Positions 1 through 64,000 of a DNA stretch of 64,000 nt are shown here, piece by piece (position 1 is the first letter of the stretch; every line of letters starts with the position of its first letter). Made by a program: the position numbers and the translations under genes. The notes under the pieces are model-generated. The model did no database searches. It had not been told where the DNA came from and saw nothing but the letters and a program-made list of their open reading frames with translations. Origin of the DNA: Hymenobacter sp. CRA2 (lineage in GTDB: Bacteria > Bacteroidota > Bacteroidia > Cytophagales > Hymenobacteraceae); assembly GCF_002007105.1 (NCBI RefSeq), contig NZ_MVBC01000001.1, positions 62,001 to 126,000 of the forward strand. The letters are read 5' to 3'.

Positions 1-2510
1 CCCGAGCACGTGAGCACGGCGCGGAACCAGGTGGTAGCCGTTACCGGCGCCGTGGTGTACGTAGAGCTGGTAGCCCCGGCAATGTCGGTGTACGTCGTGC
101 CGTTGATAGAGCTCTGCCATTGATAGCTCATCCCGCTACCGAATGAAGCTCCCTGCAGCCCCAGCGTTACGGGCAAGGGTGCGCATATGCTCGTAGTGCT
201 GGCAGTAGCGGTGCCGGCCGTGGGCGGCGCGGTGCAGGGCGCCGCTGGCGCAATAGTCACTATGTAGTCTTCGGTTTCGCCCGAGCCAAAGTTGGTGCAG
301 GCATCGGCCGCGCCGTTGGGGTTGTTGTAGCTGCGGCTACGCACGCGCATGGCCGTCTGTCCCGCTACCGCACCCGTCGGCACTACAATGGCAACCGTAG
401 CGGGTTGGCCGCCCGTGGAAGCCGTAGCTACCTGCGTCCACTCCGAGGCTTCGAACGTCCCGTTCTGGTTGAAGTCAACCCATACGGAGATGATGCCGGA
501 CTCAGGGGTCGTCACGCTCAGCTGATACGTTACGCCGGGGTTTAGCACGGCCGTGGTGCTACCGCTGGCCGGCCACTGTACGTAGCTATTGCCATTAACG
601 GTGTTACAGGTCGTGTTGGGGTTGTTCAGCGTGGTATTGGCAATGGCAACGGCCGAAATGTTGGCGTTGCCCGAGCCGCAGAACCCACCCAGGCTCGCAG
701 TGCAGTAGATCGGCATCGAGCTCGTCGTGAACTGGTTCACCACGCAGCCCGTAGCGGCCCCGTTGGGGTTGCGCGGCACGATCTGGTAGTAGTAAGTCGT
801 GTTGGGGAGGAGCGTGCCGGCGGGCGTGTACGAAGTCCCGGTCTGGTTGCTGCTCACCAGGGGCGGCGTGGCTGCAGTGCCGAAGTATACGTCGTAGCCA
901 GTGGCTACACCGCCACCGTTGGCCCAGGTCAGTGTCACCGGCCGAATGACGCCGGTAGCGTTGTTGGCCGGCGAGAAATTGGTAGCGCAGTTGGGTACCC
1001 CGGTCAGCACCTCAAGGTTGAGGTTATCCAGCCCGATGTCGGTGGTACCGAAGTCGGAGCGGGCCCGGAAGCGAATCACGGCCGTGGCCGAGCTCGAGCT
1101 GATGGATACGTACTTCGGCGTCCACGTGGCGGCTTGGTTGAGGCGCAGCAACGCCGGGCCGAAGGTTTGCCCGCCATCGGTCGACAGCTGAATCGTCAGC
1201 GAGTCGGCTCCGGTCGTGTTGATGTAGTCGAAGCTCAGAATCTTGTTGCCGGCCGCGCTCAGGTTCACGAACAGGTCCAAGGTGCCGATGGTACCCGACG
1301 ACGCGTATCCGCTGTGAAAGCGGGCCGACCGGGCGCCCTGGCTGGCCGCCGGCGTGTACATATAAGAAGTAGCCGACGTCCAGTTAGCCGTGGCGCCTTC
1401 ATCGTCGCGGCGCCAGGAGTTATTGCCGGTCCCGGGGGCATTACGCCAGTTGCCCGATGGTATGTCGTGCGTGCCGCAGCCATCTACCCAGGCGGTTTCG
1501 AAGCTCGTTGCCACGGGTAGCGTGGCGTAGGTCGGTGCACTCACTGTTACCTGCACGGCCGGCGTGGTAGCCGACTGGCCCGAACACGTAAGCACGGCGC
1601 GGACCCAAGTCGTAGCCATCAGCGTGGCCGCGTTGTACACCGGGCCGGTAGCGCCCGTAATATCCGTAAACGTGGTGCCGTTGGTGGAGCTCTGCCACTG
1701 GTAGCTCATGCCCGCGCCGTACGAGGCGCCCGGCAAGGTAAATGAGACGGGCGTGCCGCTGCAGACGCTGGTGCTCGAGGCCCGCACTGTGCCAGCCGTG
1801 GGTGGCGCCGTGCAAGCAGCGCCCGGCGTGTAGGTAACGCGTAGGGTGGGCCGGCGGTTGCCGTAGCTGCTAGCGGTTAGGCTGGTGGTCGGTGTCAGGG
1901 CAGTGCTGTTGGCATACCCAACGGCATAGCCGGTGGCTTCATTGGTCACGAAGTTTACTGCGCCCGTGGCTGTGCCCGTCTGCACCCAGTCGGTGAGCAG
2001 CAGCAGGTTGCCGCCGGTGTACACGAACGGCTGGCTCAGCGTGACAGAGAAATACGTACCGGCTGCCCCCGTTACCGTTTGAGCGGCGGAGGTATACACC
2101 TGCGTGGCCGTGGCGCTAACGGCCGACCACGTCTGGGTGGTGCCGAGCGAGGATACCGTGGAGTTTTCCAGCCATACGGTAAAAGTATTGCTGCCCGTCA
2201 CCTCGCCCGCGTCGGATTTCAGCCAGGCCAGCTGCGTAATCACCGACCCCGGCGCCAAGCCCAGATCGGCCGGCGTGTACAGGTGCGCGTAACGCGAAAA
2301 ATTGAAGGTCGACGTGGCCGACGAGCGGTAAAGCGGGCCATAGTAGTACGAGCTCGTGGCCGGCGACACGACCGGCACTACCGCCGAGCCGATGGCCACG
2401 GTTTGAGCCCAGGCGCTGGCAGCGGCCATCCACATCAGGATGATTAGCCAGCAAAAACGTAGGCACGACCTGGGTGAAGGCGCGGGCCACATGCGTAAAG
2501 TTGTTCCCAT
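1..2510 (-). CDS. Modular secreted surface protein (Ig-like/MAM-like/FnIII/GEVED), C-terminus outside window
   Basis: Partial gene: 836 codons are visible from ATG at 2510 and the frame stays open to the left edge. The first ~35 residues form a signal peptide (a hydrophobic run ending ASAWAQ). In order I see an N-terminal beta domain (to ~230), an Ig-like module with the motif MSYQWQSSTNGTTFTDI (~235-317), a MAM/jelly-roll-like domain (~322-495), an FnIII domain with the ending TTYYYQIVPRN (~497-590), a GEVED-type domain ending GSGETEDYIVTI (~600-752), and a second copy of the Ig-like module at the edge. This order is typical of T9SS-exported proteins of Bacteroidota, whose sorting domain would lie beyond the window. 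Ligand and function are unknown. It is transcribed divergently from the gene at 2791. Confidence 0.85.
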   Translation of the reverse strand, partial: MGTTLRMWPAPSPRSCLRFCWLIILMWMAAASAWAQTVAIGSAVVPVVSPATSSYYYGPLYRSSATSTFNFSRYAHLYTPADLGLAPGSVITQLAWLKSDAGEVTGSNTFTVWLENSTVSSLGTTQTWSAVSATATQVYTSAAQTVTGAAGTYFSVTLSQPFVYTGGNLLLLTDWVQTGTATGAVNFVTNEATGYAVGYANSTALTPTTSLTASSYGNRRPTLRVTYTPGAACTAPPTAGTVRASSTSVCSGTPVSFTLPGASYGAGMSYQWQSSTNGTTFTDITGATGPVYNAATLMATTWVRAVLTCSGQSATTPAVQVTVSAPTYATLPVATSFETAWVDGCGTHDIPSGNWRNAPGTGNNSWRRDDEGATANWTSATSYMYTPAASQGARSARFHSGYASSGTIGTLDLFVNLSAAGNKILSFDYINTTGADSLTIQLSTDGGQTFGPALLRLNQAATWTPKYVSISSSSATAVIRFRARSDFGTTDIGLDNLNLEVLTGVPNCATNFSPANNATGVIRPVTLTWANGGGVATGYDVYFGTAATPPLVSSNQTGTSYTPAGTLLPNTTYYYQIVPRNPNGAATGCVVNQFTTSSMPIYCTASLGGFCGSGNANISAVAIANTTLNNPNTTCNTVNGNSYVQWPASGSTTAVLNPGVTYQLSVTTPESGIISVWVDFNQNGTFEASEWTQVATASTGGQPATVAIVVPTGAVAGQTAMRVRSRSYNNPNGAADACTNFGSGETEDYIVTIAPAAPCTAPPTAGTATASTTSICAPLPVTLGLQGASFGSGMSYQWQSSINGTTYTDIAGATSSTYTTAPVTATTWFRAVLTCS

Positions 2511-2790
2511 GCAATGGGGGTTGGAGGGTGGATGAAAGGAATTTTTCTGCCTATAAAGCAAGGCAGGGCCTTAAAACTAATCTTGTTTATTGCACATTTA
2601 AAAGGATTTTGATGAATGAATGTTTTTTTTCTGACTGACTCCCGATAATTAAAAGATGATAGAACATTTGCTTAATGCAATACAGGATTAGTCACAGATT
2701 TTGCTCGACAACTAACAATTGTCTTTATCTTACCGCGGCAAATATGTGTCACCCACCCAGGTCCATTGTTTCCCTCCAAACCCATCCTCT
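2511..2790. promoter_or_regulatory. AT-rich divergent intergenic region between two surface-protein genes
   Basis: This 280-base spacer is far more AT-rich than its flanks and separates two divergent exported-protein genes, so it must hold both promoters. For the rightward gene a plausible pair is TTTG at 2700-2703 and a weak -7 box, TATCTTAC, at 2726-2733. For the leftward gene no clear TAnnTTTG box was found. No RNA gene or repeat is visible. Confidence 0.4.
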
Positions 2791-5118
2791 ATGAAGCACA
2801 CGTTACGCGCTTCCCTTCTCTTACTGGCTGTCTGGTGTCTGGCCCTCTTTGGGGCTCAGCAGGCTTACGCGTCGCACGCCCAGGGCGGGCAGCTGACGTA
2901 TGAGTACCTGCGCACCAACGCCAATGGTACGCAGACGTACCGCATTACGGCGCGCTATTTCCGTGACTGTTCGGGCATTTCGGCCGAATCGTCGCTGCCC
3001 CTAGTTTGCCGGGTAGGCTCACCCACCACCTCGTGCAACAGCAATGATTCGCGCAACCTTACTGCCACGCTGGTGCGCGGCCAGCTTGTGTCAGGCACGC
3101 CTTACTGCTCAGCCGAGGCCGGTGCCAACCAGTGCAATTCCTCCAGCACCTTCCCCAACTACGAAACGGCCAAGTACACCGCCGACGTAGACCTGCCGCT
3201 GGCGCCGGAATGGACGCTGAGCGTGCAAATCAGCGCCCGCCCGTACATCGAAAACATCGGGGGCAACACCACCCTGCGCTTTGAAGCCACGCTGAACAAC
3301 CAGTTGGCACTGGCCAACGGCCAGCAGCGCACCGTCACCAACACCTCGCCGCAGTACCAGGATCAGGATATTCCGATACCGTTCGTCTGCGTAAGCCAGA
3401 CCACCACGCTGACCTTCTCGACCTTCGAGCCCGATGGTGACTCGCTGGTGTACTCGCTGGAGCGCCCCCTGGAAGGCTGCAACGTTTTCTCGACTTACGG
3501 CAGCATCTCCAGCCAGGGTGGCTACGTGCCCGCCCCGGAAGATTCGCCGACCAACCCCTGCGCCATTCGTCTGCCCTCGGGCACCACGAACTATTCGCCC
3601 ACTTACCCCATCCCGTCGTACGCCACCACCGGCAGCTGCCCCATCAAGCAGGGCACGCCGTACTTCGCCTTCAACCCGCAGCTGGGCAGCATCACTTTCA
3701 CGCCTTCGCAGTACTTCCCGAATACGCCGTCGGAAGATGGCAAAAACAAGTACTCGGTAGTAGGCAAAGTAACCGAGTACCGCCTCATCAACGGCCGCTA
3801 CTACAAAGTAGGCTCGGTGCGCCGCGACATGCTCGTCATCATCATCAACTGCAGCGGCAACGGCGTGCCGAACGCCCCGGTAGCTACCGGCGTAACCCCC
3901 GGCGCCAACCCCACCATCGTCAACACGGCCGACTCGACGGTTATCAGCGTGTACTCCTGCAACTACTCGCAGGTACGCGTGCGCTTCACCGACCCGAACC
4001 CCCAGCAGCAGCTGACGGTATCCATACCCCAAACGTCGCTGAACTCGCTGGCTGACATCGTAGTACCGAACGGCTACGTGCTGTCGGGCAATGGCACCAC
4101 CAGCCCCGTAGCAGCCTTCTACTTCCAGCCCTCGCCGCAGCTGGTGGGTACCACCATCCGCATCCCGGTGCGCATCGAAGACAACGCCTGCCCGATCAAA
4201 GGCGTGCAGAACCGTATCATCGTCGTTAAAGTGCTGCGCGGCAACTTTGCCACGGCAGTAGCCGCCGCCAACAACGCCAGCACGGACCCCATCATCTGCT
4301 ACGGCACCTCCATTCAGCTGCGCGGCTCGGTAGTTCGTCCGGACTCGGTACGCAACGGCCTGCAGACCTACAGCTACACCTGGGCCGCCGCCAACGGCCT
4401 GAACCCCAGCGACGCGAACCGTCAGAACATAACTGTATCGCCGACGCAGACCACGCGCTACCGCCTGCGCATCGCGCCCACCACGGGTTACTCGCCCGGC
4501 CTGTGCGGCGACACCACCTCGATCCGCGTGCGCGTGGCTCCGCAAGTGCTGGCTGCTTTCCGCACCGACTCGGCTGCTGTTGCCAACGGCCGCTTCAACC
4601 GCCCCCCGCGCGTGTTCACCTTCGTGAACCAGTCGCGCGTGAACAACGTGCAGACGGCGCAGGGTATTGACTCCGTGCGCTGGACCTACCAGCGCGTAAC
4701 CGATGGCAAAGGCCAGCCGGTAACCGAAAGTCCGGTTCGCTTCTCGGGCCGCTTCACGCCGAATGCCCTCACCCTGAGCCAGTCGGGCACTTACATCATC
4801 CGCCTCAGCGTAGCCAACACTACCCCGGGCGTGACCTGCCCCGCTTCGGTGGCAGCCTACAAAGTGTCCGTGCCCGATCTGACGGTGCCCAACATCTTTA
4901 CGCCCAACAAAGACGGCATGAACGATACGTTTATCGTGCAGGCCGGTCAGGAAGGCAACAAGATGGAAATCTTCAACCGTTGGGGCCGCAAGATCAAGGA
5001 GTACGCCAACTACAAGAACGATTGGGACGGCGAAGGTCAGCCCGCCGGTGTGTACTACTACCAAATCACGGCCCAGGACGGCAAAGTGACCAAAGGCTGG
5101 GTGGAGCTGGTTCGCTAG
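2791..5118 (+). CDS. Gliding-motility-type C-terminal domain surface protein
   Basis: A 775-residue exported protein. ATG 2791 is chosen because it starts directly with a signal peptide (MKHTLRASLLLLAVW...AYA); a TTG 24 codons upstream would put a non-signal leader in front of it. The body is beta-rich with many paired cysteines and PKD-like segments. The last ~85 residues (VPNIFTPNKDGMNDTF ... YYYQITAQDGKVTKGWVELVR) are the gliding motility-associated C-terminal (CHU_C/type B T9SS) domain, so the product is expected at the cell surface via the type IX system. Substrate or partner is not apparent. A strong terminator follows. Confidence 0.85.
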   Translation: MKHTLRASLLLLAVWCLALFGAQQAYASHAQGGQLTYEYLRTNANGTQTYRITARYFRDCSGISAESSLPLVCRVGSPTTSCNSNDSRNLTATLVRGQLVSGTPYCSAEAGANQCNSSSTFPNYETAKYTADVDLPLAPEWTLSVQISARPYIENIGGNTTLRFEATLNNQLALANGQQRTVTNTSPQYQDQDIPIPFVCVSQTTTLTFSTFEPDGDSLVYSLERPLEGCNVFSTYGSISSQGGYVPAPEDSPTNPCAIRLPSGTTNYSPTYPIPSYATTGSCPIKQGTPYFAFNPQLGSITFTPSQYFPNTPSEDGKNKYSVVGKVTEYRLINGRYYKVGSVRRDMLVIIINCSGNGVPNAPVATGVTPGANPTIVNTADSTVISVYSCNYSQVRVRFTDPNPQQQLTVSIPQTSLNSLADIVVPNGYVLSGNGTTSPVAAFYFQPSPQLVGTTIRIPVRIEDNACPIKGVQNRIIVVKVLRGNFATAVAAANNASTDPIICYGTSIQLRGSVVRPDSVRNGLQTYSYTWAAANGLNPSDANRQNITVSPTQTTRYRLRIAPTTGYSPGLCGDTTSIRVRVAPQVLAAFRTDSAAVANGRFNRPPRVFTFVNQSRVNNVQTAQGIDSVRWTYQRVTDGKGQPVTESPVRFSGRFTPNALTLSQSGTYIIRLSVANTTPGVTCPASVAAYKVSVPDLTVPNIFTPNKDGMNDTFIVQAGQEGNKMEIFNRWGRKIKEYANYKNDWDGEGQPAGVYYYQITAQDGKVTKGWVELVR

Positions 5119-5137
5119 TCTCGCTTCCCTCGCTACT

Positions 5138-5170
5138 GAAAAAGGCGCTGCTCGATGCAGCGCCTTTTTT
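5138..5170 (+). terminator. Rho-independent terminator
   Basis: A 10-bp perfect stem (AAAGGCGCTG at 5141-5150 with CAGCGCCTTT at 5158-5167), a 7-base loop and a T run, 20 bases after the stop of the surface protein gene. Confidence 0.85.
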
Positions 5171-5268
5171 ATGCTCTTCCGGCTAACCTGGTCAGCCACG
5201 TCTGTAAAGAGAGCTTTCCGTCAAAACCTTTTGGGGCGGAATCAGTAATTAAGTAGGTTTAAATTTTT

Positions 5269-5286
5269 TTTTAGACCAGGCTAAAT
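5269..5286 (+). promoter_or_regulatory. Putative metal-regulator operator upstream of NRAMP gene
   Basis: TTTTAGACCAGGCTAAAT matches 15 of 18 positions of the perfect palindrome at 6746-6763 upstream of the TonB receptor; both have the form TTTAG-N6-CTAAA. It lies just upstream of a near-consensus -7 box (TTCCTTTG, 5291-5298), so a bound protein would block RNA polymerase. Placement before a Mn/Fe transporter suggests a DtxR/MntR- or Fur-type regulator; the regulator itself is not in the window. Confidence 0.6.
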
Positions 5287-5316
5287 TACGTTCCTTTGCG
5301 CGAAGACTCTGACTTA

Positions 5317-6693
5317 ATGATACCTACCAATACCAGCTCTCCGGTTCCGCCCGCGGTTGTGGAAGCGCCCGACGAACCCGGATGGCGTCAGCGCCGCATT
5401 GCGCCTTCCCTGGGGGATGTATACGCATCTATCCGCGTGCCGGGTCACGGCGCTTCGTTTTGGCGGAAGTTGCTAGCGTTTTGGGGGCCGGGCCTGATGG
5501 TAGCCGTGGGCTATATGGACCCCGGCAACTGGGCCACCGATCTGGCTGGTGGGGCCCGCTACGGCTACACGCTGCTCTCGGTGGTGCTGCTGTCCAACCT
5601 GTTTGCCATGCTGCTGCAGCATTTGGCGGCCAAGCTGGGCATAGTTACGGGGCGCGACCTGGCTCAGGCCTGCCGCGACCATTACTCCCGCCCGGTGGCC
5701 TTGGCCTTGTGGGTACTGTGCGAAATAGCCATTGCCGCCTGCGACTTGGCCGAAGTCATCGGCTCGGCCATTGCCCTAAACCTGCTGTTCGGCATTCCGC
5801 TGGCCGTGGGGGTGCTACTCACCATCCTGGATGTGCTGGTGGTGCTATACTTCCAGAACCGGGGCTTCCGGCTGATCGAAGGCCTTGTGGCTGGGCTGAT
5901 TGCCGTTATTTTCGCCTGCTTCGCCTACGAAGTAATCGTGTCGCGGCCCGACTGGGCGGCGCTGGCGAAAGGGCTGGTGCCGCACACGGAAATTGTGACC
6001 AACCCCGGCATGCTCTACGTTGCCATCGGGATTCTGGGCGCCACCGTGATGCCGCACAACCTGTATCTGCACTCCAGCGTGGTGCAGACACGTGCTTTCG
6101 ACCGCGACGAACCGGGCAAACGCATGGCCGTGAAGTTTGCTACCATCGACTCGACGGTGGCGCTGTTTTTGGCCTTCTTCGTCAATGCGGCCATTCTGGT
6201 GCTGTCGGCGGCGGCCTTTCACCGCATCGGCCGCCACGACGTAGCCGACATCAACCAAGCCCACGAGCTGCTGACGCCGGTACTCGGGGCCGGAGCCGCC
6301 AGCATGCTGTTTGCCGTAGCACTACTAGCATCGGGCCAGAACTCTACCCTGACGGGTACGCTGGCGGGCCAAATCGTGATGGAGGGTTTTCTGAACCTGA
6401 AGCTCAAACCCTGGGTGCGCCGGCTGATTACGCGCCTGATTGCGGTGGTGCCGGCATTTGTGGTGACGCTCATCTACGGAGAGAAGGGCACCGGCGAGCT
6501 GCTGGTGCTGAGCCAGGTTATCCTGTCGCTGCAGCTCAGTTTTGCCGTGGTGCCCCTGGTCCTCTTCACGTCGGACCGCCGCAAAATGGGCATTTTCGTC
6601 AACCGCCCGTGGGTGAAAATCACTGCGTGGGCCGTAACGGTCATTATCGTTGCCCTGAACGGCTACCTACTGCTCCAAACGTTCGGGCTCTAA
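5317..6693 (+). CDS. mntH: NRAMP-family divalent metal (Mn2+/Fe2+) transporter, MntH-like
   Basis: A 458-residue inner-membrane protein with about 11 hydrophobic helices. It carries both NRAMP signatures: DPGN at residues 68-71 in the first helix and AxxMPHN at ~242-248 in the sixth; the D, N, A and M of these motifs are the metal ligands in the family. NRAMP proteins import Mn2+ and Fe2+ with protons. ATG 5317 is preferred to the TTG at 5296, because that TTG lies inside a -7-like box (TTCCTTTG). The polar N-terminal ~45 residues are longer than in many MntH proteins. The palindromic site upstream and the TonB receptor downstream suggest a metal-repressed uptake unit. The choice between Mn and Fe as main substrate is inference. 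Confidence 0.9.
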
Positions 6694-6698
6694 CTCAG

Positions 6699-6731
6699 AA
6701 GCGGTGTGCGCTGGTCGTACGCCGCTTTTTT
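6699..6731 (+). terminator. Rho-independent terminator after NRAMP gene
   Basis: A 12-bp stem with two G-U pairs (AAGCGGTGTGCG paired with CGTACGCCGCTT) followed by six Ts, six bases after the stop. It separates the NRAMP transcript from the TonB receptor, which therefore has its own promoter and its own operator copy. Confidence 0.8.
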
Positions 6732-6745
6732 GTGGCCATTTTCAG

Positions 6746-6763
6746 ATTTAGACCCGTCTAAAT
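6746..6763 (+). promoter_or_regulatory. Perfect 18-bp palindromic operator upstream of TonB receptor
   Basis: ATTTAGACCCGTCTAAAT consists of two 8-bp arms, ATTTAGAC and GTCTAAAT, around CC. It lies 25 bases before the receptor start codon and is the better copy of the site found upstream of the NRAMP gene (5269-5286). Symmetry, position and sharing between two metal-uptake genes argue for a transcription-factor site rather than a terminator, since the NRAMP gene already has one. Confidence 0.65.
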
Positions 6764-6787
6764 AAAAATACCTAATCCGACTAAACC

Positions 6788-9040
6788 ATGCGCCTAAGCT
6801 TACTCTTGTTTCTCTTCCTGTGGATGATACGTGCCGCCGCCCAAACGCCGACCGGCAGCTTGCACGGCTCGGTGCGCGCCGGCGGGCAGCCCGTGCCTTT
6901 TGCCAGCGTTGGGCTGAAAGGCACCACCATAGGCACCACGGCGAATGAACACGGCAGCTTTGCCCTGGCGAAGATTCCAGCGGGTACGCATCAACTGGTC
7001 GTTACGGCGCTGGGGTACCGCCCGGCCGAGCAAACGGTGGAAATCAGAGCTGACCAGGCCACGCACCAGCTGGTGCTGCTGGTGCCGGCCAGCAGTGAGC
7101 TAGCCGACGTGGTCGTGAGCGGCACGCTCGGGGAAGTGGTGAAAAGCGAGTCGCCGGTACCAGTGGAGCTGTACACGCCGAAGTATTTCCAGAAGAACCC
7201 TGCTCCCAGCCTGTTTGAGAACCTAGCGCTGGTGAACGGAGTACGCCCGCAGCTGAACTGCAGCGTGTGCAACACCGGCGACATCCACATCAACGGGCTG
7301 GAAGGGCCCTACACCATGGTGCTGATCGACGGCATGCCCATTGTGTCGGCGCTGAGCACAGTGTACGGGCTAAGCGGCATCCCCAATAGCATGGTAGAGC
7401 GCATCGAGGTAGTAAAGGGGCCGGCCTCCACGTTGTACGGCTCGGAAGCGGTGGGCGGGCTGATCAACGTCATTACCAAAAGCCCGCAGAAAGCGCCGCC
7501 GCTGAGCGTGGATGTGTTCGGCACCTCCTTTGGCGAGCTGAACCTGGACGCCGGTACCCGGGCCCGATTCGGCAAAGCCACCACCCTGTTGACTACCAAC
7601 GTCTTCGGCTACGACCGGCACCGCGATGTAAATCTCGACGGCTTTACCGACGTGCCCACGCAGCAGCGCGTGTCGGTGTTTAACAAGTGGAGCCTGGAGC
7701 GGCCCGACAACCGGCCTGCGACGCTGGCGGCCCGCTACTATTACGAGGACCGGTTTGGCGGGCAGCTGGGCTGGCGGCCCGAGTTTCGGGGCACCGACAG
7801 CGTGTACGGGGAGAGTATTTACACCAACCGCTACGAGCTGCTGGGCCAATATCAGCTGCCGGTGAAGCGGGAAAAGCTGCTGCTCAGCGGCTCCTACAAC
7901 CGCCACCAGCAGAATTCGGCCTACGGCCTCACCCGCTACCAAGCCACCCAGCACGTGGGCTTCGGGCAGCTCACGTGGAACAAACCGCTTAGCATCCGGC
8001 ACCAGCTGTTGCTGGGCACGGCCTACCGCTACACCTGGTACGACGACAACAGCCCCGCTACGGCCGAAGGCGCCGGCGAAACCCTCCGCAACCGCCCCGA
8101 CCAGGTACGCCTGCCGGGCGTGTTCGGGCAGGACGAGTGGCGCCTGACTGAGCACACGACGCTGCTCACCGGCCTGCGCCTCGACCACGACCCGCGCCAC
8201 GGGCTGGTGCCCTCGGGCCGCGCCAATTACAAGTGGGGCACCGACGACAACCGCCGTGTGGTGCGCCTGGGCGTAGGCAACGGCTTTCGGGTGGTGAACC
8301 TGTTTACCGAGGACCACGCCGCCCTGACCGGCGCCCGCAGGGTGATAGTGGCCGAGCAGCTACGTCCCGAACGCTCCTGGAACGGTACCCTGAACTTTAC
8401 GCAGCAACTAGGGCCCGACGCCCGGCCGCTGGTGCTGGATGCCAGCCTGTTCTGGACCTATTTCACCAACAAAATCACACCGGACTACGACACCGACCCT
8501 AACCAGATAATCTACCGCAACCTGCGCGGCTACGCCGTGTCGCGCGGACTGACGCTGAATGTGGATTGGACGCTGACTTCGGCCCTGAAGCTCATCGGGG
8601 GCGTGACGCTGCTGGACGTATTCCGCCGTGAGCCCGCGCGTCCGGAGCGCCTTCGGCAGGTGCAAACGCCGGGTTTCTCGGGCACCTTCGCGGCTTCTTA
8701 TTCCTGGCCGCGCTGGGGCCTTTCCGTGGACTACACCGGCCTCGTCACCGGCCCCATGCACCTGCCCGTGCAGCCCAATGATTACCGACCGGCCCGCTCG
8801 CCGTGGTACTCGCTGCAAAACCTACAGCTGACCAAGCAGTTGAGCAAGCACCTCGAAGCGTACGGCGGCGTAAAAAATCTGCTCAACTTCCTGCCGCGCC
8901 ACGTACTGATGCGCCCCTTCGACCCCTTCGACAAGCGCATAAACCAGGATAATCCCAACGGCTACAGCTTTGACACCGAGTATAACTACGCACCAGTACA
9001 AGGACGGCGCGGCTTTCTAGGCGTCCGCTACGTGCTATAA
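6788..9040 (+). CDS. TonB-dependent outer-membrane receptor (probable metal uptake)
   Basis: A 750-residue protein with a signal peptide (MRLSLLLFLFLWMIRAAAQ), a CarboxypepD-reg-like domain (~25-105), a plug domain (~120-230, with GPYTMVLIDGMPI and VERIEVVKGPASTLYGSEAVGG) and a 22-strand-type beta barrel to the C-terminus. TonB receptors take up scarce metal complexes or glycans using the proton motive force. The plug holds a CSVC motif at about residues 158-161, ahead of GDIHINGLEG; an exposed CxxC may contact metal. The shared operator and the adjacent NRAMP transporter point to manganese or iron, an inference. There is no SusD partner, which argues against a glycan role. Confidence 0.88.
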   Translation: MRLSLLLFLFLWMIRAAAQTPTGSLHGSVRAGGQPVPFASVGLKGTTIGTTANEHGSFALAKIPAGTHQLVVTALGYRPAEQTVEIRADQATHQLVLLVPASSELADVVVSGTLGEVVKSESPVPVELYTPKYFQKNPAPSLFENLALVNGVRPQLNCSVCNTGDIHINGLEGPYTMVLIDGMPIVSALSTVYGLSGIPNSMVERIEVVKGPASTLYGSEAVGGLINVITKSPQKAPPLSVDVFGTSFGELNLDAGTRARFGKATTLLTTNVFGYDRHRDVNLDGFTDVPTQQRVSVFNKWSLERPDNRPATLAARYYYEDRFGGQLGWRPEFRGTDSVYGESIYTNRYELLGQYQLPVKREKLLLSGSYNRHQQNSAYGLTRYQATQHVGFGQLTWNKPLSIRHQLLLGTAYRYTWYDDNSPATAEGAGETLRNRPDQVRLPGVFGQDEWRLTEHTTLLTGLRLDHDPRHGLVPSGRANYKWGTDDNRRVVRLGVGNGFRVVNLFTEDHAALTGARRVIVAEQLRPERSWNGTLNFTQQLGPDARPLVLDASLFWTYFTNKITPDYDTDPNQIIYRNLRGYAVSRGLTLNVDWTLTSALKLIGGVTLLDVFRREPARPERLRQVQTPGFSGTFAASYSWPRWGLSVDYTGLVTGPMHLPVQPNDYRPARSPWYSLQNLQLTKQLSKHLEAYGGVKNLLNFLPRHVLMRPFDPFDKRINQDNPNGYSFDTEYNYAPVQGRRGFLGVRYVL

Positions 9041-9127
9041 ATACGGATTTGGGCAGCCGACCAGCCCCTGACACATCCGTAAGCCCGGCCGTGCGTATGC
9101 GGGGAAGAATCCCATTCCCCCTCCCCC

Positions 9128-9979
9128 ATGTACCGTTTTCTTAGCCTCGCCGCGCTCCTGCTCTGGGGTGCCGCCGGGCAAGCGCAGTCAGGCGGCTCCT
9201 CGCCCTACGACTCGGCGCATTTCTCCCTATTCAAGCCCGTACCGCGCAATCAATTGCGCGAGCTGCGGCCCGACCGCCCCGGCGTCACCGAAAGCCCGTT
9301 TACGGTGGATGCCGGCCACTTTCAGCTCGAAACCGATGGCATCCGCCTCGTCAACCGCCGCGACGCCGACCAGCGCGAACGGGAGTGGCACGCGGCCTAC
9401 GCCATGGCCAAGCTGGGCCTAAGCCGGCGCACCGACATACAGTTGGAAGTGCCCTTTTTCTCGGCGCAGAAGCAGCGCCAGGCCGATGACCCGAACTGGG
9501 AGCGGCACCGCGGCTTCGGCGACGTAGCCGTGCGCCTGAAGCACAACTTCATCGGCGACGACGAAGAATGCCCCGTGGCCCTTGGCACGGTGGGCTGGGT
9601 GCGGCTGCCCACCGGCGGCCAGGCCGGCGACGGCGGCGTGGAAGGCGGGCTGATCGTACCCGTCGACGTGAACCTGGGCCACCACTGGGACTTCGAGGCG
9701 CAGCTGGAGGGCAAGCTGAACTACGACCGGGAGTCGAGCAGCCACTACTTGGGCGTGGTGCCCTCTGCCGCCCTGGAACACGATTTCAACGACACGTTTT
9801 CGTTGATGGTGGAAGGCGTTACGCGCTGGGACGCGCAGCATTGGGGTTGGCGCAGCTCGGTAAACGTGGCGCCCATCATCAACGTCACCGACAACCTGCA
9901 ATTCGACCTGGGCGCCCACCTGGCGCTGAACCGCGAAACCGACCGGGAATTCTTCGTTGGATTTACGTACCGGCGCTAA
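9128..9979 (+). CDS. Outer-membrane channel-like protein (MetA-pathway/transporter family)
   Basis: A 283-residue exported protein: signal peptide MYRFLSLAALLLWGAAGQAQ, then RPDRPGVTESPFTVDAGHFQ, the characteristic opening of the 'putative MetA-pathway of phenol degradation' barrel family (PF13557-like), and amphipathic beta strands ending in FVGFTYRR. Family members are thought to be outer-membrane channels but few have been tested. It starts 87 bases after the TonB receptor in the same direction and ends at a terminator, so it may belong to the same transcript; the phenol label should not be taken as its substrate. Confidence 0.7.
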   Translation: MYRFLSLAALLLWGAAGQAQSGGSSPYDSAHFSLFKPVPRNQLRELRPDRPGVTESPFTVDAGHFQLETDGIRLVNRRDADQREREWHAAYAMAKLGLSRRTDIQLEVPFFSAQKQRQADDPNWERHRGFGDVAVRLKHNFIGDDEECPVALGTVGWVRLPTGGQAGDGGVEGGLIVPVDVNLGHHWDFEAQLEGKLNYDRESSSHYLGVVPSAALEHDFNDTFSLMVEGVTRWDAQHWGWRSSVNVAPIINVTDNLQFDLGAHLALNRETDREFFVGFTYRR

Positions 9980-9991
9980 CCGCTGGGGCGC

Positions 9992-10033
9992 AAAAAAGGC
10001 GGCCGAACCAGTTGGTTCGGCCGCCTTTCTTTA
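9992..10033. terminator. Bidirectional terminator between convergent genes
   Basis: A perfect 16-bp stem (AAAGGCGGCCGAACCA at 9995-10010 against 10013-10028) with A and T runs on the two sides, lying between the end of the rightward barrel gene and the end of the leftward SPW-type gene. Confidence 0.85.
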
Positions 10034-10050
10034 TTAATGGAGCTACCACC

Positions 10051-10461
10051 TTAGTGACGGCCCATATCGGTCATGAGCGAGCCAGTGCGCGGACGCTCGT
10101 TGGCGTGGGAGCCCACGCCTTTCCAGTCGGTCATCAGCCACGAGAGCAGGAAGAAGATACCCGAACCCACGAACAGGTTACGAGCAACGGGCTCCTCATC
10201 GGAGAAGCCAAACAGGAAGGGCAGTACGATAAATACCAAGCCGCTAACCAGTTCGAAGCCGCCGTGCAGCGGAAACGGAATCATGCGCATAAAGCCCAGC
10301 GGATAGTCCGTCATCAGGGCAATGAGCAGGTAACCCGCAGCCAGCACGTAGAAGGCGGTCGAGTACGGGTGTTGAAGGTCGAAAAGCGTCGGCGCGAGGG
10401 CGAAAAAAGCTACAGTGATGTAATCGAGCACGCCGTGGGCGGATGGAGACAGGATTTTCAT
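10051..10461 (-). CDS. SPW-repeat-like small integral membrane protein
   Basis: 136 residues with four hydrophobic helices. It has the opening MKILSPSAHGVLDYITV and a second similar stretch (FPLHGGFELVSGLVFIVLPFL), resembling the SPW repeat family of small bacterial membrane proteins. ATG 10461 is preferred; a GTG at 10488 would add nine residues without any feature. No function is established for this family, and neighbours do not suggest one. It ends at the shared bidirectional terminator. Confidence 0.7.
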   Translation of the reverse strand: MKILSPSAHGVLDYITVAFFALAPTLFDLQHPYSTAFYVLAAGYLLIALMTDYPLGFMRMIPFPLHGGFELVSGLVFIVLPFLFGFSDEEPVARNLFVGSGIFFLLSWLMTDWKGVGSHANERPRTGSLMTDMGRH

Positions 10462-10543
10462 GGTGTTCAGTGTGTAGTTGGTGAACACGCTTTATTACGC
10501 CCTGGCTATCAACAGGATATTGCCGAGTCTGATTTTTACGTAT

Positions 10544-11752
10544 TTATACTAACCCCGCCAAGGGTGCAACCGACGAGCTCATGATTGCCTGATTATCAGT
10601 CCCTAGCCAGTCACGCAGCACGGCGGCGTACACGCTGCGGAAGTCGACTTGGTAGCGCAGGTCGCCGGCGTCGAGGTCGGCTAAATTGGGGGCGTTGTTG
10701 GCCACGCCGGGCTGGCGCAGCTGGCCCCCGAGCAGCAGCACGTTGTTGGCCGTGCCGTGGTCGGTGCCGTTGCTGGCGTTTTGGCTCACGCGGCGGCCAA
10801 ATTCCGAAAACACCAGAATCAGCGTGCTGTCGAGGTTGCCGGCCTGCTGCAGATCCTCCACGAAAGCACCGAGCCCGTCGGAAAGGTCCTTGAGCAGCTT
10901 GCCCTGCTGCTCCTGCTGGCGCACGTGCGTATCGAAGCCGGTGAGCGAGGTGTAGTACACCCGCGTATCCAGGCCGGAGTTGATCAGCTCGGCGGTGGTT
11001 TTGAGGCTCTTGGCAAACTCCGTATTCGGGTAGCTGGTCCTAGACTGGTAGATCTTGCTCTTCTCGTAGAGGTAATCAGCCGACGAAGCCGTTTCGGCCA
11101 AAGTCTTGTATAGGTAGTCCAACTCCCCTATCCCGGTGGGCGCCGTTTCGCGGCTGGCGGCAGTCAGCAGGCGGCTTTTCGTCACTTCGTGCAGCTTCTT
11201 GGGGTTCTTCAGCGCCAGCCCTTTGCGCGTGTGGCCCTTCATGGCCAGGCTCAGCGTGTCGTCCACTTCGATGCCGGTGTGGCCGGTGGCGCAGCCCGTG
11301 CAGGCCGCGTCGAGGTAGCGGCCGAGCCAGCCGGTGCTCAGGTACTCGTCGGCGGCCGAGCCGGTCTGCCAGATGTCCATGGAGCGGAAGTGCGAACGGT
11401 CGGGGTTGGGGTAGCCCACGCTGTTGAGCACGGTGAGGCGGCCCTGGTCGTAAAGGCCCTTGAGCGCGGTCATGTGGGGGTTCAGTGCGAGGTCCTTTTC
11501 CAACGCCAGCAGTCCGCTTTGCTCGCGCAGCGCCAGTGTGGGCCGGGCCCGGTAGTACAAATCGTTGCGGTAAGGCACGATGGTATTCAGGCCGTCGTTG
11601 CCGCCGCTGAGCTGCACCACCACGAGGCGCCGGCCACCAGCGTCCTGCAGCGAGGGCAGCGCCTGAGCATCGAGCCGGTGCAGAAAGCGCGGCACAAACA
11701 GCAGCGTGCTGGCCAGCGCGGAAGTTTTCAGGAAGTCGCGGCGGGAAGTCAT
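10544..11752 (-). CDS. DUF1501 domain-containing protein, Tat-exported
   Basis: A 402-residue protein beginning with a twin-arginine signal (SRRDFLKTSALASTLLFVP). The body shows the DUF1501 pattern: VVQLSGGNDGLNTIVPYRN near the N-terminus, HFRSMDIWQTGS, TSLTGFDTHVRQQEQQG, and FSEFGRRVSQNASNGTDHGTANNVLLLGG, which recalls the alkaline-phosphatase/sulfatase fold. The family is periplasmic and almost always encoded beside a DUF1800 gene, as here (13329-11869, upstream on the same strand). The pair may form a secreted complex; its reaction is unknown. A long palindrome separates the two genes. Confidence 0.88.
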   Translation of the reverse strand: MTSRRDFLKTSALASTLLFVPRFLHRLDAQALPSLQDAGGRRLVVVQLSGGNDGLNTIVPYRNDLYYRARPTLALREQSGLLALEKDLALNPHMTALKGLYDQGRLTVLNSVGYPNPDRSHFRSMDIWQTGSAADEYLSTGWLGRYLDAACTGCATGHTGIEVDDTLSLAMKGHTRKGLALKNPKKLHEVTKSRLLTAASRETAPTGIGELDYLYKTLAETASSADYLYEKSKIYQSRTSYPNTEFAKSLKTTAELINSGLDTRVYYTSLTGFDTHVRQQEQQGKLLKDLSDGLGAFVEDLQQAGNLDSTLILVFSEFGRRVSQNASNGTDHGTANNVLLLGGQLRQPGVANNAPNLADLDAGDLRYQVDFRSVYAAVLRDWLGTDNQAIMSSSVAPLAGLV

Positions 11753-11787
11753 GGCGGAGGGTTAGGCGTGAAGCGGAAGACAAGGAA

Positions 11788-11852
11788 GTAAAATCAGGCC
11801 GTCATGTCGAGCGAGATGTCTCGCCCAGCTCGACATGACGGCCTGATTTTAC
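11788..11852. repeat. Long perfect palindrome, GTCAT-type intergenic repeat
   Basis: Two exact 25-base arms (11788-11812 and 11828-11852) around a 15-base loop that contains a small GAGA/TCTC hairpin. The core GTCATGTCGAGC resembles the arms of palindromes at 22484, 25961, 29339, 31075 and 50931. It sits between the DUF1800 and DUF1501 genes and could attenuate or stabilise their common mRNA. Confidence 0.75.
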
Positions 11853-11868
11853 TCGACGCAGCGCAGCA

Positions 11869-13329
11869 TTACATCAATTGGTACTCGGGCAGGGAAAGCA
11901 ACGTGCCCAACTGCTGGCGCAGGCTGCCCCCGGCTGGTGTCGCCTGCGCCAGCAGGGCCTGATTTTCGGGGCGCAACGGCGTTTGCAGCAGGAAGCTCGA
12001 CAGCGTGGCAGCCTGCCGCTCCGGCGGCACTTTGGTAAGCAGCGACGCTACGGTGGTCAGGCTCACGGGCGCCTCATCGGCCGTTTTGCCGCGGCTGCGC
12101 AGCAGGCGCGCGGCGCGCGGCAACTGGGGCGTCAGGTCGTTTTCGTCGTCCTTCAGCGCGATGTTGATTTCGGCCTGCTTCAGCATGACCTGCGGCAGTT
12201 GCAGACGCAGCAGCAGCGACGAGGAATCAATCCAGCTGCGGCCGCCGGGCCAGCCGGCCACGTTCGGCGGCCGAAATAAGGTCTGGCCGAGGGCTTTCTG
12301 CCAGAATATGAGCTTCTGCGCGTCGGCTGGGGCGAGTCCGGCCTGCCGCTGCAGGCCCACCAGCAGCTCCACTGGCGACTTGATGCGCGTGCCCACATTC
12401 GGCGGCGCGTAAAACCAATCGGCGGAAAACATGCGCTCCATCAGGTCCCGGATGTCGTAGCCGGAGCGGTAAAAGGCTTCAGCCAGCGGCTGGATGTGCG
12501 CGGCGTTGGGCTGGTCGCTGACGAAGAAGCGGTAGAGCTTGGTGGTCAGAAACGTGGCCGTTTCGCGCCGCTCCAGGATGATGCGCAGCACGTCCTCGCC
12601 GCCGAAGTTGCCGGTCTGGCCCATGAAGGTTTTCAGGCCTTCATCGTGCTGCCGGGGCCGGAACTGAAACTGCCCCTGCGCGTCGTAGCCCCAACCGGTG
12701 AAGGCGCGGGCGGCTTCCTTGATGTCCTGCTCGGTGTAGTGCCCGCGGCCGATGGTGAACAGCTCCATCACCTCGCGGGCGAAGTTTTCGTTGGGGCGCT
12801 GCTTGCGGTTTTGCTGGTTGTTGAGAAACTGTAACATGGCCGGCTCCCGGCTCACGGCCAGCAGCAAATCCGAAAACTTGCCCAGGGCCAGCCGCCGCAG
12901 AGTGTTGTTCAGCTGCAGGGCCGCACCGCGGCGGCGGATGTTGGTGGCAAAGTGCCCGTGCCAGAAGAAGGTCAGCTTCTCGCGTAGCTGGGCCGGCGAG
13001 GTGGCCATGCGCGCCATCCAGCCGGTGTTCATGGCATAAAAGGCGTCGCGGATCTGCTGATTCTGCGCCTTGCGCTGCTCGGGTGTCAGCTCGCCTTTTT
13101 TCAGGGCGGGCGCCGGCGGGTCCTGGCGCAGGTCCATGGTGGGCACGGGTGCCATAGCCAGTTGCTCTTGGTAGCGCATCGATGGGCTATCGAGCGGGGT
13201 GTAGGCCTCGGAGTCGCGCAACAGCTGCCGGAGCATCTTGCGCGGTGTGAGGCCGGCGGCTACGTCCTGCGGACGCGGTCCGAAGGCCGCGCGCCAGAGC
13301 AAGTGTTGCACCTGTTGCTGCGTCGTCAT
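11869..13329 (-). CDS. DUF1800 domain-containing protein
   Basis: A 486-residue protein matching DUF1800 throughout: QHLLWRAAFGPRPQDV at the N-terminus, LTFFWHGHFATNIRR, NENFAREVMELFTIGRGHYTEQDIKEAARAFTGW in the middle, and RTPxxVAGW-like FRPPNVAGWPGGRSWID towards the end. No signal peptide is obvious from this start. Members occur with a DUF1501 partner, as here (downstream, 117-base gap). Proposed roles for the family include envelope or extracellular processes, but no biochemistry is settled. Confidence 0.88.
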   Translation of the reverse strand: MTTQQQVQHLLWRAAFGPRPQDVAAGLTPRKMLRQLLRDSEAYTPLDSPSMRYQEQLAMAPVPTMDLRQDPPAPALKKGELTPEQRKAQNQQIRDAFYAMNTGWMARMATSPAQLREKLTFFWHGHFATNIRRRGAALQLNNTLRRLALGKFSDLLLAVSREPAMLQFLNNQQNRKQRPNENFAREVMELFTIGRGHYTEQDIKEAARAFTGWGYDAQGQFQFRPRQHDEGLKTFMGQTGNFGGEDVLRIILERRETATFLTTKLYRFFVSDQPNAAHIQPLAEAFYRSGYDIRDLMERMFSADWFYAPPNVGTRIKSPVELLVGLQRQAGLAPADAQKLIFWQKALGQTLFRPPNVAGWPGGRSWIDSSSLLLRLQLPQVMLKQAEINIALKDDENDLTPQLPRAARLLRSRGKTADEAPVSLTTVASLLTKVPPERQAATLSSFLLQTPLRPENQALLAQATPAGGSLRQQLGTLLSLPEYQLM

Positions 13330-13486
13330 AGTGTTTGGACGCGCCGCGGCGTCATAGGTTTAAGTGGTGAGCCGTAAATGAGCGCGGCAATTCGCCGGTA
13401 TGGGTAACCAATCAGTAACCACGTAAAAACGACGGGCAGAAACAAGCCGTCCGCGCCGGCTGTTCTGGCAGCTACTTCTGATACCG

Positions 13487-14494
13487 ATGCCCAAGAACCT
13501 TTCCGAGCTGCCCTTGTCCATTCTGGATCTGGCAGCCATTCGCGAAGGCCACACGCCTTCTGATACTTTCCGCGACAGCCTCGCCCTGGCTCAGCACGCC
13601 GAGCAATGGGGCTACAAACGCTTCTGGCTGGCCGAGCACCACAATATGGCCAGCATTGCCAGTTCGGCCACGGCGGTACTGATCGGCCACATTGCCGGCG
13701 GCACGTCCACCATTCGCGTAGGCTCGGGCGGCATCATGCTGCCCAACCATGCCCCGCTCATCGTGGCCGAGCAGTTCGGCACGCTGGCCGCGCTTTACCC
13801 CGGCCGCATCGACCTGGGCCTGGGCCGCGCCCCCGGCACCGACCAGCTCACCGCCCATGCCCTGCGCCGCGACCTGCAGGGCTCCGTCAACGACTTTCCG
13901 CAGAACGTGCAGGAGCTGCTGACCTACCTCTCGGCTGACAACCGCGGCGCCCGCGTGCGCGCCATTCCCGGCGAGGGGTCGAATGTGCCGGTCTGGCTGC
14001 TGGGCTCCAGCACCTACAGCGCCCAGTTGGCCGCGTACCTGGGCCTGCCTTTCGCCTTTGCCAGCCACTTTGCGCCAGCCCAGTTGCAGGCCGCCATGAT
14101 GCTGTACCGCGAAAACTTCCGCCCTTCGCAGTACCTGGACAAGCCCTGCGCCGCGGCCTGCGTCAACGTCATTGCTGCTGACACTGACGCCGAAGCCGAA
14201 CGCCTGGCCACCTCGTTCTACCAGCTGGCTACCAACATCGTGCGCGGCACTTCGCGCCCCTTGCAGCCGCCCGTCGACAGCATGGACGGCCTGTGGAGCG
14301 ACATCGAGGAGGAATCGGTGCGCATGATGATGAGCTATTCCTTTATCGGTGGGCCGGAGAAGCTGCGCCAGCAGGTGCAGCGCTTCGCCGACGCCACGCA
14401 GATTGATGAATTATTGGCCGTAGGGCATATTTACGAGCCGGCAGCTCGGCTGCGGTCTTATGAGATTCTGGCGTCGGTGGGTAAGCCAGTTTAA
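13487..14494 (+). CDS. LLM-class flavin-dependent oxidoreductase (luciferase-like)
   Basis: A 335-residue protein of the bacterial luciferase-like monooxygenase family, group with YhbW-type proteins. Visible hallmarks are [85 protein letters not shown] and the C-terminal [13 protein letters not shown]. These enzymes use reduced FMN or F420; substrate is unpredictable. A near-consensus -7 box, TACTTCTG (13473-13480), ends six bases before the ATG, an unusually short distance. The gene is divergent from the DUF1800 gene. Confidence 0.88.
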
Positions 14495-14511
14495 AAAATA
14501 TTGTTGAATTT

Positions 14512-14613
14512 AGATTTATGTTGTGCCAAGCTTGCTGAAGCAGGCTTTCCTAATAGTTGACCAAAGCAAATACCTCACTTTGCCTCAACAGAAGCTTAGC
14601 ACAACATAGATCT
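14512..14613. repeat. 22-bp imperfect inverted repeat flanking a 58-base spacer
   Basis: Arms at 14512-14533 and 14592-14613 match at 20 of 22 positions when one is reverse-complemented (core TATGTTGTGC...AAGCTT). Homology continues outward with a small indel (GTTGA at the left, reverse complement of TCAAC at the right). The structure lies in AT-rich DNA immediately before the AT-rich orphan gene and after the monooxygenase gene. It could be a large hairpin terminator, the residue of a mobile element, or an end structure of an inserted segment. Confidence 0.6.
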
Positions 14614-14621
14614 ATCAACAG

Positions 14622-15062
14622 ATGCTATTACCCCAAATGCCAGCTATTATCCCTACAAGCATCCAACAGGACACGTCAACCGCCCATCATAGACAAGAGA
14701 TAAAAAATGTCAAGGCAATACGCATTTACTACATACCCTTCAATAAATCAACAAGAGCTCATATAGATTCTTCCTCCATCCTAATTCACCATGACACGAG
14801 CTTTTATTTAAAAAATCCCTCATCGTTTTTTGAAAAATTTTCAAAAAGCATACAAGTTTTAAGCTTGTCAACGAGTGAGGTTTTTTATCACAGACACATA
14901 AAACTAGTTTACGTCATTAGTTTCGACGACAACACAGAAAACAAGGCATTTATAGACGCTGGACAAAAGCTATTATGGAATAATAAAGTGTACAAATTAG
15001 ACCACAAAACTGTGCGCTATTTTTTATCACCTTTGAGCAAGAAGCAATTAAAAGGGTATTAA
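14622..15062 (+). CDS. AT-rich orphan hypothetical protein
   Basis: 146 codons of lysine-, isoleucine-, serine- and asparagine-rich protein (for example KAIRIYYIPFNKSTRAH and IKLVYVISFDDNTENKAF), in DNA far poorer in G+C than any other gene here. It uses AAA, AAT, TTT and ATA codons that the neighbours avoid. No family is recognised, and there is no signal peptide or clear membrane helix. The start is uncertain: ATG 14622 gives the longest reading and ATG 14640 follows six codons later. Composition and the adjoining inverted repeat suggest recent acquisition. A frame this long without stops in AT-rich DNA supports a real gene, but function is unknown. Confidence 0.6.
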   Translation: MLLPQMPAIIPTSIQQDTSTAHHRQEIKNVKAIRIYYIPFNKSTRAHIDSSSILIHHDTSFYLKNPSSFFEKFSKSIQVLSLSTSEVFYHRHIKLVYVISFDDNTENKAFIDAGQKLLWNNKVYKLDHKTVRYFLSPLSKKQLKGY

Positions 15063-15112
15063 AGCACAGTAGCCTAATTAGGATGATTACAGCAGTTTCA
15101 AGAACGGTATAG

Positions 15113-15190
15113 AGACGCCTGCTTGCGTCTAATCGTCCGGGCCGTTGGGGCGTTACTGTTCAACGAGGAGACGCAAATATGCGTCTCCTC
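15113..15190. repeat. Two GAGACGC-type hairpins downstream of converging genes
   Basis: Hairpin one pairs AGACGC (15113-15118) with GCGTCT (15125-15130). Hairpin two is an 11-bp perfect stem, GAGGAGACGCA (15165-15175) with TGCGTCTCCTC (15180-15190), around AATA. The same GAGACGCA word appears in both. They lie between the orphan gene and the 3' end of the leftward lamin-tail gene, so may terminate either, but no long T run follows. Confidence 0.55.
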
Positions 15191-15232
15191 TCTAAATGTC
15201 CGATAAATCGTTTGTGAATCTGTTGTAATTAG

Positions 15233-17836
15233 TTACAGCCGCGCGCCGAGCACTACCGTCTTCTTGTACTCCTTTTTCTGGCTACCGCCGGGCTTGTACA
15301 GTTCAATGTGCAGCACGTAGTAGCCGATGGGCGCCTTGCGGTTGCTGTCGGTGAGGCCGTCCCACTGGAAAAAGCCGGTGGTGGCCAGCGTCTCGTTGCG
15401 CACGAGGCGGCGCATGAGGCGGCCCTGGGCGTCGTACACGGTCACGCTGGCGGCGTAGCCGGTGCCGTCGAGGCGGTAGGTGAGCGTGGTGAAGTCCTGC
15501 TGGCCGTCCTCGTCGGGGGTGAATACCTCGGGCTCCACGGCGAATTGCTGACTGCTGGTGGGGTCCTGCTGGTACTGCGAGTTGCGGCGGCCGGGCGAGG
15601 CGTAGCCTGCGCTGCCGGCGGCGGAGTGGAAGTTGGTGGCTGTGCTCGGCCCATCGGTGCGGATACGCTCCAACGAAACTCCGTCGCGGGTATCGAGCAG
15701 GGCCAAGTGCATGCTTTCCGAGTAGGCCAGCCGGTCGATGAGCACGTTTTGAGCGTTGTACACCAGCACTACACCTGCGTCGTCAGGGTAGGTGGGCAGA
15801 TCGATGGCCGGCAGGAAAGTCGCTGGGTCGTTGCTGGTGGGGTACTGGGCCTGCACCACGTCGGGGCGCTCCGTCAGCACTACCAGCTGGCCGGGCGCCA
15901 GCACGTAGGGGTCGTTGGTGATGGGTTGCTGCTCGATGGTACCGTCGGGCTTTTCGCGGGCTATGGTCCAGCCCTGCAGATCCACGTACTTACTGGAGCG
16001 GTTCAGCAGCTCCACGAAGTCGTAAGCCCCGGTGCGCGGATTGAACAGGATTTCATTGATCACTACGTCGCCGGCTACGGCTACCGAGGGCAGGGCGATG
16101 GTGCCCGAAGTGAGCGGACCAGCGGCGTTGCCAGCGCAGTCGGTGGCGCGCTGCACGGTCACGGTGTAGGGCTGATTTACCGCCAGCGGGGCCGCCAGAG
16201 TCAGTTCCACGGTACGGAAGTCGGACGGCACGGGGGCTACGCGCAACACGGTGGGGCCGCCGTTAGGCAGGCTGTACAACGCGGCGTTGGCGGTGAGGGC
16301 GCTATCTAGCTTTTCGGCGAAGGTCAGCCGCAGCAGCGTGGGTGTAGAGGCCAAGGCGCGCAGCAGCGCGGGAGGCGTTTGGTCAGGGTTGGCTGCCCGC
16401 ACCGAATTCTGGCGGCCGGGCGTGCCCCCGCTCACGTCGTTGCTGGCCGTCCAGTTTTCCATGCCGCCGCAGGGGTTGCCGGTATCCACCATTTCCAGGC
16501 TCCAGCCGCCGTCTTTTTTGCGGTTGTCGCGGTACCAGGTGTCGGCGTAGCGCACTTCGAAGATGGTGCGCCCGTCTCGGCCGCGCAGCAGCAGCTGGTC
16601 GCCGCTGTTGGTCAGGGCCGGAAAGTTCGTCAGCCCGAACACTTTGCCGTAGCTGGCAAACTGCGTGACGCGGGTGCTGGCGCACACCAACGCGTACTCG
16701 CCCGGCAGCAGCGTGCCGCTGCCGAACACGGCCGCCGTGCCGCCGGGCTTTTGCAGGCGCACGCCGCCAAGGTCCAGCGGATTGGTGGCCGAAGGATTGT
16801 AAATCTCGATGAACTCTGACGCGGGCAAGCCTATCTGCGGGCTTTCATCAGCGAAGATTTCGGTGATGAGCAGCTGGTTGAAGCCGGGCACGACGGGCGT
16901 GCCGTTGTAGGTAAAGCTGGCCGTGAGCGGCCCGGCCACCACGTTGCCGTACAGGTCCGCCACGCTACGCGCTTCCACGGTGCTGGTACCCAGTGGCAGC
17001 GAGCCGGCGAAGGTCAGGTGCACCAGCCCGGGGTCCTGCGGGTCGCGGATGATGCCAGTGGGCACTGCACCGTTGGTGAGGCGGAAGGCGCTGGCCGCGG
17101 TATTGGCTGCTACGGGCTCGTTGAACAGCGCATCGACGACGGTGCTACTCACGGCCGCGGCCCGCGTCAGCAGCGGGGCGCCGGTGTCCGTCACGCGAAA
17201 GTCGTCGAAGGAAAAGGCGCGGTTGTTGGCCGAGGAGTAAGTCAGCAGCACGCCCACGTACTGGCTGCGCTGGTAGGTATCGTCGGTAGCCGAGCCTTCA
17301 CTGGCGAAGGTAGTGCCCCCGGTTAGGTCGCGCTCCAGCGTCCAGGCGCCGGCAGTGCTGCGCGTCACGCGTATGCGCACCAGGTTGTTGGTACTCGAGC
17401 CGATGGTGCCGTCCTGCCCGTTGATGACATAGACGGTGCTACCGGTGGCGTCTTTGCGAAACAGGGCCACTTCGTCGGGCGTGCCGCCGAGGCGCACGAA
17501 GTAGCCGCGGTTGCCGCTGGCCTTGAGGTCGGCCTGCTCGGAGATGAGCCACACGTCGGCGAGGTTGCCGCTGGAGGTGGCCAGGCGCAGATTGGCCCAG
17601 AACTCCCAGGTGGTGCCTACTGCAGCCTGCACCGGCGTCACCAGCTGAATCTGGGTGCCGGTCACAGCCGGGCCATTGCTTTGCAGCTGCTGGCTGCTCA
17701 CCTGAAACGACGTGGCGTCGCCCGTCCAGGCGGGGTTCTGGGTAAAGTCACCGTCAGTGAAGTTGTCGGTAAGCTGGGCGGCGGCGGGCAGGGCGCACAG
17801 GGCTAGCGTCAGAATGCAGAGTAAACGGTGCAGCAT
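15233..17836 (-). CDS. Lamin-tail-domain surface protein with FlgD-like C-terminus
   Basis: An 867-residue exported protein. ATG 17836 gives the signal peptide MLHRLLCILTLALCALPAAAQ; a start 20 codons upstream would bury it. An N-terminal jelly-roll-like domain (~25-210) is followed by Ig-like segments and two lamin-tail domains: INQLLITEIF-type start at ~315 with SEFIEIYNPSATNPLDLGG, and VVINEILFNPRTGAYDFVELLNRS at ~590. The end (EVFTPDEDGQQDFTTLTYRL ... GLTDSNRKAPIGYYVLHIELY) is a FlgD-Ig/gliding-type C-terminal region that usually serves T9SS export. Such proteins are often found with extracellular nucleases or as adhesins; no catalytic domain is visible here. Confidence 0.83.
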   Translation of the reverse strand: MLHRLLCILTLALCALPAAAQLTDNFTDGDFTQNPAWTGDATSFQVSSQQLQSNGPAVTGTQIQLVTPVQAAVGTTWEFWANLRLATSSGNLADVWLISEQADLKASGNRGYFVRLGGTPDEVALFRKDATGSTVYVINGQDGTIGSSTNNLVRIRVTRSTAGAWTLERDLTGGTTFASEGSATDDTYQRSQYVGVLLTYSSANNRAFSFDDFRVTDTGAPLLTRAAAVSSTVVDALFNEPVAANTAASAFRLTNGAVPTGIIRDPQDPGLVHLTFAGSLPLGTSTVEARSVADLYGNVVAGPLTASFTYNGTPVVPGFNQLLITEIFADESPQIGLPASEFIEIYNPSATNPLDLGGVRLQKPGGTAAVFGSGTLLPGEYALVCASTRVTQFASYGKVFGLTNFPALTNSGDQLLLRGRDGRTIFEVRYADTWYRDNRKKDGGWSLEMVDTGNPCGGMENWTASNDVSGGTPGRQNSVRAANPDQTPPALLRALASTPTLLRLTFAEKLDSALTANAALYSLPNGGPTVLRVAPVPSDFRTVELTLAAPLAVNQPYTVTVQRATDCAGNAAGPLTSGTIALPSVAVAGDVVINEILFNPRTGAYDFVELLNRSSKYVDLQGWTIAREKPDGTIEQQPITNDPYVLAPGQLVVLTERPDVVQAQYPTSNDPATFLPAIDLPTYPDDAGVVLVYNAQNVLIDRLAYSESMHLALLDTRDGVSLERIRTDGPSTATNFHSAAGSAGYASPGRRNSQYQQDPTSSQQFAVEPEVFTPDEDGQQDFTTLTYRLDGTGYAASVTVYDAQGRLMRRLVRNETLATTGFFQWDGLTDSNRKAPIGYYVLHIELYKPGGSQKKEYKKTVVLGARL

Positions 17837-17998
17837 AGGCAGCGCGGGATAGATATAAAAGCCTGATGCCAAGGCCCGCAACTCAGCAGCGGCCACTTCG
17901 CACCGGTACGCAAGCTAAACCATTGGCTGCAATTCCGCGCACTTTTAACCAATTTTGCGGGCCGCTTCACCCGAAGCGGTTTTTCGCTGATACTGAAG

Positions 17999-18994
17999 AT
18001 GAAAGTAGCCGTTGTTGGCGCCACCGGTCTCGTAGGTGGCGAGATGCTGAAAGTGCTCGAGGAGCGCAACTTCCCCGTAACCGAACTCCTGCCCGTAGCC
18101 TCCGAGAAATCAGTGGGCCAGCTCATCACTTTTAAGGGCAAACAGTACCCCGTGGTGAGCATGGACGACGCCATCCGGGCGCAGCCGGCCATTGCTATTT
18201 TCTCGGCTGGCGGCTCGGTGAGCAAGGAGCAGGCGCCGCGTTTCGCCGAAGTGGGCACGGTGGTTATCGACAACTCCTCGGCCTGGCGCATGGACCCCTC
18301 GAAGAAGCTGGTGGTGCCCGAAGTCAACGCTCAGGTGCTCACGGCGGAGGATAAAATCATTGCCAATCCCAACTGCTCGACCATTCAGATGGTGGTGGCC
18401 CTCAGCAAACTGCACGAAGCCTACAAGGTGGAGCGCGTGGTGGTGAGTACCTACCAGAGCGTGACGGGCACCGGCAAGAAAGCCGTGGACCAGCTTATGC
18501 AGGAGCGTGCCGGCGGCGAAGTCACCTCGCAGGCCTACCCCCACCGCATCGACCTGAACGTGCTGCCGCACATCGACGTGTTCGAGGACAACGGCTACAC
18601 CAAGGAGGAGATGAAAATGGTGAAGGAGACCAAGAAAATCATGGGCGACGACACCATCCGCGTGACGGCCACCACCGTGCGCATCCCGGTGATGGGCGGC
18701 CACTCGGAGGCGGTAAACGTGGAATTTGCCAAGGACTTCGACCTGGCCGAGGTGCGCCGGCTGCTGGAAAGCACCGAGGGCGTGGAGGTGGTCGACGACC
18801 CGGCCAACAACAAGTACCCCATGCCCAAGGACGCCCACGGCAAGGACGCCGTGCTGGTGGGCCGCCTGCGCCGCGACGAATCGCAGCCGAACACCCTGAA
18901 CATGTGGGTAGTAGCCGACAACCTGCGCAAGGGCGCCGCTACCAACGCCGTGCAGATTGCCGAATACCTGCTGAAGCAGGGGCTGATCAAGTAA
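17999..18994 (+). CDS. asd: Aspartate-semialdehyde dehydrogenase
   Basis: A 331-residue cytoplasmic enzyme converting aspartyl phosphate to aspartate semialdehyde with NADPH, the branch point to lysine/diaminopimelate, threonine and methionine. The nucleotide-binding start is MKVAVVGATGLVGGEML; the catalytic cysteine lies in NPNCSTIQ (~residue 125) and the substrate-binding histidine in VMGGHSEAVNVEF (~232). SAGGSVS and TYQSVTGTGK are further family motifs. Length is normal. ATG 17999 follows TTTTAACCAATTTTGC, a likely promoter end. It is a single-gene unit with a terminator directly after it. Confidence 0.96.
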   Translation: MKVAVVGATGLVGGEMLKVLEERNFPVTELLPVASEKSVGQLITFKGKQYPVVSMDDAIRAQPAIAIFSAGGSVSKEQAPRFAEVGTVVIDNSSAWRMDPSKKLVVPEVNAQVLTAEDKIIANPNCSTIQMVVALSKLHEAYKVERVVVSTYQSVTGTGKKAVDQLMQERAGGEVTSQAYPHRIDLNVLPHIDVFEDNGYTKEEMKMVKETKKIMGDDTIRVTATTVRIPVMGGHSEAVNVEFAKDFDLAEVRRLLESTEGVEVVDDPANNKYPMPKDAHGKDAVLVGRLRRDESQPNTLNMWVVADNLRKGAATNAVQIAEYLLKQGLIK

Positions 18995-19013
18995 CGCCCC
19001 GGCTTCGCGCCAA

Positions 19014-19054
19014 AAAAGGCCCGGGCCCGCCGATATACGGCGACCCGGGCTTTA
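19014..19054 (+). terminator. Terminator after asd
   Basis: A GC-rich hairpin (AAAG, CCCGGG and CGCCG pairing with CGGCG, CCCGGG and CTTT around ATATA) followed by TTTATTTTT, 20 bases after the asd stop. Its T run overlaps the -7 box of the next gene. Confidence 0.75.
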
Positions 19055-19060
19055 TTTTTG
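19053..19060 (+). promoter_or_regulatory. Exact -7 box TATTTTTG, five bases before start codon
   Basis: A perfect TAnnTTTG match. The ATG of the TonB-C protein begins at 19066, so initiation about seven bases downstream of the box would give a message with little or no 5' leader. The box also rules out the longer reading of that gene. Confidence 0.55.
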
Positions 19061-19065
19061 TGGCT

Positions 19066-20214
19066 ATGCTATTCCCCCGGTTCTTATTCAGCGGTGCCAG
19101 CTTATTACTCGCAGCCACTGCCCTTGGTCAATCCCCTAGCCCGGCTACGGCGCCCAAAACCGCTACCGCCGCCTACACCTTCGCGGAGCAAATGCCGAAA
19201 TTCCACGGCGGCGGGGCCGATTCGGCGCTGGCCTACCTGCGCCGGCACATGGAGTACCCGGCCGAAGCCGTGGCCCAGCGCCTCGAAGGGCGGGTATTCG
19301 TGAGCTTCATCGTCAATGCTGCCGGCGCCGTGGAGCAGGCGCAGGTGGTGAAAGGCAGCCAGCCCTTGCTCGACGCGGAAGCGCTGCGGGCCGTGCAGGC
19401 CATGCCCGCCTGGGAGCCGGGCCGCCAAAACGGGCGGCCCGTAAGCGTGGTGCAGACATTGCCCATTCTCTTCCGCTTGCCGACCGTACAGCCCTTGCTC
19501 ACCAGCCCGCGCCCGGCCACGCAGGTGCATATGCCCCGCCCCGTGGGTGGGCAGGCGGCGTTGGAGCAGCATGTAAAAACCAAACTCCCCTACCCCGAAG
19601 CGGCCCGGCAGGCCCAGGCCTCGGCCCTGGTCTTCGTGCGCGTCGACGTGGATTCGCTGGGGCAGGTCACCGGCACGCGCCTTATGACGCTGATGCACGA
19701 CAAGCAGACGCCTAAAGGCCAGGCTGCGCAAGCCAAGCAGCTACAGCAGGAACTCACCGACGCGGCCCTCGCCGGCCTGCGCACGGGCCTCACCTGGCAA
19801 CCCGGCCAGCGCAACAGCCAGCCGGTGCGCAGCAACGCACTGGTGCCGGTGCTCTTCGACGGCAAAGCCGGCACGGTGGGCCTGCTACCCCAGCTGCGGC
19901 TGTTTCCCGATGAGCTGCCCGCTGTGGAAGGCGGCAACGCATCGTTCGCGCAGTTCCTGGCTCAGAACATCCGCTACCCGGCCGACGCGCTACGGGCGCG
20001 CATGCAGGGCAAAGTACTGATGCTGTTCGAAGTCAGCGAGACCGGGCGAGTGGAAAACCCGCTGATTATTCAGTCGGTGTATCCGTCCATCGATGCCGAA
20101 GCCCTGCGCGTGGCCGCGCAGCTGCCGCCCATGCACCCGGCTCTGGAGCAGGGCCGCCCGGTACGCAGCTTCTTCGTGGCGCCCATTACCTTCTCCCTCA
20201 AACCTTCGCGCTAA
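19066..20214 (+). CDS. Exported protein with three TonB C-terminal-like domains
   Basis: A 382-residue protein: signal peptide MLFPRFLFSGASLLLAATALGQ, then three TonB-C-like units. Unit one (~45-143) has MEYPAEAVAQRLEGRVFVSFIV and ends with a GRPVSVVQTLPILF strand. Unit two (~160-275) is longer, with LPYPEAARQAQASALVFVRVDV. Unit three (~290-380) has IRYPADALRARMQGKVLMLFEV. Energy transducer TonB normally has one such domain behind a membrane anchor and a proline-rich spacer; neither is present here. It may instead be a periplasmic adaptor binding TonB boxes or a related scaffold. No ExbB/ExbD is nearby. Confidence 0.8.
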   Translation: MLFPRFLFSGASLLLAATALGQSPSPATAPKTATAAYTFAEQMPKFHGGGADSALAYLRRHMEYPAEAVAQRLEGRVFVSFIVNAAGAVEQAQVVKGSQPLLDAEALRAVQAMPAWEPGRQNGRPVSVVQTLPILFRLPTVQPLLTSPRPATQVHMPRPVGGQAALEQHVKTKLPYPEAARQAQASALVFVRVDVDSLGQVTGTRLMTLMHDKQTPKGQAAQAKQLQQELTDAALAGLRTGLTWQPGQRNSQPVRSNALVPVLFDGKAGTVGLLPQLRLFPDELPAVEGGNASFAQFLAQNIRYPADALRARMQGKVLMLFEVSETGRVENPLIIQSVYPSIDAEALRVAAQLPPMHPALEQGRPVRSFFVAPITFSLKPSR

Positions 20215-20307
20215 GCCCCGCCTAGCTGGTCGTTTGGTTGTGAGAGGTTTTTCGGCTATTCTAGGTGCCGCATTTAAGTTGATTTCCCACTTTATCCGCT
20301 GTTTATC

Positions 20308-22467
20308 ATGTCGGCTGCGCTCTATCCCGCTGGCCCCGCCCACGTTCCGGCCGATCTGGCCAAACCGTCCGGCCGCTACCGTCTGTTGGTGACGGCCACG
20401 TTGCTCAGCATCGTGCTGTTTCTGGCTGTGTACGTGGCCATGGTGGCCGGCAGCATCAAGCTGTTCGTTTGGGTGGCCACGTTCCGCTTCGAGAGCTACA
20501 GCTTCTGGGGCCTGATTTTTCACCTGGCGCTGGCCATAGCGGCGCTGATGCTCACGGCCTTCCTGCTGAAGTTCGCATTCAAGTGGAACAAGGACGAGGA
20601 CGACAAGCGCCTGCGCTTAGTGCCGGAGTCGCACCCCGAGCTGGTGGCCTTTATCGAGCAGCTGTGCACCGAAACCGGCGCGCCGCGGCCCAAGCACATC
20701 TACCTCACGCCCGACGTCAACGCGGCCGTGTTTTACCAGCACCCGCTGCTGAGCCTGGTGTGGCCCGCGCGCAAAAGCCTGCTCATCGGCGCCGGGCTGG
20801 TCAATGCACTGACGCTGTCGGAGTTTAAGGCCGTGCTGGCCCACGAGTTCGGGCACTTCGCCCAGCGCAGCATGCGCCTGGGCAGCTACGTGTACACGGC
20901 CAACCGCCTGTTGCACGATATGGTATTCGGACGCGACAAGTGGGACGAGCTGCTGGCCGAGTGGCGCCGGCTCGATTTGCGCGTGTCGGCCGTGGCCTGG
21001 GGCCTCACGGGCATGGTGTGGCTGGTGCGCCAGGCGCTGGCGCTGGCCTACCGCGGCGTGAACCTGGTGCACGCGTCGCTCTCGCGCGAAATGGAGTTCC
21101 AGGCCGACCGCGTGGCTGTGCAGGTGGCCGGCTCCGATGCCATCGTGAATGCCCTGTACCAGATCAACCGCGCCAGCTGGGCTTACCAGACCTCGCTGGG
21201 GCAGCTGGGCACCGCGCTGGAGCACAATCTGGTGTCGGACGATGTGTACTACCACCAGCAGCTGCGCCTGGCCGACTGCCCGCCCGCGCCGCCGGCCTTC
21301 CGCCACGCGGCCGCGGAGGCCTTAGCCCAGCCCGCCCAGCTCTTCACCGCCGAGGAGGTGACAACCAAGGCTGAAATGTACGCCAGCCACCCGGCCGATT
21401 ACCTACGTGAGCAATCAGCCAAGCAGCCCTACGTGGCCGCTCCGGCCGATGACCGGTCGCCGTGGCTGCTGTTTCAGCGGCCTGAGGAAGTGCGCCAGCT
21501 CGTCACCCGCAAGCTGTACCCAGACAGCGCCGCCAAGCATCCCGTACGGCCCGCCGCCGAGGTAGAAGAGTTCCTGGCCGCCGAAACCGCCGAGCTGACT
21601 TACGACGAGGCCTACGCCGAGACCTACGACGTGCGCGTAATCAGCCTTATTGAACCGGAACAGCTGGACGCGCTGGCAGCCAAACTACCCGCCGACTGCG
21701 ACCTGCTGGCCCTGCGCCAGGAGCTCTACGGCCCCGAGTTGCGCCAGCGCATGGAAGCCCACCAAAGCCGCAAAAACGATTTGGCCAAGCTGGCGCTGTT
21801 CATCAGCGGCGAGGCCCGCGAGGCCACTTTCACCGTCGACGGGGTAAGCTACCCGGCTGCCCAGGCCCGGGAAGTAGCCAAGAAACTGGAGGCCGAAGAA
21901 TCGGCGCACAAGCTGTGGCTCAGCGAGTTTGACGAGCGTTGCGCCGGGCTGCACTGGCGCCTGCTGGCCGGGCAACCGGAGCGCCGCGCCGCCTGGCAGG
22001 CCCGCTACGCGCTGCAACTGCACCTGCGCCTGGGCATCCTGCTCACGAGTGAGGCGCTGCAGCAGCTGCAGCAATTGGTAGATGGCATCATGGCGGCCGG
22101 GCAGGTGCAGCCCAACCAGGTGAATCACTACGTCACGCAGTTTGAGCAGCTGCGCCAGCGCCTGCTCGGGCTTATCACCACGGCCCGCAGCACCACGCTG
22201 CTGCCGCTGCGCCACCTGGAAGACCTGGCCACCGTCGCCGATTTCGTGATGCGCGACCTGCACTTTCCCACCGCCGCTGTGCTCTCAGGCGACTGGCTCA
22301 ACGGCTTCGGCCACGTGCTCGAAGTGACGCTGGACCGCTACCGCCGCCTGTACTACAAGAACCTGGGCGTGGTGCTGCGACTGCAGGAAGAAGCCGCCGC
22401 AGAGCACGCGGCTACGGCAACTCCCATTGTGGCGGCAGTACCTGAAGCAACTGTAGCTGCTGACTGA
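20308..22467 (+). CDS. M48-family membrane metallopeptidase (HtpX/Ste24-like)
   Basis: 719 residues. Two or three hydrophobic segments span ~27-90, followed by a cytosolic- or periplasm-facing protease domain with the zinc motif HEFGHF at ~178 (FKAVLAHEFGHFAQRSMRLG) and the third-ligand region EMEFQADRVAVQVAGSDA at ~262. M48 enzymes act in membrane-protein quality control. The C-terminal ~380 residues are helical, acidic and without a recognised domain, making it more than twice the size of HtpX. No regulatory partner is adjacent. A GTCAT-type palindrome follows. Confidence 0.85.
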   Translation: MSAALYPAGPAHVPADLAKPSGRYRLLVTATLLSIVLFLAVYVAMVAGSIKLFVWVATFRFESYSFWGLIFHLALAIAALMLTAFLLKFAFKWNKDEDDKRLRLVPESHPELVAFIEQLCTETGAPRPKHIYLTPDVNAAVFYQHPLLSLVWPARKSLLIGAGLVNALTLSEFKAVLAHEFGHFAQRSMRLGSYVYTANRLLHDMVFGRDKWDELLAEWRRLDLRVSAVAWGLTGMVWLVRQALALAYRGVNLVHASLSREMEFQADRVAVQVAGSDAIVNALYQINRASWAYQTSLGQLGTALEHNLVSDDVYYHQQLRLADCPPAPPAFRHAAAEALAQPAQLFTAEEVTTKAEMYASHPADYLREQSAKQPYVAAPADDRSPWLLFQRPEEVRQLVTRKLYPDSAAKHPVRPAAEVEEFLAAETAELTYDEAYAETYDVRVISLIEPEQLDALAAKLPADCDLLALRQELYGPELRQRMEAHQSRKNDLAKLALFISGEAREATFTVDGVSYPAAQAREVAKKLEAEESAHKLWLSEFDERCAGLHWRLLAGQPERRAAWQARYALQLHLRLGILLTSEALQQLQQLVDGIMAAGQVQPNQVNHYVTQFEQLRQRLLGLITTARSTTLLPLRHLEDLATVADFVMRDLHFPTAAVLSGDWLNGFGHVLEVTLDRYRRLYYKNLGVVLRLQEEAAAEHAATATPIVAAVPEATVAAD

Positions 22468-22483
22468 GCCGTTTCTTTTCCGT

Positions 22484-22583
22484 CTGTCATCCTGACGAAG
22501 AAAGGACCTTATCACTGCTGAACGACCGTCGTTGTTACGACTCGTTCACGCGTGGCAAGGTCCTTTCTTCGTCAGGATGACAG
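22484..22583. repeat. 100-base nested palindrome, GTCAT-type intergenic repeat
   Basis: Perfect 27-base outer arms (22484-22510 and 22557-22583, starting CTGTCATCCTGACGAAG). An inner stem pairs GAACGA/GTCGT with ACGACTCGTTC around TGTT. The element at 29339-29423 is homologous along its length. It lies between convergent genes and may terminate both. Confidence 0.8.
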
Positions 22584-22619
22584 CCGATTTTTATGCTTTC
22601 TGCTCCCGGCAGGGTGCTT

Positions 22620-23381
22620 TTATTCCTGGCCGAACACACGCCCGGCGAAGTCCAGCACGGCGCGGCGCGTGACTTCCGGTTTTTCGAAGAAGCCCACGTG
22701 GCCCACATTCTCCAGAATGAGCACGTGGCTTTCGGCCGGCAGGCTGATCTGCGGCAGCAGGCTGTCCACCGTCACGGCCACATCTTCCTTGCCGATAATG
22801 AACTGCACCGGGAAGCGGGCGTGACGCAGCACCTCGGTACGGTCGGGGCGGGCCTTCATGGCTTTCAGGCCACCGATGATGCTGTCCTGCGGCGTGGCCT
22901 TGCCCAGCTCTTCCAGAAAGCACCGCTCATCGATGAGGTTTTCGCGGTTAGAGGGCGCAAACAGCGGCCGCACGAAGGAATCCATGAACTTCTCCACGCC
23001 GTGGCGCTGCACGAAGTCGATGTTTTTGTCGCGGTTGGCTTTGCGCTCCTCCGTATCGGGCAGGGCCGTGGAGTGAAACAGGCTCAGGCCGGCCACCATG
23101 TTGGGGTAGCGTTCGGCAAAAGCCAGGGCCACGTAGCCGCCCATGCTGTGGCACACGAACACGGCCCGCTCCACGCCGCGCTGGCGCAGGTAATCGGCCA
23201 GGTAGCGTGCCTGGGCTTCCATGGAGTAGTCGCGGATGTCGTGCACGTTGGTGCCGAAGCCGAGCAGATTGGGTGTCACGAGGCGGTACTCGTCGGGGAA
23301 GTCGCGGGTAAAGGCGGTCCAGACTTCGCGGCTTTCGGCAAAACCGTGCAGCAGCACGATGGTGGGTTGGGCGGTGCTCAT
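22620..23381 (-). CDS. Alpha/beta hydrolase
   Basis: A 253-residue cytoplasmic enzyme with the alpha/beta-hydrolase fold. The oxyanion region is VLLHGFAESREVW, the nucleophile elbow is VCHSMGGYVAL (serine ~97), the acid is probably the Asp of IIGKEDVAV, and the catalytic histidine is in NVGHVGFFEKPE near the C-terminus. Esterase, lactonase or dehalogenase activity cannot be distinguished. The start at 23381 follows an exact -7 box. Confidence 0.9.
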   Translation of the reverse strand: MSTAQPTIVLLHGFAESREVWTAFTRDFPDEYRLVTPNLLGFGTNVHDIRDYSMEAQARYLADYLRQRGVERAVFVCHSMGGYVALAFAERYPNMVAGLSLFHSTALPDTEERKANRDKNIDFVQRHGVEKFMDSFVRPLFAPSNRENLIDERCFLEELGKATPQDSIIGGLKAMKARPDRTEVLRHARFPVQFIIGKEDVAVTVDSLLPQISLPAESHVLILENVGHVGFFEKPEVTRRAVLDFAGRVFGQE

Positions 23382-23412
23382 GGCGGCGTAACGGGGGCAG
23401 GTAACAGGATAG

Positions 23413-23420
23413 CAAAGCTA
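23413..23420 (-). promoter_or_regulatory. Exact -7 box TAGCTTTG for the hydrolase gene
   Basis: On the minus strand this reads TAGCTTTG, a perfect TAnnTTTG match 31 bases before the hydrolase ATG at 23381. No convincing -33 TTTG is visible at the expected distance. Confidence 0.5.
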
Positions 23421-23552
23421 CGCGTTGCGGCGGGTTGCCGCCGCGCCCCGGCATACCAAGGAACTGGCTGCGGCGTTGTCGGGCTATATTTCCTTGGGGC
23501 CGCGTAGCTTCGCCCGGGCGGCGTACGTATGCAGGCCGCTTACCTCCCGTTT

Positions 23553-25424
23553 ATGCCTCAACTTCTTCCCCGCCTGGGCCTCGGCCTGCTGTTCGCCACT
23601 GCGGCCACGCCCCTGCTGGCCCAGACGCCCACCGATACCGCCCGCACCACCGCCGCGCCGGCTCCCGTGGCCGCCCCCGCCCCGGTAGAGGGGCCGGCCG
23701 TGGCCGTTCCGGCCGCGCCTTTGGTCATTACTTCCACGCCCGCTCCCGCCCGCATCGACGTCACGGAGCCCAAAACCCGGCTGCAGGCGCCGGTGTACGT
23801 CCCACTCGATGCGGATGTGTACCGCGTCATCGACCGGTACGCCATCAAGTACGGGCCCGACTCGCTGGGCGACATTCACACCTCGAACCGGCCCTACAAC
23901 CGCGCCGCCGTGGCCCGGCTGGCCGAGCGCGCCGGCCGCGACTCCGTCTCGGTGCAGCCCAGCCTTTCGCGGGCCGACCGCTTCAACCTGCGCTACCTGC
24001 AGCAGGACAACTGGCAGTACGTCACCGACCCCACCGGGCAGGCCTTGAGCGTGAGCCGGCGGCCGGTGCTGAAGCACTTCTACCGCACCCCGACGGACCT
24101 GTACAGCGTCAACACGCCCGACTTTCAGCTGCGCGTGAACCCGGTGGTGAACTTCCAGGTGGGCAGCGGCGACGGTGGCATGCTCTACACCAACACCCGC
24201 GGCGCGCAAATCGAGGGCACCATCGACCAGCGGCTGGGCTTCTTTACCTACTTCACCGACACCCAGCAGCGGGTACCGGGGTACGTACAGGACCGCGTGG
24301 CCCGCGACAACGCCGTGCCCCACGAGGGCTACTGGAAATACTTTAAAAACCAGACCAACCAGCTGGACTTCCTCACGGCCCGCGGCTACATCACCTACGC
24401 AGCCACCAAGCATATCAACGTGCAGCTGGGCCACGACCGGAACTTCATCGGCAACGGCTACCGCTCGCTGATTCTGTCGGATTTTTCGGCGCCGTACTTC
24501 TTCCTGAAGCTGAACACGCGCGTCTGGAAGCTGAACTACCAGAACATCTTTGCCGAGCTGACCACGGAGCGTACGCGCCGCGGCGGCATCAACACCGACA
24601 CTGTCTTCCAGAAGAAGTACATGGCCTTCCACCACCTCAGCGTCGACATCACGCCGGGGCTGAACGTGGGGCTGTTCGAGACGACCATGTTCGGGCGCCG
24701 CAAGGGCCGCTTCGAGCTGCAGTACCTCAACCCCATCATCTTTTACCGCAGCGTAGAGCAGGCCATCGGCTCGGAGGACAACGCCATTCTGGGGGCCGAT
24801 TTCCGCTGGAACATCAAGCAGCGCGCGCAGATTTACGGCCAGCTGGTGCTCGATGAGCTGAAAGTGAGCGAAGTGCGGGCCGGCAAGGGCTGGTGGGCCA
24901 ACAAGCAGGCCTTCCAGCTCGGCGGCAAGTACATCGACGTGTTCGGCGTACGCAACCTGGACCTGCAGGTGGAATATAACTACATCCGCCCCTACACCTA
25001 CCAGCACGAGGACCTGTACCGCGCTTACGAGCACTACGGGCAGCCGCTGGCCCATCCCATCGGGGCCAATCTGTGGGAGCTGTTCGGGCAGCTGGCTTAC
25101 CAGCCCCTGCCCCGCCTAACGCTGGTGGGCAAGGCCTTTTACGCCGACTACGGCCGCGACGCGACCTTTGGCCGCCTCCTGAACTACGGCAACAACCCGC
25201 TGCTGCCCTACACCATCCGCGTGCAGGACTACGGCAACACCGTCGGCCAGGGAGATGCCGTGCAGCTGGTGCACGCCGACTTTACCGCCACCTGGCAGTT
25301 GCGCCCCAACCTGTGGATCGACGGCAAAGTCATTGCCCGTCACCAATCGGGCGGCGTTGGCACCAACGTTTATCCGTCCATTTCGCTGCGCTGGAACGCG
25401 GCCCAGCGCCTCTACGAATTCTAA
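23553..25424 (+). CDS. Wzi-like capsule-assembly outer-membrane barrel
   Basis: A 623-residue exported protein. After the signal peptide (LGLGLLFATAATPLLAQ) comes an alanine/proline-rich stretch (~25-75), then a long beta-barrel with HINVQLGHDRNFIGNGYRSL, FFLKLNTRVWKLNYQNIFAE and GKYIDVFGVRNLDLQVEYNYIRPYTY. This pattern matches the Bacteroidota branch of the capsule-assembly Wzi family (PF14052-like). Wzi of enterobacteria anchors capsular polysaccharide, but the Bacteroidota members are not well characterised and no capsule genes are adjacent. ATG 23529 is also possible and adds eight residues. Confidence 0.72.
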   Translation: MPQLLPRLGLGLLFATAATPLLAQTPTDTARTTAAPAPVAAPAPVEGPAVAVPAAPLVITSTPAPARIDVTEPKTRLQAPVYVPLDADVYRVIDRYAIKYGPDSLGDIHTSNRPYNRAAVARLAERAGRDSVSVQPSLSRADRFNLRYLQQDNWQYVTDPTGQALSVSRRPVLKHFYRTPTDLYSVNTPDFQLRVNPVVNFQVGSGDGGMLYTNTRGAQIEGTIDQRLGFFTYFTDTQQRVPGYVQDRVARDNAVPHEGYWKYFKNQTNQLDFLTARGYITYAATKHINVQLGHDRNFIGNGYRSLILSDFSAPYFFLKLNTRVWKLNYQNIFAELTTERTRRGGINTDTVFQKKYMAFHHLSVDITPGLNVGLFETTMFGRRKGRFELQYLNPIIFYRSVEQAIGSEDNAILGADFRWNIKQRAQIYGQLVLDELKVSEVRAGKGWWANKQAFQLGGKYIDVFGVRNLDLQVEYNYIRPYTYQHEDLYRAYEHYGQPLAHPIGANLWELFGQLAYQPLPRLTLVGKAFYADYGRDATFGRLLNYGNNPLLPYTIRVQDYGNTVGQGDAVQLVHADFTATWQLRPNLWIDGKVIARHQSGGVGTNVYPSISLRWNAAQRLYEF

Positions 25425-25451
25425 CGCCCTGCGCATTTCGGGCCGTCTGAT

Positions 25452-25492
25452 GTGGTGCTGCGACTCCCAAGTCGCGGCACCACTATTTTTGG
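25452..25492 (+). terminator. Terminator after Wzi-like gene
   Basis: A 14-bp stem with one G-U pair (GTGGTGCTGCGACT at 25452-25465 with 25470-25483), loop CCCA, followed by TATTTTT. Confidence 0.8.
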
Positions 25493-25559
25493 GCCGCAGT
25501 TGCTACTGAAGCCCGGCTCCGACTTGCATTGTTTCACTGCTATTCCATTCGCTCATTAC

Positions 25560-25919
25560 ATGACCGATACCCTCGCCACCGTTACGCTCTACCGCCCCGT
25601 CAACCAAGCCGAGCTTGACCTGATTGCCGCCGCCGACTGGCGGGCCTTCCCGCCGCGCCTGCCCGAGCAACCGATTTTTTACCCCGTCACCAACGAAGCC
25701 TACGCCGCCCAGATAGCCCGCGACTGGAACGTGCCCTACTACGGCGTAGGCTACGTGCTGCGTTTCGCCGTCGATGCGGCCTATGCCAGCCGCTTTCCGG
25801 TGCAAAACGTGGGCGGCCCCGAGCACGACGAGCTGTGGGTGCCCGCCGAAGACCTGGCCGAATTCAACCAGCACATCATCGGCCTGATTCAGGTCGCGCA
25901 GGAATTCCGGCGCGAGTAG
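25560..25919 (+). CDS. Small conserved hypothetical protein (sometimes labelled ADP-ribosylation/crystallin J1)
   Basis: 119 residues with no signal peptide or membrane helix: TLYRPVNQAELDLIAA, FPPRLPEQPIFYPVTNEAYA, ARDWNVPYYGVGYVLRF and HDELWVPAEDLAEFNQHIIG are conserved-looking blocks. From memory, similar small proteins in Bacteroidota are annotated 'ADP-ribosylation/crystallin J1', but no ADP-ribosylhydrolase motif is present, so the label carries little meaning. ATG 25560 is chosen because the preceding in-frame stretch overlaps the upstream terminator. Confidence 0.75.
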   Translation: MTDTLATVTLYRPVNQAELDLIAAADWRAFPPRLPEQPIFYPVTNEAYAAQIARDWNVPYYGVGYVLRFAVDAAYASRFPVQNVGGPEHDELWVPAEDLAEFNQHIIGLIQVAQEFRRE

Positions 25920-25960
25920 CTGGCCGATTATTCCTCATCAGCCTTTAAAGCTGTTTAAGA

Positions 25961-25993
25961 GCTGTCATCCTTCGCTGTGCTCAGGATGACAGC
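25961..25993. repeat. Short GTCAT-type palindrome
   Basis: Ten-base perfect arms (GCTGTCATCC and GGATGACAGC) around a 13-base loop. The outer sequence is the same as that of the longer repeats at 22484 and 29339, so this looks like a minimal member of the family. It lies 41 bases after the small hypothetical gene. Confidence 0.65.
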
Positions 25994-26065
25994 CCACTTC
26001 CAATAAGCAGACTTCCCAAACGGCTTCTCTAAGTAGCGCCGACGCAACGATACCTGCCGCGCACA

Positions 26066-26115
26066 AAACCGCCGCGCCCGACATCAACCGTGGTTGATGT
26101 CGGGCGCGGCGGTTT
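26066..26115. repeat. Perfect 50-base palindrome upstream of ABC transporter gene
   Basis: Two exact 24-base arms (26066-26089 and 26092-26115; outer part AAACCGCCGCGCCCG) separated by only GT. Its right arm ends in TTTCTTAG. It is 147 bases past the nearest upstream stop and beyond another palindrome, so a terminator role for that gene is not obvious. Confidence 0.7.
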
Positions 26116-26194
26116 CTTAGCAATGGGTTCCTGGGCCAGCTCGCTAAGGTATTTTGCCCCGCGCTGCGTCGGCCGGCGTAGCCCCGTCAGGGGT

Positions 26195-26202
26195 TACCTT
26201 TG
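26195..26202 (+). promoter_or_regulatory. Exact -7 box TACCTTTG, eight bases before start codon
   Basis: A perfect TAnnTTTG match directly upstream of ATG 26211. It lies inside what would otherwise be a longer in-frame reading from 26154, which fixes the start at 26211, and it implies a very short or absent 5' leader. Confidence 0.6.
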
Positions 26203-26210
26203 CAGTTCCG

Positions 26211-28067
26211 ATGAAGATCTACCTCCGCATTCTGCAGTTTGCCCGGCCCTACGCCGACTTTTTGCCCCTGTACCTGCTGTATACCGTACTGGGCATCTTC
26301 TTTGGCATTGCCAACTTCGGCATGCTGATTCCGCTGCTCAACATCCTCTTCGACACGACCGGCAAGATGCTGGCCGAGGCCCCGCGCGCGTTGCCGTCGT
26401 TCAGCCTGTCGCTGTCGTACATCACCGACACGTTCAACTACCACTTCCTGCGCGTCATCGAGACGCAGGGCCGCCTCAGCGCTCTGGCCTGGGTGTGCAT
26501 GCTGCTCATTGGCTCGGTGTTTTTGAGCAACGTGTTCCGCTACCTGAGCCTGCGCCTGCTGGCCAAAGTGCGCGCCCGCGTCATCCGTAACCTGCGCGCG
26601 GCCTTGTACCAGCGCGTGACCCAGTTGGAGCTGGGCTACTTCTCCGCCACCAAGAAGGGCGACCTGATGTCGCGCTTCACCAACGACGTGCAGGAAGTGG
26701 AAACCTCCGTGGTGAACACCCTCACGGCCGTCATCCGCGAGCCGCTGAGTATCATCAGCTTCTTCGCGGTGTTGTTCTTCATGTCCTTGAAGCTGACGCT
26801 GTTCACGCTTATCCTGCTACCCATTTCGGGCGGGCTGATTGCGGGCATTTCCAAGCGCCTGCGCAACCAGGCCAAGCAGAGCCAGAGCACCCTGGGCACC
26901 ATGCTTTCGGTGATTGACGAGACGCTGGGCGGGGTGCGCGTCATCAAGGCCTTCAATGCCGAGGCGTACATCACGGATAAGTTTCACCAGCAAAACGAGC
27001 AGTACGCCCGCGCCCAGCGCGGCATCGACAACACCCGCGACCTGGCCTCGCCCTTCTCGGAATTTGCCGGCGTATCGGTGGTGGCGGCGCTGCTGTACTT
27101 TGGTGGTACGCTCGTGCTCGGCGGCGAATCGGACCTGACGGCGGCCAACTTCATCACTTACATCGTGCTGTTTTCGCAGGTGCTGGTGCCGGCCAAGGCG
27201 CTGTCGTCCGCGTTCAGCAACATCCAGCGGGGCCTGGTGGCCGGCGAGCGGACGCTGAGCATCATCGACACCGAGCCGCGCATTCAGGACAAGCCGGGCG
27301 CCGAAACGCTGCCCGCTTTCCAGGGCCAGATCGAGTTTCGCCAGGTGGGCTTCAGCTACGGCGGCGACGACGCGCGCCAGGTGCTGGCCGACATCAACCT
27401 GACCGTGCCCCGGGGCAAGACGGTGGCGCTGGTGGGCCCCTCGGGCGGCGGCAAGAGCACCCTGGCCGATCTGGTGCCGCGCTTCTACGACGTGACCGAA
27501 GGCCGGATCCTCATCGATGGCCACGACCTGCGCGACTGCACTGTGCACTCGGTGCGTGAGCAGATGGGCATCGTCACGCAGGAGAGCATCCTGTTCAACG
27601 ACACCATTTTCAACAACATCCGCTTCAACAAGCAGGATGCGACGGAGGCTGATGTCATCGAAGCGGCCAAAATTGCCAATGCCCACGAGTTCATCATGGC
27701 TTCGCCCGAAGGCTACCAGACCATGATCGGCGACCGGGGCGCGCGCCTGTCGGGCGGGCAGCGGCAACGCCTGAGTATCGCCCGCGCCATCCTGCGCAAC
27801 CCGCCCATTCTCATCCTCGACGAGGCTACCTCCGCCCTCGACACCGAAAGCGAAAAGCTGGTGCAGGAAGCCCTCACGCGCCTGATGACGAGCCGCACCT
27901 CGCTGGTTATTGCCCACCGCCTGAGCACCGTGCAGCACGCCGACGAAATCGTGGTGCTGCAGCACGGCCGCATCGTGGAGCGCGGCACCCACGAGGAACT
28001 CTTGCTCCACCCCGACGGCCTGTACGCCCGCCTGAGTCGGATGCAGAACAACCCGGCCCTGGCTTAA
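26211..28067 (+). CDS. ABC exporter, fused permease and ATPase (MsbA-like)
   Basis: A 618-residue inner-membrane half-transporter. Six transmembrane helices occupy ~15-325, with [14 protein letters not shown] in the first intracellular region. The ATPase follows: Walker A GPSGGGKS (~411), Q-loop [15 protein letters not shown], signature LSGGQRQR (~516), Walker [13 protein letters not shown] (~536) and H-loop VIAHRLSTV. It should act as a homodimer exporting a lipid or amphipathic compound; MsbA (lipid A flippase) is the closest well-known relative, but the sequence alone does not prove that substrate. A terminator begins in the stop codon. Confidence 0.9.
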
Positions 28068-28112
28068 AAACAGCGGTGCCCCAATTTCAAAGTCGGGGCA
28101 CCGCTGTTTTTA
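28066..28112 (+). terminator. Terminator overlapping ABC transporter stop codon
   Basis: A perfect 17-bp stem (AAAAACAGCGGTGCCCC at 28066-28082 with 28095-28111) and flanking T run. The left arm starts in the TAA stop codon. Confidence 0.85.
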
Positions 28113-28283
28113 AGGGGCAGTGCTTCGCACTTCGTTGCGCTTCTGCATGGCCCGCCGCACACAGCGCAAATGTCGTCGCAGCACACGGCTCCACGTACCA
28201 CAAGGCGCTTACATCCGTAAAGGGGTATATTTCGCGGCCGGTACCCATTGCCGGCCGCCTCCACACCCACTCTTACCTTCCCC

Positions 28284-28730
28284 ATGCTAGCCCTCCGCCG
28301 AATAGTCACCGTGCTGGTGATGATTTACCTGCTGCTCGCCCTGCTCTTCGCCATCACGACTGGCGCCCGCGACGCGATGATGAGCATAACCGGCAACAAC
28401 AACCCCGCTGATTTCTGGTATGTCATGATGCTGATCGGGGCTGGCCTGCTACTGCTACAGCTGCTCACCGAAAACGCCCACGGTATGGGCCTGCGCCGCG
28501 ATATTACCCGCCACGAGGCCAAAGTCAACGAGCTCAAAGCCAAGCTTTACGACCAGCAGCTGGAGCAACGCGACCGGGACATCCGTACCACAGCTACCAC
28601 CGTGCCTCGCCCCGAGCCGGCGCCGGGCGCCATTCCGCGCGGCGCCATGACGCCCCCGCCCGCCTCCTACACCGCCGACGACCGGCCCACCGACTCCGGC
28701 CCCCATCCCACTGACCGCCCGCTGGTGTAA
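28284..28730 (+). CDS. Hypothetical protein, two membrane helices and proline-rich tail
   Basis: 148 residues: a hydrophobic helix (IVTVLVMIYLLLALLFAIT), a short loop with GNNNPADFW, a second helix (YVMMLIGAGLLLLQLL), a charged coiled-coil-like stretch (HEAKVNELKAKLYDQQLEQRDRDI) and a disordered Pro-rich tail. No family is recognised. ATG 28284 starts at the first helix. A -7-like TATATTTC lies at 28226-28233. Its stop codon forms part of the promoter box of the following gmhA gene, so the two genes abut. Confidence 0.72.
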   Translation: MLALRRIVTVLVMIYLLLALLFAITTGARDAMMSITGNNNPADFWYVMMLIGAGLLLLQLLTENAHGMGLRRDITRHEAKVNELKAKLYDQQLEQRDRDIRTTATTVPRPEPAPGAIPRGAMTPPPASYTADDRPTDSGPHPTDRPLV

Positions 28731-28735
28731 CTTTG
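28728..28735 (+). promoter_or_regulatory. Exact -7 box TAACTTTG abutting the gmhA start
   Basis: A perfect TAnnTTTG match whose TAA is also the stop codon of the preceding gene. The GTG start of gmhA follows four bases after the box, so a transcript begun here would be leaderless. Confidence 0.5.
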
Positions 28736-28739
28736 CCGC

Positions 28740-29327
28740 GTGGCAGATACCCTCACCGACCTCATCCGGGCTGAACTCACCGAAGCCCGCAGCGTGCTGG
28801 AGCGTTTCCTTTCCGATCCGCAGCACGTCCAGTCCATCGAACAGGCCGCCCGGCTCATGGCCCATAGCCTGCAGCAAGGCGGCAAAATCCTGACCTGCGG
28901 CAACGGCGGTTCCTTGTGCGACGCTCAGCACTTCGCCGAAGAGCTGAGCGGCCGCTACCGCCAGGACCGTCCTGCCCTCGCGGCCATTGCCCTCACCGAA
29001 GCCTCGCATATGAGCTGCGTGGCCAACGACTACGGCTACGACTACGTGTTCAGCCGCTTCGTGCAGGCCCTCGGCCGCCCCGGCGACGTGCTGCTGGCCA
29101 TCAGCACCAGCGGCAACTCGCCCAACATCCTGCGCGCCGCCGAAGCCGCTAAGGAGGCTGGAATGCAGGTAGTCGCCCTGACCGGTAAAGACGGCGGCAA
29201 GCTTGCTGCCCTGGCCGACGTGGAAATCCGGGCGCCGCACGCCGGCTACGCCGACCGCATCCAGGAAATCCACATCAAGGCCATTCACATCATGATTATG
29301 CTCATCGAGCAGTTGGTGGCTGCGTAG
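28740..29327 (+). CDS. gmhA: Sedoheptulose-7-phosphate isomerase (SIS domain)
   Basis: A 195-residue cytoplasmic enzyme that turns sedoheptulose 7-phosphate into D-glycero-D-manno-heptose 7-phosphate, the first step of heptose synthesis for lipopolysaccharide core or S-layer glycans. The sequence follows E. coli GmhA closely: [54 protein letters not shown] and [18 protein letters not shown], with the expected zinc-site H, E and H residues. The start is GTG at 28740. Other heptose genes (HldE, GmhB) are not in the window. Confidence 0.93.
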
Positions 29328-29338
29328 CTTCCTCCATT

Positions 29339-29423
29339 GTCATCCTGAGCCAACGGCGAAGGACCTTCTCACGCGTGAACGAGCATCGTCAAAACGACTC
29401 GTTCTGCAGTGGCAAGGTCCTTT
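29339..29423. repeat. Degenerate GTCAT-type repeat related to 22484-22583
   Basis: Begins TGTCATCCTGAG and retains the AAGGACCTT/AAGGTCCTT pair (29359-29367 and 29414-29422) and the inner GAACGA...TCGTTC stem, but the right outer arm has decayed. Alignment to the 22484 copy is clear across about 65 bases. It lies between gmhA and the comM-type gene. Confidence 0.7.
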
Positions 29424-29515
29424 GCTTTTACCAGGAAAGCGTGCCGGCCTTTCTTGCGTCAGCGCGCCGCTTCTTGCTTATCTTCGTCCCCTTCTTTTCT
29501 CGCTTATCTATCCCA

Positions 29516-31054
29516 ATGGTTACCAAGACTTACGGCTCGGCCGTGCAGGGCGTCAATGCCTTCACTATTACTATTGAAGTGGTGGTATCACAGGGCATGG
29601 GGTTCTTCGTCGTCGGGCTGCCCGACAACGCCATCAAGGAAAGCCAGCAGCGCATCGAAGCCGCCATGCGGGTGCGGGGCTACCACATGCCGCGCACCAA
29701 GGTGGTGGTGAACATGGCCCCGGCCGACATCCGCAAGGAAGGCTCGGCCTACGACCTGGCCATTGCCTTAGGCATTTTGCACGCCTCCCAGCAAATCAGC
29801 ACCGAGCGCCTGGGTGAGTACATCATCATGGGCGAGCTAGCCCTCGACGGCGAGTTGCGGCCCGTCAAAGGGGTGCTGCCCATTGCCATTCAGGCCCGCA
29901 AGGAGGGCTTCAAGGGCTTTATTCTGCCGAAGGAAAACGCGCAGGAAGCGGCCATCGTCAACAATCTCGACGTCATCCCGGTGAGCACCATGCAGGAGGC
30001 CATCGACTTCGTGGAGGGCCGCCTGGAAATCCCGCCGCTACAGGTGGATACCCGCGACTTGTTTCAGCACTCGGCCAACCAGTACGCCGCCGACTTCGCC
30101 GACGTGCAGGGCCAGGAAAACATCAAGCGGGCCCTGGAAATAGCCGCGGCCGGTGGGCACAACGTCATCATGATCGGGCCGCCCGGCGCGGGCAAGACCA
30201 TGCTGGCCAAGCGCCTGCCGAGCATCCTGCCGCCGCTGAGCATGCACGAGGCGCTGGAAACCACCAAAATTCACTCCGTAGCCGGCAAGCTGGGCACCAA
30301 CTCCTCGCTGCTGAACACGCGCCCCTTCCGCGCTCCGCACCACACCATCAGCGACGTGGCCCTGGTCGGCGGCGGGGGCAATCCGCAGCCCGGCGAAATA
30401 TCACTGGCTCACAACGGCGTGCTTTTTCTCGACGAGCTGCCGGAGTTCAAGCGCACGGTGCTGGAGGTAATGCGCCAGCCGCTGGAAGAGCGCCGCGTAA
30501 CGATTTCGCGGGCCAAGGTCAGCATCGATTTTCCGGCCAACTTTATGCTCATTGCCAGCATGAACCCGTGCCCGTGCGGCTACTACAACCACCCCGAAAA
30601 GGATTGTGTGTGCGGCCCGGGCGTGGTGCAGAAGTACCTGAACAAGGTCAGCGGACCGCTGCTGGACCGCATCGACCTGCACGTGGAAGTAACGCCCGTG
30701 ACCTTCGACCAGATGACCGAAACGCGCCGGGCCGAGACCAGCGGCAACATTCAGGAGCGCGTGGACAAGGCGCGGCAGGTGCAGGCCGAGCGCTTCAAAG
30801 ATTTCCCCGACATCCACTCCAACGCCATGATGCCCTCGCAGATGGTGAAGGACATCTGCCAGATCAACCCCGCGGGGCGCACCCTGCTCAAGACGGCCAT
30901 GGAGCGCCTCGGCCTTTCGGCCCGCGCCTACGACCGGATTCTGAAAGTAGCCCGCACCATCGCCGACCTCGCTGGCGCCGAGGAAATCCGCATCGAGCAC
31001 CTGGCCGAAGCCATTCAGTACCGCTCCCTCGACCGCGAAGGCTGGGCCGGGTAA
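29516..31054 (+). CDS. comM: YifB/ComM-family Mg-chelatase-like AAA ATPase
   Basis: 512 residues, the usual ComM length. The N-terminal ChlI/LonC-like domain (VGLPDNAIKESQQRIEAAMR, MAPADIRKEGSAYDLAIALG) is followed by an AAA+ module with Walker A GPPGAGKTML (~225), Walker B LFLDELPEF (~305) and the cysteine-rich MNPCPCGYYNHPEKDCVCG insert. ComM is a helicase promoting branch migration during natural transformation in other bacteria. ATG 29516 is chosen; upstream in-frame sequence includes the intergenic repeat. A TATCTTCG box lies at 29479-29486. Confidence 0.92.
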   Translation: MVTKTYGSAVQGVNAFTITIEVVVSQGMGFFVVGLPDNAIKESQQRIEAAMRVRGYHMPRTKVVVNMAPADIRKEGSAYDLAIALGILHASQQISTERLGEYIIMGELALDGELRPVKGVLPIAIQARKEGFKGFILPKENAQEAAIVNNLDVIPVSTMQEAIDFVEGRLEIPPLQVDTRDLFQHSANQYAADFADVQGQENIKRALEIAAAGGHNVIMIGPPGAGKTMLAKRLPSILPPLSMHEALETTKIHSVAGKLGTNSSLLNTRPFRAPHHTISDVALVGGGGNPQPGEISLAHNGVLFLDELPEFKRTVLEVMRQPLEERRVTISRAKVSIDFPANFMLIASMNPCPCGYYNHPEKDCVCGPGVVQKYLNKVSGPLLDRIDLHVEVTPVTFDQMTETRRAETSGNIQERVDKARQVQAERFKDFPDIHSNAMMPSQMVKDICQINPAGRTLLKTAMERLGLSARAYDRILKVARTIADLAGAEEIRIEHLAEAIQYRSLDREGWAG

Positions 31055-31074
31055 GCTCACATTGCCGATAAAGC

Positions 31075-31201
31075 AGAACGTCATTCCGAGCGTAGCCGAG
31101 GAATTTCGCGTGCTGACGTCTGATAGCATTTCTCTCGTTCAACGAGGAGTTGACCATCTGACTAAAAGCGAGATTCCTCGACAAGCTCGGAATGACGTTC
31201 T
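31075..31201. repeat. 127-base GTCATTCCGAGC palindrome between convergent genes
   Basis: Outer arms beginning at 31075 and ending at 31201 match exactly for 17 bases (AGAACGTCATTCCGAGC) and again at CGAGGAAT, with a few unmatched bases between. The central ~60 bases contain a secondary CTCGTT/AACGAG hairpin. Same architecture as the 22484 repeat but a distinct sequence subfamily. Confidence 0.75.
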
Positions 31202-31229
31202 ATTTTGGGGTGTGCGGCGTTGCAGCTGC

Positions 31230-33590
31230 TTAGTTCAGCTTGATGCCGGCCTGGGTGAAGCGGCGGCTGATGCCGGCCAGGATTTCGCTTTTGAGCACCT
31301 GTTCCTGCCGGATGTTGTTGATCCAGAAGAGCACCTTCAGCTCGTAGACCTGCCCGGTGACGCTGCTGAGCAGGATTTCGGGCGCCACTTTCTGCAAGGT
31401 GTTGGGGTTGGCGAGGATTTCGTCGGTGATGAGCTGCTTGGCCGTGTCCAGGTCAGTGCCGGGGGCCAGCTTCAGGTTCAGCTCCGTGCGGATGTGGTTG
31501 TTACTCAGCGTCCAGTTGATGACGTGGCCCGAAAGTAGGTCGCCGTTGGGCACGATAATTTCGGAGCCCGACTGCGAAATGAGCTTACTGGCGCGGATAC
31601 CGATGTCCTTCACGCGGCCGGTTTTGCCGGTCACCTCGATGTAGTCGCCCACCTGGAAGGGCCGCTCGAAGATGAGGATGATGCCCGAGACGAGGTTGTT
31701 GATGATGTTTTGTAGGCCCAGGCCTACGCCCACACCCAGCGCACCGACCACGATGGTAATCTTATCCAGCGGCAGGCCCGAGGCCATGGTGGCGAGCAGG
31801 AAGCCCACGGCCAGCAGCACTAGCCGGATGGCCACCAGCCAGGAGCCGCGCCGGTCTTCGGGGTCGGCGTTGAACTCCTCGTCCGTCTCACCGAAAAAGT
31901 AGCCCACGTAGCGCTGCAGCAGGATGGAAACGTAGATAATGAGGAAGAAGAGCAGGATGTTGGCCCAGGTGAAGGTGATGCTGCCGATGTAGTGCGGGGC
32001 AGTCAGCAACTCGTCGAAGAAGCGGTAAATCGGGCGGAAGATGTTCAGGTTGGTCAGGAAGTTCATCAGCCACAGCCCGCACACCAGCACCGACAGCACC
32101 AGGCGCAGCCCCTGCCCGATTTTCTGGAAGTGGAAGCGCACGGCCACCCCACCGGCCAGGCGGCTGCGCTGCATCTGCAGGTGAAAGGCCTCGGTGAGCA
32201 GGCGCACGAAGGCCGAGAGGGAAATAATCTGCGTCAGGCCCAGAATGCCGCTGCTGCTGAAGACTTTGGCCAGGCTCAAGCGCCCGGTGAAATTGCAGAG
32301 GGCGGCCAGCACATTCAGCCCCACGAACAGCCAGATAACCGGCGGCACGAAGGCCGCCAGCTTGGGGCCCCGCTTCAGCTCGCGCAGCAGCTCCAGCCCT
32401 ATGCCCACGGCCGCCAGATTCAGCACCAGCATGGCCCAGCGCAGGCCGCGGCCCGGCTCGCTGCTGGCGTACACGAAGGTGAGACCGAAAAACAAGCCCA
32501 CGATGGCCAGCCAATACCAGAACTGCCGGCGCGGCCAGGTGCGCCCAAACAGCACGCTCAGCGACACGACGAGCAGCAGCTCCAGCAAATCGGTGTAGGC
32601 CGCGGGCGGGTTCAAATCGAAGAACGGCGCCACGCTGAACACCACCACCAGCGTAGCGGCTATGGGCAGGGGGCGCAGGTAGCGGAAAGGCTGCTCCTCG
32701 GGTGCAGGGGCCTCCTTGGCGCGGTTCACTGCCCGAAAATTGCGGAATACCCAGGTAAAAAAGCCCGCGCCCAGCAGCAGCATCCACACCCCGAAATGCC
32801 AGTTTTCGCCGAAGTAATAGCGCAGCAGCCGGCGCTGGCTGGCGTAGGACTCGCGCACCAACTGGCCCGCGGCGGCCTGCTTGCGGGCGTCGGCGCCGGC
32901 CGCGCGCCACAGCGGGGCATTGACGGGGGCCCAGCTGCGGCGGCTGAAGCGGCGCGTCTGTTCGCGCACCTCGTCCTGCAGCTCTAGGGCCTGAATGTAG
33001 GCATCGGACACGCGCGTCTGGAGCTGCGTGACGCTGCGCTGGTTGCGGGCCAGCAATTGACTAGCCCGCTGCTGCTTGCGCTCCAGCCGGGCGGTGCTGC
33101 GGCCCAAGGACGTGGTGGTATCGGACTGGGGCAGAATGGCGTGCTGGCGCAGCGAGTCCAGTTGCGTCTGCATGCGGGCGAGGCGCTTGCCCTGGTCGGC
33201 CAGATCGGCGCGCCACGCGCCCAACTCGGCCTGCATATCGGCGAGCAACACCTGAAACATGCGCACCTGCTTCAGATTGATGACGCTGCTGTACTGGGTG
33301 AGGTTCTGCCGGATGGTTTTGAGGTTGGCTTCCACCTCGGGCAGCTCTTCGGCCAGGTCCTCGGTATCGGCGCCGCGCCGGGCGCCCCCGCTGATGCGGC
33401 CCAGCACGAGGTAGGCCTGCTCCACGCGCTGAGCCGCATCCTCTTCCGTGACGACGGGCGCCGCGGGCTGGACCTTGGTAGAATCCTGCGCCTGAGCGCC
33501 GAGAGACATCAGCAAACCGCTGAGCAGCAGGGCCAACAGCCAGCCGGGCGGTGCTAAGCGGCAAAGAAAATCAGGGTAATCACTCCACAT
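31230..33590 (-). CDS. Large MscS-family mechanosensitive channel with coiled-coil N-terminus
   Basis: 786 residues from ATG 33590, giving a signal-peptide-like hydrophobic stretch (APPGWLLALLLSGLLMSLGAQAQ). A periplasmic coiled-coil-rich region (~50-250) precedes about eight membrane helices, then the MscS pore and beta domain: VGALGVGVGLGLQNIINNLVSGIILIFERPFQVGDYIEV and ASKLISQSGSEIIVPNGDLLSGHVINWTL. MscS channels release solutes on hypoosmotic shock. The size and N-terminal part resemble MscK/YbiO-type rather than minimal MscS. A TTTCTTTG box lies just inside this reading, so translation might start a little later. Confidence 0.87.
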   Translation of the reverse strand: MWSDYPDFLCRLAPPGWLLALLLSGLLMSLGAQAQDSTKVQPAAPVVTEEDAAQRVEQAYLVLGRISGGARRGADTEDLAEELPEVEANLKTIRQNLTQYSSVINLKQVRMFQVLLADMQAELGAWRADLADQGKRLARMQTQLDSLRQHAILPQSDTTTSLGRSTARLERKQQRASQLLARNQRSVTQLQTRVSDAYIQALELQDEVREQTRRFSRRSWAPVNAPLWRAAGADARKQAAAGQLVRESYASQRRLLRYYFGENWHFGVWMLLLGAGFFTWVFRNFRAVNRAKEAPAPEEQPFRYLRPLPIAATLVVVFSVAPFFDLNPPAAYTDLLELLLVVSLSVLFGRTWPRRQFWYWLAIVGLFFGLTFVYASSEPGRGLRWAMLVLNLAAVGIGLELLRELKRGPKLAAFVPPVIWLFVGLNVLAALCNFTGRLSLAKVFSSSGILGLTQIISLSAFVRLLTEAFHLQMQRSRLAGGVAVRFHFQKIGQGLRLVLSVLVCGLWLMNFLTNLNIFRPIYRFFDELLTAPHYIGSITFTWANILLFFLIIYVSILLQRYVGYFFGETDEEFNADPEDRRGSWLVAIRLVLLAVGFLLATMASGLPLDKITIVVGALGVGVGLGLQNIINNLVSGIILIFERPFQVGDYIEVTGKTGRVKDIGIRASKLISQSGSEIIVPNGDLLSGHVINWTLSNNHIRTELNLKLAPGTDLDTAKQLITDEILANPNTLQKVAPEILLSSVTGQVYELKVLFWINNIRQEQVLKSEILAGISRRFTQAGIKLN

Positions 33591-33781
33591 GCGCGCGGCA
33601 CGGGGCTGCCGGGTGCGGCCGGCAAGTCGGGTAAGGGAAGTCTGGGGCATGGGCAAGCCGGCCGGCGCAGCTGCCCGCAGGCAGCGCAGGGCGCAATGGT
33701 TCATCGGTGAGAAAGACGGCAACGGCCCGGCAATATCGGCCCGGAGCCGCGCCCCAACAAGTTACCAGGGCTTATGCCTGG

Positions 33782-34066
33782 TTACTGAAAGAAGCCCAGG
33801 CTCAGGCGCCACCACGCGGCGGCGCTGCCGATTACGTGCCGCGCCATGGTTTCGTACACGTCGCCCAGGGTGCGCCAGCTGCCGATTTCCACGTCGGGGA
33901 GCTCCACGCCGAAGTGCCGCTCCAGCCTGATAACCAAGTCTACCACGTCGAGCGAGTCCAGGCCCAAATCGTTGTGCAGATGCAGCGTGGGCGAGGCATC
34001 GGCGCGAAGCTCGGGCAGCAGTTCCTGGAGTTGTTGCTGCACGGAGAGTTGCAAGGTGGCGTGCAT
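33782..34066 (-). CDS. Stand-alone acyl carrier protein
   Basis: A 94-residue, helical, acidic protein with the phosphopantetheine site LGLDSLDVVDLVIRLE; the serine of DSL (~residue 38) carries the prosthetic group. The flanking region (LELPDVEIGSWRTLGDVYETM in type) fits helix III and IV of ACP. It is not beside fabF, a polyketide synthase or an acyltransferase, so it is probably a secondary ACP with a special role rather than the housekeeping AcpP. The C-terminal extension (AAAWWRLSLGFFQ) is hydrophobic and unusual. Confidence 0.82.
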   Translation of the reverse strand: MHATLQLSVQQQLQELLPELRADASPTLHLHNDLGLDSLDVVDLVIRLERHFGVELPDVEIGSWRTLGDVYETMARHVIGSAAAWWRLSLGFFQ

Positions 34067-34294
34067 GGGGCGGAGTGGTTGGGAGCCCCCGCGGTGGTTG
34101 GCGCGGCGGGCACGGTGGCGAATCAGGCGGCCGGCTCGGGGACAGGCGCTATCGAAAGTAGACGGGCAGCCGAACGAGCGGAAAAACTTTCTACCAACGC
34201 CCCGGAAAACCGGGTGAATTCCTGCTTTTTGTTCACGCCCGCCGTTTCCGAGCTTGGGCCTCCGCTGGGTTCACCCCTAAGGGCATTCGTTCGC

Positions 34295-35026
34295 TCAGTG
34301 CATGTTGCGCTGCTCGATGAGCTGGTGAAACGGCTCGGCGTAGGCGTCGCCGATGGGAATGACCACGTCGCCCATGTAGATGCGGTTTTTGCGGATGGAG
34401 TCGATCCAGCTCAGCGCCACGATATAGGAGCGGTGCACGCGCACGAATTCCGTGGCCGGCAGTCGTTCCTCGAAAGCGCGCAGGGAATTGAGCGTGAGCA
34501 GCGGCTTGCCTGCCCCGGTGTGAATCTTCACGTAGTCCTTCAGGCCCTCCAGGTAGCGAATGTCGCGCAGCGTCACGCGCTGGGTGTGGTAGTCGGCCTT
34601 CACGAAGATGTACTCCTCGGCCGGCGCAGGCGCCGGGGCCGGAGCGGGCGGTGGGGCAGGTGCCGGCAGCGGTTGCAGCCGCTCCTGCACTTTGGTGGCC
34701 GCCTTCAGAAACCGGTCGAAGGGAATGGGCTTGATCAGGTAGTCCACCGCGTCGAGGTCGAAGCCATCCACGGCGTACTGCTTATAAGCCGTGGTGAAAA
34801 CCACGGCGGCGTTGGGCCGGATGGTGCGCACGAAGTCCACGCCCGTCAGGTCGGGCATCTGCACGTCCAGAAACAGCACGTCCACCGGCTCGCGCTGCAG
34901 CACTTCCATGGCTTCGAGGGCGCTGCGGCAGGTGCCTACCAGCTCCAAAAAAGGAATTCGCTCGACGTAGCCGGCCAGCAGGCGCAGGGCCAGGGGTTCG
35001 TCGTCAACTAACAGGCAGCGCAGCAT
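34295..35026 (-). CDS. LytTR-family response regulator
   Basis: 243 residues: a receiver domain (residues 1-120; acidic DD near the start, phosphoacceptor Asp in VLFLDVQMPDLTG at ~54, T and K in VVFTTAYKQYAVDGF), a proline/alanine-rich linker (PAPAPPPAPAPAPAP) and a LytTR DNA-binding domain (YIFVKADYHTQRVTL, IRYLEGLKDYVKIHT, FVRVHRSYIVALSWID). It overlaps the 3' end of the upstream kinase gene by 23 bases, so the two are translated together. Targets are not visible. Confidence 0.93.
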   Translation of the reverse strand: MLRCLLVDDEPLALRLLAGYVERIPFLELVGTCRSALEAMEVLQREPVDVLFLDVQMPDLTGVDFVRTIRPNAAVVFTTAYKQYAVDGFDLDAVDYLIKPIPFDRFLKAATKVQERLQPLPAPAPPPAPAPAPAPAEEYIFVKADYHTQRVTLRDIRYLEGLKDYVKIHTGAGKPLLTLNSLRAFEERLPATEFVRVHRSYIVALSWIDSIRKNRIYMGDVVIPIGDAYAEPFHQLIEQRNMH

Positions 35027-36062
35027 GGTGCAGGGCTAGAGTAAGGGTTACAAGGTATTCGTCGTCGGTTTGCTCGATGTGCAGCCGATGCCGCTCGGGG
35101 TAGAGCAGGTGCAGCCGCTGCGTCACGTTTTGCACGCCGATGCCCGAGTCCCGGGCGGCCGTGGCGGGCGGGGCCACGGGGAAGCGGCGGTTTTGCACCC
35201 GGAACAGCAGCTCGTTGCCCGTCACGCGCAGCAGCATCCGAATGGCGGAGGGGTGCTGGTAGCTCACGCCGTGCTTGAAGGCGTTTTCCACGAAGGGAAT
35301 CAGCAGCATGGGCTCGATGAGCTTGCCGGCGAGCGGGCCTTCCTCCACAAACTCAATTTCCACGTCGTCGGCTAGGCGCAGGCGCTGCAGGTCCACGTAG
35401 TTGTGCAGGTACTCCACTTCCTGTTCCAAGGGCACGCGCGGGTCGTTGGCCTCGTAGAGCATGTAGCGCATCAGCTGGGCCAGCTTGAGAATGGCCTCAG
35501 GCGTATCCTCGGAGCGCAGCTGGGCCAGGGAGTAGATGTTGTTCAGGGTGTTGAAGAGAAAGTGCGGGCTGACCTGCGACTTTAGAAACGCCAGCTCGGC
35601 CGCGAGCTTGTCGCTGTGCATCTGCCGGCGGGCCCGCTCGTTCTCAAACCACTCACTGGTAATACGCAGCCCGCTGCTCACCATCCACACAAACACCGTC
35701 ACCAGCACAATCACGGCCTGAAACTGCTGGCGGTCGGCCAGGGTCGTGCCGGGCCGCAGCGGCGGCAGCGTACCGATGCCCAGCCAGTGCAGACTCATGG
35801 GCAGGTGCAGCCCGATAATCAGCACCAGCACCACGCCCAGGTAGGCCACCACGCGCCGCCGGGCCAGCAGCTGCGGAATCAGCACCCAGTAGTTCAGGTA
35901 AAACAGCACGGCCAGCCGGACAATGGGCGCGACGGTGCGCCAGAAGCTGAAGTGCGGCGGTTGCTGCTGCAGCAGTACCCAGGGCAAAAACGGCAGCGCC
36001 GCCCAGAACACCAAGTGGACCAGTAAGTGCAGCAGCCGCTGCCGGGTGAAGAATCGAGCCAT
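35004..36062 (-). CDS. LytS-type sensor histidine kinase
   Basis: 352 residues with four membrane helices (~10-145), a short coiled segment and a His-kinase domain of the YehU/LytS class: the phosphorylated histidine is in VSPHFLFNTLNNIYSLAQL (~residue 185) and the ATPase part holds LIPFVENAFKHGV and GIGVQNVTQRLHLLY. No extracellular sensor domain is present, so the signal is probably read in the membrane. ATG 36062 is preferred to a TTG two codons earlier. It is cotranscribed with its LytTR regulator. Confidence 0.92.
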   Translation of the reverse strand: MARFFTRQRLLHLLVHLVFWAALPFLPWVLLQQQPPHFSFWRTVAPIVRLAVLFYLNYWVLIPQLLARRRVVAYLGVVLVLIIGLHLPMSLHWLGIGTLPPLRPGTTLADRQQFQAVIVLVTVFVWMVSSGLRITSEWFENERARRQMHSDKLAAELAFLKSQVSPHFLFNTLNNIYSLAQLRSEDTPEAILKLAQLMRYMLYEANDPRVPLEQEVEYLHNYVDLQRLRLADDVEIEFVEEGPLAGKLIEPMLLIPFVENAFKHGVSYQHPSAIRMLLRVTGNELLFRVQNRRFPVAPPATAARDSGIGVQNVTQRLHLLYPERHRLHIEQTDDEYLVTLTLALHHAALPVS

Positions 36063-36070
36063 AAGCAAGC

Positions 36071-36099
36071 AAAACCGGCGGCCCGAAGCGCCGCCGGTT
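36071..36099 (-). terminator. Hairpin between Spy-like pseudogene and kinase gene
   Basis: A 10-bp stem (AACCGGCGGC at 36073-36082 with GCCGCCGGTT at 36090-36099); on the minus strand it is followed by TTTTGC. It ends the transcript of the upstream frameshifted gene or acts in the leader of the kinase gene, whose ATG is nine bases away. Confidence 0.5.
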
Positions 36100-36214
36100 C
36101 AAATCACGTTGGTAAGCATACGCAAGCCGCAGCGCCGTGGCGGCGTCGACTGGCCCGGCCGGGCACATTCACTCTCCCTAACCTGTGCCCGACCGAACCA
36201 GTTACGCGCCGCGC

Positions 36215-36677
36215 TTAGCTGCTGGCTTTGCTCGTCCTGGGGTCTTTACCGGGTTTGCCGCCTTTCGGCGCTTTGCCGCCGGGGCCGTGCTGCGGCTTCT
36301 GGGCCAGATACTTGCTGTACTGCTCCGCCGAAAGCACCGCTTTCAACTTGGCATCGGTGTCGCTTTCCAAGCCGCGCAGGCCGTCCCGGGTTTTGTCCCG
36401 GTCGCCGGTGCTGCGCAGGGCCTCCATCTGCTGGCGCTGATTTTGGAGGATGGCTTTCACCTCGATTTTCTGCTGCGTGCTCAGCTTCAGGGACGTCGCC
36501 AACTCGTCAAGGCGCTGCTCGGGGCCACGGCCGGGCGGCGGGCCCTGCCGCCGCCCGGCCACGGGTGCCTGCTGGCCGGCAGCCGTGGCCGGCAGCCGGC
36601 GTAGCACTGGCCGTACCTACTTGCAAGGCGGCAATCAATGCGGCGCCCAAGGCGCTGCGCAACCACGTCGTGTTCAT
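36215..36677 (-). pseudogene. Frameshifted Spy-like periplasmic protein gene
   Basis: An exported protein split over two frames. From ATG 36677 the first frame gives a signal peptide (MNTTWLRSALGAALIAALQV...ASAT), then nonsense. The second frame supplies the mature part: RLDELATSLKLSTQQKIEVK, AILQNQRQQMEALRSTGD and LSAEQYSKYLAQKPQ, a helical pattern like Spy/CpxP-type or LTXXQ proteins. The break is at an exact 13-bp tandem duplication (TGGCCGGCAGCCG at 36573-36585 and 36586-36598). Removing one copy joins the frames into a single ~150-residue protein. It could be a recent mutation, a slippage-prone switch or a sequencing artefact. Confidence 0.75.
36573..36598. repeat. Exact 13-bp tandem duplication causing a frameshift
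   Basis: TGGCCGGCAGCCG occurs twice in direct succession. Thirteen is not a multiple of three, so one copy restores the frame of the Spy-like gene and two copies break it. Confidence 0.9.
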
Positions 36678-36883
36678 GCTCAGAAGAGGTTTGGTAGCTT
36701 TCGGGCAGCGACAGTACCGCCGTTTTGTGCCCGCAAAGTTGGCGGGGCCACCCGGCGGCCGGAATTCGTTTCGCTTAGCCCGGCCGTTTTCTCGACCAAC
36801 TCCGGCATTCCATCTATAGCCCCGGGCCCGGCCGCCAATCGGCACTTGACTGGCGGCCGGGCCCGGGAATAATACGCTCCAGC

Positions 36884-39800
36884 CTAGGCCTTAGCCCCTA
36901 CCACGTGCGGCAGCGCAACGGAAAACGTGCTACCCACGCCTGCCTCGCTGCGGACCTCGATGCGCCCCCCCGCATTTTCGACGATACGCTTGACCATGAA
37001 TAGGCCCACGCCGGTGCCCTGCACGTGGTCGTGAAAGCGCTGAAACATGGTGAAGAGCTTGGGCAGATACACGTCGTCGATGCCCAGCCCATTGTCTTGC
37101 ACCTCCAGCACCGTGTAGCCCGCATCGACTTGGCCCTGCACCCGAATAACGGGCTGCCGCCCGGGGGCGTGGAACTTCACGGCGTTGCTGAGCAGGTTAT
37201 ACACCACCGAGCGCAGATTCTTCTCCGAAATCAGCACGGCCGGCAAGCCTGCTACGTCCACGTGCAGGCGGGCATTGGCCTGCTGCAGCAGCGAGGCCAG
37301 GTCCAGGCGCACTTCCTCCACCATGGGGGCCAGCTCCACGGCCGTGGAGGGCGGGGAATGTTCCTTTTGCAGCTTGGATACCTCCGTCAGGTGCTCAATG
37401 GTACGCTTAAAGCGCTCCACCGAATCGAGCATGCGCGTGAGCGTGGCGTCCACGTACTCGTCCTGCGCTACCGCCTCCGGCAGCTCGCCGCGCAGCAGGT
37501 AGAGCAGGCCCTCGATGTTGCTGATGGGCGCTTTCAGGTCGTGCGAGGCCGTGTAAATGAAGTTGTCCAGATCCACGTTCGTGCGCGTGAGCTGCTGGTT
37601 TTTGTCCTGCAGCTCGGTGTTCAGGGCCTGGGCTTCGTCGCGGGAGGTGCGCAGCTTCCGGGTCAGGCGCTGCATGGCCAGTTCGGCCAGCTTCTGCTCG
37701 TGCACGTCGATGACGGTGCCCACCATGCCTTCGTACAGGCCTGATTCGTTGAAGCGCGGCAGGCCATGATCCGTCACCCACCGGTACTGCCCGCTGTGCT
37801 GGCGGAGGCGAAAGAGTACGCGGTAAGGCTGACGCTGGGCATTGGCCCGGATAAACTCGGCCCGTGCGGCCGGCGCGTCCTCCGGGTGCACGGCATTGGC
37901 CCAGCCCAGGCCGAGGGCTTCGGCTTCGGTCTGGCCGGTGGTAGCGTACCAGCGCTGGTTTAGGTAAGTGCACTGTCCGTCGGCGTCGGTGACCCATAGC
38001 GTACCGGGTACGTTATCGGCCAGCAGCCGGAACGAGGCTTCGCGCGTTTCCACTGCGCGCCGCGCCAGCACCTGGGCCGTAATGTCCTGGGCAAACACGA
38101 ATACGCCATCCACCGCTCCCTGCGCGTTGTGGCGGGCTTGGTAAGTGAAGGTGCAAATGACTTCCTCCAGGGGCGCGCCTTCGTGGCGGGCCAGCATCAG
38201 CGGCAGCTCCTGCACGATGCAGGTTTGGCCCGTTTCGTACACCTGCCGCAACATCTCGGGGATGGGCGAGTCGGCCAGCTCCGGCAAAGCCTCCAGCAAG
38301 GCATGGTGCAGCAACTCGCGGCCCGGGAAAATGCGTTGGTAGGCCGGGTTGACCAGCTGATACACCAATTCGGGCCCGTCGAGGATGACAATGGGGGCCG
38401 GGGCCTGCATAAACAAGTCGTGGAGCTGCTGCTGCAGGGATTCGCGCTGCTGCCGCGCCCGTACCTGCTCGGTCACGTCATACGCAAAGATGGACACGCC
38501 CACGACCTCTCCCTCTTCGTGATATGCCTGGTACGTAAACGTGAAGTACGTCTGCTTCGCCTGCCTGCCGCCGGGCTGGGCAATGGCCAGCGGCAGCTCC
38601 GTGCCGAAGAAGGTTTCCCCGCTGCGGTACACGCCGTCGAGCAAGTCCAGAAAGCCCTGCGCAGCCGCGTCGGGCAGCGCTTCGGCCAGCGGCCGGCCCA
38701 CCAATTCGCGCCCCGGAAACAGCGCCTGATAGGCCGCATTGACGTACGCGAAGTGGTGCTGGGGCCCGTGCAGCAGGGCAATGCTGGCGGGCGTTTGCGC
38801 GAAGATCTGAAAGAAGGTTTCGCGCTCCTGCGCCTGGCGCTGCGCTGCCTGCAGCACCTCGGCCTGCAGGGCCAGCGCGGCCCGGGTGCGCTCCTGCACC
38901 CGGGCTTCCAGCTCCTGATTCAGGCGTTGCAGGTCAAACTGACTGTGGGCCAGCTCGTCGTTGTTGGCCCGGATTTCTTCGTTGGCGGCGGCCAGCTCCT
39001 CGTTGAGCTGGGACGTTTGGTACTCCTGTTCCTCGACGCGCCGCCGGGCCAGCACCATATCGGTCACGTCGCTGGCCACCACCAGAATGCCCACGGTATC
39101 ACCCTGCTCGTTTTGCTGGGGGTGGTACACGAAGTTGAAGTACACCGTCTCGAAACGGCCGTGGCGCAGCAGCTGGATGGGCAGTTCCGTACCCACGTAA
39201 GGCTGGCCCGTGCGCAAAACGCCTTCCAGTAACTCTTCCAGGCCCTGGCCGCGCACCTCCGGCAGGGCTTCGAACAGGGGCAGATCCACTACTTGCGCCT
39301 GCGTGCGGGCCCAGATTTCGCACACCGGGGGATTGGCCAGCGCAATGCGGTAGTCGGGGCCATCAAGCAGGGCAATGGCGACCGGGGCTTGGTGAAAGAT
39401 GCTCTGTAGCTGTTGGCGCTGGGCTTCCACCTCGGCCCGGGCGGCCTTCTCCCGCGCCTGGCTTTCGCGCAGGGCCACTTCCACGGGGGTGCGGGGCTGG
39501 TCGGCCGTATCGGTAAAGCTTACCAGCAGACCCTCGCCCGCCCGCCGGGCCGTGAGGCGGTAGTAATTGTCGTAACCATCGGCCTGGTAATTGACGTCGT
39601 AGCTGCGTGGCTCACCGGTAACGTACGCCTCCACGTGAAACTCAAACGCGCGGTGCTCCTTGCTGTGGGGCCACTGCTGCAGGTGCGTCAGCGTGGGGCG
39701 GGCGGGCATGCGCATCATGCGCTGCGCCGCCGGGTTCAGGTACACGAAACGGAAGTCCACGATGCTGCCGGAACCGGCCGGATCGTAGATGGGAGCGTAG

Positions 39801-39910
39801 AAAATCAACCCGGTTATCGAGACGTCGAGGACCTCGCACAGCATCTCGTCGAAGGGCAGCCAGGTGGGCAAATCTCTGGTATGGGTAGCCTGGACAGCAG
39901 GTGCGGGCAT
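36884..39910 (-). CDS. Hybrid-length sensor histidine kinase with five PAS domains
   Basis: 1008 residues, cytoplasmic: no signal peptide or membrane helix. About five PAS-like units (~25-135, 165-290, 370-485, 500-620, 635-755) are separated by coiled coils (~290-365). Three of them share the block PxxALLxGPxxxxxxxNxxY...FPGREL, so they arose by duplication. The kinase core has the H-box YTASHDLKAPISNIEGLL, an N-box LLSNAVKFHAPG, and G-boxes DNGLGIDD and GTGVGLFMVKRIVENAGG. No receiver domain and no adjacent response regulator, so it is an orphan. A TATTTTCG box lies at 39964-39971. Confidence 0.93.
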   Translation of the reverse strand: MPAPAVQATHTRDLPTWLPFDEMLCEVLDVSITGLIFYAPIYDPAGSGSIVDFRFVYLNPAAQRMMRMPARPTLTHLQQWPHSKEHRAFEFHVEAYVTGEPRSYDVNYQADGYDNYYRLTARRAGEGLLVSFTDTADQPRTPVEVALRESQAREKAARAEVEAQRQQLQSIFHQAPVAIALLDGPDYRIALANPPVCEIWARTQAQVVDLPLFEALPEVRGQGLEELLEGVLRTGQPYVGTELPIQLLRHGRFETVYFNFVYHPQQNEQGDTVGILVVASDVTDMVLARRRVEEQEYQTSQLNEELAAANEEIRANNDELAHSQFDLQRLNQELEARVQERTRAALALQAEVLQAAQRQAQERETFFQIFAQTPASIALLHGPQHHFAYVNAAYQALFPGRELVGRPLAEALPDAAAQGFLDLLDGVYRSGETFFGTELPLAIAQPGGRQAKQTYFTFTYQAYHEEGEVVGVSIFAYDVTEQVRARQQRESLQQQLHDLFMQAPAPIVILDGPELVYQLVNPAYQRIFPGRELLHHALLEALPELADSPIPEMLRQVYETGQTCIVQELPLMLARHEGAPLEEVICTFTYQARHNAQGAVDGVFVFAQDITAQVLARRAVETREASFRLLADNVPGTLWVTDADGQCTYLNQRWYATTGQTEAEALGLGWANAVHPEDAPAARAEFIRANAQRQPYRVLFRLRQHSGQYRWVTDHGLPRFNESGLYEGMVGTVIDVHEQKLAELAMQRLTRKLRTSRDEAQALNTELQDKNQQLTRTNVDLDNFIYTASHDLKAPISNIEGLLYLLRGELPEAVAQDEYVDATLTRMLDSVERFKRTIEHLTEVSKLQKEHSPPSTAVELAPMVEEVRLDLASLLQQANARLHVDVAGLPAVLISEKNLRSVVYNLLSNAVKFHAPGRQPVIRVQGQVDAGYTVLEVQDNGLGIDDVYLPKLFTMFQRFHDHVQGTGVGLFMVKRIVENAGGRIEVRSEAGVGSTFSVALPHVVGAKA

Positions 39911-40227
39911 GGATGAACTGCGAAACGGGATAGTGGGAATGCGTCAGGGCGGAATTTACTATACGAAAATACGTATGACCGCAGCCCGAAGCCGAAACCG
40001 CGTCGCCCTTGCGAGACGGTAGCATCGGGTGAGCGAAGCCGGACAGGCTTAAGGGCTTCCCCAAAGATAAAATTCAGTGCGTGCATTCGGCACCCGCGCC
40101 AAGCGGAAAACGCCTTAACCGAACGAAGCTGTCAATCAAGTGCGTACCCCCATTCCAGCGTCTTGCTGCCAGCCACTACCTCAACGGCACTGCCCAAAAT
40201 AGGCACCGCGCCCAACAGGGCAAAAGC
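39911..40227. other. Intergenic stretch between kinase gene and tRNA terminator
   Basis: About 320 bases without a supportable gene. It holds the kinase promoter region (a -7-like TATTTTCG on the minus strand at 39971-39964 within an ATACG/CGTAT dyad) and otherwise ordinary sequence. Short open frames here lack coding character. Confidence 0.5.
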
Positions 40228-40262
40228 AAAAAGCCCCGTTTGCGGCTTGCAAACGAGGCTTT
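40228..40262 (-). terminator. Terminator of tRNA-Lys
   Basis: A stem of AAAGCC/CGTTTGC pairing with GCAAACG/GGCTTT around GGCTT; on the minus strand it ends in a run of Ts, just downstream of the tRNA. Confidence 0.8.
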
Positions 40263-40265
40263 CAG

Positions 40266-40338
40266 TGATTCCGCTGGGATTCGAACCCAGGACCCATACA
40301 TTAAAAGTGTATTGCTCTACCAGCTGAGCTACAGAATC
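40266..40338 (-). tRNA. tRNA-Lys (anticodon UUU)
   Basis: Seventy-three bases that fold as a full cloverleaf: acceptor GATTCTG with CGGAATC (one G-U pair), D arm AGCTCAGCTGGTAGAGC, anticodon loop CTTTTAA reading TTT, T arm with GGTTCGAATCC, and discriminator A. CCA is not encoded. It reads AAA and AAG codons. A matching promoter and terminator flank it, so it is transcribed alone. Confidence 0.96.
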
Positions 40339-40379
40339 AGGGCCTTTCCGCGAAGCGTTGATTTCGTTGAAAGGGACGG

Positions 40380-40411
40380 CAAAAGTAGTAGGCGAGACGA
40401 GATATTGCAAC
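40380..40411 (-). promoter_or_regulatory. Promoter of tRNA-Lys
   Basis: On the minus strand an exact -7 box, TACTTTTG (40387-40380), is preceded after 20 bases by TTG (40410-40408), the spacing seen in Bacteroidota -33/-7 promoters. Transcription would start about 35 bases before the mature tRNA. Confidence 0.65.
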
Positions 40412-40740
40412 CCTCCGTTACAAATACCAGCTGATTCAGCCCCGTCCGAAAAGTATTGCTCTTATTATCAGCTCAATATTTTTTACCCAAAGCCGCCCTT
40501 AGCCCGCTGACGGCCGCCGGGACTCCCGGAATTAGTTGAGAGCTTTGCGCAGCGGATTCTTTGCGGTGCAGCTCTACACCGGCTTTATCTACGAGGGGCT
40601 GGCAGTAGTCAGCCGCATGTGCCGCGAACTTGCGGCAGCGGGCTGCGTACAGCTGAGCGGAAGCTAAGCGCTTGGCCCTGACCGGCTGGCTGCGCGGCTT
40701 CGTGTCTCTCTTCTCATCACGTTTTAACCAATTTGCAGCT
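40412..40740. other. Intergenic stretch upstream of the THX gene
   Basis: About 330 bases in which I see no supportable gene. A minus-strand open frame covers it but also runs antisense across the THX gene and has no recognisable features. TTTTAACCAATTTGC, just before the THX start, resembles the sequence before asd and may be the promoter end. Confidence 0.45.
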
Positions 40741-40872
40741 ATGGGCAAAGGAGATAAAAAGTCGCGCCGCGGCAAACTGAGAAAGGGCTCCTTCGGGAAA
40801 CGCCGGCCGCACAAACCCGACGCGAAGAAGAACACCACGGCCAAGCCAGCTGCGGCCGCAGCCGCTTCGTAA
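40741..40872 (+). CDS. 30S ribosomal protein THX
   Basis: A 43-residue, strongly basic protein: MGKGDKKSRRGKLRKGSFGK followed by RRPHKPDAKK and an alanine-rich tail. The opening MGKGDxKxxRGK and the GxYGKxRP-like block are those of the small THX (bTHX) proteins of Bacteroidota and Thermus, which sit in the head of the 30S subunit. It is a single-gene unit with its own terminator. Confidence 0.85.
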   Translation: MGKGDKKSRRGKLRKGSFGKRRPHKPDAKKNTTAKPAAAAAAS

Positions 40873-40893
40873 CCCCCGAAAGGTTACTCTCTT

Positions 40894-40936
40894 AACGGCG
40901 CGGCTGCTCCATCCGGAGCGGCCGCGCCGTTTGTGT
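40894..40936 (+). terminator. Terminator after THX gene
   Basis: A 17-bp GC-rich stem with one G-U pair (40894-40910 with 40915-40931), followed by TTTGTGT. Confidence 0.75.
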
Positions 40937-40982
40937 ACCGGGCGGCAGCCGTTGTTGCGCCGTGGTCAGGATCAGCTACTTA

Positions 40983-41675
40983 TTATGCCGGCTCGGCCTG
41001 AATGCGCACCGGCACCACGTCAGCAGGCTGACGGCCCTGGGCAAAGCGCTGCCGGTACTGCCGGACCCAGTACACCATCAGCGGCACGCCTACCACGGTG
41101 GGCCACAGGAAGCGGACTTCCATGGGCAGAAACGTAAATGAAGTAGCCGAGAAAGCCGAAACGGCGGCGATGTACGAAACGATGAAGCCGCGCATGTGGT
41201 CGAAAAACCAGCGGTTGGGCGCTAGTTGCTCGGGGTGGCGCAGCTTGTGCAATTCAGTTAGGGCCAGTCGGGTACCAATCAGGCCAAACACGCCCGGCAC
41301 AATCTGCCGGGTAACTACCGCATAGCATACCGTGGCAATGAACACAAGCAGGGCTAGGCCCGAGCCCACCCAATCGTACAGGGCCGGGGCCTGGCCACGG
41401 CTGAGCCGCTTCTGGTACAGGGCGCGGTAGCCGAGGTACGAGAGGTAGAGCGAGAAAATACCCGTCAGCATCAGGAAGGTAAGCCCCTTGAAGGTGGCCG
41501 CAACGATGGCCGTAAGGCCGGCCGTGAGCATAGCCCAGAAGAACACCCGGCCCCAGAACCGGTGCGCGGGGCCGCCCTTGCGGGTGGCCAGCGCTGCCGG
41601 CGCCACAAAAAAGCCAATCATGCCGCAGCCGATGTGCAGCCAGCGGTTGAGGTGCAGGAAGGTTTCGATATCCAT
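40983..41675 (-). CDS. Multi-spanning membrane protein, DUF2306-like
   Basis: 230 residues with six or seven hydrophobic helices. The first has HIGCGMIGFFVAPAALATRKGGPAHRFWGRVFFWAM, similar to the DUF2306/haem-b-type membrane proteins (histidines and HRxxGR between helices). No function is known. ATG 41675 (MDIETFLHLNRWLHIG) is preferred because the upstream in-frame sequence is low-quality coding. Confidence 0.65.
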   Translation of the reverse strand: MDIETFLHLNRWLHIGCGMIGFFVAPAALATRKGGPAHRFWGRVFFWAMLTAGLTAIVAATFKGLTFLMLTGIFSLYLSYLGYRALYQKRLSRGQAPALYDWVGSGLALLVFIATVCYAVVTRQIVPGVFGLIGTRLALTELHKLRHPEQLAPNRWFFDHMRGFIVSYIAAVSAFSATSFTFLPMEVRFLWPTVVGVPLMVYWVRQYRQRFAQGRQPADVVPVRIQAEPA

Positions 41676-41805
41676 GGCGGTAGGCGCTAAGCGGTAAGTG
41701 GCGGCAACATACGCCGCCCTCCTACCGCCCGGCAACAGGCCGTTACCCAACCGTCGAATGCCGCGGATGAACCGTGGCGGGCCGCTACCGAACCGCCCCG
41801 CGCGG

Positions 41806-42921
41806 CTACAGCTTCACGCCTACTTTCCACTCCAGCACGTCGGCCGCGCCGCGGTGCACCTTCAGGTCCACGGCGCCGAACAGGTGCTCGGTGAAGTGGT
41901 ATTTCAGCCCCACCCGCTCGTAGTAGAACTTGTTGGACTTGTAGGGATTGTAGAGGTAGAAGCCCAGGTGCGTATCGAAAGCCAGGCGGCCCAGCAGCAG
42001 CTCGTGGCCGATGAAGACGCCCGCCTTTTTCACGTCGGGCAGCTTGTCGCCGCTGCGGGCAGTGTCGCGCTGCTCGGCCAGCAGGCTGCGGTCGTAGAAG
42101 CCCTCCGCGCCCAGCAGCAGGTTGCTTTTGCGGTTGAGGCGCCGCCCGCCGGCCATCGTTACGGAGTTTACCCAGTACAGCCGGTGGTCGGATTCGTTGC
42201 GCTGCTTCACGCCCACGCTGGTGCTCAAGTTGAGGAAGTTGCGGCCCACGTCGGCGGGCAGGTCGTCGGCTGGGCGCGGCAGCGGCGTGAAGTGGCGCTG
42301 CTGGTGGTAGTTCAGCCCCACGAGCATCGTCGGCACATTGATGCCGAGGTTGGGCTTGGCCGTGGCCCCGTTGGAGTAGTGGTTCAGGCCCATGCCCAGC
42401 AGCAGGCCCAGTTTGGGCGTCAGGGCCACGTCGTACTCGGCCCGGGCCTGAATGGTGGCGTTCAGGTGCGAGCTGACGAAGGTGTTCTTGTGGTTGGTGC
42501 GCTGATCGAAGGGAAAGGGAAAGTACGCCACGCCCGTGCCCAGCCGGAAGCTTAGGTCCTGACGCGCAGTGCGCCAGAAGGTCTTGCTCAGGTACACGCT
42601 GGCGGCAAAGGAGCGGCGCAGCGTGGCATTGTGGTAATCATAATACACCGCGGCCAGGCCCACCTTGGGGTAGCGGTACCACGCGTGCCAGGGCGCGCGG
42701 CCCGTGAGCTGGCGCTGCAGGTTCAACTCCAGCCCCGTGGGGTGAGCCGTGACGAGGTGCTTGACGCGCGGCGAGTGGGCAATGATGAAACCGCCCTGTG
42801 CGTACACGCCTACCACGAAAGGCTCGGCCGGCCCGGCCGGCGCATCGGCCTGCTGCGCACGCAGCGGAGCGGCGGCACCGAGCCCGCACAACAACACAAA
42901 CAAGCGGGTACTGAGCGACAT
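41806..42921 (-). CDS. Acyloxyacyl hydrolase / PagL-like lipid A deacylase
   Basis: A 371-residue outer-membrane barrel protein. Signal peptide MSLSTRLFVLLCGLGAAAPLRAQ; the diagnostic segment is GMGLNHYSNGATAKPNLGIN, where the His-x-Ser pair matches the PagL catalytic motif. PagL removes the 3-O-linked acyl chain of lipid A. Bacteroidota members are about twice as long as enterobacterial PagL, as here, and few have been assayed. ATG 42921 is fixed by an exact promoter box upstream. It is divergent from the barrel array. Confidence 0.78.
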   Translation of the reverse strand: MSLSTRLFVLLCGLGAAAPLRAQQADAPAGPAEPFVVGVYAQGGFIIAHSPRVKHLVTAHPTGLELNLQRQLTGRAPWHAWYRYPKVGLAAVYYDYHNATLRRSFAASVYLSKTFWRTARQDLSFRLGTGVAYFPFPFDQRTNHKNTFVSSHLNATIQARAEYDVALTPKLGLLLGMGLNHYSNGATAKPNLGINVPTMLVGLNYHQQRHFTPLPRPADDLPADVGRNFLNLSTSVGVKQRNESDHRLYWVNSVTMAGGRRLNRKSNLLLGAEGFYDRSLLAEQRDTARSGDKLPDVKKAGVFIGHELLLGRLAFDTHLGFYLYNPYKSNKFYYERVGLKYHFTEHLFGAVDLKVHRGAADVLEWKVGVKL

Positions 42922-42942
42922 AGACAGGCGGGCAAACTCCCG

Positions 42943-42950
42943 CAAAAGTA
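42943..42950 (-). promoter_or_regulatory. Exact -7 box TACTTTTG for the PagL-like gene
   Basis: On the minus strand TACTTTTG, 21 bases before ATG 42921. It overlaps an upstream in-frame start candidate at 42945 and so excludes it. Confidence 0.6.
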
Positions 42951-43090
42951 GCTAGCCCGCGCCGTTGGGCCGTTGTCTGGCCGAAAGAAACTGCCCGGTA
43001 TCGGGTAGGCCGGCCCGGAGCCCTAACTTGCAACCGTTTAGCGGCCGCCCCCACTCCTTGGGGCAGTTACGGCTGCTTGTACTTGCTTCT

Positions 43091-43849
43091 ATGAAATACC
43101 TTACCCCTCTTGCCCTGTTGCTGATGGCGGCCCCGCTGGCGCAGGCCCAGGACCCGAATGGTTTCCGCCTTGGCCTGAAGGCCGGGGCCACCTACGCCAA
43201 CGCCGTGGGCGGCGGTGTGAAAAATATTGCCAGCTCGCAGTACACCAGCTCCCGGGCCCGCGGCGTGGTCGGCTATTCGGCTGGCCTCACCTTCAGCATC
43301 CCGGTGGGCGGCGGCGGCTGGTTTGCGGTGGCACCGGAAGTACTGTACACCCGCCGCGGCTACCACGTCAATTCGCCCTCGAACTCGACCATTACCACCC
43401 TGCCGAGCGGTAGCCGGGGCATCGAGTACCAGACCAAGCGTTACCTCCACTACTTCGACCTGCCCATCCTGGCGCACCTGAAAACCGGGAATTTCTTCTT
43501 CGAACTCGGGCCGCAGATCAGCTGGCTGCAAGGCGCCAAGGCCAGCTCCGACGTGGCCCTGACGGCCACTGCCAACGGCGACGTCACCACCACTGGCAGC
43601 AACCAGTTCCCCGACTTCACCAACACGCTGCAGGGCGAATCCTACAAGAGCGACCTGCGCCAGCTGGATTACAGCGGCGTCGTCGGCCTGGGCCTGCAGT
43701 CCCGCAGCGGCCTGAGCGTAACCCTACGCTACAGCCGCGGCTTCCGCAGCTTCCTCGATAGCAGCGGCGACGACCTAGAGCAGATCAAAGTCTACAACAG
43801 CACGCTGAGTTTGCAGGCCGGATACTCGCTGCCGGTGGGTAAGCGCTAA
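43091..43849 (+). CDS. Outer-membrane beta-barrel (porin-family) protein, array member 1
   Basis: 252 residues: signal peptide MKYLTPLALLLMAAPLAQAQ, then GFRLGLKAGATYANAVGG and amphipathic strands of the OMP_b-brl_2 (PF13568-like) barrel family, with FAVAPEVLYTRRGY, LHYFDLPILAHLKTGNFFFELGPQ and SGLSVTLRYSRGF. Seven such genes follow one another; this and member 2 are the closest relatives of each other. Product location is the outer membrane; ligand unknown. A TAACTTGC box upstream is near-consensus. Confidence 0.83.
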   Translation: MKYLTPLALLLMAAPLAQAQDPNGFRLGLKAGATYANAVGGGVKNIASSQYTSSRARGVVGYSAGLTFSIPVGGGGWFAVAPEVLYTRRGYHVNSPSNSTITTLPSGSRGIEYQTKRYLHYFDLPILAHLKTGNFFFELGPQISWLQGAKASSDVALTATANGDVTTTGSNQFPDFTNTLQGESYKSDLRQLDYSGVVGLGLQSRSGLSVTLRYSRGFRSFLDSSGDDLEQIKVYNSTLSLQAGYSLPVGKR

Positions 43850-44011
43850 GCGGCTCCGGCGCAGGGCACAAGGCGGGCGGAAGGTTATTTTTTAGGGCTT
43901 GTTGTAACACTGGATAGGGTTTAGCAGTAAAAAGCACTGGTTTCGCATTCGAAGAGTGCAATTGAGGAGCTGGCTCACGCGAAATCCACCCACCCCAACC
44001 CCCGTTTCGTC

Positions 44012-44758
44012 ATGAAAAAACTAGCCCTTTGCGCCTTGGCGCTGGCTACCGCCTCCATTGCGCACGCTCAGTCCCCCGGCGGCTTCCGCATCGGTCTGAA
44101 AGCAGGCGCGACTTATTCCAACATCTCGGGCGACGACGTCCAGCAGATTACCGGCGCGAACTATAGCTCCGACCTCGGGGACTACAAGTTCGGCTACAAC
44201 GCTGGCGTGGCCTTCCAGGTCCCCATCAGCGACGATGGATTCTTCTCCATCGCGCCGGAAATCCTCTACAACCGCAAGGGCTACGAGATTCAGTCGCAAA
44301 CCACTACGGGCTTGCCCACCGGCGTGGCCAAAATAGAACAGGAGCAGCAGCGGGTACTTCATTACCTGGACGTTCCGGTGCTGGCGCGCATCAACGCCGG
44401 CGGCCTGTTCTTTGAGCTGGGCCCGCAAGTGAGCTACCTGTTTGGTTCGCGCACCAAGACCCAATACACCGAGAAGCGTGCAGACGGCACCAAGGTGAAG
44501 GACGAGTCGCGTTCCAACTTCCTGGACTATACTGGTGTTAGCCGCGACGAGGCCTACAAATCTGACCTCGCGCAGTTCGACATCAGCGGCGTGGCCGGCG
44601 TGGGCTACATGACCGAAGGCGGCCTGAGCCTGAACCTGCGCTACGCCCGCGGCTTCAACTCGCTGATCGATACGAAAGACTCCGACAACGAGCCGAAGGC
44701 CTTCAACAACGCTTTCACCCTGCAAGTAGGCTACCTACTGCCCCTGGGCAGCCGCTAA
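44012..44758 (+). CDS. Outer-membrane beta-barrel protein, array member 2
   Basis: 248 residues with signal peptide MKKLALCALALATASIAHAQ. It shares GFRIGLKAGATYSN, DGFFSIAPEILYNRKGYE, HYLDVPVLARINAGGLFFELGPQ and GGLSLNLRYARGFNSL with member 1. A mid-barrel charged loop (TKTQYTEKRADGTKVKDES) is specific to it. It has its own leader (about 160 bases) and a strong terminator, so array members are not a simple operon. Confidence 0.85.
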   Translation: MKKLALCALALATASIAHAQSPGGFRIGLKAGATYSNISGDDVQQITGANYSSDLGDYKFGYNAGVAFQVPISDDGFFSIAPEILYNRKGYEIQSQTTTGLPTGVAKIEQEQQRVLHYLDVPVLARINAGGLFFELGPQVSYLFGSRTKTQYTEKRADGTKVKDESRSNFLDYTGVSRDEAYKSDLAQFDISGVAGVGYMTEGGLSLNLRYARGFNSLIDTKDSDNEPKAFNNAFTLQVGYLLPLGSR

Positions 44759-44780
44759 GCCCCGTTTCCAGCCTTTTGCC

Positions 44781-44815
44781 AATGGGCCGCTCCTCACGGG
44801 GCGGCCCATTTTTTT
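44781..44815 (+). terminator. Terminator after barrel array member 2
   Basis: A perfect 10-bp stem (AATGGGCCGC with GCGGCCCATT) followed by seven Ts. Confidence 0.85.
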
Positions 44816-44947
44816 GTCGCACAGTACCTGCGCCCTAAGCTAATCCGGCGGGCCGTAGTGAGATTATCCAACCGGCCTTGGCACGTTTATAGTATTACGC
44901 CCCGCACAGCATCTTACCTCACACTTTCACAAAACTGGCTTTTGACC

Positions 44948-45658
44948 ATGAAAAAGGCTGTTTTAGCTTACTCTGCGCTGGCCCTGGCCGCTCTGGCCAC
45001 GGCCCCTTCGGCCCACGCCCAGGGCATCCGTCTGGGGCTGCGCGCCGGGGGTGCCTACACCAACCTCGCCGGCAACATCCGCAACGAAAATACCTACAAC
45101 AATAAGCTGGGCTTCATGGGCGGCGTGGTCCTGAATGCCGACCTCACCGGCGACGGGTTCTTCTCCATTCAGCCCGAGGTGCTTTACTCGCAAAAGGGCT
45201 TCGAGAACAAGCCGACGGAGTACACCAACACCCTGCTGGGCGTGGGCTACACCGAAAAGCGCGAGGGCAAAGTCAACTTCAACTACCTCGACGTGCCCGT
45301 GCTGGCGCGCATCAAAGCCGGCGGCCTCGTCCTGGAAGCTGGACCGCAGTACTCCTACCTGCTTTCGGCCAACGACGAAACCAAGCTGACGCGCACCCCG
45401 CAGCCCAACGGCACGCCGCAGACCTTCGAAAGCACCGACCGCAAAGACGTGAGCAACCTGAAGCGCAGCGAGTTGGGCTACGTGGCCGGCGTGGGGTACC
45501 AGGCCGATAACGGGCTCGGCATCGGGCTGCGCTACACCGGCGCCTTCAGCGACTTCGTGAAGGCCGACAACGGCGATACGTACTTCGGCGGCGACCTGAA
45601 AAACGCCCGCCACTCGGCCTTTCAGCTCTCGCTGAGCTACCTCTTCCCCGGCAAATAA
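44948..45658 (+). CDS. Outer-membrane beta-barrel protein, array member 3
   Basis: 236 residues from ATG 44948, where the signal peptide MKKAVLAYSALALAALATAP...AHAQ begins; earlier in-frame starts precede it without signal character. Motifs: GIRLGLRAGGAYTNLAGN, DGFFSIQPEVLYSQKGFE, FNYLDVPVLARIKAGGLVLEAGPQ, NGLGIGLRYTGAF. It is most like member 4. A terminator follows. Confidence 0.85.
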   Translation: MKKAVLAYSALALAALATAPSAHAQGIRLGLRAGGAYTNLAGNIRNENTYNNKLGFMGGVVLNADLTGDGFFSIQPEVLYSQKGFENKPTEYTNTLLGVGYTEKREGKVNFNYLDVPVLARIKAGGLVLEAGPQYSYLLSANDETKLTRTPQPNGTPQTFESTDRKDVSNLKRSELGYVAGVGYQADNGLGIGLRYTGAFSDFVKADNGDTYFGGDLKNARHSAFQLSLSYLFPGK

Positions 45659-45674
45659 GCAGGCTACAAACTCC

Positions 45675-45711
45675 ATACGCCTGGCTTCCACTGCGGAAGC
45701 CAGGCGTATTT
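45675..45711 (+). terminator. Terminator after barrel array member 3
   Basis: A perfect 15-bp stem (ATACGCCTGGCTTCC at 45675-45689 with 45695-45709) followed by TT. The CGCCTGGCTT core recurs in the terminator after member 7. Confidence 0.8.
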
Positions 45712-45817
45712 GTCGGGCCCGGCCGCCGGGCCAACCCGCAAGGCAATTTCGCGTTGTAGGACCGACATCGGCGCGTTGCCGCCCGGTGCATCTTTCATCC
45801 AACTCTTACCCACGGCA

Positions 45818-46489
45818 ATGAAACACGCTTTCCTAGCCGCGGCTCTCCTGGTGGGAGCCACCCTGGCAGCGGCGCCCGGCGCGCACGCCCAGGGAATTCG
45901 CCTCGGCCTGAAAGCCGGCGCTAATTACTCCAACCTGGCCGGCGACGTCACCGATGAAGACCGGTACAAGAGCAAGTTTGGCCCGCACGGCGGCCTGGTG
46001 CTCAACATCGGCCTGCTCGACGACGGCTTTTTGTCCTTGCAGCCCGAAGTGCTGTTTTCGCAGAAAGGCTTCAAGTACGCCGATACGGAGTTTACCCTGC
46101 TCGGCGACCGGTACAAGTACACCGGCAAGGTCAACTACAACTACATAGACGTGCCGGTGCTCTTCAAGATCAACGCTGACGGCCTGTTCTTCGAGCTGGG
46201 ACCGCAGGTAGGCTACCTGCTCAGCGTAAAGGACGACGTGAAGTTTACGCGCAACGGCAACCCGGTGAGCACCACTCAGAAATACAGCGACCTGGACAAC
46301 GTGAAGCGTACGGAAATAGGCTACGCCGCCGGCGTGGGCTTTCAAGCCGATAGCGGCCCCATGATCGGGCTACGCTACAACGGCTCCTTCACGGACTTTG
46401 CCGACGACGGCTACCAAAACGACGACTTCCGCAACGCCCGCAACTCGGTGTTTCAGCTGTACGTGGGCTACCTGTTCGGCGGCAAGTAA
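45818..46489 (+). CDS. Outer-membrane beta-barrel protein, array member 4
   Basis: 223 residues: signal peptide MKHAFLAAALLVGATLAAAPGAHAQ, then GIRLGLKAGANYSNLAGD, DGFLSLQPEVLFSQKGF, YNYIDVPVLFKINADGLFFELGPQVGYLL and GPMIGLRYNGSF. The first half is nearly the same as member 3, which points to a relatively late duplication. No clear terminator with a T run was found before member 5, 92 bases away, so members 4 and 5 may be cotranscribed. Confidence 0.85.
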   Translation: MKHAFLAAALLVGATLAAAPGAHAQGIRLGLKAGANYSNLAGDVTDEDRYKSKFGPHGGLVLNIGLLDDGFLSLQPEVLFSQKGFKYADTEFTLLGDRYKYTGKVNYNYIDVPVLFKINADGLFFELGPQVGYLLSVKDDVKFTRNGNPVSTTQKYSDLDNVKRTEIGYAAGVGFQADSGPMIGLRYNGSFTDFADDGYQNDDFRNARNSVFQLYVGYLFGGK

Positions 46490-46580
46490 GCCGCCATCAT
46501 CTGCCCGCCGCCCCGCTTTTGCGCGGCGGGATTCACTTCTCCGGCAGTAGCCGCCACCTGGCTTCTGCTCTCTCTTCCCC

Positions 46581-47180
46581 ATGAAAAAACTACTTCTGGC
46601 GCTGGCTCTCGGGGCCGCTGCCAACACCGCCATGGCCCAGGATGTGAAGTTCGGGCTGAAAATCGGTCCTACGCTCTCCTCCTACTACGGCGAAGCCCGA
46701 CCCAACAACAGCAAATACATGCTCGGGCTGAACGGCGGCGTGTCAGCCAACATCGGCCTAACGGACCTGCTCTCCTTCCAGCCCGAACTGCTGTACTCGC
46801 AGAAGGGCAACGAATTCACCAACGGTGCGGTGAAGTCGACCACGCGCCTCAACTACCTGGACGTGCCGCTGCTGCTGCGCATCGACGTGGACGGGCCCTT
46901 CTTCGAAATCGGGCCGCACGTGGGGTACGCCCTCTCCGTGACGTCGACCGACGAGGTGAACGGCACCTCCAATAGCTTCGACAACAAGTCGAACGTCAAC
47001 GACTGGGATGCGGGCGTGGTGCTGGGCATCGGCTACCAGCTCGACAACGGCCTGAGCATCGGCGGGCGCTACAACCCCAGCTTTACGCGGGTGGCTGTGA
47101 ACGACCCGGCCGGCCGCGAAATCAAGGTGTATAACTCGGCCATTCAGTTCCAGCTGGGTTACCGCTTCGGCGATAAGTAA
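46581..47180 (+). CDS. Outer-membrane beta-barrel protein, array member 5
   Basis: 199 residues: signal peptide MKKLLLALALGAAANTAMAQ, then DVKFGLKIGPTLSSYYGEA, LLSFQPELLYSQKGNEF, LNYLDVPLLLRIDVDGPFFEIGP and NGLSIGGRYNPSF. Loops are shorter than in members 1 to 4. A hairpin with a T-rich tail follows at 47205-47241. Confidence 0.85.
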   Translation: MKKLLLALALGAAANTAMAQDVKFGLKIGPTLSSYYGEARPNNSKYMLGLNGGVSANIGLTDLLSFQPELLYSQKGNEFTNGAVKSTTRLNYLDVPLLLRIDVDGPFFEIGPHVGYALSVTSTDEVNGTSNSFDNKSNVNDWDAGVVLGIGYQLDNGLSIGGRYNPSFTRVAVNDPAGREIKVYNSAIQFQLGYRFGDK

Positions 47181-47204
47181 GCCTCCTCATCATAGAGCAC
47201 TTCG

Positions 47205-47241
47205 AGCCCGGTCTGCTTGCAGATCGGGCTTGTTGTTTTTC
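47205..47241 (+). terminator. Terminator after barrel array member 5
   Basis: AGCCCG/CGGGCT and TCTGC/GCAGA stems with one mismatch, loop TT, followed by TTGTTGTTTTT. Confidence 0.75.
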
Positions 47242-47397
47242 AAGAAAATTTATTGCGCTTACGCTCAACCACTTGGTTAAGCAATGAACTTTTTAGGACC
47301 GTTTTCAGTTTGATTTGGCTTCATTTTAGCTCAGCTATATAGCACGTTCTAACATTAGTTTTTTAGCCGGTAATCCACTTTTCCAATTCCTTATCCG

Positions 47398-48033
47398 TTG
47401 TTCTTTTTACCCTATCGTGCACTGCCAGCGGCCGGAATACCGCTGGCAGTTCTGTTATTCTGCGCTTTCGCTGCCTGCGCTCAGCAGCTGCGCGTGGGCG
47501 TGCGGGGCGGCGGCAGCCTCACCAATGGCATTGGGGCCGACGCCAACGGCAGCTCGTTTCGCTTTGGCTACCACGGCGGCGCAGTAGTACAGCTGCGCGC
47601 CACGGAGCGGTGGTCGCTGCAGCCCGAAGTGCTGTACACCCTGAAGGGCGACGCAGCGGAGGCCTACGGACCGGCCATCAACGCAGGCCTGACTTACCTG
47701 GAAGCACCGGTGCTGCTGCGCTACCTGCGCGACGATGCTTTTATCGAGGCTGGTCCGTACGCGGCGTACCGGCTGCGCACCAGCTACAACGATAACGACG
47801 TGCAGCTTTCCGGCATCTCTCCCTACCAGCAGGCCGATTACGGCTTGGTCTTTGGGTTCGGCTACCAAGACCCGCAGGGCCTTAGCGTGGGCTGGCGCTA
47901 CGTCACGGGGCTGCGCAATATCTACCGCCCCGTGGCCTTTGCCGACGCCCTCGAACACGTGCGGCTGCGCAACAGCAGCATTCAGCTTTCCTTCGCATAC
48001 CTCCTACCGTGGGCGTGGGGCAAGCCGCGCTGA
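47398..48033 (+). CDS. Outer-membrane beta-barrel protein, array member 6 (TTG start)
   Basis: 211 residues. The frame has a stop at 47371 and no ATG or GTG before the signal-peptide-like stretch (PAAGIPLAVLLFCAFAACAQQ), so TTG 47398 is the only conventional start. The barrel is recognisable (LRVGVRGGGSLTNGIG, RWSLQPEVLYTLKGD, TYLEAPVLLRYLRDDAFIEAGPY, QGLSVGWRYVTGL) but is the most divergent of the seven. It follows an unusually AT-rich spacer of about 160 bases. Reduced translation or early decay is possible. Confidence 0.72.
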   Translation: MFFLPYRALPAAGIPLAVLLFCAFAACAQQLRVGVRGGGSLTNGIGADANGSSFRFGYHGGAVVQLRATERWSLQPEVLYTLKGDAAEAYGPAINAGLTYLEAPVLLRYLRDDAFIEAGPYAAYRLRTSYNDNDVQLSGISPYQQADYGLVFGFGYQDPQGLSVGWRYVTGLRNIYRPVAFADALEHVRLRNSSIQLSFAYLLPWAWGKPR

Positions 48034-48205
48034 TCGGGAGCGGCCAGAGACGCCTTGGTCCTCCCAGCAATAGGCCTGGCCAGGCGCCTTGCCCCTGCCA
48101 TACTCAGCCCGATGGTTAATGCTTCAGCTTGCACTCTGCCCAACTGCAATTGACTATTTGCATCAAGTATGTACTATTCAAGCTGAATACTGTCAAAACT
48201 GTATT

Positions 48206-48213
48206 TATCTTCG
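48206..48213 (+). promoter_or_regulatory. -7-like box TATCTTCG upstream of array member 7
   Basis: Differs from TAnnTTTG at one base and equals the box before the comM-type gene (29479-29486). It is 36 bases before the ATG. Confidence 0.4.
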
Positions 48214-48249
48214 CGCCGCCACAACGGCATATTCTACTCCTTATCACCC

Positions 48250-48852
48250 ATGAAAAAAGTTTTTTTCGCGCTAGCAATTGCAATCGGTGTTAGCTCGGCC
48301 GCTCAAGCGCAGGTTACGCTCGGTATCAAGGCAGGCGCTAGCTTGGCTAACTACAACGGCGATGACTGGAAAGACATGGATTCGAAAGGCCTGGTGGGCT
48401 TCCACGGCGGCGTGACGCTGAATGCACCTATCACTTCAGACGGCTTCTTCTCCATCCAACCCGAGCTGCTGTACAGCCAGAAAGGCTGGCGCCTCGAAGA
48501 AGACGGCGAGAAATTCACCTCGCGCGTCCACAACATCGACCTGCCGATCCTGGCGCGCATCAACGCCGATGGCTTTATTTTCGAAGCTGGTCCGCAGATC
48601 GGTTTCCTGGCCGGTGCTACCACCAAGTACGAAGGCTCGCTGGGTGAGGCGAAGGACAGCGACACCGATGGCTACAACAAGCTGGACTTCGGCTACGTGG
48701 CTGGTGTGGGCTACCAATTCTCCAGCGGCCCGAACCTGGGCATCCGCTACAACGGGGGCATCAGCGGCGTTTTTGAGAAAGTAGACGGCGAATCGCTGAA
48801 GGTGCACAACTCCGTGTTCCAGTTCTACGTCGGCTACACTTTCAAGAAGTAG
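48250..48852 (+). CDS. Outer-membrane beta-barrel protein, array member 7
   Basis: 200 residues: signal peptide MKKVFFALAIAIGVSSAAQAQ, then VTLGIKAGASLANYNGDDW, DGFFSIQPELLYSQKGWRLE, VHNIDLPILARINADGFIFEAGPQIGFL and GPNLGIRYNGGISG. It ends the tandem array. Codon use is slightly less GC-rich at its 5' end. A bidirectional terminator separates it from the convergent dipeptidase gene. Confidence 0.85.
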   Translation: MKKVFFALAIAIGVSSAAQAQVTLGIKAGASLANYNGDDWKDMDSKGLVGFHGGVTLNAPITSDGFFSIQPELLYSQKGWRLEEDGEKFTSRVHNIDLPILARINADGFIFEAGPQIGFLAGATTKYEGSLGEAKDSDTDGYNKLDFGYVAGVGYQFSSGPNLGIRYNGGISGVFEKVDGESLKVHNSVFQFYVGYTFKK

Positions 48853-48871
48853 TCCGCTCGTTCGGAAGCAC

Positions 48872-48910
48872 AAAAAACGCCTGGCTCAGCAGTTGAGCCA
48901 GGCGTTTTTT
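48872..48910. terminator. Bidirectional terminator between array and dipeptidase gene
   Basis: A perfect 17-bp stem, 48872-48888 with 48894-48910 (core ACGCCTGGCTCA), carrying A and T runs at its two ends. It serves both the rightward barrel gene and the leftward dipeptidase gene. Confidence 0.88.
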
Positions 48911-48934
48911 TATGCCCGGGTTGCTCGGGTGGCG

Positions 48935-50308
48935 CTAGGCATGCTCGCGCATCAGGCGGGCGTAGTGCTGGTAGAAGAGCGGAATGGTTTCGATGCCCTT
49001 CATGAAGTTGAACACGCCGTACTTCTCGTTGGGCGAGTGAATGGCGTCTGAATCGAGGCCGAAGCCGAGCAGCACCGAATCCACGCCCAGCTCCGACTTG
49101 AACATGGCCACAATGGGAATGGAACCGCCGCCGCGCGTCGGGATGGGCTTCTTGCCAAAGGTGTCTTCCAGGGCCTGGGCCGCAGCTTTGTAGGCCACCG
49201 AGTCGGTGGGCGTGACGACGGGCTCGCCGCCGTGGTGGGGCTTCACTACCACCGTAACGCCTTCGGGGGCGATGCTGGTGAAGTGCTGCTGAAACAGCTG
49301 ACTGATTTCCTCCGAGGTCTGGTGCGGCACCAGGCGCATGGAGATTTTGGCGTAGGCCTTGGAGGCAATAACCGTCTTGGCGCCCTCGCCGGTGTAGCCG
49401 CCCCAGATACCGTTCACGTCGAGCGTTGGCCGGATGCTGGTGCGCTCAATGGTGGTGTAGCCCTTCTCGCCGTAGGTGGCGGGCAGGCCGATGCTCTGCT
49501 TGTACTCCTCTTCGCTGTAGGGCGCCTTGTTCAACTCGGTGCGCTCCTCTTCGCTGAGCACGTCCACGTTGTCGTAGAAGCCGGGGATGGTGATGTGCCC
49601 GTTCTCGTCGTGCAGGGAGGCAATCATCTTGCACAGCGCGTTGATGGGGTTGTGCACGGCGCCGCCGTAGAGGCCGGAGTGCAGGTCGCGGTTGGGGCCG
49701 GTCACCTCCACTTCGTGGTAGCTCAGCCCGCGCAGGCCCACCTCGATGCTGGGCGTGTCGTTGGCAATGATGCCAGTGTCAGAGAGCAGCACCACGTCGG
49801 CCTTGAGCTTGTCGCGGTTGGCGTTGACGAAGATGCCGAGGTTGTTGGAACCGACTTCCTCTTCGCCCTCAATCATCACCTTCACGTTGCAGGGCACGCC
49901 GCCCTGCTGGTTGAGCACCTCGAAGGCCTTCACGTGCATGTACACCTGGCCTTTGTCGTCGCAGGCGCCGCGGGCGTAGATGTTGCCGTCCTTGATAACC
50001 GGATCGAAGGGGCCGGAGGTCCACAGCTCGTAGGGGTCGGCGGGCTGCACGTCGTAGTGGCCGTACACCAGCACGGTGGGCAGGGCGGGGTCGATGAGCT
50101 TTTCGCCGTACACGATGGGGTTGCCGGCGGTGGGGCACAGCTCCACGTTGTCGAGGCCCACTTCTTCGAGGCGGGTCTTGAGGTACTCGGCCGCACGCAG
50201 CACGTCGCCGTGGAACTTGGGGTCGGCGGATACCGAGGGAATGCGCAGCCACTCCAGCAGTTCGCCCAGGAAGCGGTCCTGGTTTTCGGTCAGGAAGGTC
50301 GAAGTCAT
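48935..50308 (-). CDS. M20-family dipeptidase
   Basis: A 457-residue cytosolic metallopeptidase of the M20 (CNDP/PepV-like) group. Metal ligands are visible in VLVYGHYDVQP (His), ARGACDDKGQ (Asp), the catalytic/ligand Glu pair in MIEGEEEVGSNN, LLSDTG and, near the end, DAIHSPNEKYG (His). The lid domain begins near GLRGLSYHEVEVTGPNRDLHSG. Such enzymes cleave dipeptides with broad specificity. ATG 50308 is chosen; a reading from further upstream would add 23 residues lacking similarity and would cover a TACCTTTA promoter-like box at 50353-50360. Confidence 0.92.
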   Translation of the reverse strand: MTSTFLTENQDRFLGELLEWLRIPSVSADPKFHGDVLRAAEYLKTRLEEVGLDNVELCPTAGNPIVYGEKLIDPALPTVLVYGHYDVQPADPYELWTSGPFDPVIKDGNIYARGACDDKGQVYMHVKAFEVLNQQGGVPCNVKVMIEGEEEVGSNNLGIFVNANRDKLKADVVLLSDTGIIANDTPSIEVGLRGLSYHEVEVTGPNRDLHSGLYGGAVHNPINALCKMIASLHDENGHITIPGFYDNVDVLSEEERTELNKAPYSEEEYKQSIGLPATYGEKGYTTIERTSIRPTLDVNGIWGGYTGEGAKTVIASKAYAKISMRLVPHQTSEEISQLFQQHFTSIAPEGVTVVVKPHHGGEPVVTPTDSVAYKAAAQALEDTFGKKPIPTRGGGSIPIVAMFKSELGVDSVLLGFGLDSDAIHSPNEKYGVFNFMKGIETIPLFYQHYARLMREHA

Positions 50309-50445
50309 CAGCGTTGAGGGGAAATATGGTCGGGTTTGACGCGGAGCGTAAAGGTAAGCGGATGGGCGGTAAGGCAACGAACGGCTGGTTCATTGCCTTA
50401 CCGCCCATCCGGAAGAGGCTGCTAATTGCAGAAGCCCCGATCCGG

Positions 50446-50820
50446 CTACAGCTGAAACACTTGGCGCAACCAATCGGCTTGGCGCTGCATGTTGTAAGGT
50501 CCGTGTAGGGTGCCAAAACAGCCCGCGCTGTTTACCTCACGGTTCATGCCCGTCAATACCCAATCTACGTACACCTTCCCCTGATGCACTTCCTTGACTA
50601 TGCCCAGGGCTCGAATGGCAATGTTGCTGGCACCCTGGCCCAAGCGTGACTTCACGGCAATGCGGTCATTAGGCTTCATCTGGTCGCGCTTTTCCGCCAG
50701 GTTCGGCTTGTCCTCATCGTCGTAGCCCATTTCCCAGTAACCGCGGCGGTAAAAGGCCGCAGCTTGATCGGCACCCTCCCAGTTGGCTCCTACGAGCCAG
50801 TAATTCGGTTCAGTTTGCAT
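50446..50820 (-). CDS. Small PUA/EVE-like domain protein
   Basis: 124 residues, no signal or membrane helix. The layout, with NYWLVGANWEG at the start, a GYWEMGYDDE turn, KRDQMKPNDRIAVKSRLGQ in the middle and IAIRALGIVKEVHQGKVYVDWV, resembles the PUA-superfamily EVE/McrB-N-like fold that reads modified bases or RNA. In restriction systems the domain is fused to a nuclease or a GTPase; here it stands alone. The assignment is from pattern only and is tentative. Confidence 0.6.
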   Translation of the reverse strand: MQTEPNYWLVGANWEGADQAAAFYRRGYWEMGYDDEDKPNLAEKRDQMKPNDRIAVKSRLGQGASNIAIRALGIVKEVHQGKVYVDWVLTGMNREVNSAGCFGTLHGPYNMQRQADWLRQVFQL

Positions 50821-51179
50821 GTAATGCAGTGGTAAAGAAGTAAGGGTTCTATTTTAAGTTATCTGCTTGGATTGTTAAGCCATCCGAAACATAAAAACTC
50901 AACCAGGGCATGGCCAGTAGGCCAAAGACCGTCATGCTTCGGCTCTGCTCCGCATGACTGAGCATCGTAATGCCATCAGTGAGTTGCTATCCGCGCAGCT
51001 TAGTGGGTATTCCCGCGCCAACAGCGGCGTAGGGCTTTCGCTCCGTTGCAGCCAGGTGGGTCCTAGCTGTTGCCTGGCGTGGTGCATGGCCCGACAAAGG
51101 GAATTGGCTAAGCTTAGCGCCAAGACTAGCTTCAGCAAAGATCCAGGGTATCGGCTGGGCCGGGCACGCCCGACAGCGC
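50821..51179. other. Intergenic stretch with a small GTCATGC palindrome
   Basis: 359 bases with no supportable gene. It carries the promoter region of the PUA/EVE-like gene and a GTCATGC...GCATGAC palindrome at 50931-50958. Short open frames in it lack any recognisable motif. Confidence 0.5.
50931..50958. repeat. Short GTCATGC palindrome
   Basis: Seven-base arms GTCATGC and GCATGAC with a 14-base spacer. It shares the GTCAT outer word with the longer intergenic palindromes and may be a decayed member. Confidence 0.5.
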
Positions 51180-53045
51180 TTACGCGTGACCGTTCAGGCC
51201 CCGCTCCTGCCAGTACACGGTAAACGCAGTGCCCTCGCCTACTTCGCTGGACACCTCCAAGTGGCCGCCGCGGCTGGTAATGATGCGCTGCACCAAGTAC
51301 AGACCCACGCCGGACCCGCCGATGTGGGGGTGCTGCCGCGCAAACGGCTGAAACACCGGTGCGGGCTGGCTGGGCAGCACCATGCCCGAGCCATTGTCGC
51401 GCACTTCCAGTACGGGCTGGCCCGCGGCGGAAAGGTAGCTGCGCACACGCACGTGAGGCGGCCGGTCGGGGTGCACGAATTTGAGCGCGTTGCTCACCAG
51501 GTTGTGTAGCACCGAGCGCAGATTGGCCCGGCCGTATACCAACGTGGGCGCTGCTTCCGCGTCCAGCTCCACCACGGCCTCGGTTTCCTGCACCTGCGCC
51601 CGCAGGCCTAGCAGTACTTCCTCGGCCACGTTGCGCACGTCCAGCTCTTCAGCTGGGGCCGAGAGGCCGCGCTGGTCGCGCACGGTGGCGGCCAACTCCT
51701 GTAGGGTGAGGTCGAGCTGGGTGAGGGCCTCGTCGAGCATGCCCAGCATTTGCTCGGCCTGCGGATCGGCGAAGGTGGCCCCCTGCCGCAGCTCGTCGAA
51801 GAGGCCGCGCAGGTTGAGCACCGGCTGCTTCAGATCGTGCGAGGCGGTGTACACGAAGGTATCCAGGTCGCGGTTGGCCTGGGCCAGCTCGTCGTACTGG
51901 GTTTGGAGCACCTGGCGCAGGCGGTGCTGGTCGTCCACATCGGTGCAGGCCCCGAACCAGCGGGGGCCCTGCTCGTCGGTGAGCTGCCGGGCCCGGATGA
52001 TGTGCCAGCGGTAGCGGCCGTCGTGGCGGCGCATGCGAAACACGTTTTCGTACGGCTCGCCGGTGGCAATGCAATGCACCCACTGCCGGCCAGCGGCGGC
52101 CTGCTCGCTCGGGTGCAGCAGGTTGATCCAGCCCGTGGGGCCCAGCTCGTCGGTGCTCAGGCCGGAGTAGTCCTCCGTAAAGCGGTTGTAGTACTCGACA
52201 AAGCCTTCCGGCGTCGCCGTCCAGATCAGCTCCGGAATGCTGTCGGCCAGGAAGCGCAGCTCGGCCTCGCCGCGGCGGCGGGCTTCGGACAGCTCGCGCT
52301 GGTCGTGCACTTCGGTGAGGGCGCCGTGCCAGTACACGGGCTGGCCGGGGGCGTGCAGCTCGGGCAGGGCGCGGCTGAGCATCCAGCGGTAGTGGCCGTC
52401 GTAGCGGCGCAGGCGGTACTCGTAGCTCCAGCCCACGCCGGCCTTGCGGGCGGCTTCGGACTGGTAGAGCACGCGCAGCCGGTCGTCGGGATGAATGAGC
52501 AGCGGCCAGATGGCGTTCAGGTCGCAGGTAGGCGGCTGACCGGTAAACAAATACCACTGCGGACTCACGTACTCGTAGCGGCCGGCGCCATCCACCGTGA
52601 AGGTAATTTGGGGGGCCGTTTCGGTGAGCACGCGCAGGCGGGCATCGAGGCGGCGCGTTTCGATGGCCAGCTCGTGGGTGCGCTGCCGGGCCTGCTCCTG
52701 CACGGTCACGTCGACGGCAAATAGCAGCAGGCCGCTGATGCGGTTGTCGTCGAGCACCGGCTCCAGCGCCACGTCGCAGTAAATGGGTCCCGCGGCTCCC
52801 GTCTGCAGCTGGCAGGCCTTGGCCACGTAGGCCTTGCCGGTGCGGTACACCTGCTGCATCACATCGAGCAGATCGGCGGGCCACGGCCCCGCGTGCACGG
52901 CTACGGGCTGGCCGGTAGCATCGGCCGGGCCCAGCAGCCCTGCCATGGCTTCGTTGATGAACGTGTAGCGCAACTCCTCTCCTTCTAAGGTAGCTACCCC
53001 GGCCGGCAGGCGCCGGAGAATGTCCTGAAGGTGTTGTTCACGCAT
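51180..53045 (-). CDS. PAS-domain sensor histidine kinase, orphan
   Basis: 621 residues from ATG 53045, cytoplasmic. Three PAS domains: ~5-125 (VATLEGEELRYTFINEAMAGLLG), ~145-265 (APQITFTVDGAGRYEYVSPQW ... GHYRWMLSRALP) and ~275-395 (IPELIWTATPEGFVEYYNRF). The second and third are PAS_3/PAC types. The kinase core has YTASHDLKQPVLNLRGLF (H-box), LVSNALKFVHPDRPP, DNGSGMVLP and GGSGVGLYLVQRIITSRGG. No receiver domain or response regulator is adjacent. A BLUF photoreceptor gene lies 95 bases upstream on the same strand. Confidence 0.92.
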   Translation of the reverse strand: MREQHLQDILRRLPAGVATLEGEELRYTFINEAMAGLLGPADATGQPVAVHAGPWPADLLDVMQQVYRTGKAYVAKACQLQTGAAGPIYCDVALEPVLDDNRISGLLLFAVDVTVQEQARQRTHELAIETRRLDARLRVLTETAPQITFTVDGAGRYEYVSPQWYLFTGQPPTCDLNAIWPLLIHPDDRLRVLYQSEAARKAGVGWSYEYRLRRYDGHYRWMLSRALPELHAPGQPVYWHGALTEVHDQRELSEARRRGEAELRFLADSIPELIWTATPEGFVEYYNRFTEDYSGLSTDELGPTGWINLLHPSEQAAAGRQWVHCIATGEPYENVFRMRRHDGRYRWHIIRARQLTDEQGPRWFGACTDVDDQHRLRQVLQTQYDELAQANRDLDTFVYTASHDLKQPVLNLRGLFDELRQGATFADPQAEQMLGMLDEALTQLDLTLQELAATVRDQRGLSAPAEELDVRNVAEEVLLGLRAQVQETEAVVELDAEAAPTLVYGRANLRSVLHNLVSNALKFVHPDRPPHVRVRSYLSAAGQPVLEVRDNGSGMVLPSQPAPVFQPFARQHPHIGGSGVGLYLVQRIITSRGGHLEVSSEVGEGTAFTVYWQERGLNGHA

Positions 53046-53140
53046 ATAATAACGAGCAAATAGCAGCAGCCGTGAGTTGATACTCACCGCAAGGTAATCA
53101 GTATTAACCGCATGCTTCCGGTGTTAGCCGCGGGGCGGGG

Positions 53141-53602
53141 CTACTGCGCTGCGCCGGGCAGGGCCTGCGCGTAGGGCGCGGAGGTATCGGGCCCGAACAC
53201 GGCCAGGCATACCAACTCCACCAGCGTAGCGTCGGCAATGCTAAGCGAAGTGGGGGGCGCCGGCACGCGGTGCGGCAGCAGAAAGCCCTCCAGCGCCTCG
53301 AAGCCGGCGGGCTCCAGCGGGTGAAAGGCCATGGACCACTGGGCGAAGCTGCGGGCGCTGATAGGCCGGTCGATGAGCTTTTGCACGTGGGAGTGGCGGC
53401 CGTCGCGGGCAATGCGCTCAAATAAGGCATCGGCCACTTCCGGCTCGGCCTCGAAGAGCTGGGCAATGTTGCCGTGACTGTAGAGCAGGATGCCCGTGAC
53501 GTGGTGCTGAATATTGTCGCGGCGGCACTGGTCGAGCAGTTCCTGCAAATCCTGGTCGGACAGCGGATGCACGGCCCGGCTCAGGTAAACGATGTGCTTC
53601 AT
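53141..53602 (-). CDS. BLUF-domain blue-light photoreceptor
   Basis: 153 residues; the first ~95 form a BLUF domain that binds FAD. Every key residue is spaced as in AppA: Tyr6 (KHIVYLSRA), Asn30 (RRDNIQHHVTG), Gln48 (NIAQLFE), Trp89 and Met91 (FAQWSMAF). The ~60-residue C-terminal part (PPTSLSIADATLVELVCLAVFG) has no effector domain, so signalling is by protein contact. It is followed at 95 bases by a PAS histidine kinase on the same strand, its most likely partner. ATG 53602 begins directly at the domain. Confidence 0.9.
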   Translation of the reverse strand: MKHIVYLSRAVHPLSDQDLQELLDQCRRDNIQHHVTGILLYSHGNIAQLFEAEPEVADALFERIARDGRHSHVQKLIDRPISARSFAQWSMAFHPLEPAGFEALEGFLLPHRVPAPPTSLSIADATLVELVCLAVFGPDTSAPYAQALPGAAQ

Positions 53603-53797
53603 GGTGTGGAAAGAGAAGCCCCGCGGCGCAGGGAGGGCGGCTGCTTGGGTATACGACGCGGCCAGCATTAGCGCCGGGTCCGGTTAGGCTTTCAGGAAAA
53701 AGAGTTGCGAGTTACAAAGTTGGAGCGCTATTCCCGCTACTCAGCCGATTTTGTTCGCTGCCACCGCAGCAGAAAGCTCCTGGCGGGAGCTTCTCCC

Positions 53798-53805
53798 TAT
53801 CTTTG
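53798..53805 (+). promoter_or_regulatory. Exact -7 box TATCTTTG upstream of lipoprotein gene
   Basis: A perfect TAnnTTTG match about 50 bases before the expected start of the lipoprotein at 53858. It shows that the damaged-start gene still has a good promoter. Confidence 0.6.
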
Positions 53806-53857
53806 AAGCAAGGCAACAAACTACATCACTCTATTTCTTTCATTCCTCTATTTTTAG

Positions 53858-54271
53858 CTCCACCCTTTTCTCACCGCCCTATTTGGCCTCTTAATACTGG
53901 CGGCCGCAGCCTGCTCCAAAAAGAAAGAGCCCGAACCCGAGCCCACGCTGGAAGGCAACTGGTATTCCACGGGCGGCACCAAGACGGAGTACACCCGCAG
54001 CGGCCAGGTGGTGTCCACGGCGCCTTACACGCTGCCGCGGTTTCTACTGCGCATCACCCCCACCACGTTTCAATACTTTGACGCGGCCACTTCGCACCCG
54101 CAATCCGTCCTGTACACCTACACGCGCCGCGACGACGTGTTCGGCACGGGCACCGGCCCTAACTTCCGCATCATCGAGCTGACGGCTTCCACCCTGGTGC
54201 TGGACCAAGGCGACGCCCCAAACCCGAACACCGGCAACTACACCATCACCCGCACCAACTTTACCCGTTGA
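53858..54271 (+). CDS. Lipoprotein with no usable start codon (possible start-codon loss)
   Basis: Reading back from the stop at 54271, the frame gives a clear lipoprotein: hydrophobic stretch FLTALFGLLILAAAAC with lipobox cysteine, KKKEPEPEPTLEGNWYSTGG and a small beta-rich domain (FLLRITPTTFQYFDAA, TRRDDVFGTGTGPNFRII). The frame begins right after TAG at 53855, in TTTTTAGCTCCAC, with no ATG, GTG or TTG before the signal sequence. Inserting one T would give TTTTTATGCTCCAC and a normal start. Either a one-base deletion has inactivated it, or the sequence has an error. GTG 54008 would give only an 87-residue fragment without a signal. Confidence 0.6.
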   Translation, partial: LHPFLTALFGLLILAAAACSKKKEPEPEPTLEGNWYSTGGTKTEYTRSGQVVSTAPYTLPRFLLRITPTTFQYFDAATSHPQSVLYTYTRRDDVFGTGTGPNFRIIELTASTLVLDQGDAPNPNTGNYTITRTNFTR

Positions 54272-54281
54272 GGCCAGACTA

Positions 54282-54328
54282 CCGGCCCTGGGCGGCAGGC
54301 TATTGGTTAGCCTACCGCCCAGGGCCGG
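54282..54328. terminator. Long hairpin between convergent genes
   Basis: A 21-bp stem with one mismatch (54282-54302 with 54308-54328) around TTGGT. It ends the lipoprotein transcript and overlaps the last codons of the leftward membrane protein gene. Confidence 0.7.
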
Positions 54329-54873
54329 CTCTTGGTTAGCCGCATCAACACGAAGCGTGAGCGGCCGTCAGTGGTACGTAGCCGGTACAAATTGGCCAGC
54401 AATGGCTCCTGTTGCTGCAAGACATCAACTGGGTAAGCCTGGTCAGCCAGGTAGCGGCCCAGATACAGTTTATCACCGATACTGTAAGCCAGCTGCAACT
54501 GCGCTCCGAGGCCAATGCTAGCCGCCAACAGCACCGCCAGAAATGCCAGCACGGGTCCGGCAGCATCGGCTGGCAGCCCGCCGGAAGCGGTGAGCCATGC
54601 AGCGGCTAACAAGACCACCAGCATCAGGCCGGGGTGCCCATACTTCACCCAATACGTCAGAGCGGAATGCAGCCGTAGCCGCGGCGGTGCTGGCGAAGCA
54701 GCCGGACGCATCGTGCACACCACAACCCATACCAAGCCCCCCACAATTAGTGCCGGCCCGGTATAAATGCCCTGAAAGGCATCGGGCCAGTGCATGAGGC
54801 GGAACAACAAGCCCGTTGCGCCCAATAATGCGCCCAAGCCAATAATTACTATGCTACTGATTGCCCTTATCAT
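54307..54873 (-). CDS. Small membrane protein with GldL-like motif
   Basis: 188 residues: an N-terminal helix (SIVIIGLGALLGATGLLFRLMHWPDA), a second (ALIVGGLVWVVVC), a third (GLMLVVLLAAAWLTA) and a fourth (GPVLAFLAVLLAASIGLG), then a polar tail. LFRLMHWP recalls the N-terminus of gliding/T9SS motor protein GldL, but the remainder does not match it. The gene begins 12 bases after the plsY stop, so the two are probably one operon. Confidence 0.65.
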   Translation of the reverse strand: MIRAISSIVIIGLGALLGATGLLFRLMHWPDAFQGIYTGPALIVGGLVWVVVCTMRPAASPAPPRLRLHSALTYWVKYGHPGLMLVVLLAAAWLTASGGLPADAAGPVLAFLAVLLAASIGLGAQLQLAYSIGDKLYLGRYLADQAYPVDVLQQQEPLLANLYRLRTTDGRSRFVLMRLTKSRPWAVG

Positions 54874-54885
54874 AAGGATTAGCTT

Positions 54886-55527
54886 TTACTTCCGCCCAAA
54901 GAGTGGCACGCGGCTTTCGGTGCCGGCGCGCAGCCGGCCGATGTTGGCGCGGTGGGTGTAGATCAGCAGCGCGGCCAGCACGAAGCCTACCCCAATCAGG
55001 AAAGGCTGCGGCGGCGCAAACCAGGGCGTGAGCTGCAATAGGGCAAAGGCCACGCCCGCCGTCATGGAGCTGAGCGAGACGTAGCGCGACACCAGCAGCA
55101 CGGCCAGGAACACCAATAGGCACACGCCCACGGTGGCGGGGGCCACGCCCAGCATCATGCCCAGGATGGTAGCCACACCCTTGCCGCCGCGAAACTGCGC
55201 GAAGACCGGGTAAATGTGCCCCACCACGGCCAGCACGCCGCAGGCCAGGCGGTAGTACACCTCGTGCTCGGCCGGAACGGCGCCCTGCTGCACCAGCCAC
55301 ATCGGCAGGAAATAGGCCGCTACGAAGCCCTTCAGCGCATCGACCAGCAGCACGAAGGAGCCGGGCTTCTTGCCGAGCACGCGGAAGGTATTGGTGGCGC
55401 CCGCGTTGCCCGAGCCGTGCTCCCGCACATCGAGGCCGTAGAAGCGGCGGCCTACCCAGAGGGCCGTGGGAATGGAGCCGAGCAGGTAGGCCAGCACAAG
55501 GGCCAGCAGGATAAAAGCAATAGTCAT
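54886..55527 (-). CDS. plsY: Glycerol-3-phosphate acyltransferase PlsY
   Basis: 213 residues with five or six membrane helices. It has all three conserved loops of PlsY: LLGSIPTALWVGRRFYGLDVREHGSGNAGATNTFRVLGKK, GHIYPVFAQFRGGKGVAT and the C-terminal YTHRANIGRLRAGTE. PlsY transfers an acyl group from acyl phosphate to glycerol 3-phosphate, the first committed step of phospholipid synthesis. ATG 55527 is fixed by an exact -7 box 20 bases upstream. Confidence 0.95.
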   Translation of the reverse strand: MTIAFILLALVLAYLLGSIPTALWVGRRFYGLDVREHGSGNAGATNTFRVLGKKPGSFVLLVDALKGFVAAYFLPMWLVQQGAVPAEHEVYYRLACGVLAVVGHIYPVFAQFRGGKGVATILGMMLGVAPATVGVCLLVFLAVLLVSRYVSLSSMTAGVAFALLQLTPWFAPPQPFLIGVGFVLAALLIYTHRANIGRLRAGTESRVPLFGRK

Positions 55528-55547
55528 GGGGAAGGCGTAGGGGTCAT

Positions 55548-55555
55548 CAAATATA
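55548..55555 (-). promoter_or_regulatory. Exact -7 box TATATTTG for plsY
   Basis: On the minus strand TATATTTG ends 20 bases before ATG 55527. It lies within a longer in-frame reading and so excludes earlier starts. Confidence 0.6.
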
Positions 55556-55596
55556 GGCAGCGCGACCATGGACGGCACCCACAGAACAGCCAAGCG

Positions 55597-55637
55597 CTAA
55601 AAACAACCGCGCCCCGACCAAGGGCCGGGGCGCGGTT
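55597..55637 (-). terminator. Terminator of the giant exported protein gene
   Basis: A perfect 12-bp stem (AACCGCGCCCCG at 55605-55616 with 55626-55637); read on the minus strand it is followed by GTTTTT, 20 bases after the stop codon at 55657. Confidence 0.82.
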
Positions 55638-55656
55638 CACAGGCAGGACCAATGGG

Positions 55657-58600
55657 TTAGTCGCCGAAGGGGTCGTCCTCGTTTTTCTTCTTCGAGGGCT
55701 TCTTCTCCTTTTCTTTCTTCGGCTCGGCGGCCTTCTCCTCCGTCGGCTCGGCGGCTACCTCGTCCTTCTTCTTTTTGTCCTTCTTCGAGGGCTCCGCGGC
55801 GGGCTCGGCCGGCGCATCGGCTACGGCTTCGTCTTTCTTCTTCTTGTCCTTCTTGGCGGGTTCGGCAGCCGGTTCGGCCGGAGCATCGGCGGCTACTTCA
55901 TCCTTTTTCTTCTTGTCCTTCTTAGCCGGCTCGGCAGCCGGTTCGTTGCCACCGGTAGCGAAGGGGTCGTTGGCGTCGGCCTCGGCATCCTTCTTCTTTT
56001 TCTTCTCCTTCTTGGTCGGCTCGGCCGGGGCATCGGCGGTAGCGCCCTGCTCGTTGCCGAACTGGTCGTCCTGAGCGTCGCCTTTCTTCTTCTTATTCTT
56101 CTTGCCCGAGTCCGACTCCATGTTGTCGAAGTTGCCGGTAGGCTGCGGGCGCGACACCACTTTCTGCGGCTTGGCCTCGCCGAGGTAGTCCTTGCGGAAG
56201 TGGTTCACGAACAGATTACGCTCCTGCTCGTCGCCGAGGAAGAAGCCGTAGTTGGTGGCCGTGTTGTAGTCGCCCTTGGCAGCGCGGCCCAGGATTTCGT
56301 CGAACTCACCGTGCTGGGCCTTGGCCAGCAGCTTGTTCTCGGAGTACTTGAAGTAGTACCAGGTTTCGGGGTCGGCCTCCAGGTACAGCTCCACAGCGTC
56401 GCCGGTGCTTTCCTTCTTGATTTCAATGTAGCCGTCAATCAGGGCGTTGATGTCCTTCTTACCGATGCTTACCAGGCCGATTTTGCCCACCGAGTACCAC
56501 GCGTTGTACTTGTTGGACCACTTCAGGTTCACCTGGCTCAGCATGATGTCGTGCAGGAACTTGCCCGACACCTTCTGCAGCGGCACGTAGTTGCCGGTCT
56601 TGCGGTTGGCGTAGTCGCTGATGGTTTTGGAACCGGCAAACTCGCCCAGCTTGTACAGCTCGCTCTGCGAGCCGCTCAGCGCCTCGGGCAGCCCTTTCGA
56701 GTACTTGGCCATATCCTCCGCCATGGCTTCGAAGGCCTTGTCGGGGAAGTTCAGGTCGAAGGCCATCATGGCGTCTACCTGGTAGCGGCTGGAGTCCGTA
56801 TTGGCCCGGCCCACGCCCGAGGCAGTGACGTTGTAGTCCTTGTTGGTACCGATCAGGCCCAGCTTGCCGCGGAAGTTCAGCACGCCCGTCGAGTCGTTCA
56901 CCGTCAGCACCGAGCCCTCGTAGATTTCCTGCTCCAGCGGATCGTGCTGGCTGATGGTGTAGATGCGCTTTTTCGGGTCGTAGGTCAGCATGCCGTCGGT
57001 CTGGAACAGGTTGCCGTCCGTCACGTTGGACTTGGCCGCCACAAAGAGCGGGTAGGGCTTGCCGGTGCCTTCGTTCTGGTAAATGCCCGTCATCATCGGC
57101 GTGCCGTCTTCGGCCTTCACCTCCTTCATCCTGATCTTGACGAACTGCGGATCAATACTATCCTGCACCGGGAACCAGTCGGCCGAAGTGGCCACTTTGC
57201 TGAACTCCAGGCGCGCCTGCCCGTCGAAGGCAAAGCCCTTGCGCTGCGAGTTCATCGTCACGCCGCCGCGGTACTGAATGCGCGGCGCGATGCGGAACTT
57301 GTCGGTAGCCTTGATTTCGGCCACGGCCAGGGTGGGCGGCGCAGGCGGCGTATCGTCGTTGCTGTTGCCGCGCTTGAGCAGGCCGCTGCTCTTCTTCTTG
57401 CCCTCGCCCTTCACCAGTCCCACCGAGGCAGAGTCGACGGTGAAGTTGGCAAACTTAATGGCGAAGGAGTCAGTGGGCGTCTTGTAGTTGTAGAGGGCGT
57501 TGCCGGTGAAGGCCGCGCGGCTCAGCACCTTGACTTCGCCCTTGTACAGGTGGTGAAACTTGCCCAGTGTGTCCATGGTGATGCCCGCGTTCTGGAAGGC
57601 GCGCATTTCGGCGTTGGGCAGCACGTACACGCGGTTCGAGTCGGGCTCGATCCAGGCGTCGGCGGCGGCCACGTAAGGCACGCCGTCGGCCACCAGGCGG
57701 TACTTGTTCAGGTCGTACTTACCGGCGGCAGCGCGGAACTTCAGGCCCTTCTGCTCCGGCTTCATGGAGTAGAAGTAAGCCCGCGTGGAGTCCTGGCCAG
57801 CGGCTACGCGCAGCTGCACGGTCTTCTTCTTGAAGTCCCAGCGGCCGCCGCTCAGCGAGGTGCGGTACTGCGAGTACGGCAGCTCGATGTTGGACTTGGT
57901 CACGCCCTCGGCGCGGGCAAAGTCGGCGTAGCTGCGCTTGATGTCGTAGGTAAACGCCACATCGGGCGCGGTCAGGGCCGGCTTGTTGGGCTCCGCCGAT
58001 TTTACGCTGACGGTACCGTTCTGGCCCTTGTACTGGGTGGGCAGGAAGGTAAACGAGTTCGAGCGGATAACGGACTGCGCGTTTTCCATGCGCCCGATAC
58101 CGCCCAAGCCTTTGGGCGTGAGGGCCGCTGTGCCCTTGTAGAGGTAGGTGCCGTCGTAGAAGCGCATGGCCTCCCCTTTCGGCGCCGTGGAAAGGTACAT
58201 GGTGTCGGCCTTTACCACCCACTTCATCTGGTAGCCGGGCAGCAGGGCCACTTTCGGGTACTCGGCCCCGTTCAGCGTGCCTTCCTTGATGGTCGCCGTT
58301 TTGCCCACCGTCACCACGGAGTCCTTGTAGAAGATGAACTGGTCGCTGTGCAGGTTGGCCGAGAGGTAATCCATCGTGCCGTCGCCCTGAATGCCGCGGT
58401 TGCTCATCCTCACCTGGTTGTACAGGCGGGCTTTGCCGCCGTACACCGGGAAGCCTTCCTTGGGCACGGCGTAATTAAAGCCCAAAGAGCCGTCTTCCTG
58501 CATGGTCAGCTTCGTTTTGAAGTCCGGCAGGATGCCGCCCGACACGAACGTGCCCTTGAAGCCCACCGCGGCGGTCTTGTTGTTGTAGAGCGAGTCGAGC

Positions 58601-61218
58601 TTGAAGGGCGGAATGTCGAAGTACACTGTCGTGTCGTAGGCGCCGCCGAGCACTTCGGGCTTGTTGAAAAACACGTAGGCGCCGGTGGTGGCGTCGAACG
58701 AGGGGAAGGCGCCCAGTTTCTTGCGGCCCGACTTGTTGTTCGGCGCGTTGATGTACAGACGACCCGCCGCGTGACGGCCCTTGTTGGTGAGGGCAAAGTC
58801 GTTGTCCTTGCGCGCCTTCAGGGCCGAGCCCTTTGAGCCCTTGCCCTTCACGATGATGGAGTCAATCTTGAACATGTCGATGAAGAACCCATCGTAATCA
58901 AACTTGAACTCCTTGCCCTTGAAGATAAAGGCCGAGGCCACCACCGTACCGTTGAAGTCGATGTTGCGGTTTTTCTGAATGCGCACGATGCTGGAATCCG
59001 GCTTCACGAACACCGTCACCGAGTCGTCGGAGAAGTTGAAGCGGTCCACGCCGCGCACCAGCAGCACGTTGCTGTTCAGGTTCAGCGAGGCGTTTTTGCC
59101 GTTCGGAGCCAAGGACTTGATGGCAATGTGGTCGTAGTCCTTCTTGCCGCGGGCCGAGTTGACGTAGTGCAGGGCCTTGGGCAGCAGCGTCACGTCGCCG
59201 TTGGTTTGGTCGATGGACACGTACCCGTCGCGGGCCAGGCCCGAAATGGCCGAGCGCACGTTGGGTTCCTTCAGGTTCAGGGCCTCCACCAGGTCCTGCA
59301 CCGTGAAGCGCTTCACGTTGTTGTGCGTCTGGCTGTAGCCCACCACCATCTGCAAGGGGTGCAGGCGGTTGATGGCGTGAATCTGCTGAAAGCGCGTATT
59401 GGTGTAGAACTCCTTGGACTCAAACGCCGAGGTTACCTGGTTTTTGGCCGTCAGCGTCTGGAAGTCGATGTTCGGCGTTTTCAGGTTCCACGTCAGCTGC
59501 TCGGCCGACAGTTCCATCTGGTGGTAAGAGTCGTAGTACGGCGTGGTCTTGTAGAGACCTTCCTCGCGGGCCAGCAGCAGTACCTGCCGCGGCTTGGAGA
59601 ACTTAAGCTTCACGCCCGGGTGCGTCACCGAGTCGGACTTGTCTTCGAAAATGGTAATGGCCGCGCGGTTGGAGGCAATCAGCGTGTCGCCGAGCTGGTA
59701 GCTGCGCGAGGCGGCGCGGAAGCGCGGCTTGCCCTCGTAGCTCACCGTGATGCGCGACAGCGCTCCGTCCAGTGAAGACGAGTACATCTGCTTGCCGTTC
59801 AGCGAGAAGCCGCCTTGGTAGGTGATGTTGTCGCCGATATTTTTGACGCGGGCGTCGTTCGTCAGCGACACAAAGCGCGGGTAGCCCGAATCGGCCCCGT
59901 TCTTCTTCTGCACGCTCTTGTAGGCCAGGGCGCCCTTGATGGGTGCCTCCAGCACGGCCGGGTAGGTCAGCGTGACGGGCTCGGCCTTGAACTCGGCCTT
60001 GGTCACGTCCATGTCGAACGGGCCCAGCTCGGCGGTGAGCGGGTTCCCATTGATCTGCCAGCCGAAGGTGCCGCCCTTGCCGGCAAACTTGCCGGTAGTC
60101 GTCACCAATGAGCCGCTGGTTTTCTGAATCACCACCGAATCATGGGCCGTGGCAATAACCAGGTCGGCGTCCTTCAGCTCGATAACCGGGCCTTTGGTGC
60201 TCGGGGGCATGTAGCTGTCCACGTAGGCTGGGGTGGCCGAGGCCGAAGCCGGCTCGTCCTTCCACTCGTCGGCGGCGGGCTTGGCGGGCTCAGCAGCTTT
60301 GGGGGTGGTGGCCGGTTTGGCGGCGGGCTTGGCCGTGGCAGTGGCTTTCTTGGCCGGCGCGGTGGTTTTCTTCTTTACCGGAGCGCCCCAGCCGTCGTCG
60401 GAGCTGGAGCCCCAGCCGCCGGTGTCCCAGCTGCCCGAGTCCCAATCGTCCCAGCCGCTGCTTTTCTTCTTGGCCGGGGCGGGTTTGGGCTTCGGTTTGG
60501 CCGCCGGTGCCGCCGGCTTAGCGGCCAGTTTCGGAGCGGGAGCGGCGGGTTTCGCCGACTCTGGCTTGGGTGCAGGTTTGGCCGCGTCCCAGCCCGAGCC
60601 GCCGGTAGCCGGAATGCCACCGGGCTGGTCGGTTTCGTTGTAGGCGAAGGTGATGGCCGAGCTGTTGGTCAGCCGCAGCCGGTTGTAGCGCGAGCTGTAG
60701 AGCTGACGCGTCTTCAGGAACTGCGTGGTGGTGCCGATAAACTGCTGCAGCTCCTTCAAATCCTGCGGCACCAGAGCCTTGCCGGTCACGTCCAGCAGCT
60801 GATCGGTTTGCGGATCGGTGAGCGGCTGCGCACCTTGCTTGGCAGCTATCAGCATACCCCAGAACGACTCGAAGTGCGGTCGGGGCTTGAGACGGCGCTC
60901 CTGCATCTTGCGCGCCAGCTCGATGATCTTGGCCTGCTGCGACGTCGTGAGCTTGTTCGAGCCCCAGAGTTGCCGCAGCTGCTCGGTGGTGGCAATGGCC
61001 GCAGGGTTCTTGGTGGTGGCCATCCAGGCCACTACCTCGCCGATAAAGGTTGCGGGATCGGTACTAAACGGGGTGGTGCCGGGGCGAACGGCAGCCGTGG
61101 GGGCGGGTGGAGTGGTGGTGGCGGCCGGCGCTTGTGGCTTGGCCGTCTGGGCCCGACCCACTGTGGTCGACCCCCAGGCCAGCAACGCACAAAGCCCCCA
61201 CGCAGCAAATTGCTTCAT
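55657..61218 (-). CDS. Giant exported protein (1853 aa) with lysine-rich repeat tail
   Basis: ATG 61218 starts a signal peptide (MKQFAAWGLCALLAWGSTTVGRAQ). Residues ~35-230 are partly helical. A low-complexity linker rich in Ala, Pro, Lys and Trp (~235-340, with GWDDWDSGSWDTGGWGS) leads to ~1300 residues of repeating beta strands (for example IELKDADLVIATAHDSVVIQ and KTPNIDFQTLTAKNQVTS), which recall OstA/LptD-N or AsmA/TamB-like bridge proteins, though no domain is certain. The tail (~1700-1853) is highly charged with three 23-residue KKDKKKKDE repeats, ending in DDPFGD. It is probably periplasmic or envelope-spanning; plsY lies next downstream. Function unknown. Confidence 0.78.
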   Translation of the reverse strand: MKQFAAWGLCALLAWGSTTVGRAQTAKPQAPAATTTPPAPTAAVRPGTTPFSTDPATFIGEVVAWMATTKNPAAIATTEQLRQLWGSNKLTTSQQAKIIELARKMQERRLKPRPHFESFWGMLIAAKQGAQPLTDPQTDQLLDVTGKALVPQDLKELQQFIGTTTQFLKTRQLYSSRYNRLRLTNSSAITFAYNETDQPGGIPATGGSGWDAAKPAPKPESAKPAAPAPKLAAKPAAPAAKPKPKPAPAKKKSSGWDDWDSGSWDTGGWGSSSDDGWGAPVKKKTTAPAKKATATAKPAAKPATTPKAAEPAKPAADEWKDEPASASATPAYVDSYMPPSTKGPVIELKDADLVIATAHDSVVIQKTSGSLVTTTGKFAGKGGTFGWQINGNPLTAELGPFDMDVTKAEFKAEPVTLTYPAVLEAPIKGALAYKSVQKKNGADSGYPRFVSLTNDARVKNIGDNITYQGGFSLNGKQMYSSSLDGALSRITVSYEGKPRFRAASRSYQLGDTLIASNRAAITIFEDKSDSVTHPGVKLKFSKPRQVLLLAREEGLYKTTPYYDSYHQMELSAEQLTWNLKTPNIDFQTLTAKNQVTSAFESKEFYTNTRFQQIHAINRLHPLQMVVGYSQTHNNVKRFTVQDLVEALNLKEPNVRSAISGLARDGYVSIDQTNGDVTLLPKALHYVNSARGKKDYDHIAIKSLAPNGKNASLNLNSNVLLVRGVDRFNFSDDSVTVFVKPDSSIVRIQKNRNIDFNGTVVASAFIFKGKEFKFDYDGFFIDMFKIDSIIVKGKGSKGSALKARKDNDFALTNKGRHAAGRLYINAPNNKSGRKKLGAFPSFDATTGAYVFFNKPEVLGGAYDTTVYFDIPPFKLDSLYNNKTAAVGFKGTFVSGGILPDFKTKLTMQEDGSLGFNYAVPKEGFPVYGGKARLYNQVRMSNRGIQGDGTMDYLSANLHSDQFIFYKDSVVTVGKTATIKEGTLNGAEYPKVALLPGYQMKWVVKADTMYLSTAPKGEAMRFYDGTYLYKGTAALTPKGLGGIGRMENAQSVIRSNSFTFLPTQYKGQNGTVSVKSAEPNKPALTAPDVAFTYDIKRSYADFARAEGVTKSNIELPYSQYRTSLSGGRWDFKKKTVQLRVAAGQDSTRAYFYSMKPEQKGLKFRAAAGKYDLNKYRLVADGVPYVAAADAWIEPDSNRVYVLPNAEMRAFQNAGITMDTLGKFHHLYKGEVKVLSRAAFTGNALYNYKTPTDSFAIKFANFTVDSASVGLVKGEGKKKSSGLLKRGNSNDDTPPAPPTLAVAEIKATDKFRIAPRIQYRGGVTMNSQRKGFAFDGQARLEFSKVATSADWFPVQDSIDPQFVKIRMKEVKAEDGTPMMTGIYQNEGTGKPYPLFVAAKSNVTDGNLFQTDGMLTYDPKKRIYTISQHDPLEQEIYEGSVLTVNDSTGVLNFRGKLGLIGTNKDYNVTASGVGRANTDSSRYQVDAMMAFDLNFPDKAFEAMAEDMAKYSKGLPEALSGSQSELYKLGEFAGSKTISDYANRKTGNYVPLQKVSGKFLHDIMLSQVNLKWSNKYNAWYSVGKIGLVSIGKKDINALIDGYIEIKKESTGDAVELYLEADPETWYYFKYSENKLLAKAQHGEFDEILGRAAKGDYNTATNYGFFLGDEQERNLFVNHFRKDYLGEAKPQKVVSRPQPTGNFDNMESDSGKKNKKKKGDAQDDQFGNEQGATADAPAEPTKKEKKKKKDAEADANDPFATGGNEPAAEPAKKDKKKKDEVAADAPAEPAAEPAKKDKKKKDEAVADAPAEPAAEPSKKDKKKKDEVAAEPTEEKAAEPKKEKEKKPSKKKNEDDPFGD
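55750..55944 (-). repeat. Three tandem 69-bp coding repeats in giant protein tail
   Basis: Units at 55944-55876, 55875-55807 and 55806-55750 (the last shortened). Each encodes EPAAEPAKKDKKKKDE plus an A/V/D/P spacer. Further degenerate KKEKKKKKD units lie on the upstream side. Confidence 0.85.
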
Positions 61219-61683
61219 ACAGATGCCTTCAGGCGGAATTATCCGCCTACAATTTCCGAAAAAGTTGGCGGACTTTCCGTCGCTATGATTGTCAATGGTT
61301 TGCCAACTTGGTTGCATCCCATTTGGCCCCGGTCGGGTGCTGTAATCAGTAGCTCGGCCGTACCCCCAAACGCCAATAGAACCAGGAAGTTCATCGGTGG
61401 AAAATTCACCGAGCGACGGCACTTACAGGGCATATTCAGTTGCCTGCTCCGGGCGTAGTCTGCTAAGGCAAAACCGGCCGAAAGGGTGCTACTCGCTTAC
61501 TACGGCAAGGCGGCCGCCCTTGGGCCGTTACGGCGAAGGCATTACTGCCTTCGCCGAGCTTCATATTAAAATCTCTATATACGACACGCCGCTGCCAAAG
61601 CCCCGCCTTACTGAGCCAGCTCATGGGCCCTGAGTAAGCAGGCGCTTCGGCAGCGGCAGATTTATAAGCGGCAGGCCGTATTC
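61219..61683. other. 465-base intergenic region with two dyads
   Basis: No supportable gene. Next to the giant gene start is a small hairpin, AGGCGGA-ATTA-TCCGCCT (61231-61248), which would lie in its 5' leader. Near the end of the T9SS protein gene is a larger imperfect inverted repeat (61588-61615 with 61630-61657; 22 of 28 positions pair), 27 bases past the stop. No exact TAnnTTTG box was found for the giant gene. Confidence 0.5.
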
Positions 61684-63282
61684 TTAGATCAGCTGTACTT
61701 GTACCGTGGTGACTTCGCCGTTCCAGCTGACGCGCAAAATGTAAAGTCCCCGCGGCAGGTCCACCACGTCCAGTTGCTTGTCATCGAGTTTGCCCGGCAG
61801 GAAGTCGGCCTCGGTGCGCATCACCCGGCCCTGCGAGTTGATGAGGGACGCGCTGATGCCGGACAGCGGCGGCAGGAGCACGGAAAACCGGCCCCGCGCG
61901 GGGTTGGGGAAGACGGTAGCCGAGAGGCTAGCCGGCGGAGCGGCCGGCACCGTGTACAGCAACGAGGCTAGGTAACTGCTGCTGCCATTGGCTTGGAGCG
62001 TATGGGGCGGGAAGCTGGCCCGGCCCGCAAACTGCCCCCCTACCAGCACCCGCCGCTGCCGCGGCCCGGCACCGGGCGCCACGGCCAGCCCTTCCGCCGA
62101 CTCGACGCCGGTAGCCTGCTCTTCCCAGCTTATGGCGCCGGCATTGCTCAGGCCGAGCACCGCCGCTACCGTGGCCGAACGCTTGAGCAGCACCACGGGC
62201 CCGGTATCGGCGCGGGCGACGCGGACGCCGGCCGTGGTAATGGTGCCCAGGGCTTTTAGCCAGGTCACGGCGCCGCCGGCCGTAAACCGGGCCAGAAAGG
62301 CTTCGCGGGCCGCGCTGGCGCTGATACTGGCGGCGTCAAGCTGGTAGGTGCCGCTGAAGCTGCCCGCTACGTAGGCCCCGCCCTGTGGCTCCACGGCCAG
62401 CGAAGTAGCCCCTTCCTGGTCGCCGCGGGCCCAGACCACCGTGCCGGTGCTGCTGTTGAGGCGAGCCAGCGCGGAGCCGGTCTGTCGGGCTAGCTCTACC
62501 CCGCCGATGCTAAACGGCCCGACATACGAGCCCAAGACGTACACGCTGCCGACCTCATCGGCCGCAATATCGAGCCCGGACGCGCCCAGGTTGGCAAACG
62601 TGGGCGTATTCCAGCGGAAGCTGCCGGCCCGGTTCAGGGATATCACGAACATCTGCCGGGCGCCCGTCGAGATAAGGGGGCCGTTGCTGAGTGCGAAGCC
62701 GTAGCCGTTGCCGGTGATGTAGCTATTGCCTTGCGCATCCGTGGCAATGGCGTTGCCGCGCGTCGGGAACCCGGCACTGCTGCCGGCTTGCACCGCCCAC
62801 TGTATTTGCCCGCTGGCCGACAGCCGGAGCACCAGCATGTTGTCGCCCTGGTAGCGGGTCGGGTCCAGGCTGATGCCCGGCACGTTGGGCCCGAATAATC
62901 CGCTCATGCCGCCTACTACCGCTACGCCTCCATTCTGCGCATCCACGCTGATGTCGACGCCTGCCGCGTACGTGCGGTTGCTTACGACGGGCGAGGGCGC
63001 CAGCGCCCCCAGGGTAGTGGCCCACTCCGGCTGCCCTTGCGGGCTGAATTTGACTACAATCAGGTCGGCTATGGTGCTGGTACTCGTCAGTTGAAACCGC
63101 CCCACCCGGATGGTGCCGGTAAAGCTTCCGGTCACGTAGGCATTGCCGGCCGCATCGGCTGCCACGGCGCGCACCGTGAAGGGCTGCGCATCTGCCCATT
63201 GCCAGCGCGGCGCCTGCGCCCATCCCGGCTGCGCCAGCGCGGCGAGCAGCACCAACAAGAGGATACTCAGTACTCGTTTCAT
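61684..63282 (-). CDS. T9SS-sorted beta-propeller-like (SBBP-type) surface protein
   Basis: 532 residues from ATG 63282, giving the signal peptide MKRVLSILLLVLLAALAQPGWAQ. The body consists of SBBP-like repeats (AADAAGNAYVTGSFTGTIRV, ATDAQGNSYITGNGYGF, AADEVGSVYVLGSYVGPF, AVEPQGGAYVAGSFSGTY), likely a propeller. The last ~75 residues (SLSATVFPNPARGRFSVLL ... DLPRGLYILRVSWNGEVTTVQVQLI) are a type A T9SS sorting domain. It should be exported and attached to the cell surface. Ligand unknown. Confidence 0.87.
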   Translation of the reverse strand: MKRVLSILLLVLLAALAQPGWAQAPRWQWADAQPFTVRAVAADAAGNAYVTGSFTGTIRVGRFQLTSTSTIADLIVVKFSPQGQPEWATTLGALAPSPVVSNRTYAAGVDISVDAQNGGVAVVGGMSGLFGPNVPGISLDPTRYQGDNMLVLRLSASGQIQWAVQAGSSAGFPTRGNAIATDAQGNSYITGNGYGFALSNGPLISTGARQMFVISLNRAGSFRWNTPTFANLGASGLDIAADEVGSVYVLGSYVGPFSIGGVELARQTGSALARLNSSTGTVVWARGDQEGATSLAVEPQGGAYVAGSFSGTYQLDAASISASAAREAFLARFTAGGAVTWLKALGTITTAGVRVARADTGPVVLLKRSATVAAVLGLSNAGAISWEEQATGVESAEGLAVAPGAGPRQRRVLVGGQFAGRASFPPHTLQANGSSSYLASLLYTVPAAPPASLSATVFPNPARGRFSVLLPPLSGISASLINSQGRVMRTEADFLPGKLDDKQLDVVDLPRGLYILRVSWNGEVTTVQVQLI

Positions 63283-63470
63283 CAGATAACCCATCAATTG
63301 AACCAGACTCATGTTCTCTGTTCATCCCATGGATGCCCGTGGACGACACCGCGCAGCAGCTCACCAGCTTTGGCTCTGCTCCGAAAGCTGCCTAATATAA
63401 AACTTTAACAATTTTTATTATAAAATAACTTATCCAAAATACCGGCCACCATTCCCTTTGCTTCAAAAGA

Positions 63471-63503
63471 AAACGCCCGGAACCTATACAGCTCCGGGCG
63501 TTT
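63471..63503 (-). terminator. Terminator of prmA
   Basis: A perfect 11-bp stem (AAACGCCCGGA at 63471-63481 with TCCGGGCGTTT at 63493-63503); on the minus strand it is followed by TTTTCTTTT. Confidence 0.82.
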
Positions 63504-63525
63504 GCCTTAGGGGGTTCAGGGCTTG

Positions 63526-64000
63526 TTACTTGTAGAAGATGGCCGATACCCAGTGGTTGCGCACCCGGTGCGACTCGTAGCGGAAGCCTTCACGCTCGGC
63601 CGCCTCGCGGATCAGGTGCAGGTCTTCTTCGTAGAAGCCGGAGAAAATGATGGGGCCGCCGGGCTGCAGGTACTGGTGATACGCGGCCATGTCGTCAAGC
63701 AGCACGTTGCGGTTGATGTTGGCCAGAATGAGGTCGAAAGGCTTCTCCCCTTCCAGGGCCGTGATGTCGCCGAGGCGAGCTTCCACCTTGTCCTGCACGT
63801 TGTTTTCCAGTGCGTTGTCGGCCGCGTTTTCAGCCGTCCAGGGCTCTACGTCCACAGCCAGCACGTAATCGGCGCCGAGGTGCACGGCCATGATGGCCAG
63901 AATGCCGGTGCCGCAGCCCATGTCGAGCACGCGCTTGCCTTGGTGGTCCACGGTCAGCTGGTTTTCAATCATCAGCGCCGTGGTGTTGTGGTGGCCGGTG
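63526..64000 (-). CDS. prmA: Ribosomal protein L11 methyltransferase, N-terminus outside window
   Basis: Partial gene: 158 codons are visible and the frame runs off the right edge. The visible part has TGHHNTTALMIE, the class I methyltransferase motif I VLDMGCGTGILAIMA, the acidic SAM-binding turn VLAVDVEPW, the post-motif LILANINRNVLLDDM (NPPY-like) and the C-terminal FRYESHRVRNHWVSAIFYK. PrmA trimethylates lysines and the N-terminus of ribosomal protein L11 using SAM. The missing N-terminal L11-binding domain lies outside. A terminator follows. Confidence 0.92.
   Translation of the reverse strand, partial: TGHHNTTALMIENQLTVDHQGKRVLDMGCGTGILAIMAVHLGADYVLAVDVEPWTAENAADNALENNVQDKVEARLGDITALEGEKPFDLILANINRNVLLDDMAAYHQYLQPGGPIIFSGFYEEDLHLIREAAEREGFRYESHRVRNHWVSAIFYK

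Follow-up and report, generated by a model that had tools for sequence, protein, structure and literature searches.

The window, a 64,000-nucleotide stretch of Hymenobacter sp. CRA2 DNA, contains two similar 18-bp boxes about 1.5 kb apart, each preceding a transporter gene. Box 1 (TTTTAGACCAGGCTAAAT, 5269..5286, without assigned strand), a predicted operator of the MntR/DtxR type, ends 30 bases before the ATG (5317) of mntH, which lies on the plus strand at 5317..6693 and encodes an NRAMP-family Mn(2+) importer of 458 aa. The protein scored above the cut-off of both NCBIfam NF001923 (645 bits, cut-off 430) and Pfam Nramp (462 bits). Box 2 (ATTTAGACCCGTCTAAAT, 6746..6763, also strandless), a second predicted operator, precedes by 24 bases the ATG (6788) of a plus-strand gene for a TonB-dependent receptor of 750 aa (6788..9040). 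A sequence-only reading of the same DNA had reported two such sites, one of them at the promoter of the NRAMP gene, and our direct sequence comparison confirmed both positions and the identity of 15 of the 18 letters. It had also described box 2 as a perfect palindrome located 25 bases before the receptor gene. The site is indeed directly upstream, with a measured gap of 24, and its arms form a perfect 8-bp inverted repeat, but the CC center is non-palindromic and the box is self-complementary at 16/18 positions, so the description was slightly too strong. For box 1, self-complementarity is 12/18.

Four bases past box 1, on the plus strand, TTCCTTTG (5291..5298) is a possible –7 promoter element, identified by its likeness to the Bacteroidota –7 consensus TAnnTTTG, and this element could possibly place box 1 within the promoter spacer. 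CTTTG is found 3' of the box in seven of eight same-genus mntH promoters. In the gap between mntH and the receptor gene, a terminator-like hairpin (6697..6729, plus strand, with the T-run extending to 6731) has a folding energy of –20.9 kcal/mol and a z score of –3.6; none of 200 shuffles folded as well, and the stem runs into six T. The earlier claim of separate promoters with a terminator between the genes is supported. A simple terminator scan of the region, which returned 5 candidates against 5.1 expected in shuffles, did not list this hairpin, and the longest stem that it listed was another terminator-like hairpin at 9995..10028 (plus strand), with 15 pairs and a T-rich tail. The latter follows a gene for an outer-membrane beta-barrel protein of family PF13557 (9128..9979, plus strand), which starts 87 bases after the receptor gene and is possibly cotranscribed with it. 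An Rfam scan of the window found one tRNA and nothing else.

Rarity and conservation of the boxes

The only exact matches to TTTAG-N6-CTAAA in the window are boxes 1 and 2. With up to two mismatches allowed, we found 6 matches where 10 were expected by chance, and loose matches are therefore meaningless. Across the 5.88-Mb genome, the exact pattern occurs 3 times and the reversed control pattern 7 times; the 18-mer with up to three mismatches yields 4 sites against 7 for the control, boxes 1 and 2 being the best two, and TTTAG-R-Y-NN-R-Y-CTAAA with up to two mismatches yields 46 against 91 for the reversed control. The total abundance of the box in the genome is not raised; its placing and conservation are not due to chance. 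The sequence-only reading had proposed checking whether genome-wide hits fall on metal genes and on a regulator gene of the DtxR, MntR or Fur type. Two of the three exact sites are those at mntH and the receptor gene, the third (L001) lies between ORFs that, by eye, resemble an aldo/keto reductase and an oxidoreductase, and none precedes the DtxR-family gene. As a candidate member of the regulon, L001 was rejected as a chance match. Apart from box 1, three sites (L280, L281, which is located inside an ORF, and L282) have a single mismatch to TTTAG-R-Y-NN-R-Y-CTAAA; they were discarded in the same way after no metal-importer ORF was recognized by eye beside them. The predicted regulon of this genome thus comprises two sites. 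The exact 18-mer was found in 2 of 395 genomes in a phylum-wide scan, against 1 for the control; these letters are too strict, and we therefore used tests anchored on the genes.

Within the genus, mntH is present in all eight genomes (our own included), and every copy has the box upstream. In the family sample, mntH was found in 58 of 100 genomes. Among the loci studied (the best 30 and 9 further ones fetched, of 59 matches), TTTAG-N6-CTAAA precedes mntH in all of the 30 best-scoring loci and in all five additional near ones, that is, in 35/35 loci, which come from two genera. The four distant loci, from three other genera of the family, all lack it. Their mntH genes are 55 to 58% identical and located downstream of a DtxR-family gene; the 5' side of that gene, fully covered in one of the four loci and partly seen in the others, showed no box either.

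The receptor is found in seven of the eight genomes of the genus, preceded each time by its own box, and in 41 of the 100 family genomes. Among the best 30 of these 41 matches, 29 orthologues have TTTAG-N6-CTAAA upstream and the remaining one has TTAG-N6-CTAA. In the phylum sample, 44 of 198 genomes contained the receptor; at the 28 new loci analyzed, taken from the best-scoring of the 44 matches, we observed the longer form 18 times and the shorter form 26 times, the latter count being anchored on the match start. Extrapolating the gene start instead gives 23/28 for the shorter form, the reduction arising because some receptors lack the N-terminal domain. At two loci (L232 and L240), even TTAG-N6-CTAA is missing. 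The shuffle background was 0.05–0.17% for TTTAG-N6-CTAAA and 0.7–1.4% for TTAG-N6-CTAA, as estimated from shuffles in blocks of two bases rather than from exact dinucleotide shuffles; single-base shuffles served in other comparisons. Many loci come from close relatives (Mucilaginibacter, Spirosoma and Larkinella), and the counts are therefore not independent events. Among the other receptors of our own genome, the box was found in 0/29 when searching the 1,200 bases that precede the plug (29 of the 49 others had a locus). The retention of the box upstream of each gene in near relatives agrees with the earlier proposal of a shared operator.

Among the 30 best mntH loci, a second box is found after mntH in 12/12 cases with the orthologous receptor, in 8/14 with a different receptor, and in 0/4 without a receptor match; at five further loci with a different receptor, it is absent (0/5). 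Conversely, five genomes that yielded no match for mntH still have the box at the receptor (L193, L194, L198, L200 and L201). The box thus belongs to each gene and not to the pair.

We also scanned public genomes with the exact pattern ATTTAGAC-NN-GTCTAAAT and found at least 119 stretches, 75 of them from Bacteroidota (by record title) and 44 from elsewhere. Among the matches listed, a relative of DtxR, MntH or the receptor starts within 400 bp of the box in 41/75 Bacteroidota loci and in 3/44 of the others; a DtxR relative stands behind the box in 29 of the 75. A wider reference set, including OprB, a 121-aa protein, DHOR, a second barrel, ZnuA and the CQNC receptor, raised these counts to 59/75 and 5/44, which are partly circular as some of the references were chosen after the loci had been seen (the 41/75 and 3/44 are free of these). 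None of the reference genes was found beside the box at 16/75 Bacteroidota loci and 39/44 others, again among the matches listed. The box lies 12 to 53 bases before the DtxR-family ORF in several Mucilaginibacter and Lutibacter loci and in a Chryseobacterium, between the DtxR-family gene and mntH in Spirosoma, Fibrisoma and Dyadobacter, and between the DtxR-family gene and the gene for a CQTC-bearing receptor in Winogradskyella. Further genes behind it encode porins (OprB), di-haem oxidoreductases, a ZnuA-type binding protein and two barrels, one of the alginate-export type and one of family PF13557. The box was also seen before genes for an M20 peptidase and for a protein judged SusD-like by eye. 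Around the phylum receptors, a DtxR-family gene is located within the 1.5-kb flanks in 10/28 loci and mntH in 3/28; in one genome (G409), the receptor has a second DtxR-family gene as its divergent neighbor, and TTAG-N6-CTAA is located between the two.

The pattern fits an MntR-type operator, a conserved inverted repeat at the promoters of manganese genes, the four mntH loci of the three other genera being the exception. With the same box preceding DtxR-family genes elsewhere in Bacteroidota, the assignment to the DtxR/MntR type made from the window alone is strengthened. The literature searched, which mostly lay outside subscription journals, contained no account of such a box or regulon in Bacteroidota. 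We also considered whether the pair could be a chance likeness of AT-rich intergenic DNA. The lack of a genome-wide excess and the high share of exact matches in other phyla that lie apart from reference genes (39/44 of those listed) would fit this, but the position-specific conservation at 35/35 mntH loci of two genera and at 29/30 receptor loci, set against 0/29 for other receptors, makes coincidence hardly credible.

The receptor and its plug cysteines

The receptor was assigned to the TonB-dependent class by Pfam plug and barrel domains over cut-off, and it also contains a CarbopepD_reg_2 domain. Its AlphaFold model has a mean pLDDT of 81 and a pTM of 0.76, with a poorly modeled plug loop (pLDDT about 56–63). 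Foldseek placed Cir, FepA and BtuB as the nearest folds to this model and indicated no substrate. The plug contains the motif C158-S-V-C161, encoded at 7259..7270 (plus strand), and the two cysteines are invariant among 43/43 aligned receptors. CxxC is found at 28/28 phylum and 30/30 family receptor loci, and the orthologues have CNVC, CNIC, CGVC and CAVC. Among the 50 plug matches of our own genome, two contain any cysteine and the window's receptor is the only one with CxxC. Two box-linked receptors elsewhere have CQNC, one from an Ignavibacteria MAG (L130) and one from Hydrotalea (L054, where the stretch ends within the receptor). The window's receptor does not have the strict CQNC motif; its CSVC aligns with the CQNC of L130 without gaps and in register (34% over 308 columns), and we therefore regard the protein as a CxxC relative and did not file it as CQNC-type.

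The genes 3' of the receptor vary. A PF13557 homologue, as in the window, follows it at 13/30 family loci. A thioredoxin-fold gene (a relative of that at L201, PF13098) follows it at 13/28 phylum loci and at 0/30 of the family loci returned, the window's included; in the same family, L201 (G405) does have the thioredoxin-fold gene at this place and L198 has a DSBA-like gene.

We consider manganese, perhaps in complexed form, the likeliest substrate of the receptor. Thiol pairs are unusual as Mn(2+) sites, however, and one in the plug suits softer metals or redox chemistry. The receptor could thus be controlled by MntR and import something else, such as zinc, copper or a chelate used when manganese is short, its CxxC then binding a soft metal or acting in redox reactions; the thioredoxin-fold genes 3' of the receptor in the phylum would fit this. 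The receptor nevertheless adjoins mntH in Hymenobacter and at 3/28 phylum loci, and it shares its box with mntH, porins and the ZnuA-type binding protein of other Bacteroidota. We regard a different substrate as unlikely, although it is the strongest of the alternatives.

At 19 mntH loci of the family, a different receptor is found, and a box precedes it in 8/19; among the 14 exchanged receptors checked, none had CxxC in the aligned part. The CxxC is therefore not required, the box is not always kept, and the regulon, with its boxed mntH loci beside different, CxxC-less receptors, tolerates receptor exchange.

A candidate regulator and the predicted regulon

The sequence-only reading had left the regulator unidentified, and the genome now offers a candidate. 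Its only PF02742 protein is an MntR-like member of the DtxR family, 219 aa in length and encoded on a different contig from the boxes (G000:C22:143817-144473). Domain scores over cut-off were obtained for PF01325 (60 bits), PF02742 (111 bits) and one FeoA domain (47 bits). The scores for NCBIfam MntR equivalogs were below theirs (171 bits at best against a cut-off of 350), as were those for two other MntR models. Relatives are present in 98 of the 100 family genomes, and the closest solved structures are 5zr4 and 8pvt, followed by ScaR and SloR. The ligand residues Asn8, His79, Glu83, His98, Glu102, Glu105 and His106 are the same in the best 30 of 99 family matches. Compared with the MntR and DtxR ligand positions given in the available text of PMC4805248, Asn8 corresponds to Asp in MntR and to Met10 in DtxR, Glu102 to Cys in iron-type DtxR, and Lys11 to Glu in Bacillus subtilis MntR. 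The 34 DtxR relatives at box loci have Asn (27) or Asp (7) at position 8, and 32 of them have Glu at position 102. The ligand set leans toward manganese over iron, but Lys11 keeps this short of proof.

No box was found before the regulator gene at any of 30 family loci (the best 30 of 99, our own genome included), and the regulator thus appears not to be autoregulated through the box in the family. Autoregulation of MntR is usual and not obligatory. The most likely regulator of both boxes is this single MntR-like protein, and the boxes themselves are very probably binding sites of a manganese-sensing repressor predicted to control mntH and the receptor jointly. The rival assignment to the Fur family (Fur, Mur or Zur) draws on the two Fur-family genes of the genome and on the control of manganese uptake by Mur in some alphaproteobacteria. 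Fur boxes look different from TTTAG-N6-CTAAA, the box precedes DtxR-family genes in many Bacteroidota, and such genes flank the receptor at 10/28 phylum loci; Fur control is accordingly very improbable.

The metal is a separate question. The same boxes and a DtxR-family repressor could serve a system of the IdeR/DtxR kind that senses and imports Fe(2+), with the receptor taking up a ferric complex. NRAMP proteins can carry Fe(2+) besides Mn(2+), the model TIGR01197 is named Mn2+/Fe2+, and the folds nearest to the receptor include those of iron-chelate receptors. Also on the side of iron, the Bacteroidota relative PgMntR is described in the available text of PMC4805248 as binding Fe(II) too. 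Against it stand the replacement of the iron-type Cys by Glu and of Met10 by Asn in all 30 family regulators returned, the score of MntH far over the cut-off of the Mn(2+) NRAMP model, and the presence of two Fur-family genes. An iron system seems improbable, if less so than control by Fur.

For the manganese reading, we propose the following scheme. Both boxes would be operators of the metal-dependent, MntR-like repressor. When Mn(2+) is sufficient, the metal-loaded repressor would occupy both boxes and block the two promoters; upon manganese depletion, it would leave, and mntH and the receptor gene would be transcribed together from their separate promoters, the barrel gene behind the receptor probably along with the latter. 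The CxxC-plug receptor would then bring Mn(2+) or a manganese complex through the outer membrane using TonB energy, and MntH would carry Mn(2+) through the inner membrane. We infer the binding, the repression, the identity of the metal and the substrate of the receptor from the conserved sites, the genes beside them, the ligand set of the lone regulator candidate and the plug cysteines. We counted against this scheme the box-less regulator gene on another contig, the lack of a genome-wide box excess, the 0/4 distant mntH loci and the sub-cut-off NCBIfam MntR scores, as well as the oddity of a thiol pair for Mn(2+), the poor model of the plug loop, the exchanged receptors, L232 and L240, and the 16/75 box loci without reference genes. 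With these included, we judge the explanation as a whole, with its Mn-dependent repressor at both promoters and manganese import by receptor and MntH, to be probable. The coordinated outer- and inner-membrane import regulon predicted by the sequence-only reading is in line with the conservation of the boxes before both genes.

A model that fits the loci beyond Hymenobacter has MntR control of the CxxC-plug receptor widespread in Bacteroidota and the Hymenobacter locus as a branch with a changed partner. More tentatively, and with odds that we put below even, plug-CxxC receptors may form a phylum-wide class of MntR-controlled outer-membrane manganese importers, their thiol pair serving as a redox-switched gate or a metal site kept reduced by a dedicated thioredoxin-fold partner in the periplasm; the Hymenobacter lineage would have lost this partner and recruited an outer-membrane barrel, and Mucilaginibacter would use OprB-type porins at the outer membrane under the same regulon. 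If true, the CxxC receptor class extends well past the few orders so far described. The passage of manganese through the outer membrane of Gram-negative bacteria is poorly known, and these loci provide a testable case among harmless environmental bacteria, in which the operator is defined, a candidate regulator is named and the receptor is conserved and recognizable. A general manganese regulon of the phylum is suggested by the thioredoxin-fold partner and by the variety of outer-membrane proteins that one box precedes. Manganese control of mntH is ordinary; what is new is the box as a motif shared throughout Bacteroidota, together with the class of CxxC receptors that it precedes.

Comparison with known manganese uptake systems

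On the regulator side, the ligand run E-x-x-E-H is common to the Hymenobacter protein, the streptococcal ScaR and SloR, and the proteins of 5zr4 and 8pvt; the Hymenobacter family differs from all of these in having Asn at the Asp position, and the similarity is moderate. Within Bacteroidota, the nearest parallel is PgMntR of Porphyromonas gingivalis, likewise a DtxR-family regulator tied to a manganese importer (FB2), which according to the available text of PMC4805248 binds the promoter of the manganese transporter more tightly with manganese. PgMntR has Asp19, Cys108 and two FeoA domains where the Hymenobacter regulator has N8, E102 and one FeoA domain, and the main text of that paper apparently does not name a palindrome, an inverted repeat or TTTAG.

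A close match to the whole arrangement is the MntR module of Stenotrophomonas maltophilia, which, in the available text of PMC13217887 (2026), comprises mntH, mntP, a TonB-dependent receptor with CQNC in the plug, and the thioredoxin-fold protein pTFP, with manganese coordination by the CQNC receptor suggested by modeling. Like the loci studied here, it has MntR-type boxes in front of both mntH and a TonB receptor with CxxC in the plug, and the thioredoxin-fold gene after the receptor recurs at 13/28 of our phylum loci. The window differs in having CSVC instead of CQNC, with the motif register judged through L130, and in having a PF13557 barrel instead of a thioredoxin-fold gene after the receptor. 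The S. maltophilia box is described as a 25-bp palindrome. In the paper, synteny of receptor and pTFP is shown for Lysobacterales, Sphingomonadales and Opitutales; its main text does not contain the stem "bacteroid". The same source names MnoT of Burkholderia thailandensis as a TonB-dependent manganese receptor that works with a secreted manganese-binding protein; by this description, MnoT performs the TonB-dependent import of manganese through the outer membrane that we propose for the Hymenobacter receptor.

Probable receptor exchange beside mntH and a genome with no receptor match

In several family mntH loci (L138, L139, L146-L149, L155 and L158), the place after mntH is taken by a different TonB receptor while the box, a predicted MntR/DtxR-type operator (TTTAG-N6-CTAAA), is retained, and the plug cysteine pair (CxxC) is absent from the aligned part of these receptors. 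Judged from sequence, this is an exchange of the receptor under an operator that stays fixed. In the same-genus genome G001, mntH is present with its own box (L197) and the receptor search gave no match; a relative of the PF13557 outer-membrane barrel is still present, about 1 kb past mntH.

Reading frames in a phylum-sample locus and the window

The receptor orthologue of the phylum-sample locus L241 carries one internal stop in its frame, and its thioredoxin-fold neighbor has WRYC at the position of the relatives' CxYC. Within the window, a long ORF of 696 aa (3109-5199, minus strand), antisense to the CHU_C-domain gene at 2719-5118, is probably a composition artefact.

Other genes behind the box

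Pfam assigned the genes behind the box in two Mucilaginibacter-type loci to the OprB porin family (L035:824-2161; L104:524-1882, minus strand), and similarity to L035 placed OprB-type porin genes behind the box in 9 loci among the matches listed. Because these genes stand behind the same box, they hint at an OprB porin as the performer of the outer-membrane step in such loci. In six Larkinella loci among the matches listed, L016 (7520-7882, minus strand) being one, the box and the gene for the CxxC receptor are separated by a gene for a 121-aa protein without a match in the Pfam search. Di-haem oxidoreductase (DHOR) genes follow the box at L119:7026-8000, opposite a DtxR-family gene, and at L123:1059-2261 (minus strand).

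In Anaerolineae MAGs (L068 and L100), ORFs resembling the ZnuA-type binding protein also have this box in front of them, and the motif may therefore serve metal genes beyond Bacteroidota too.
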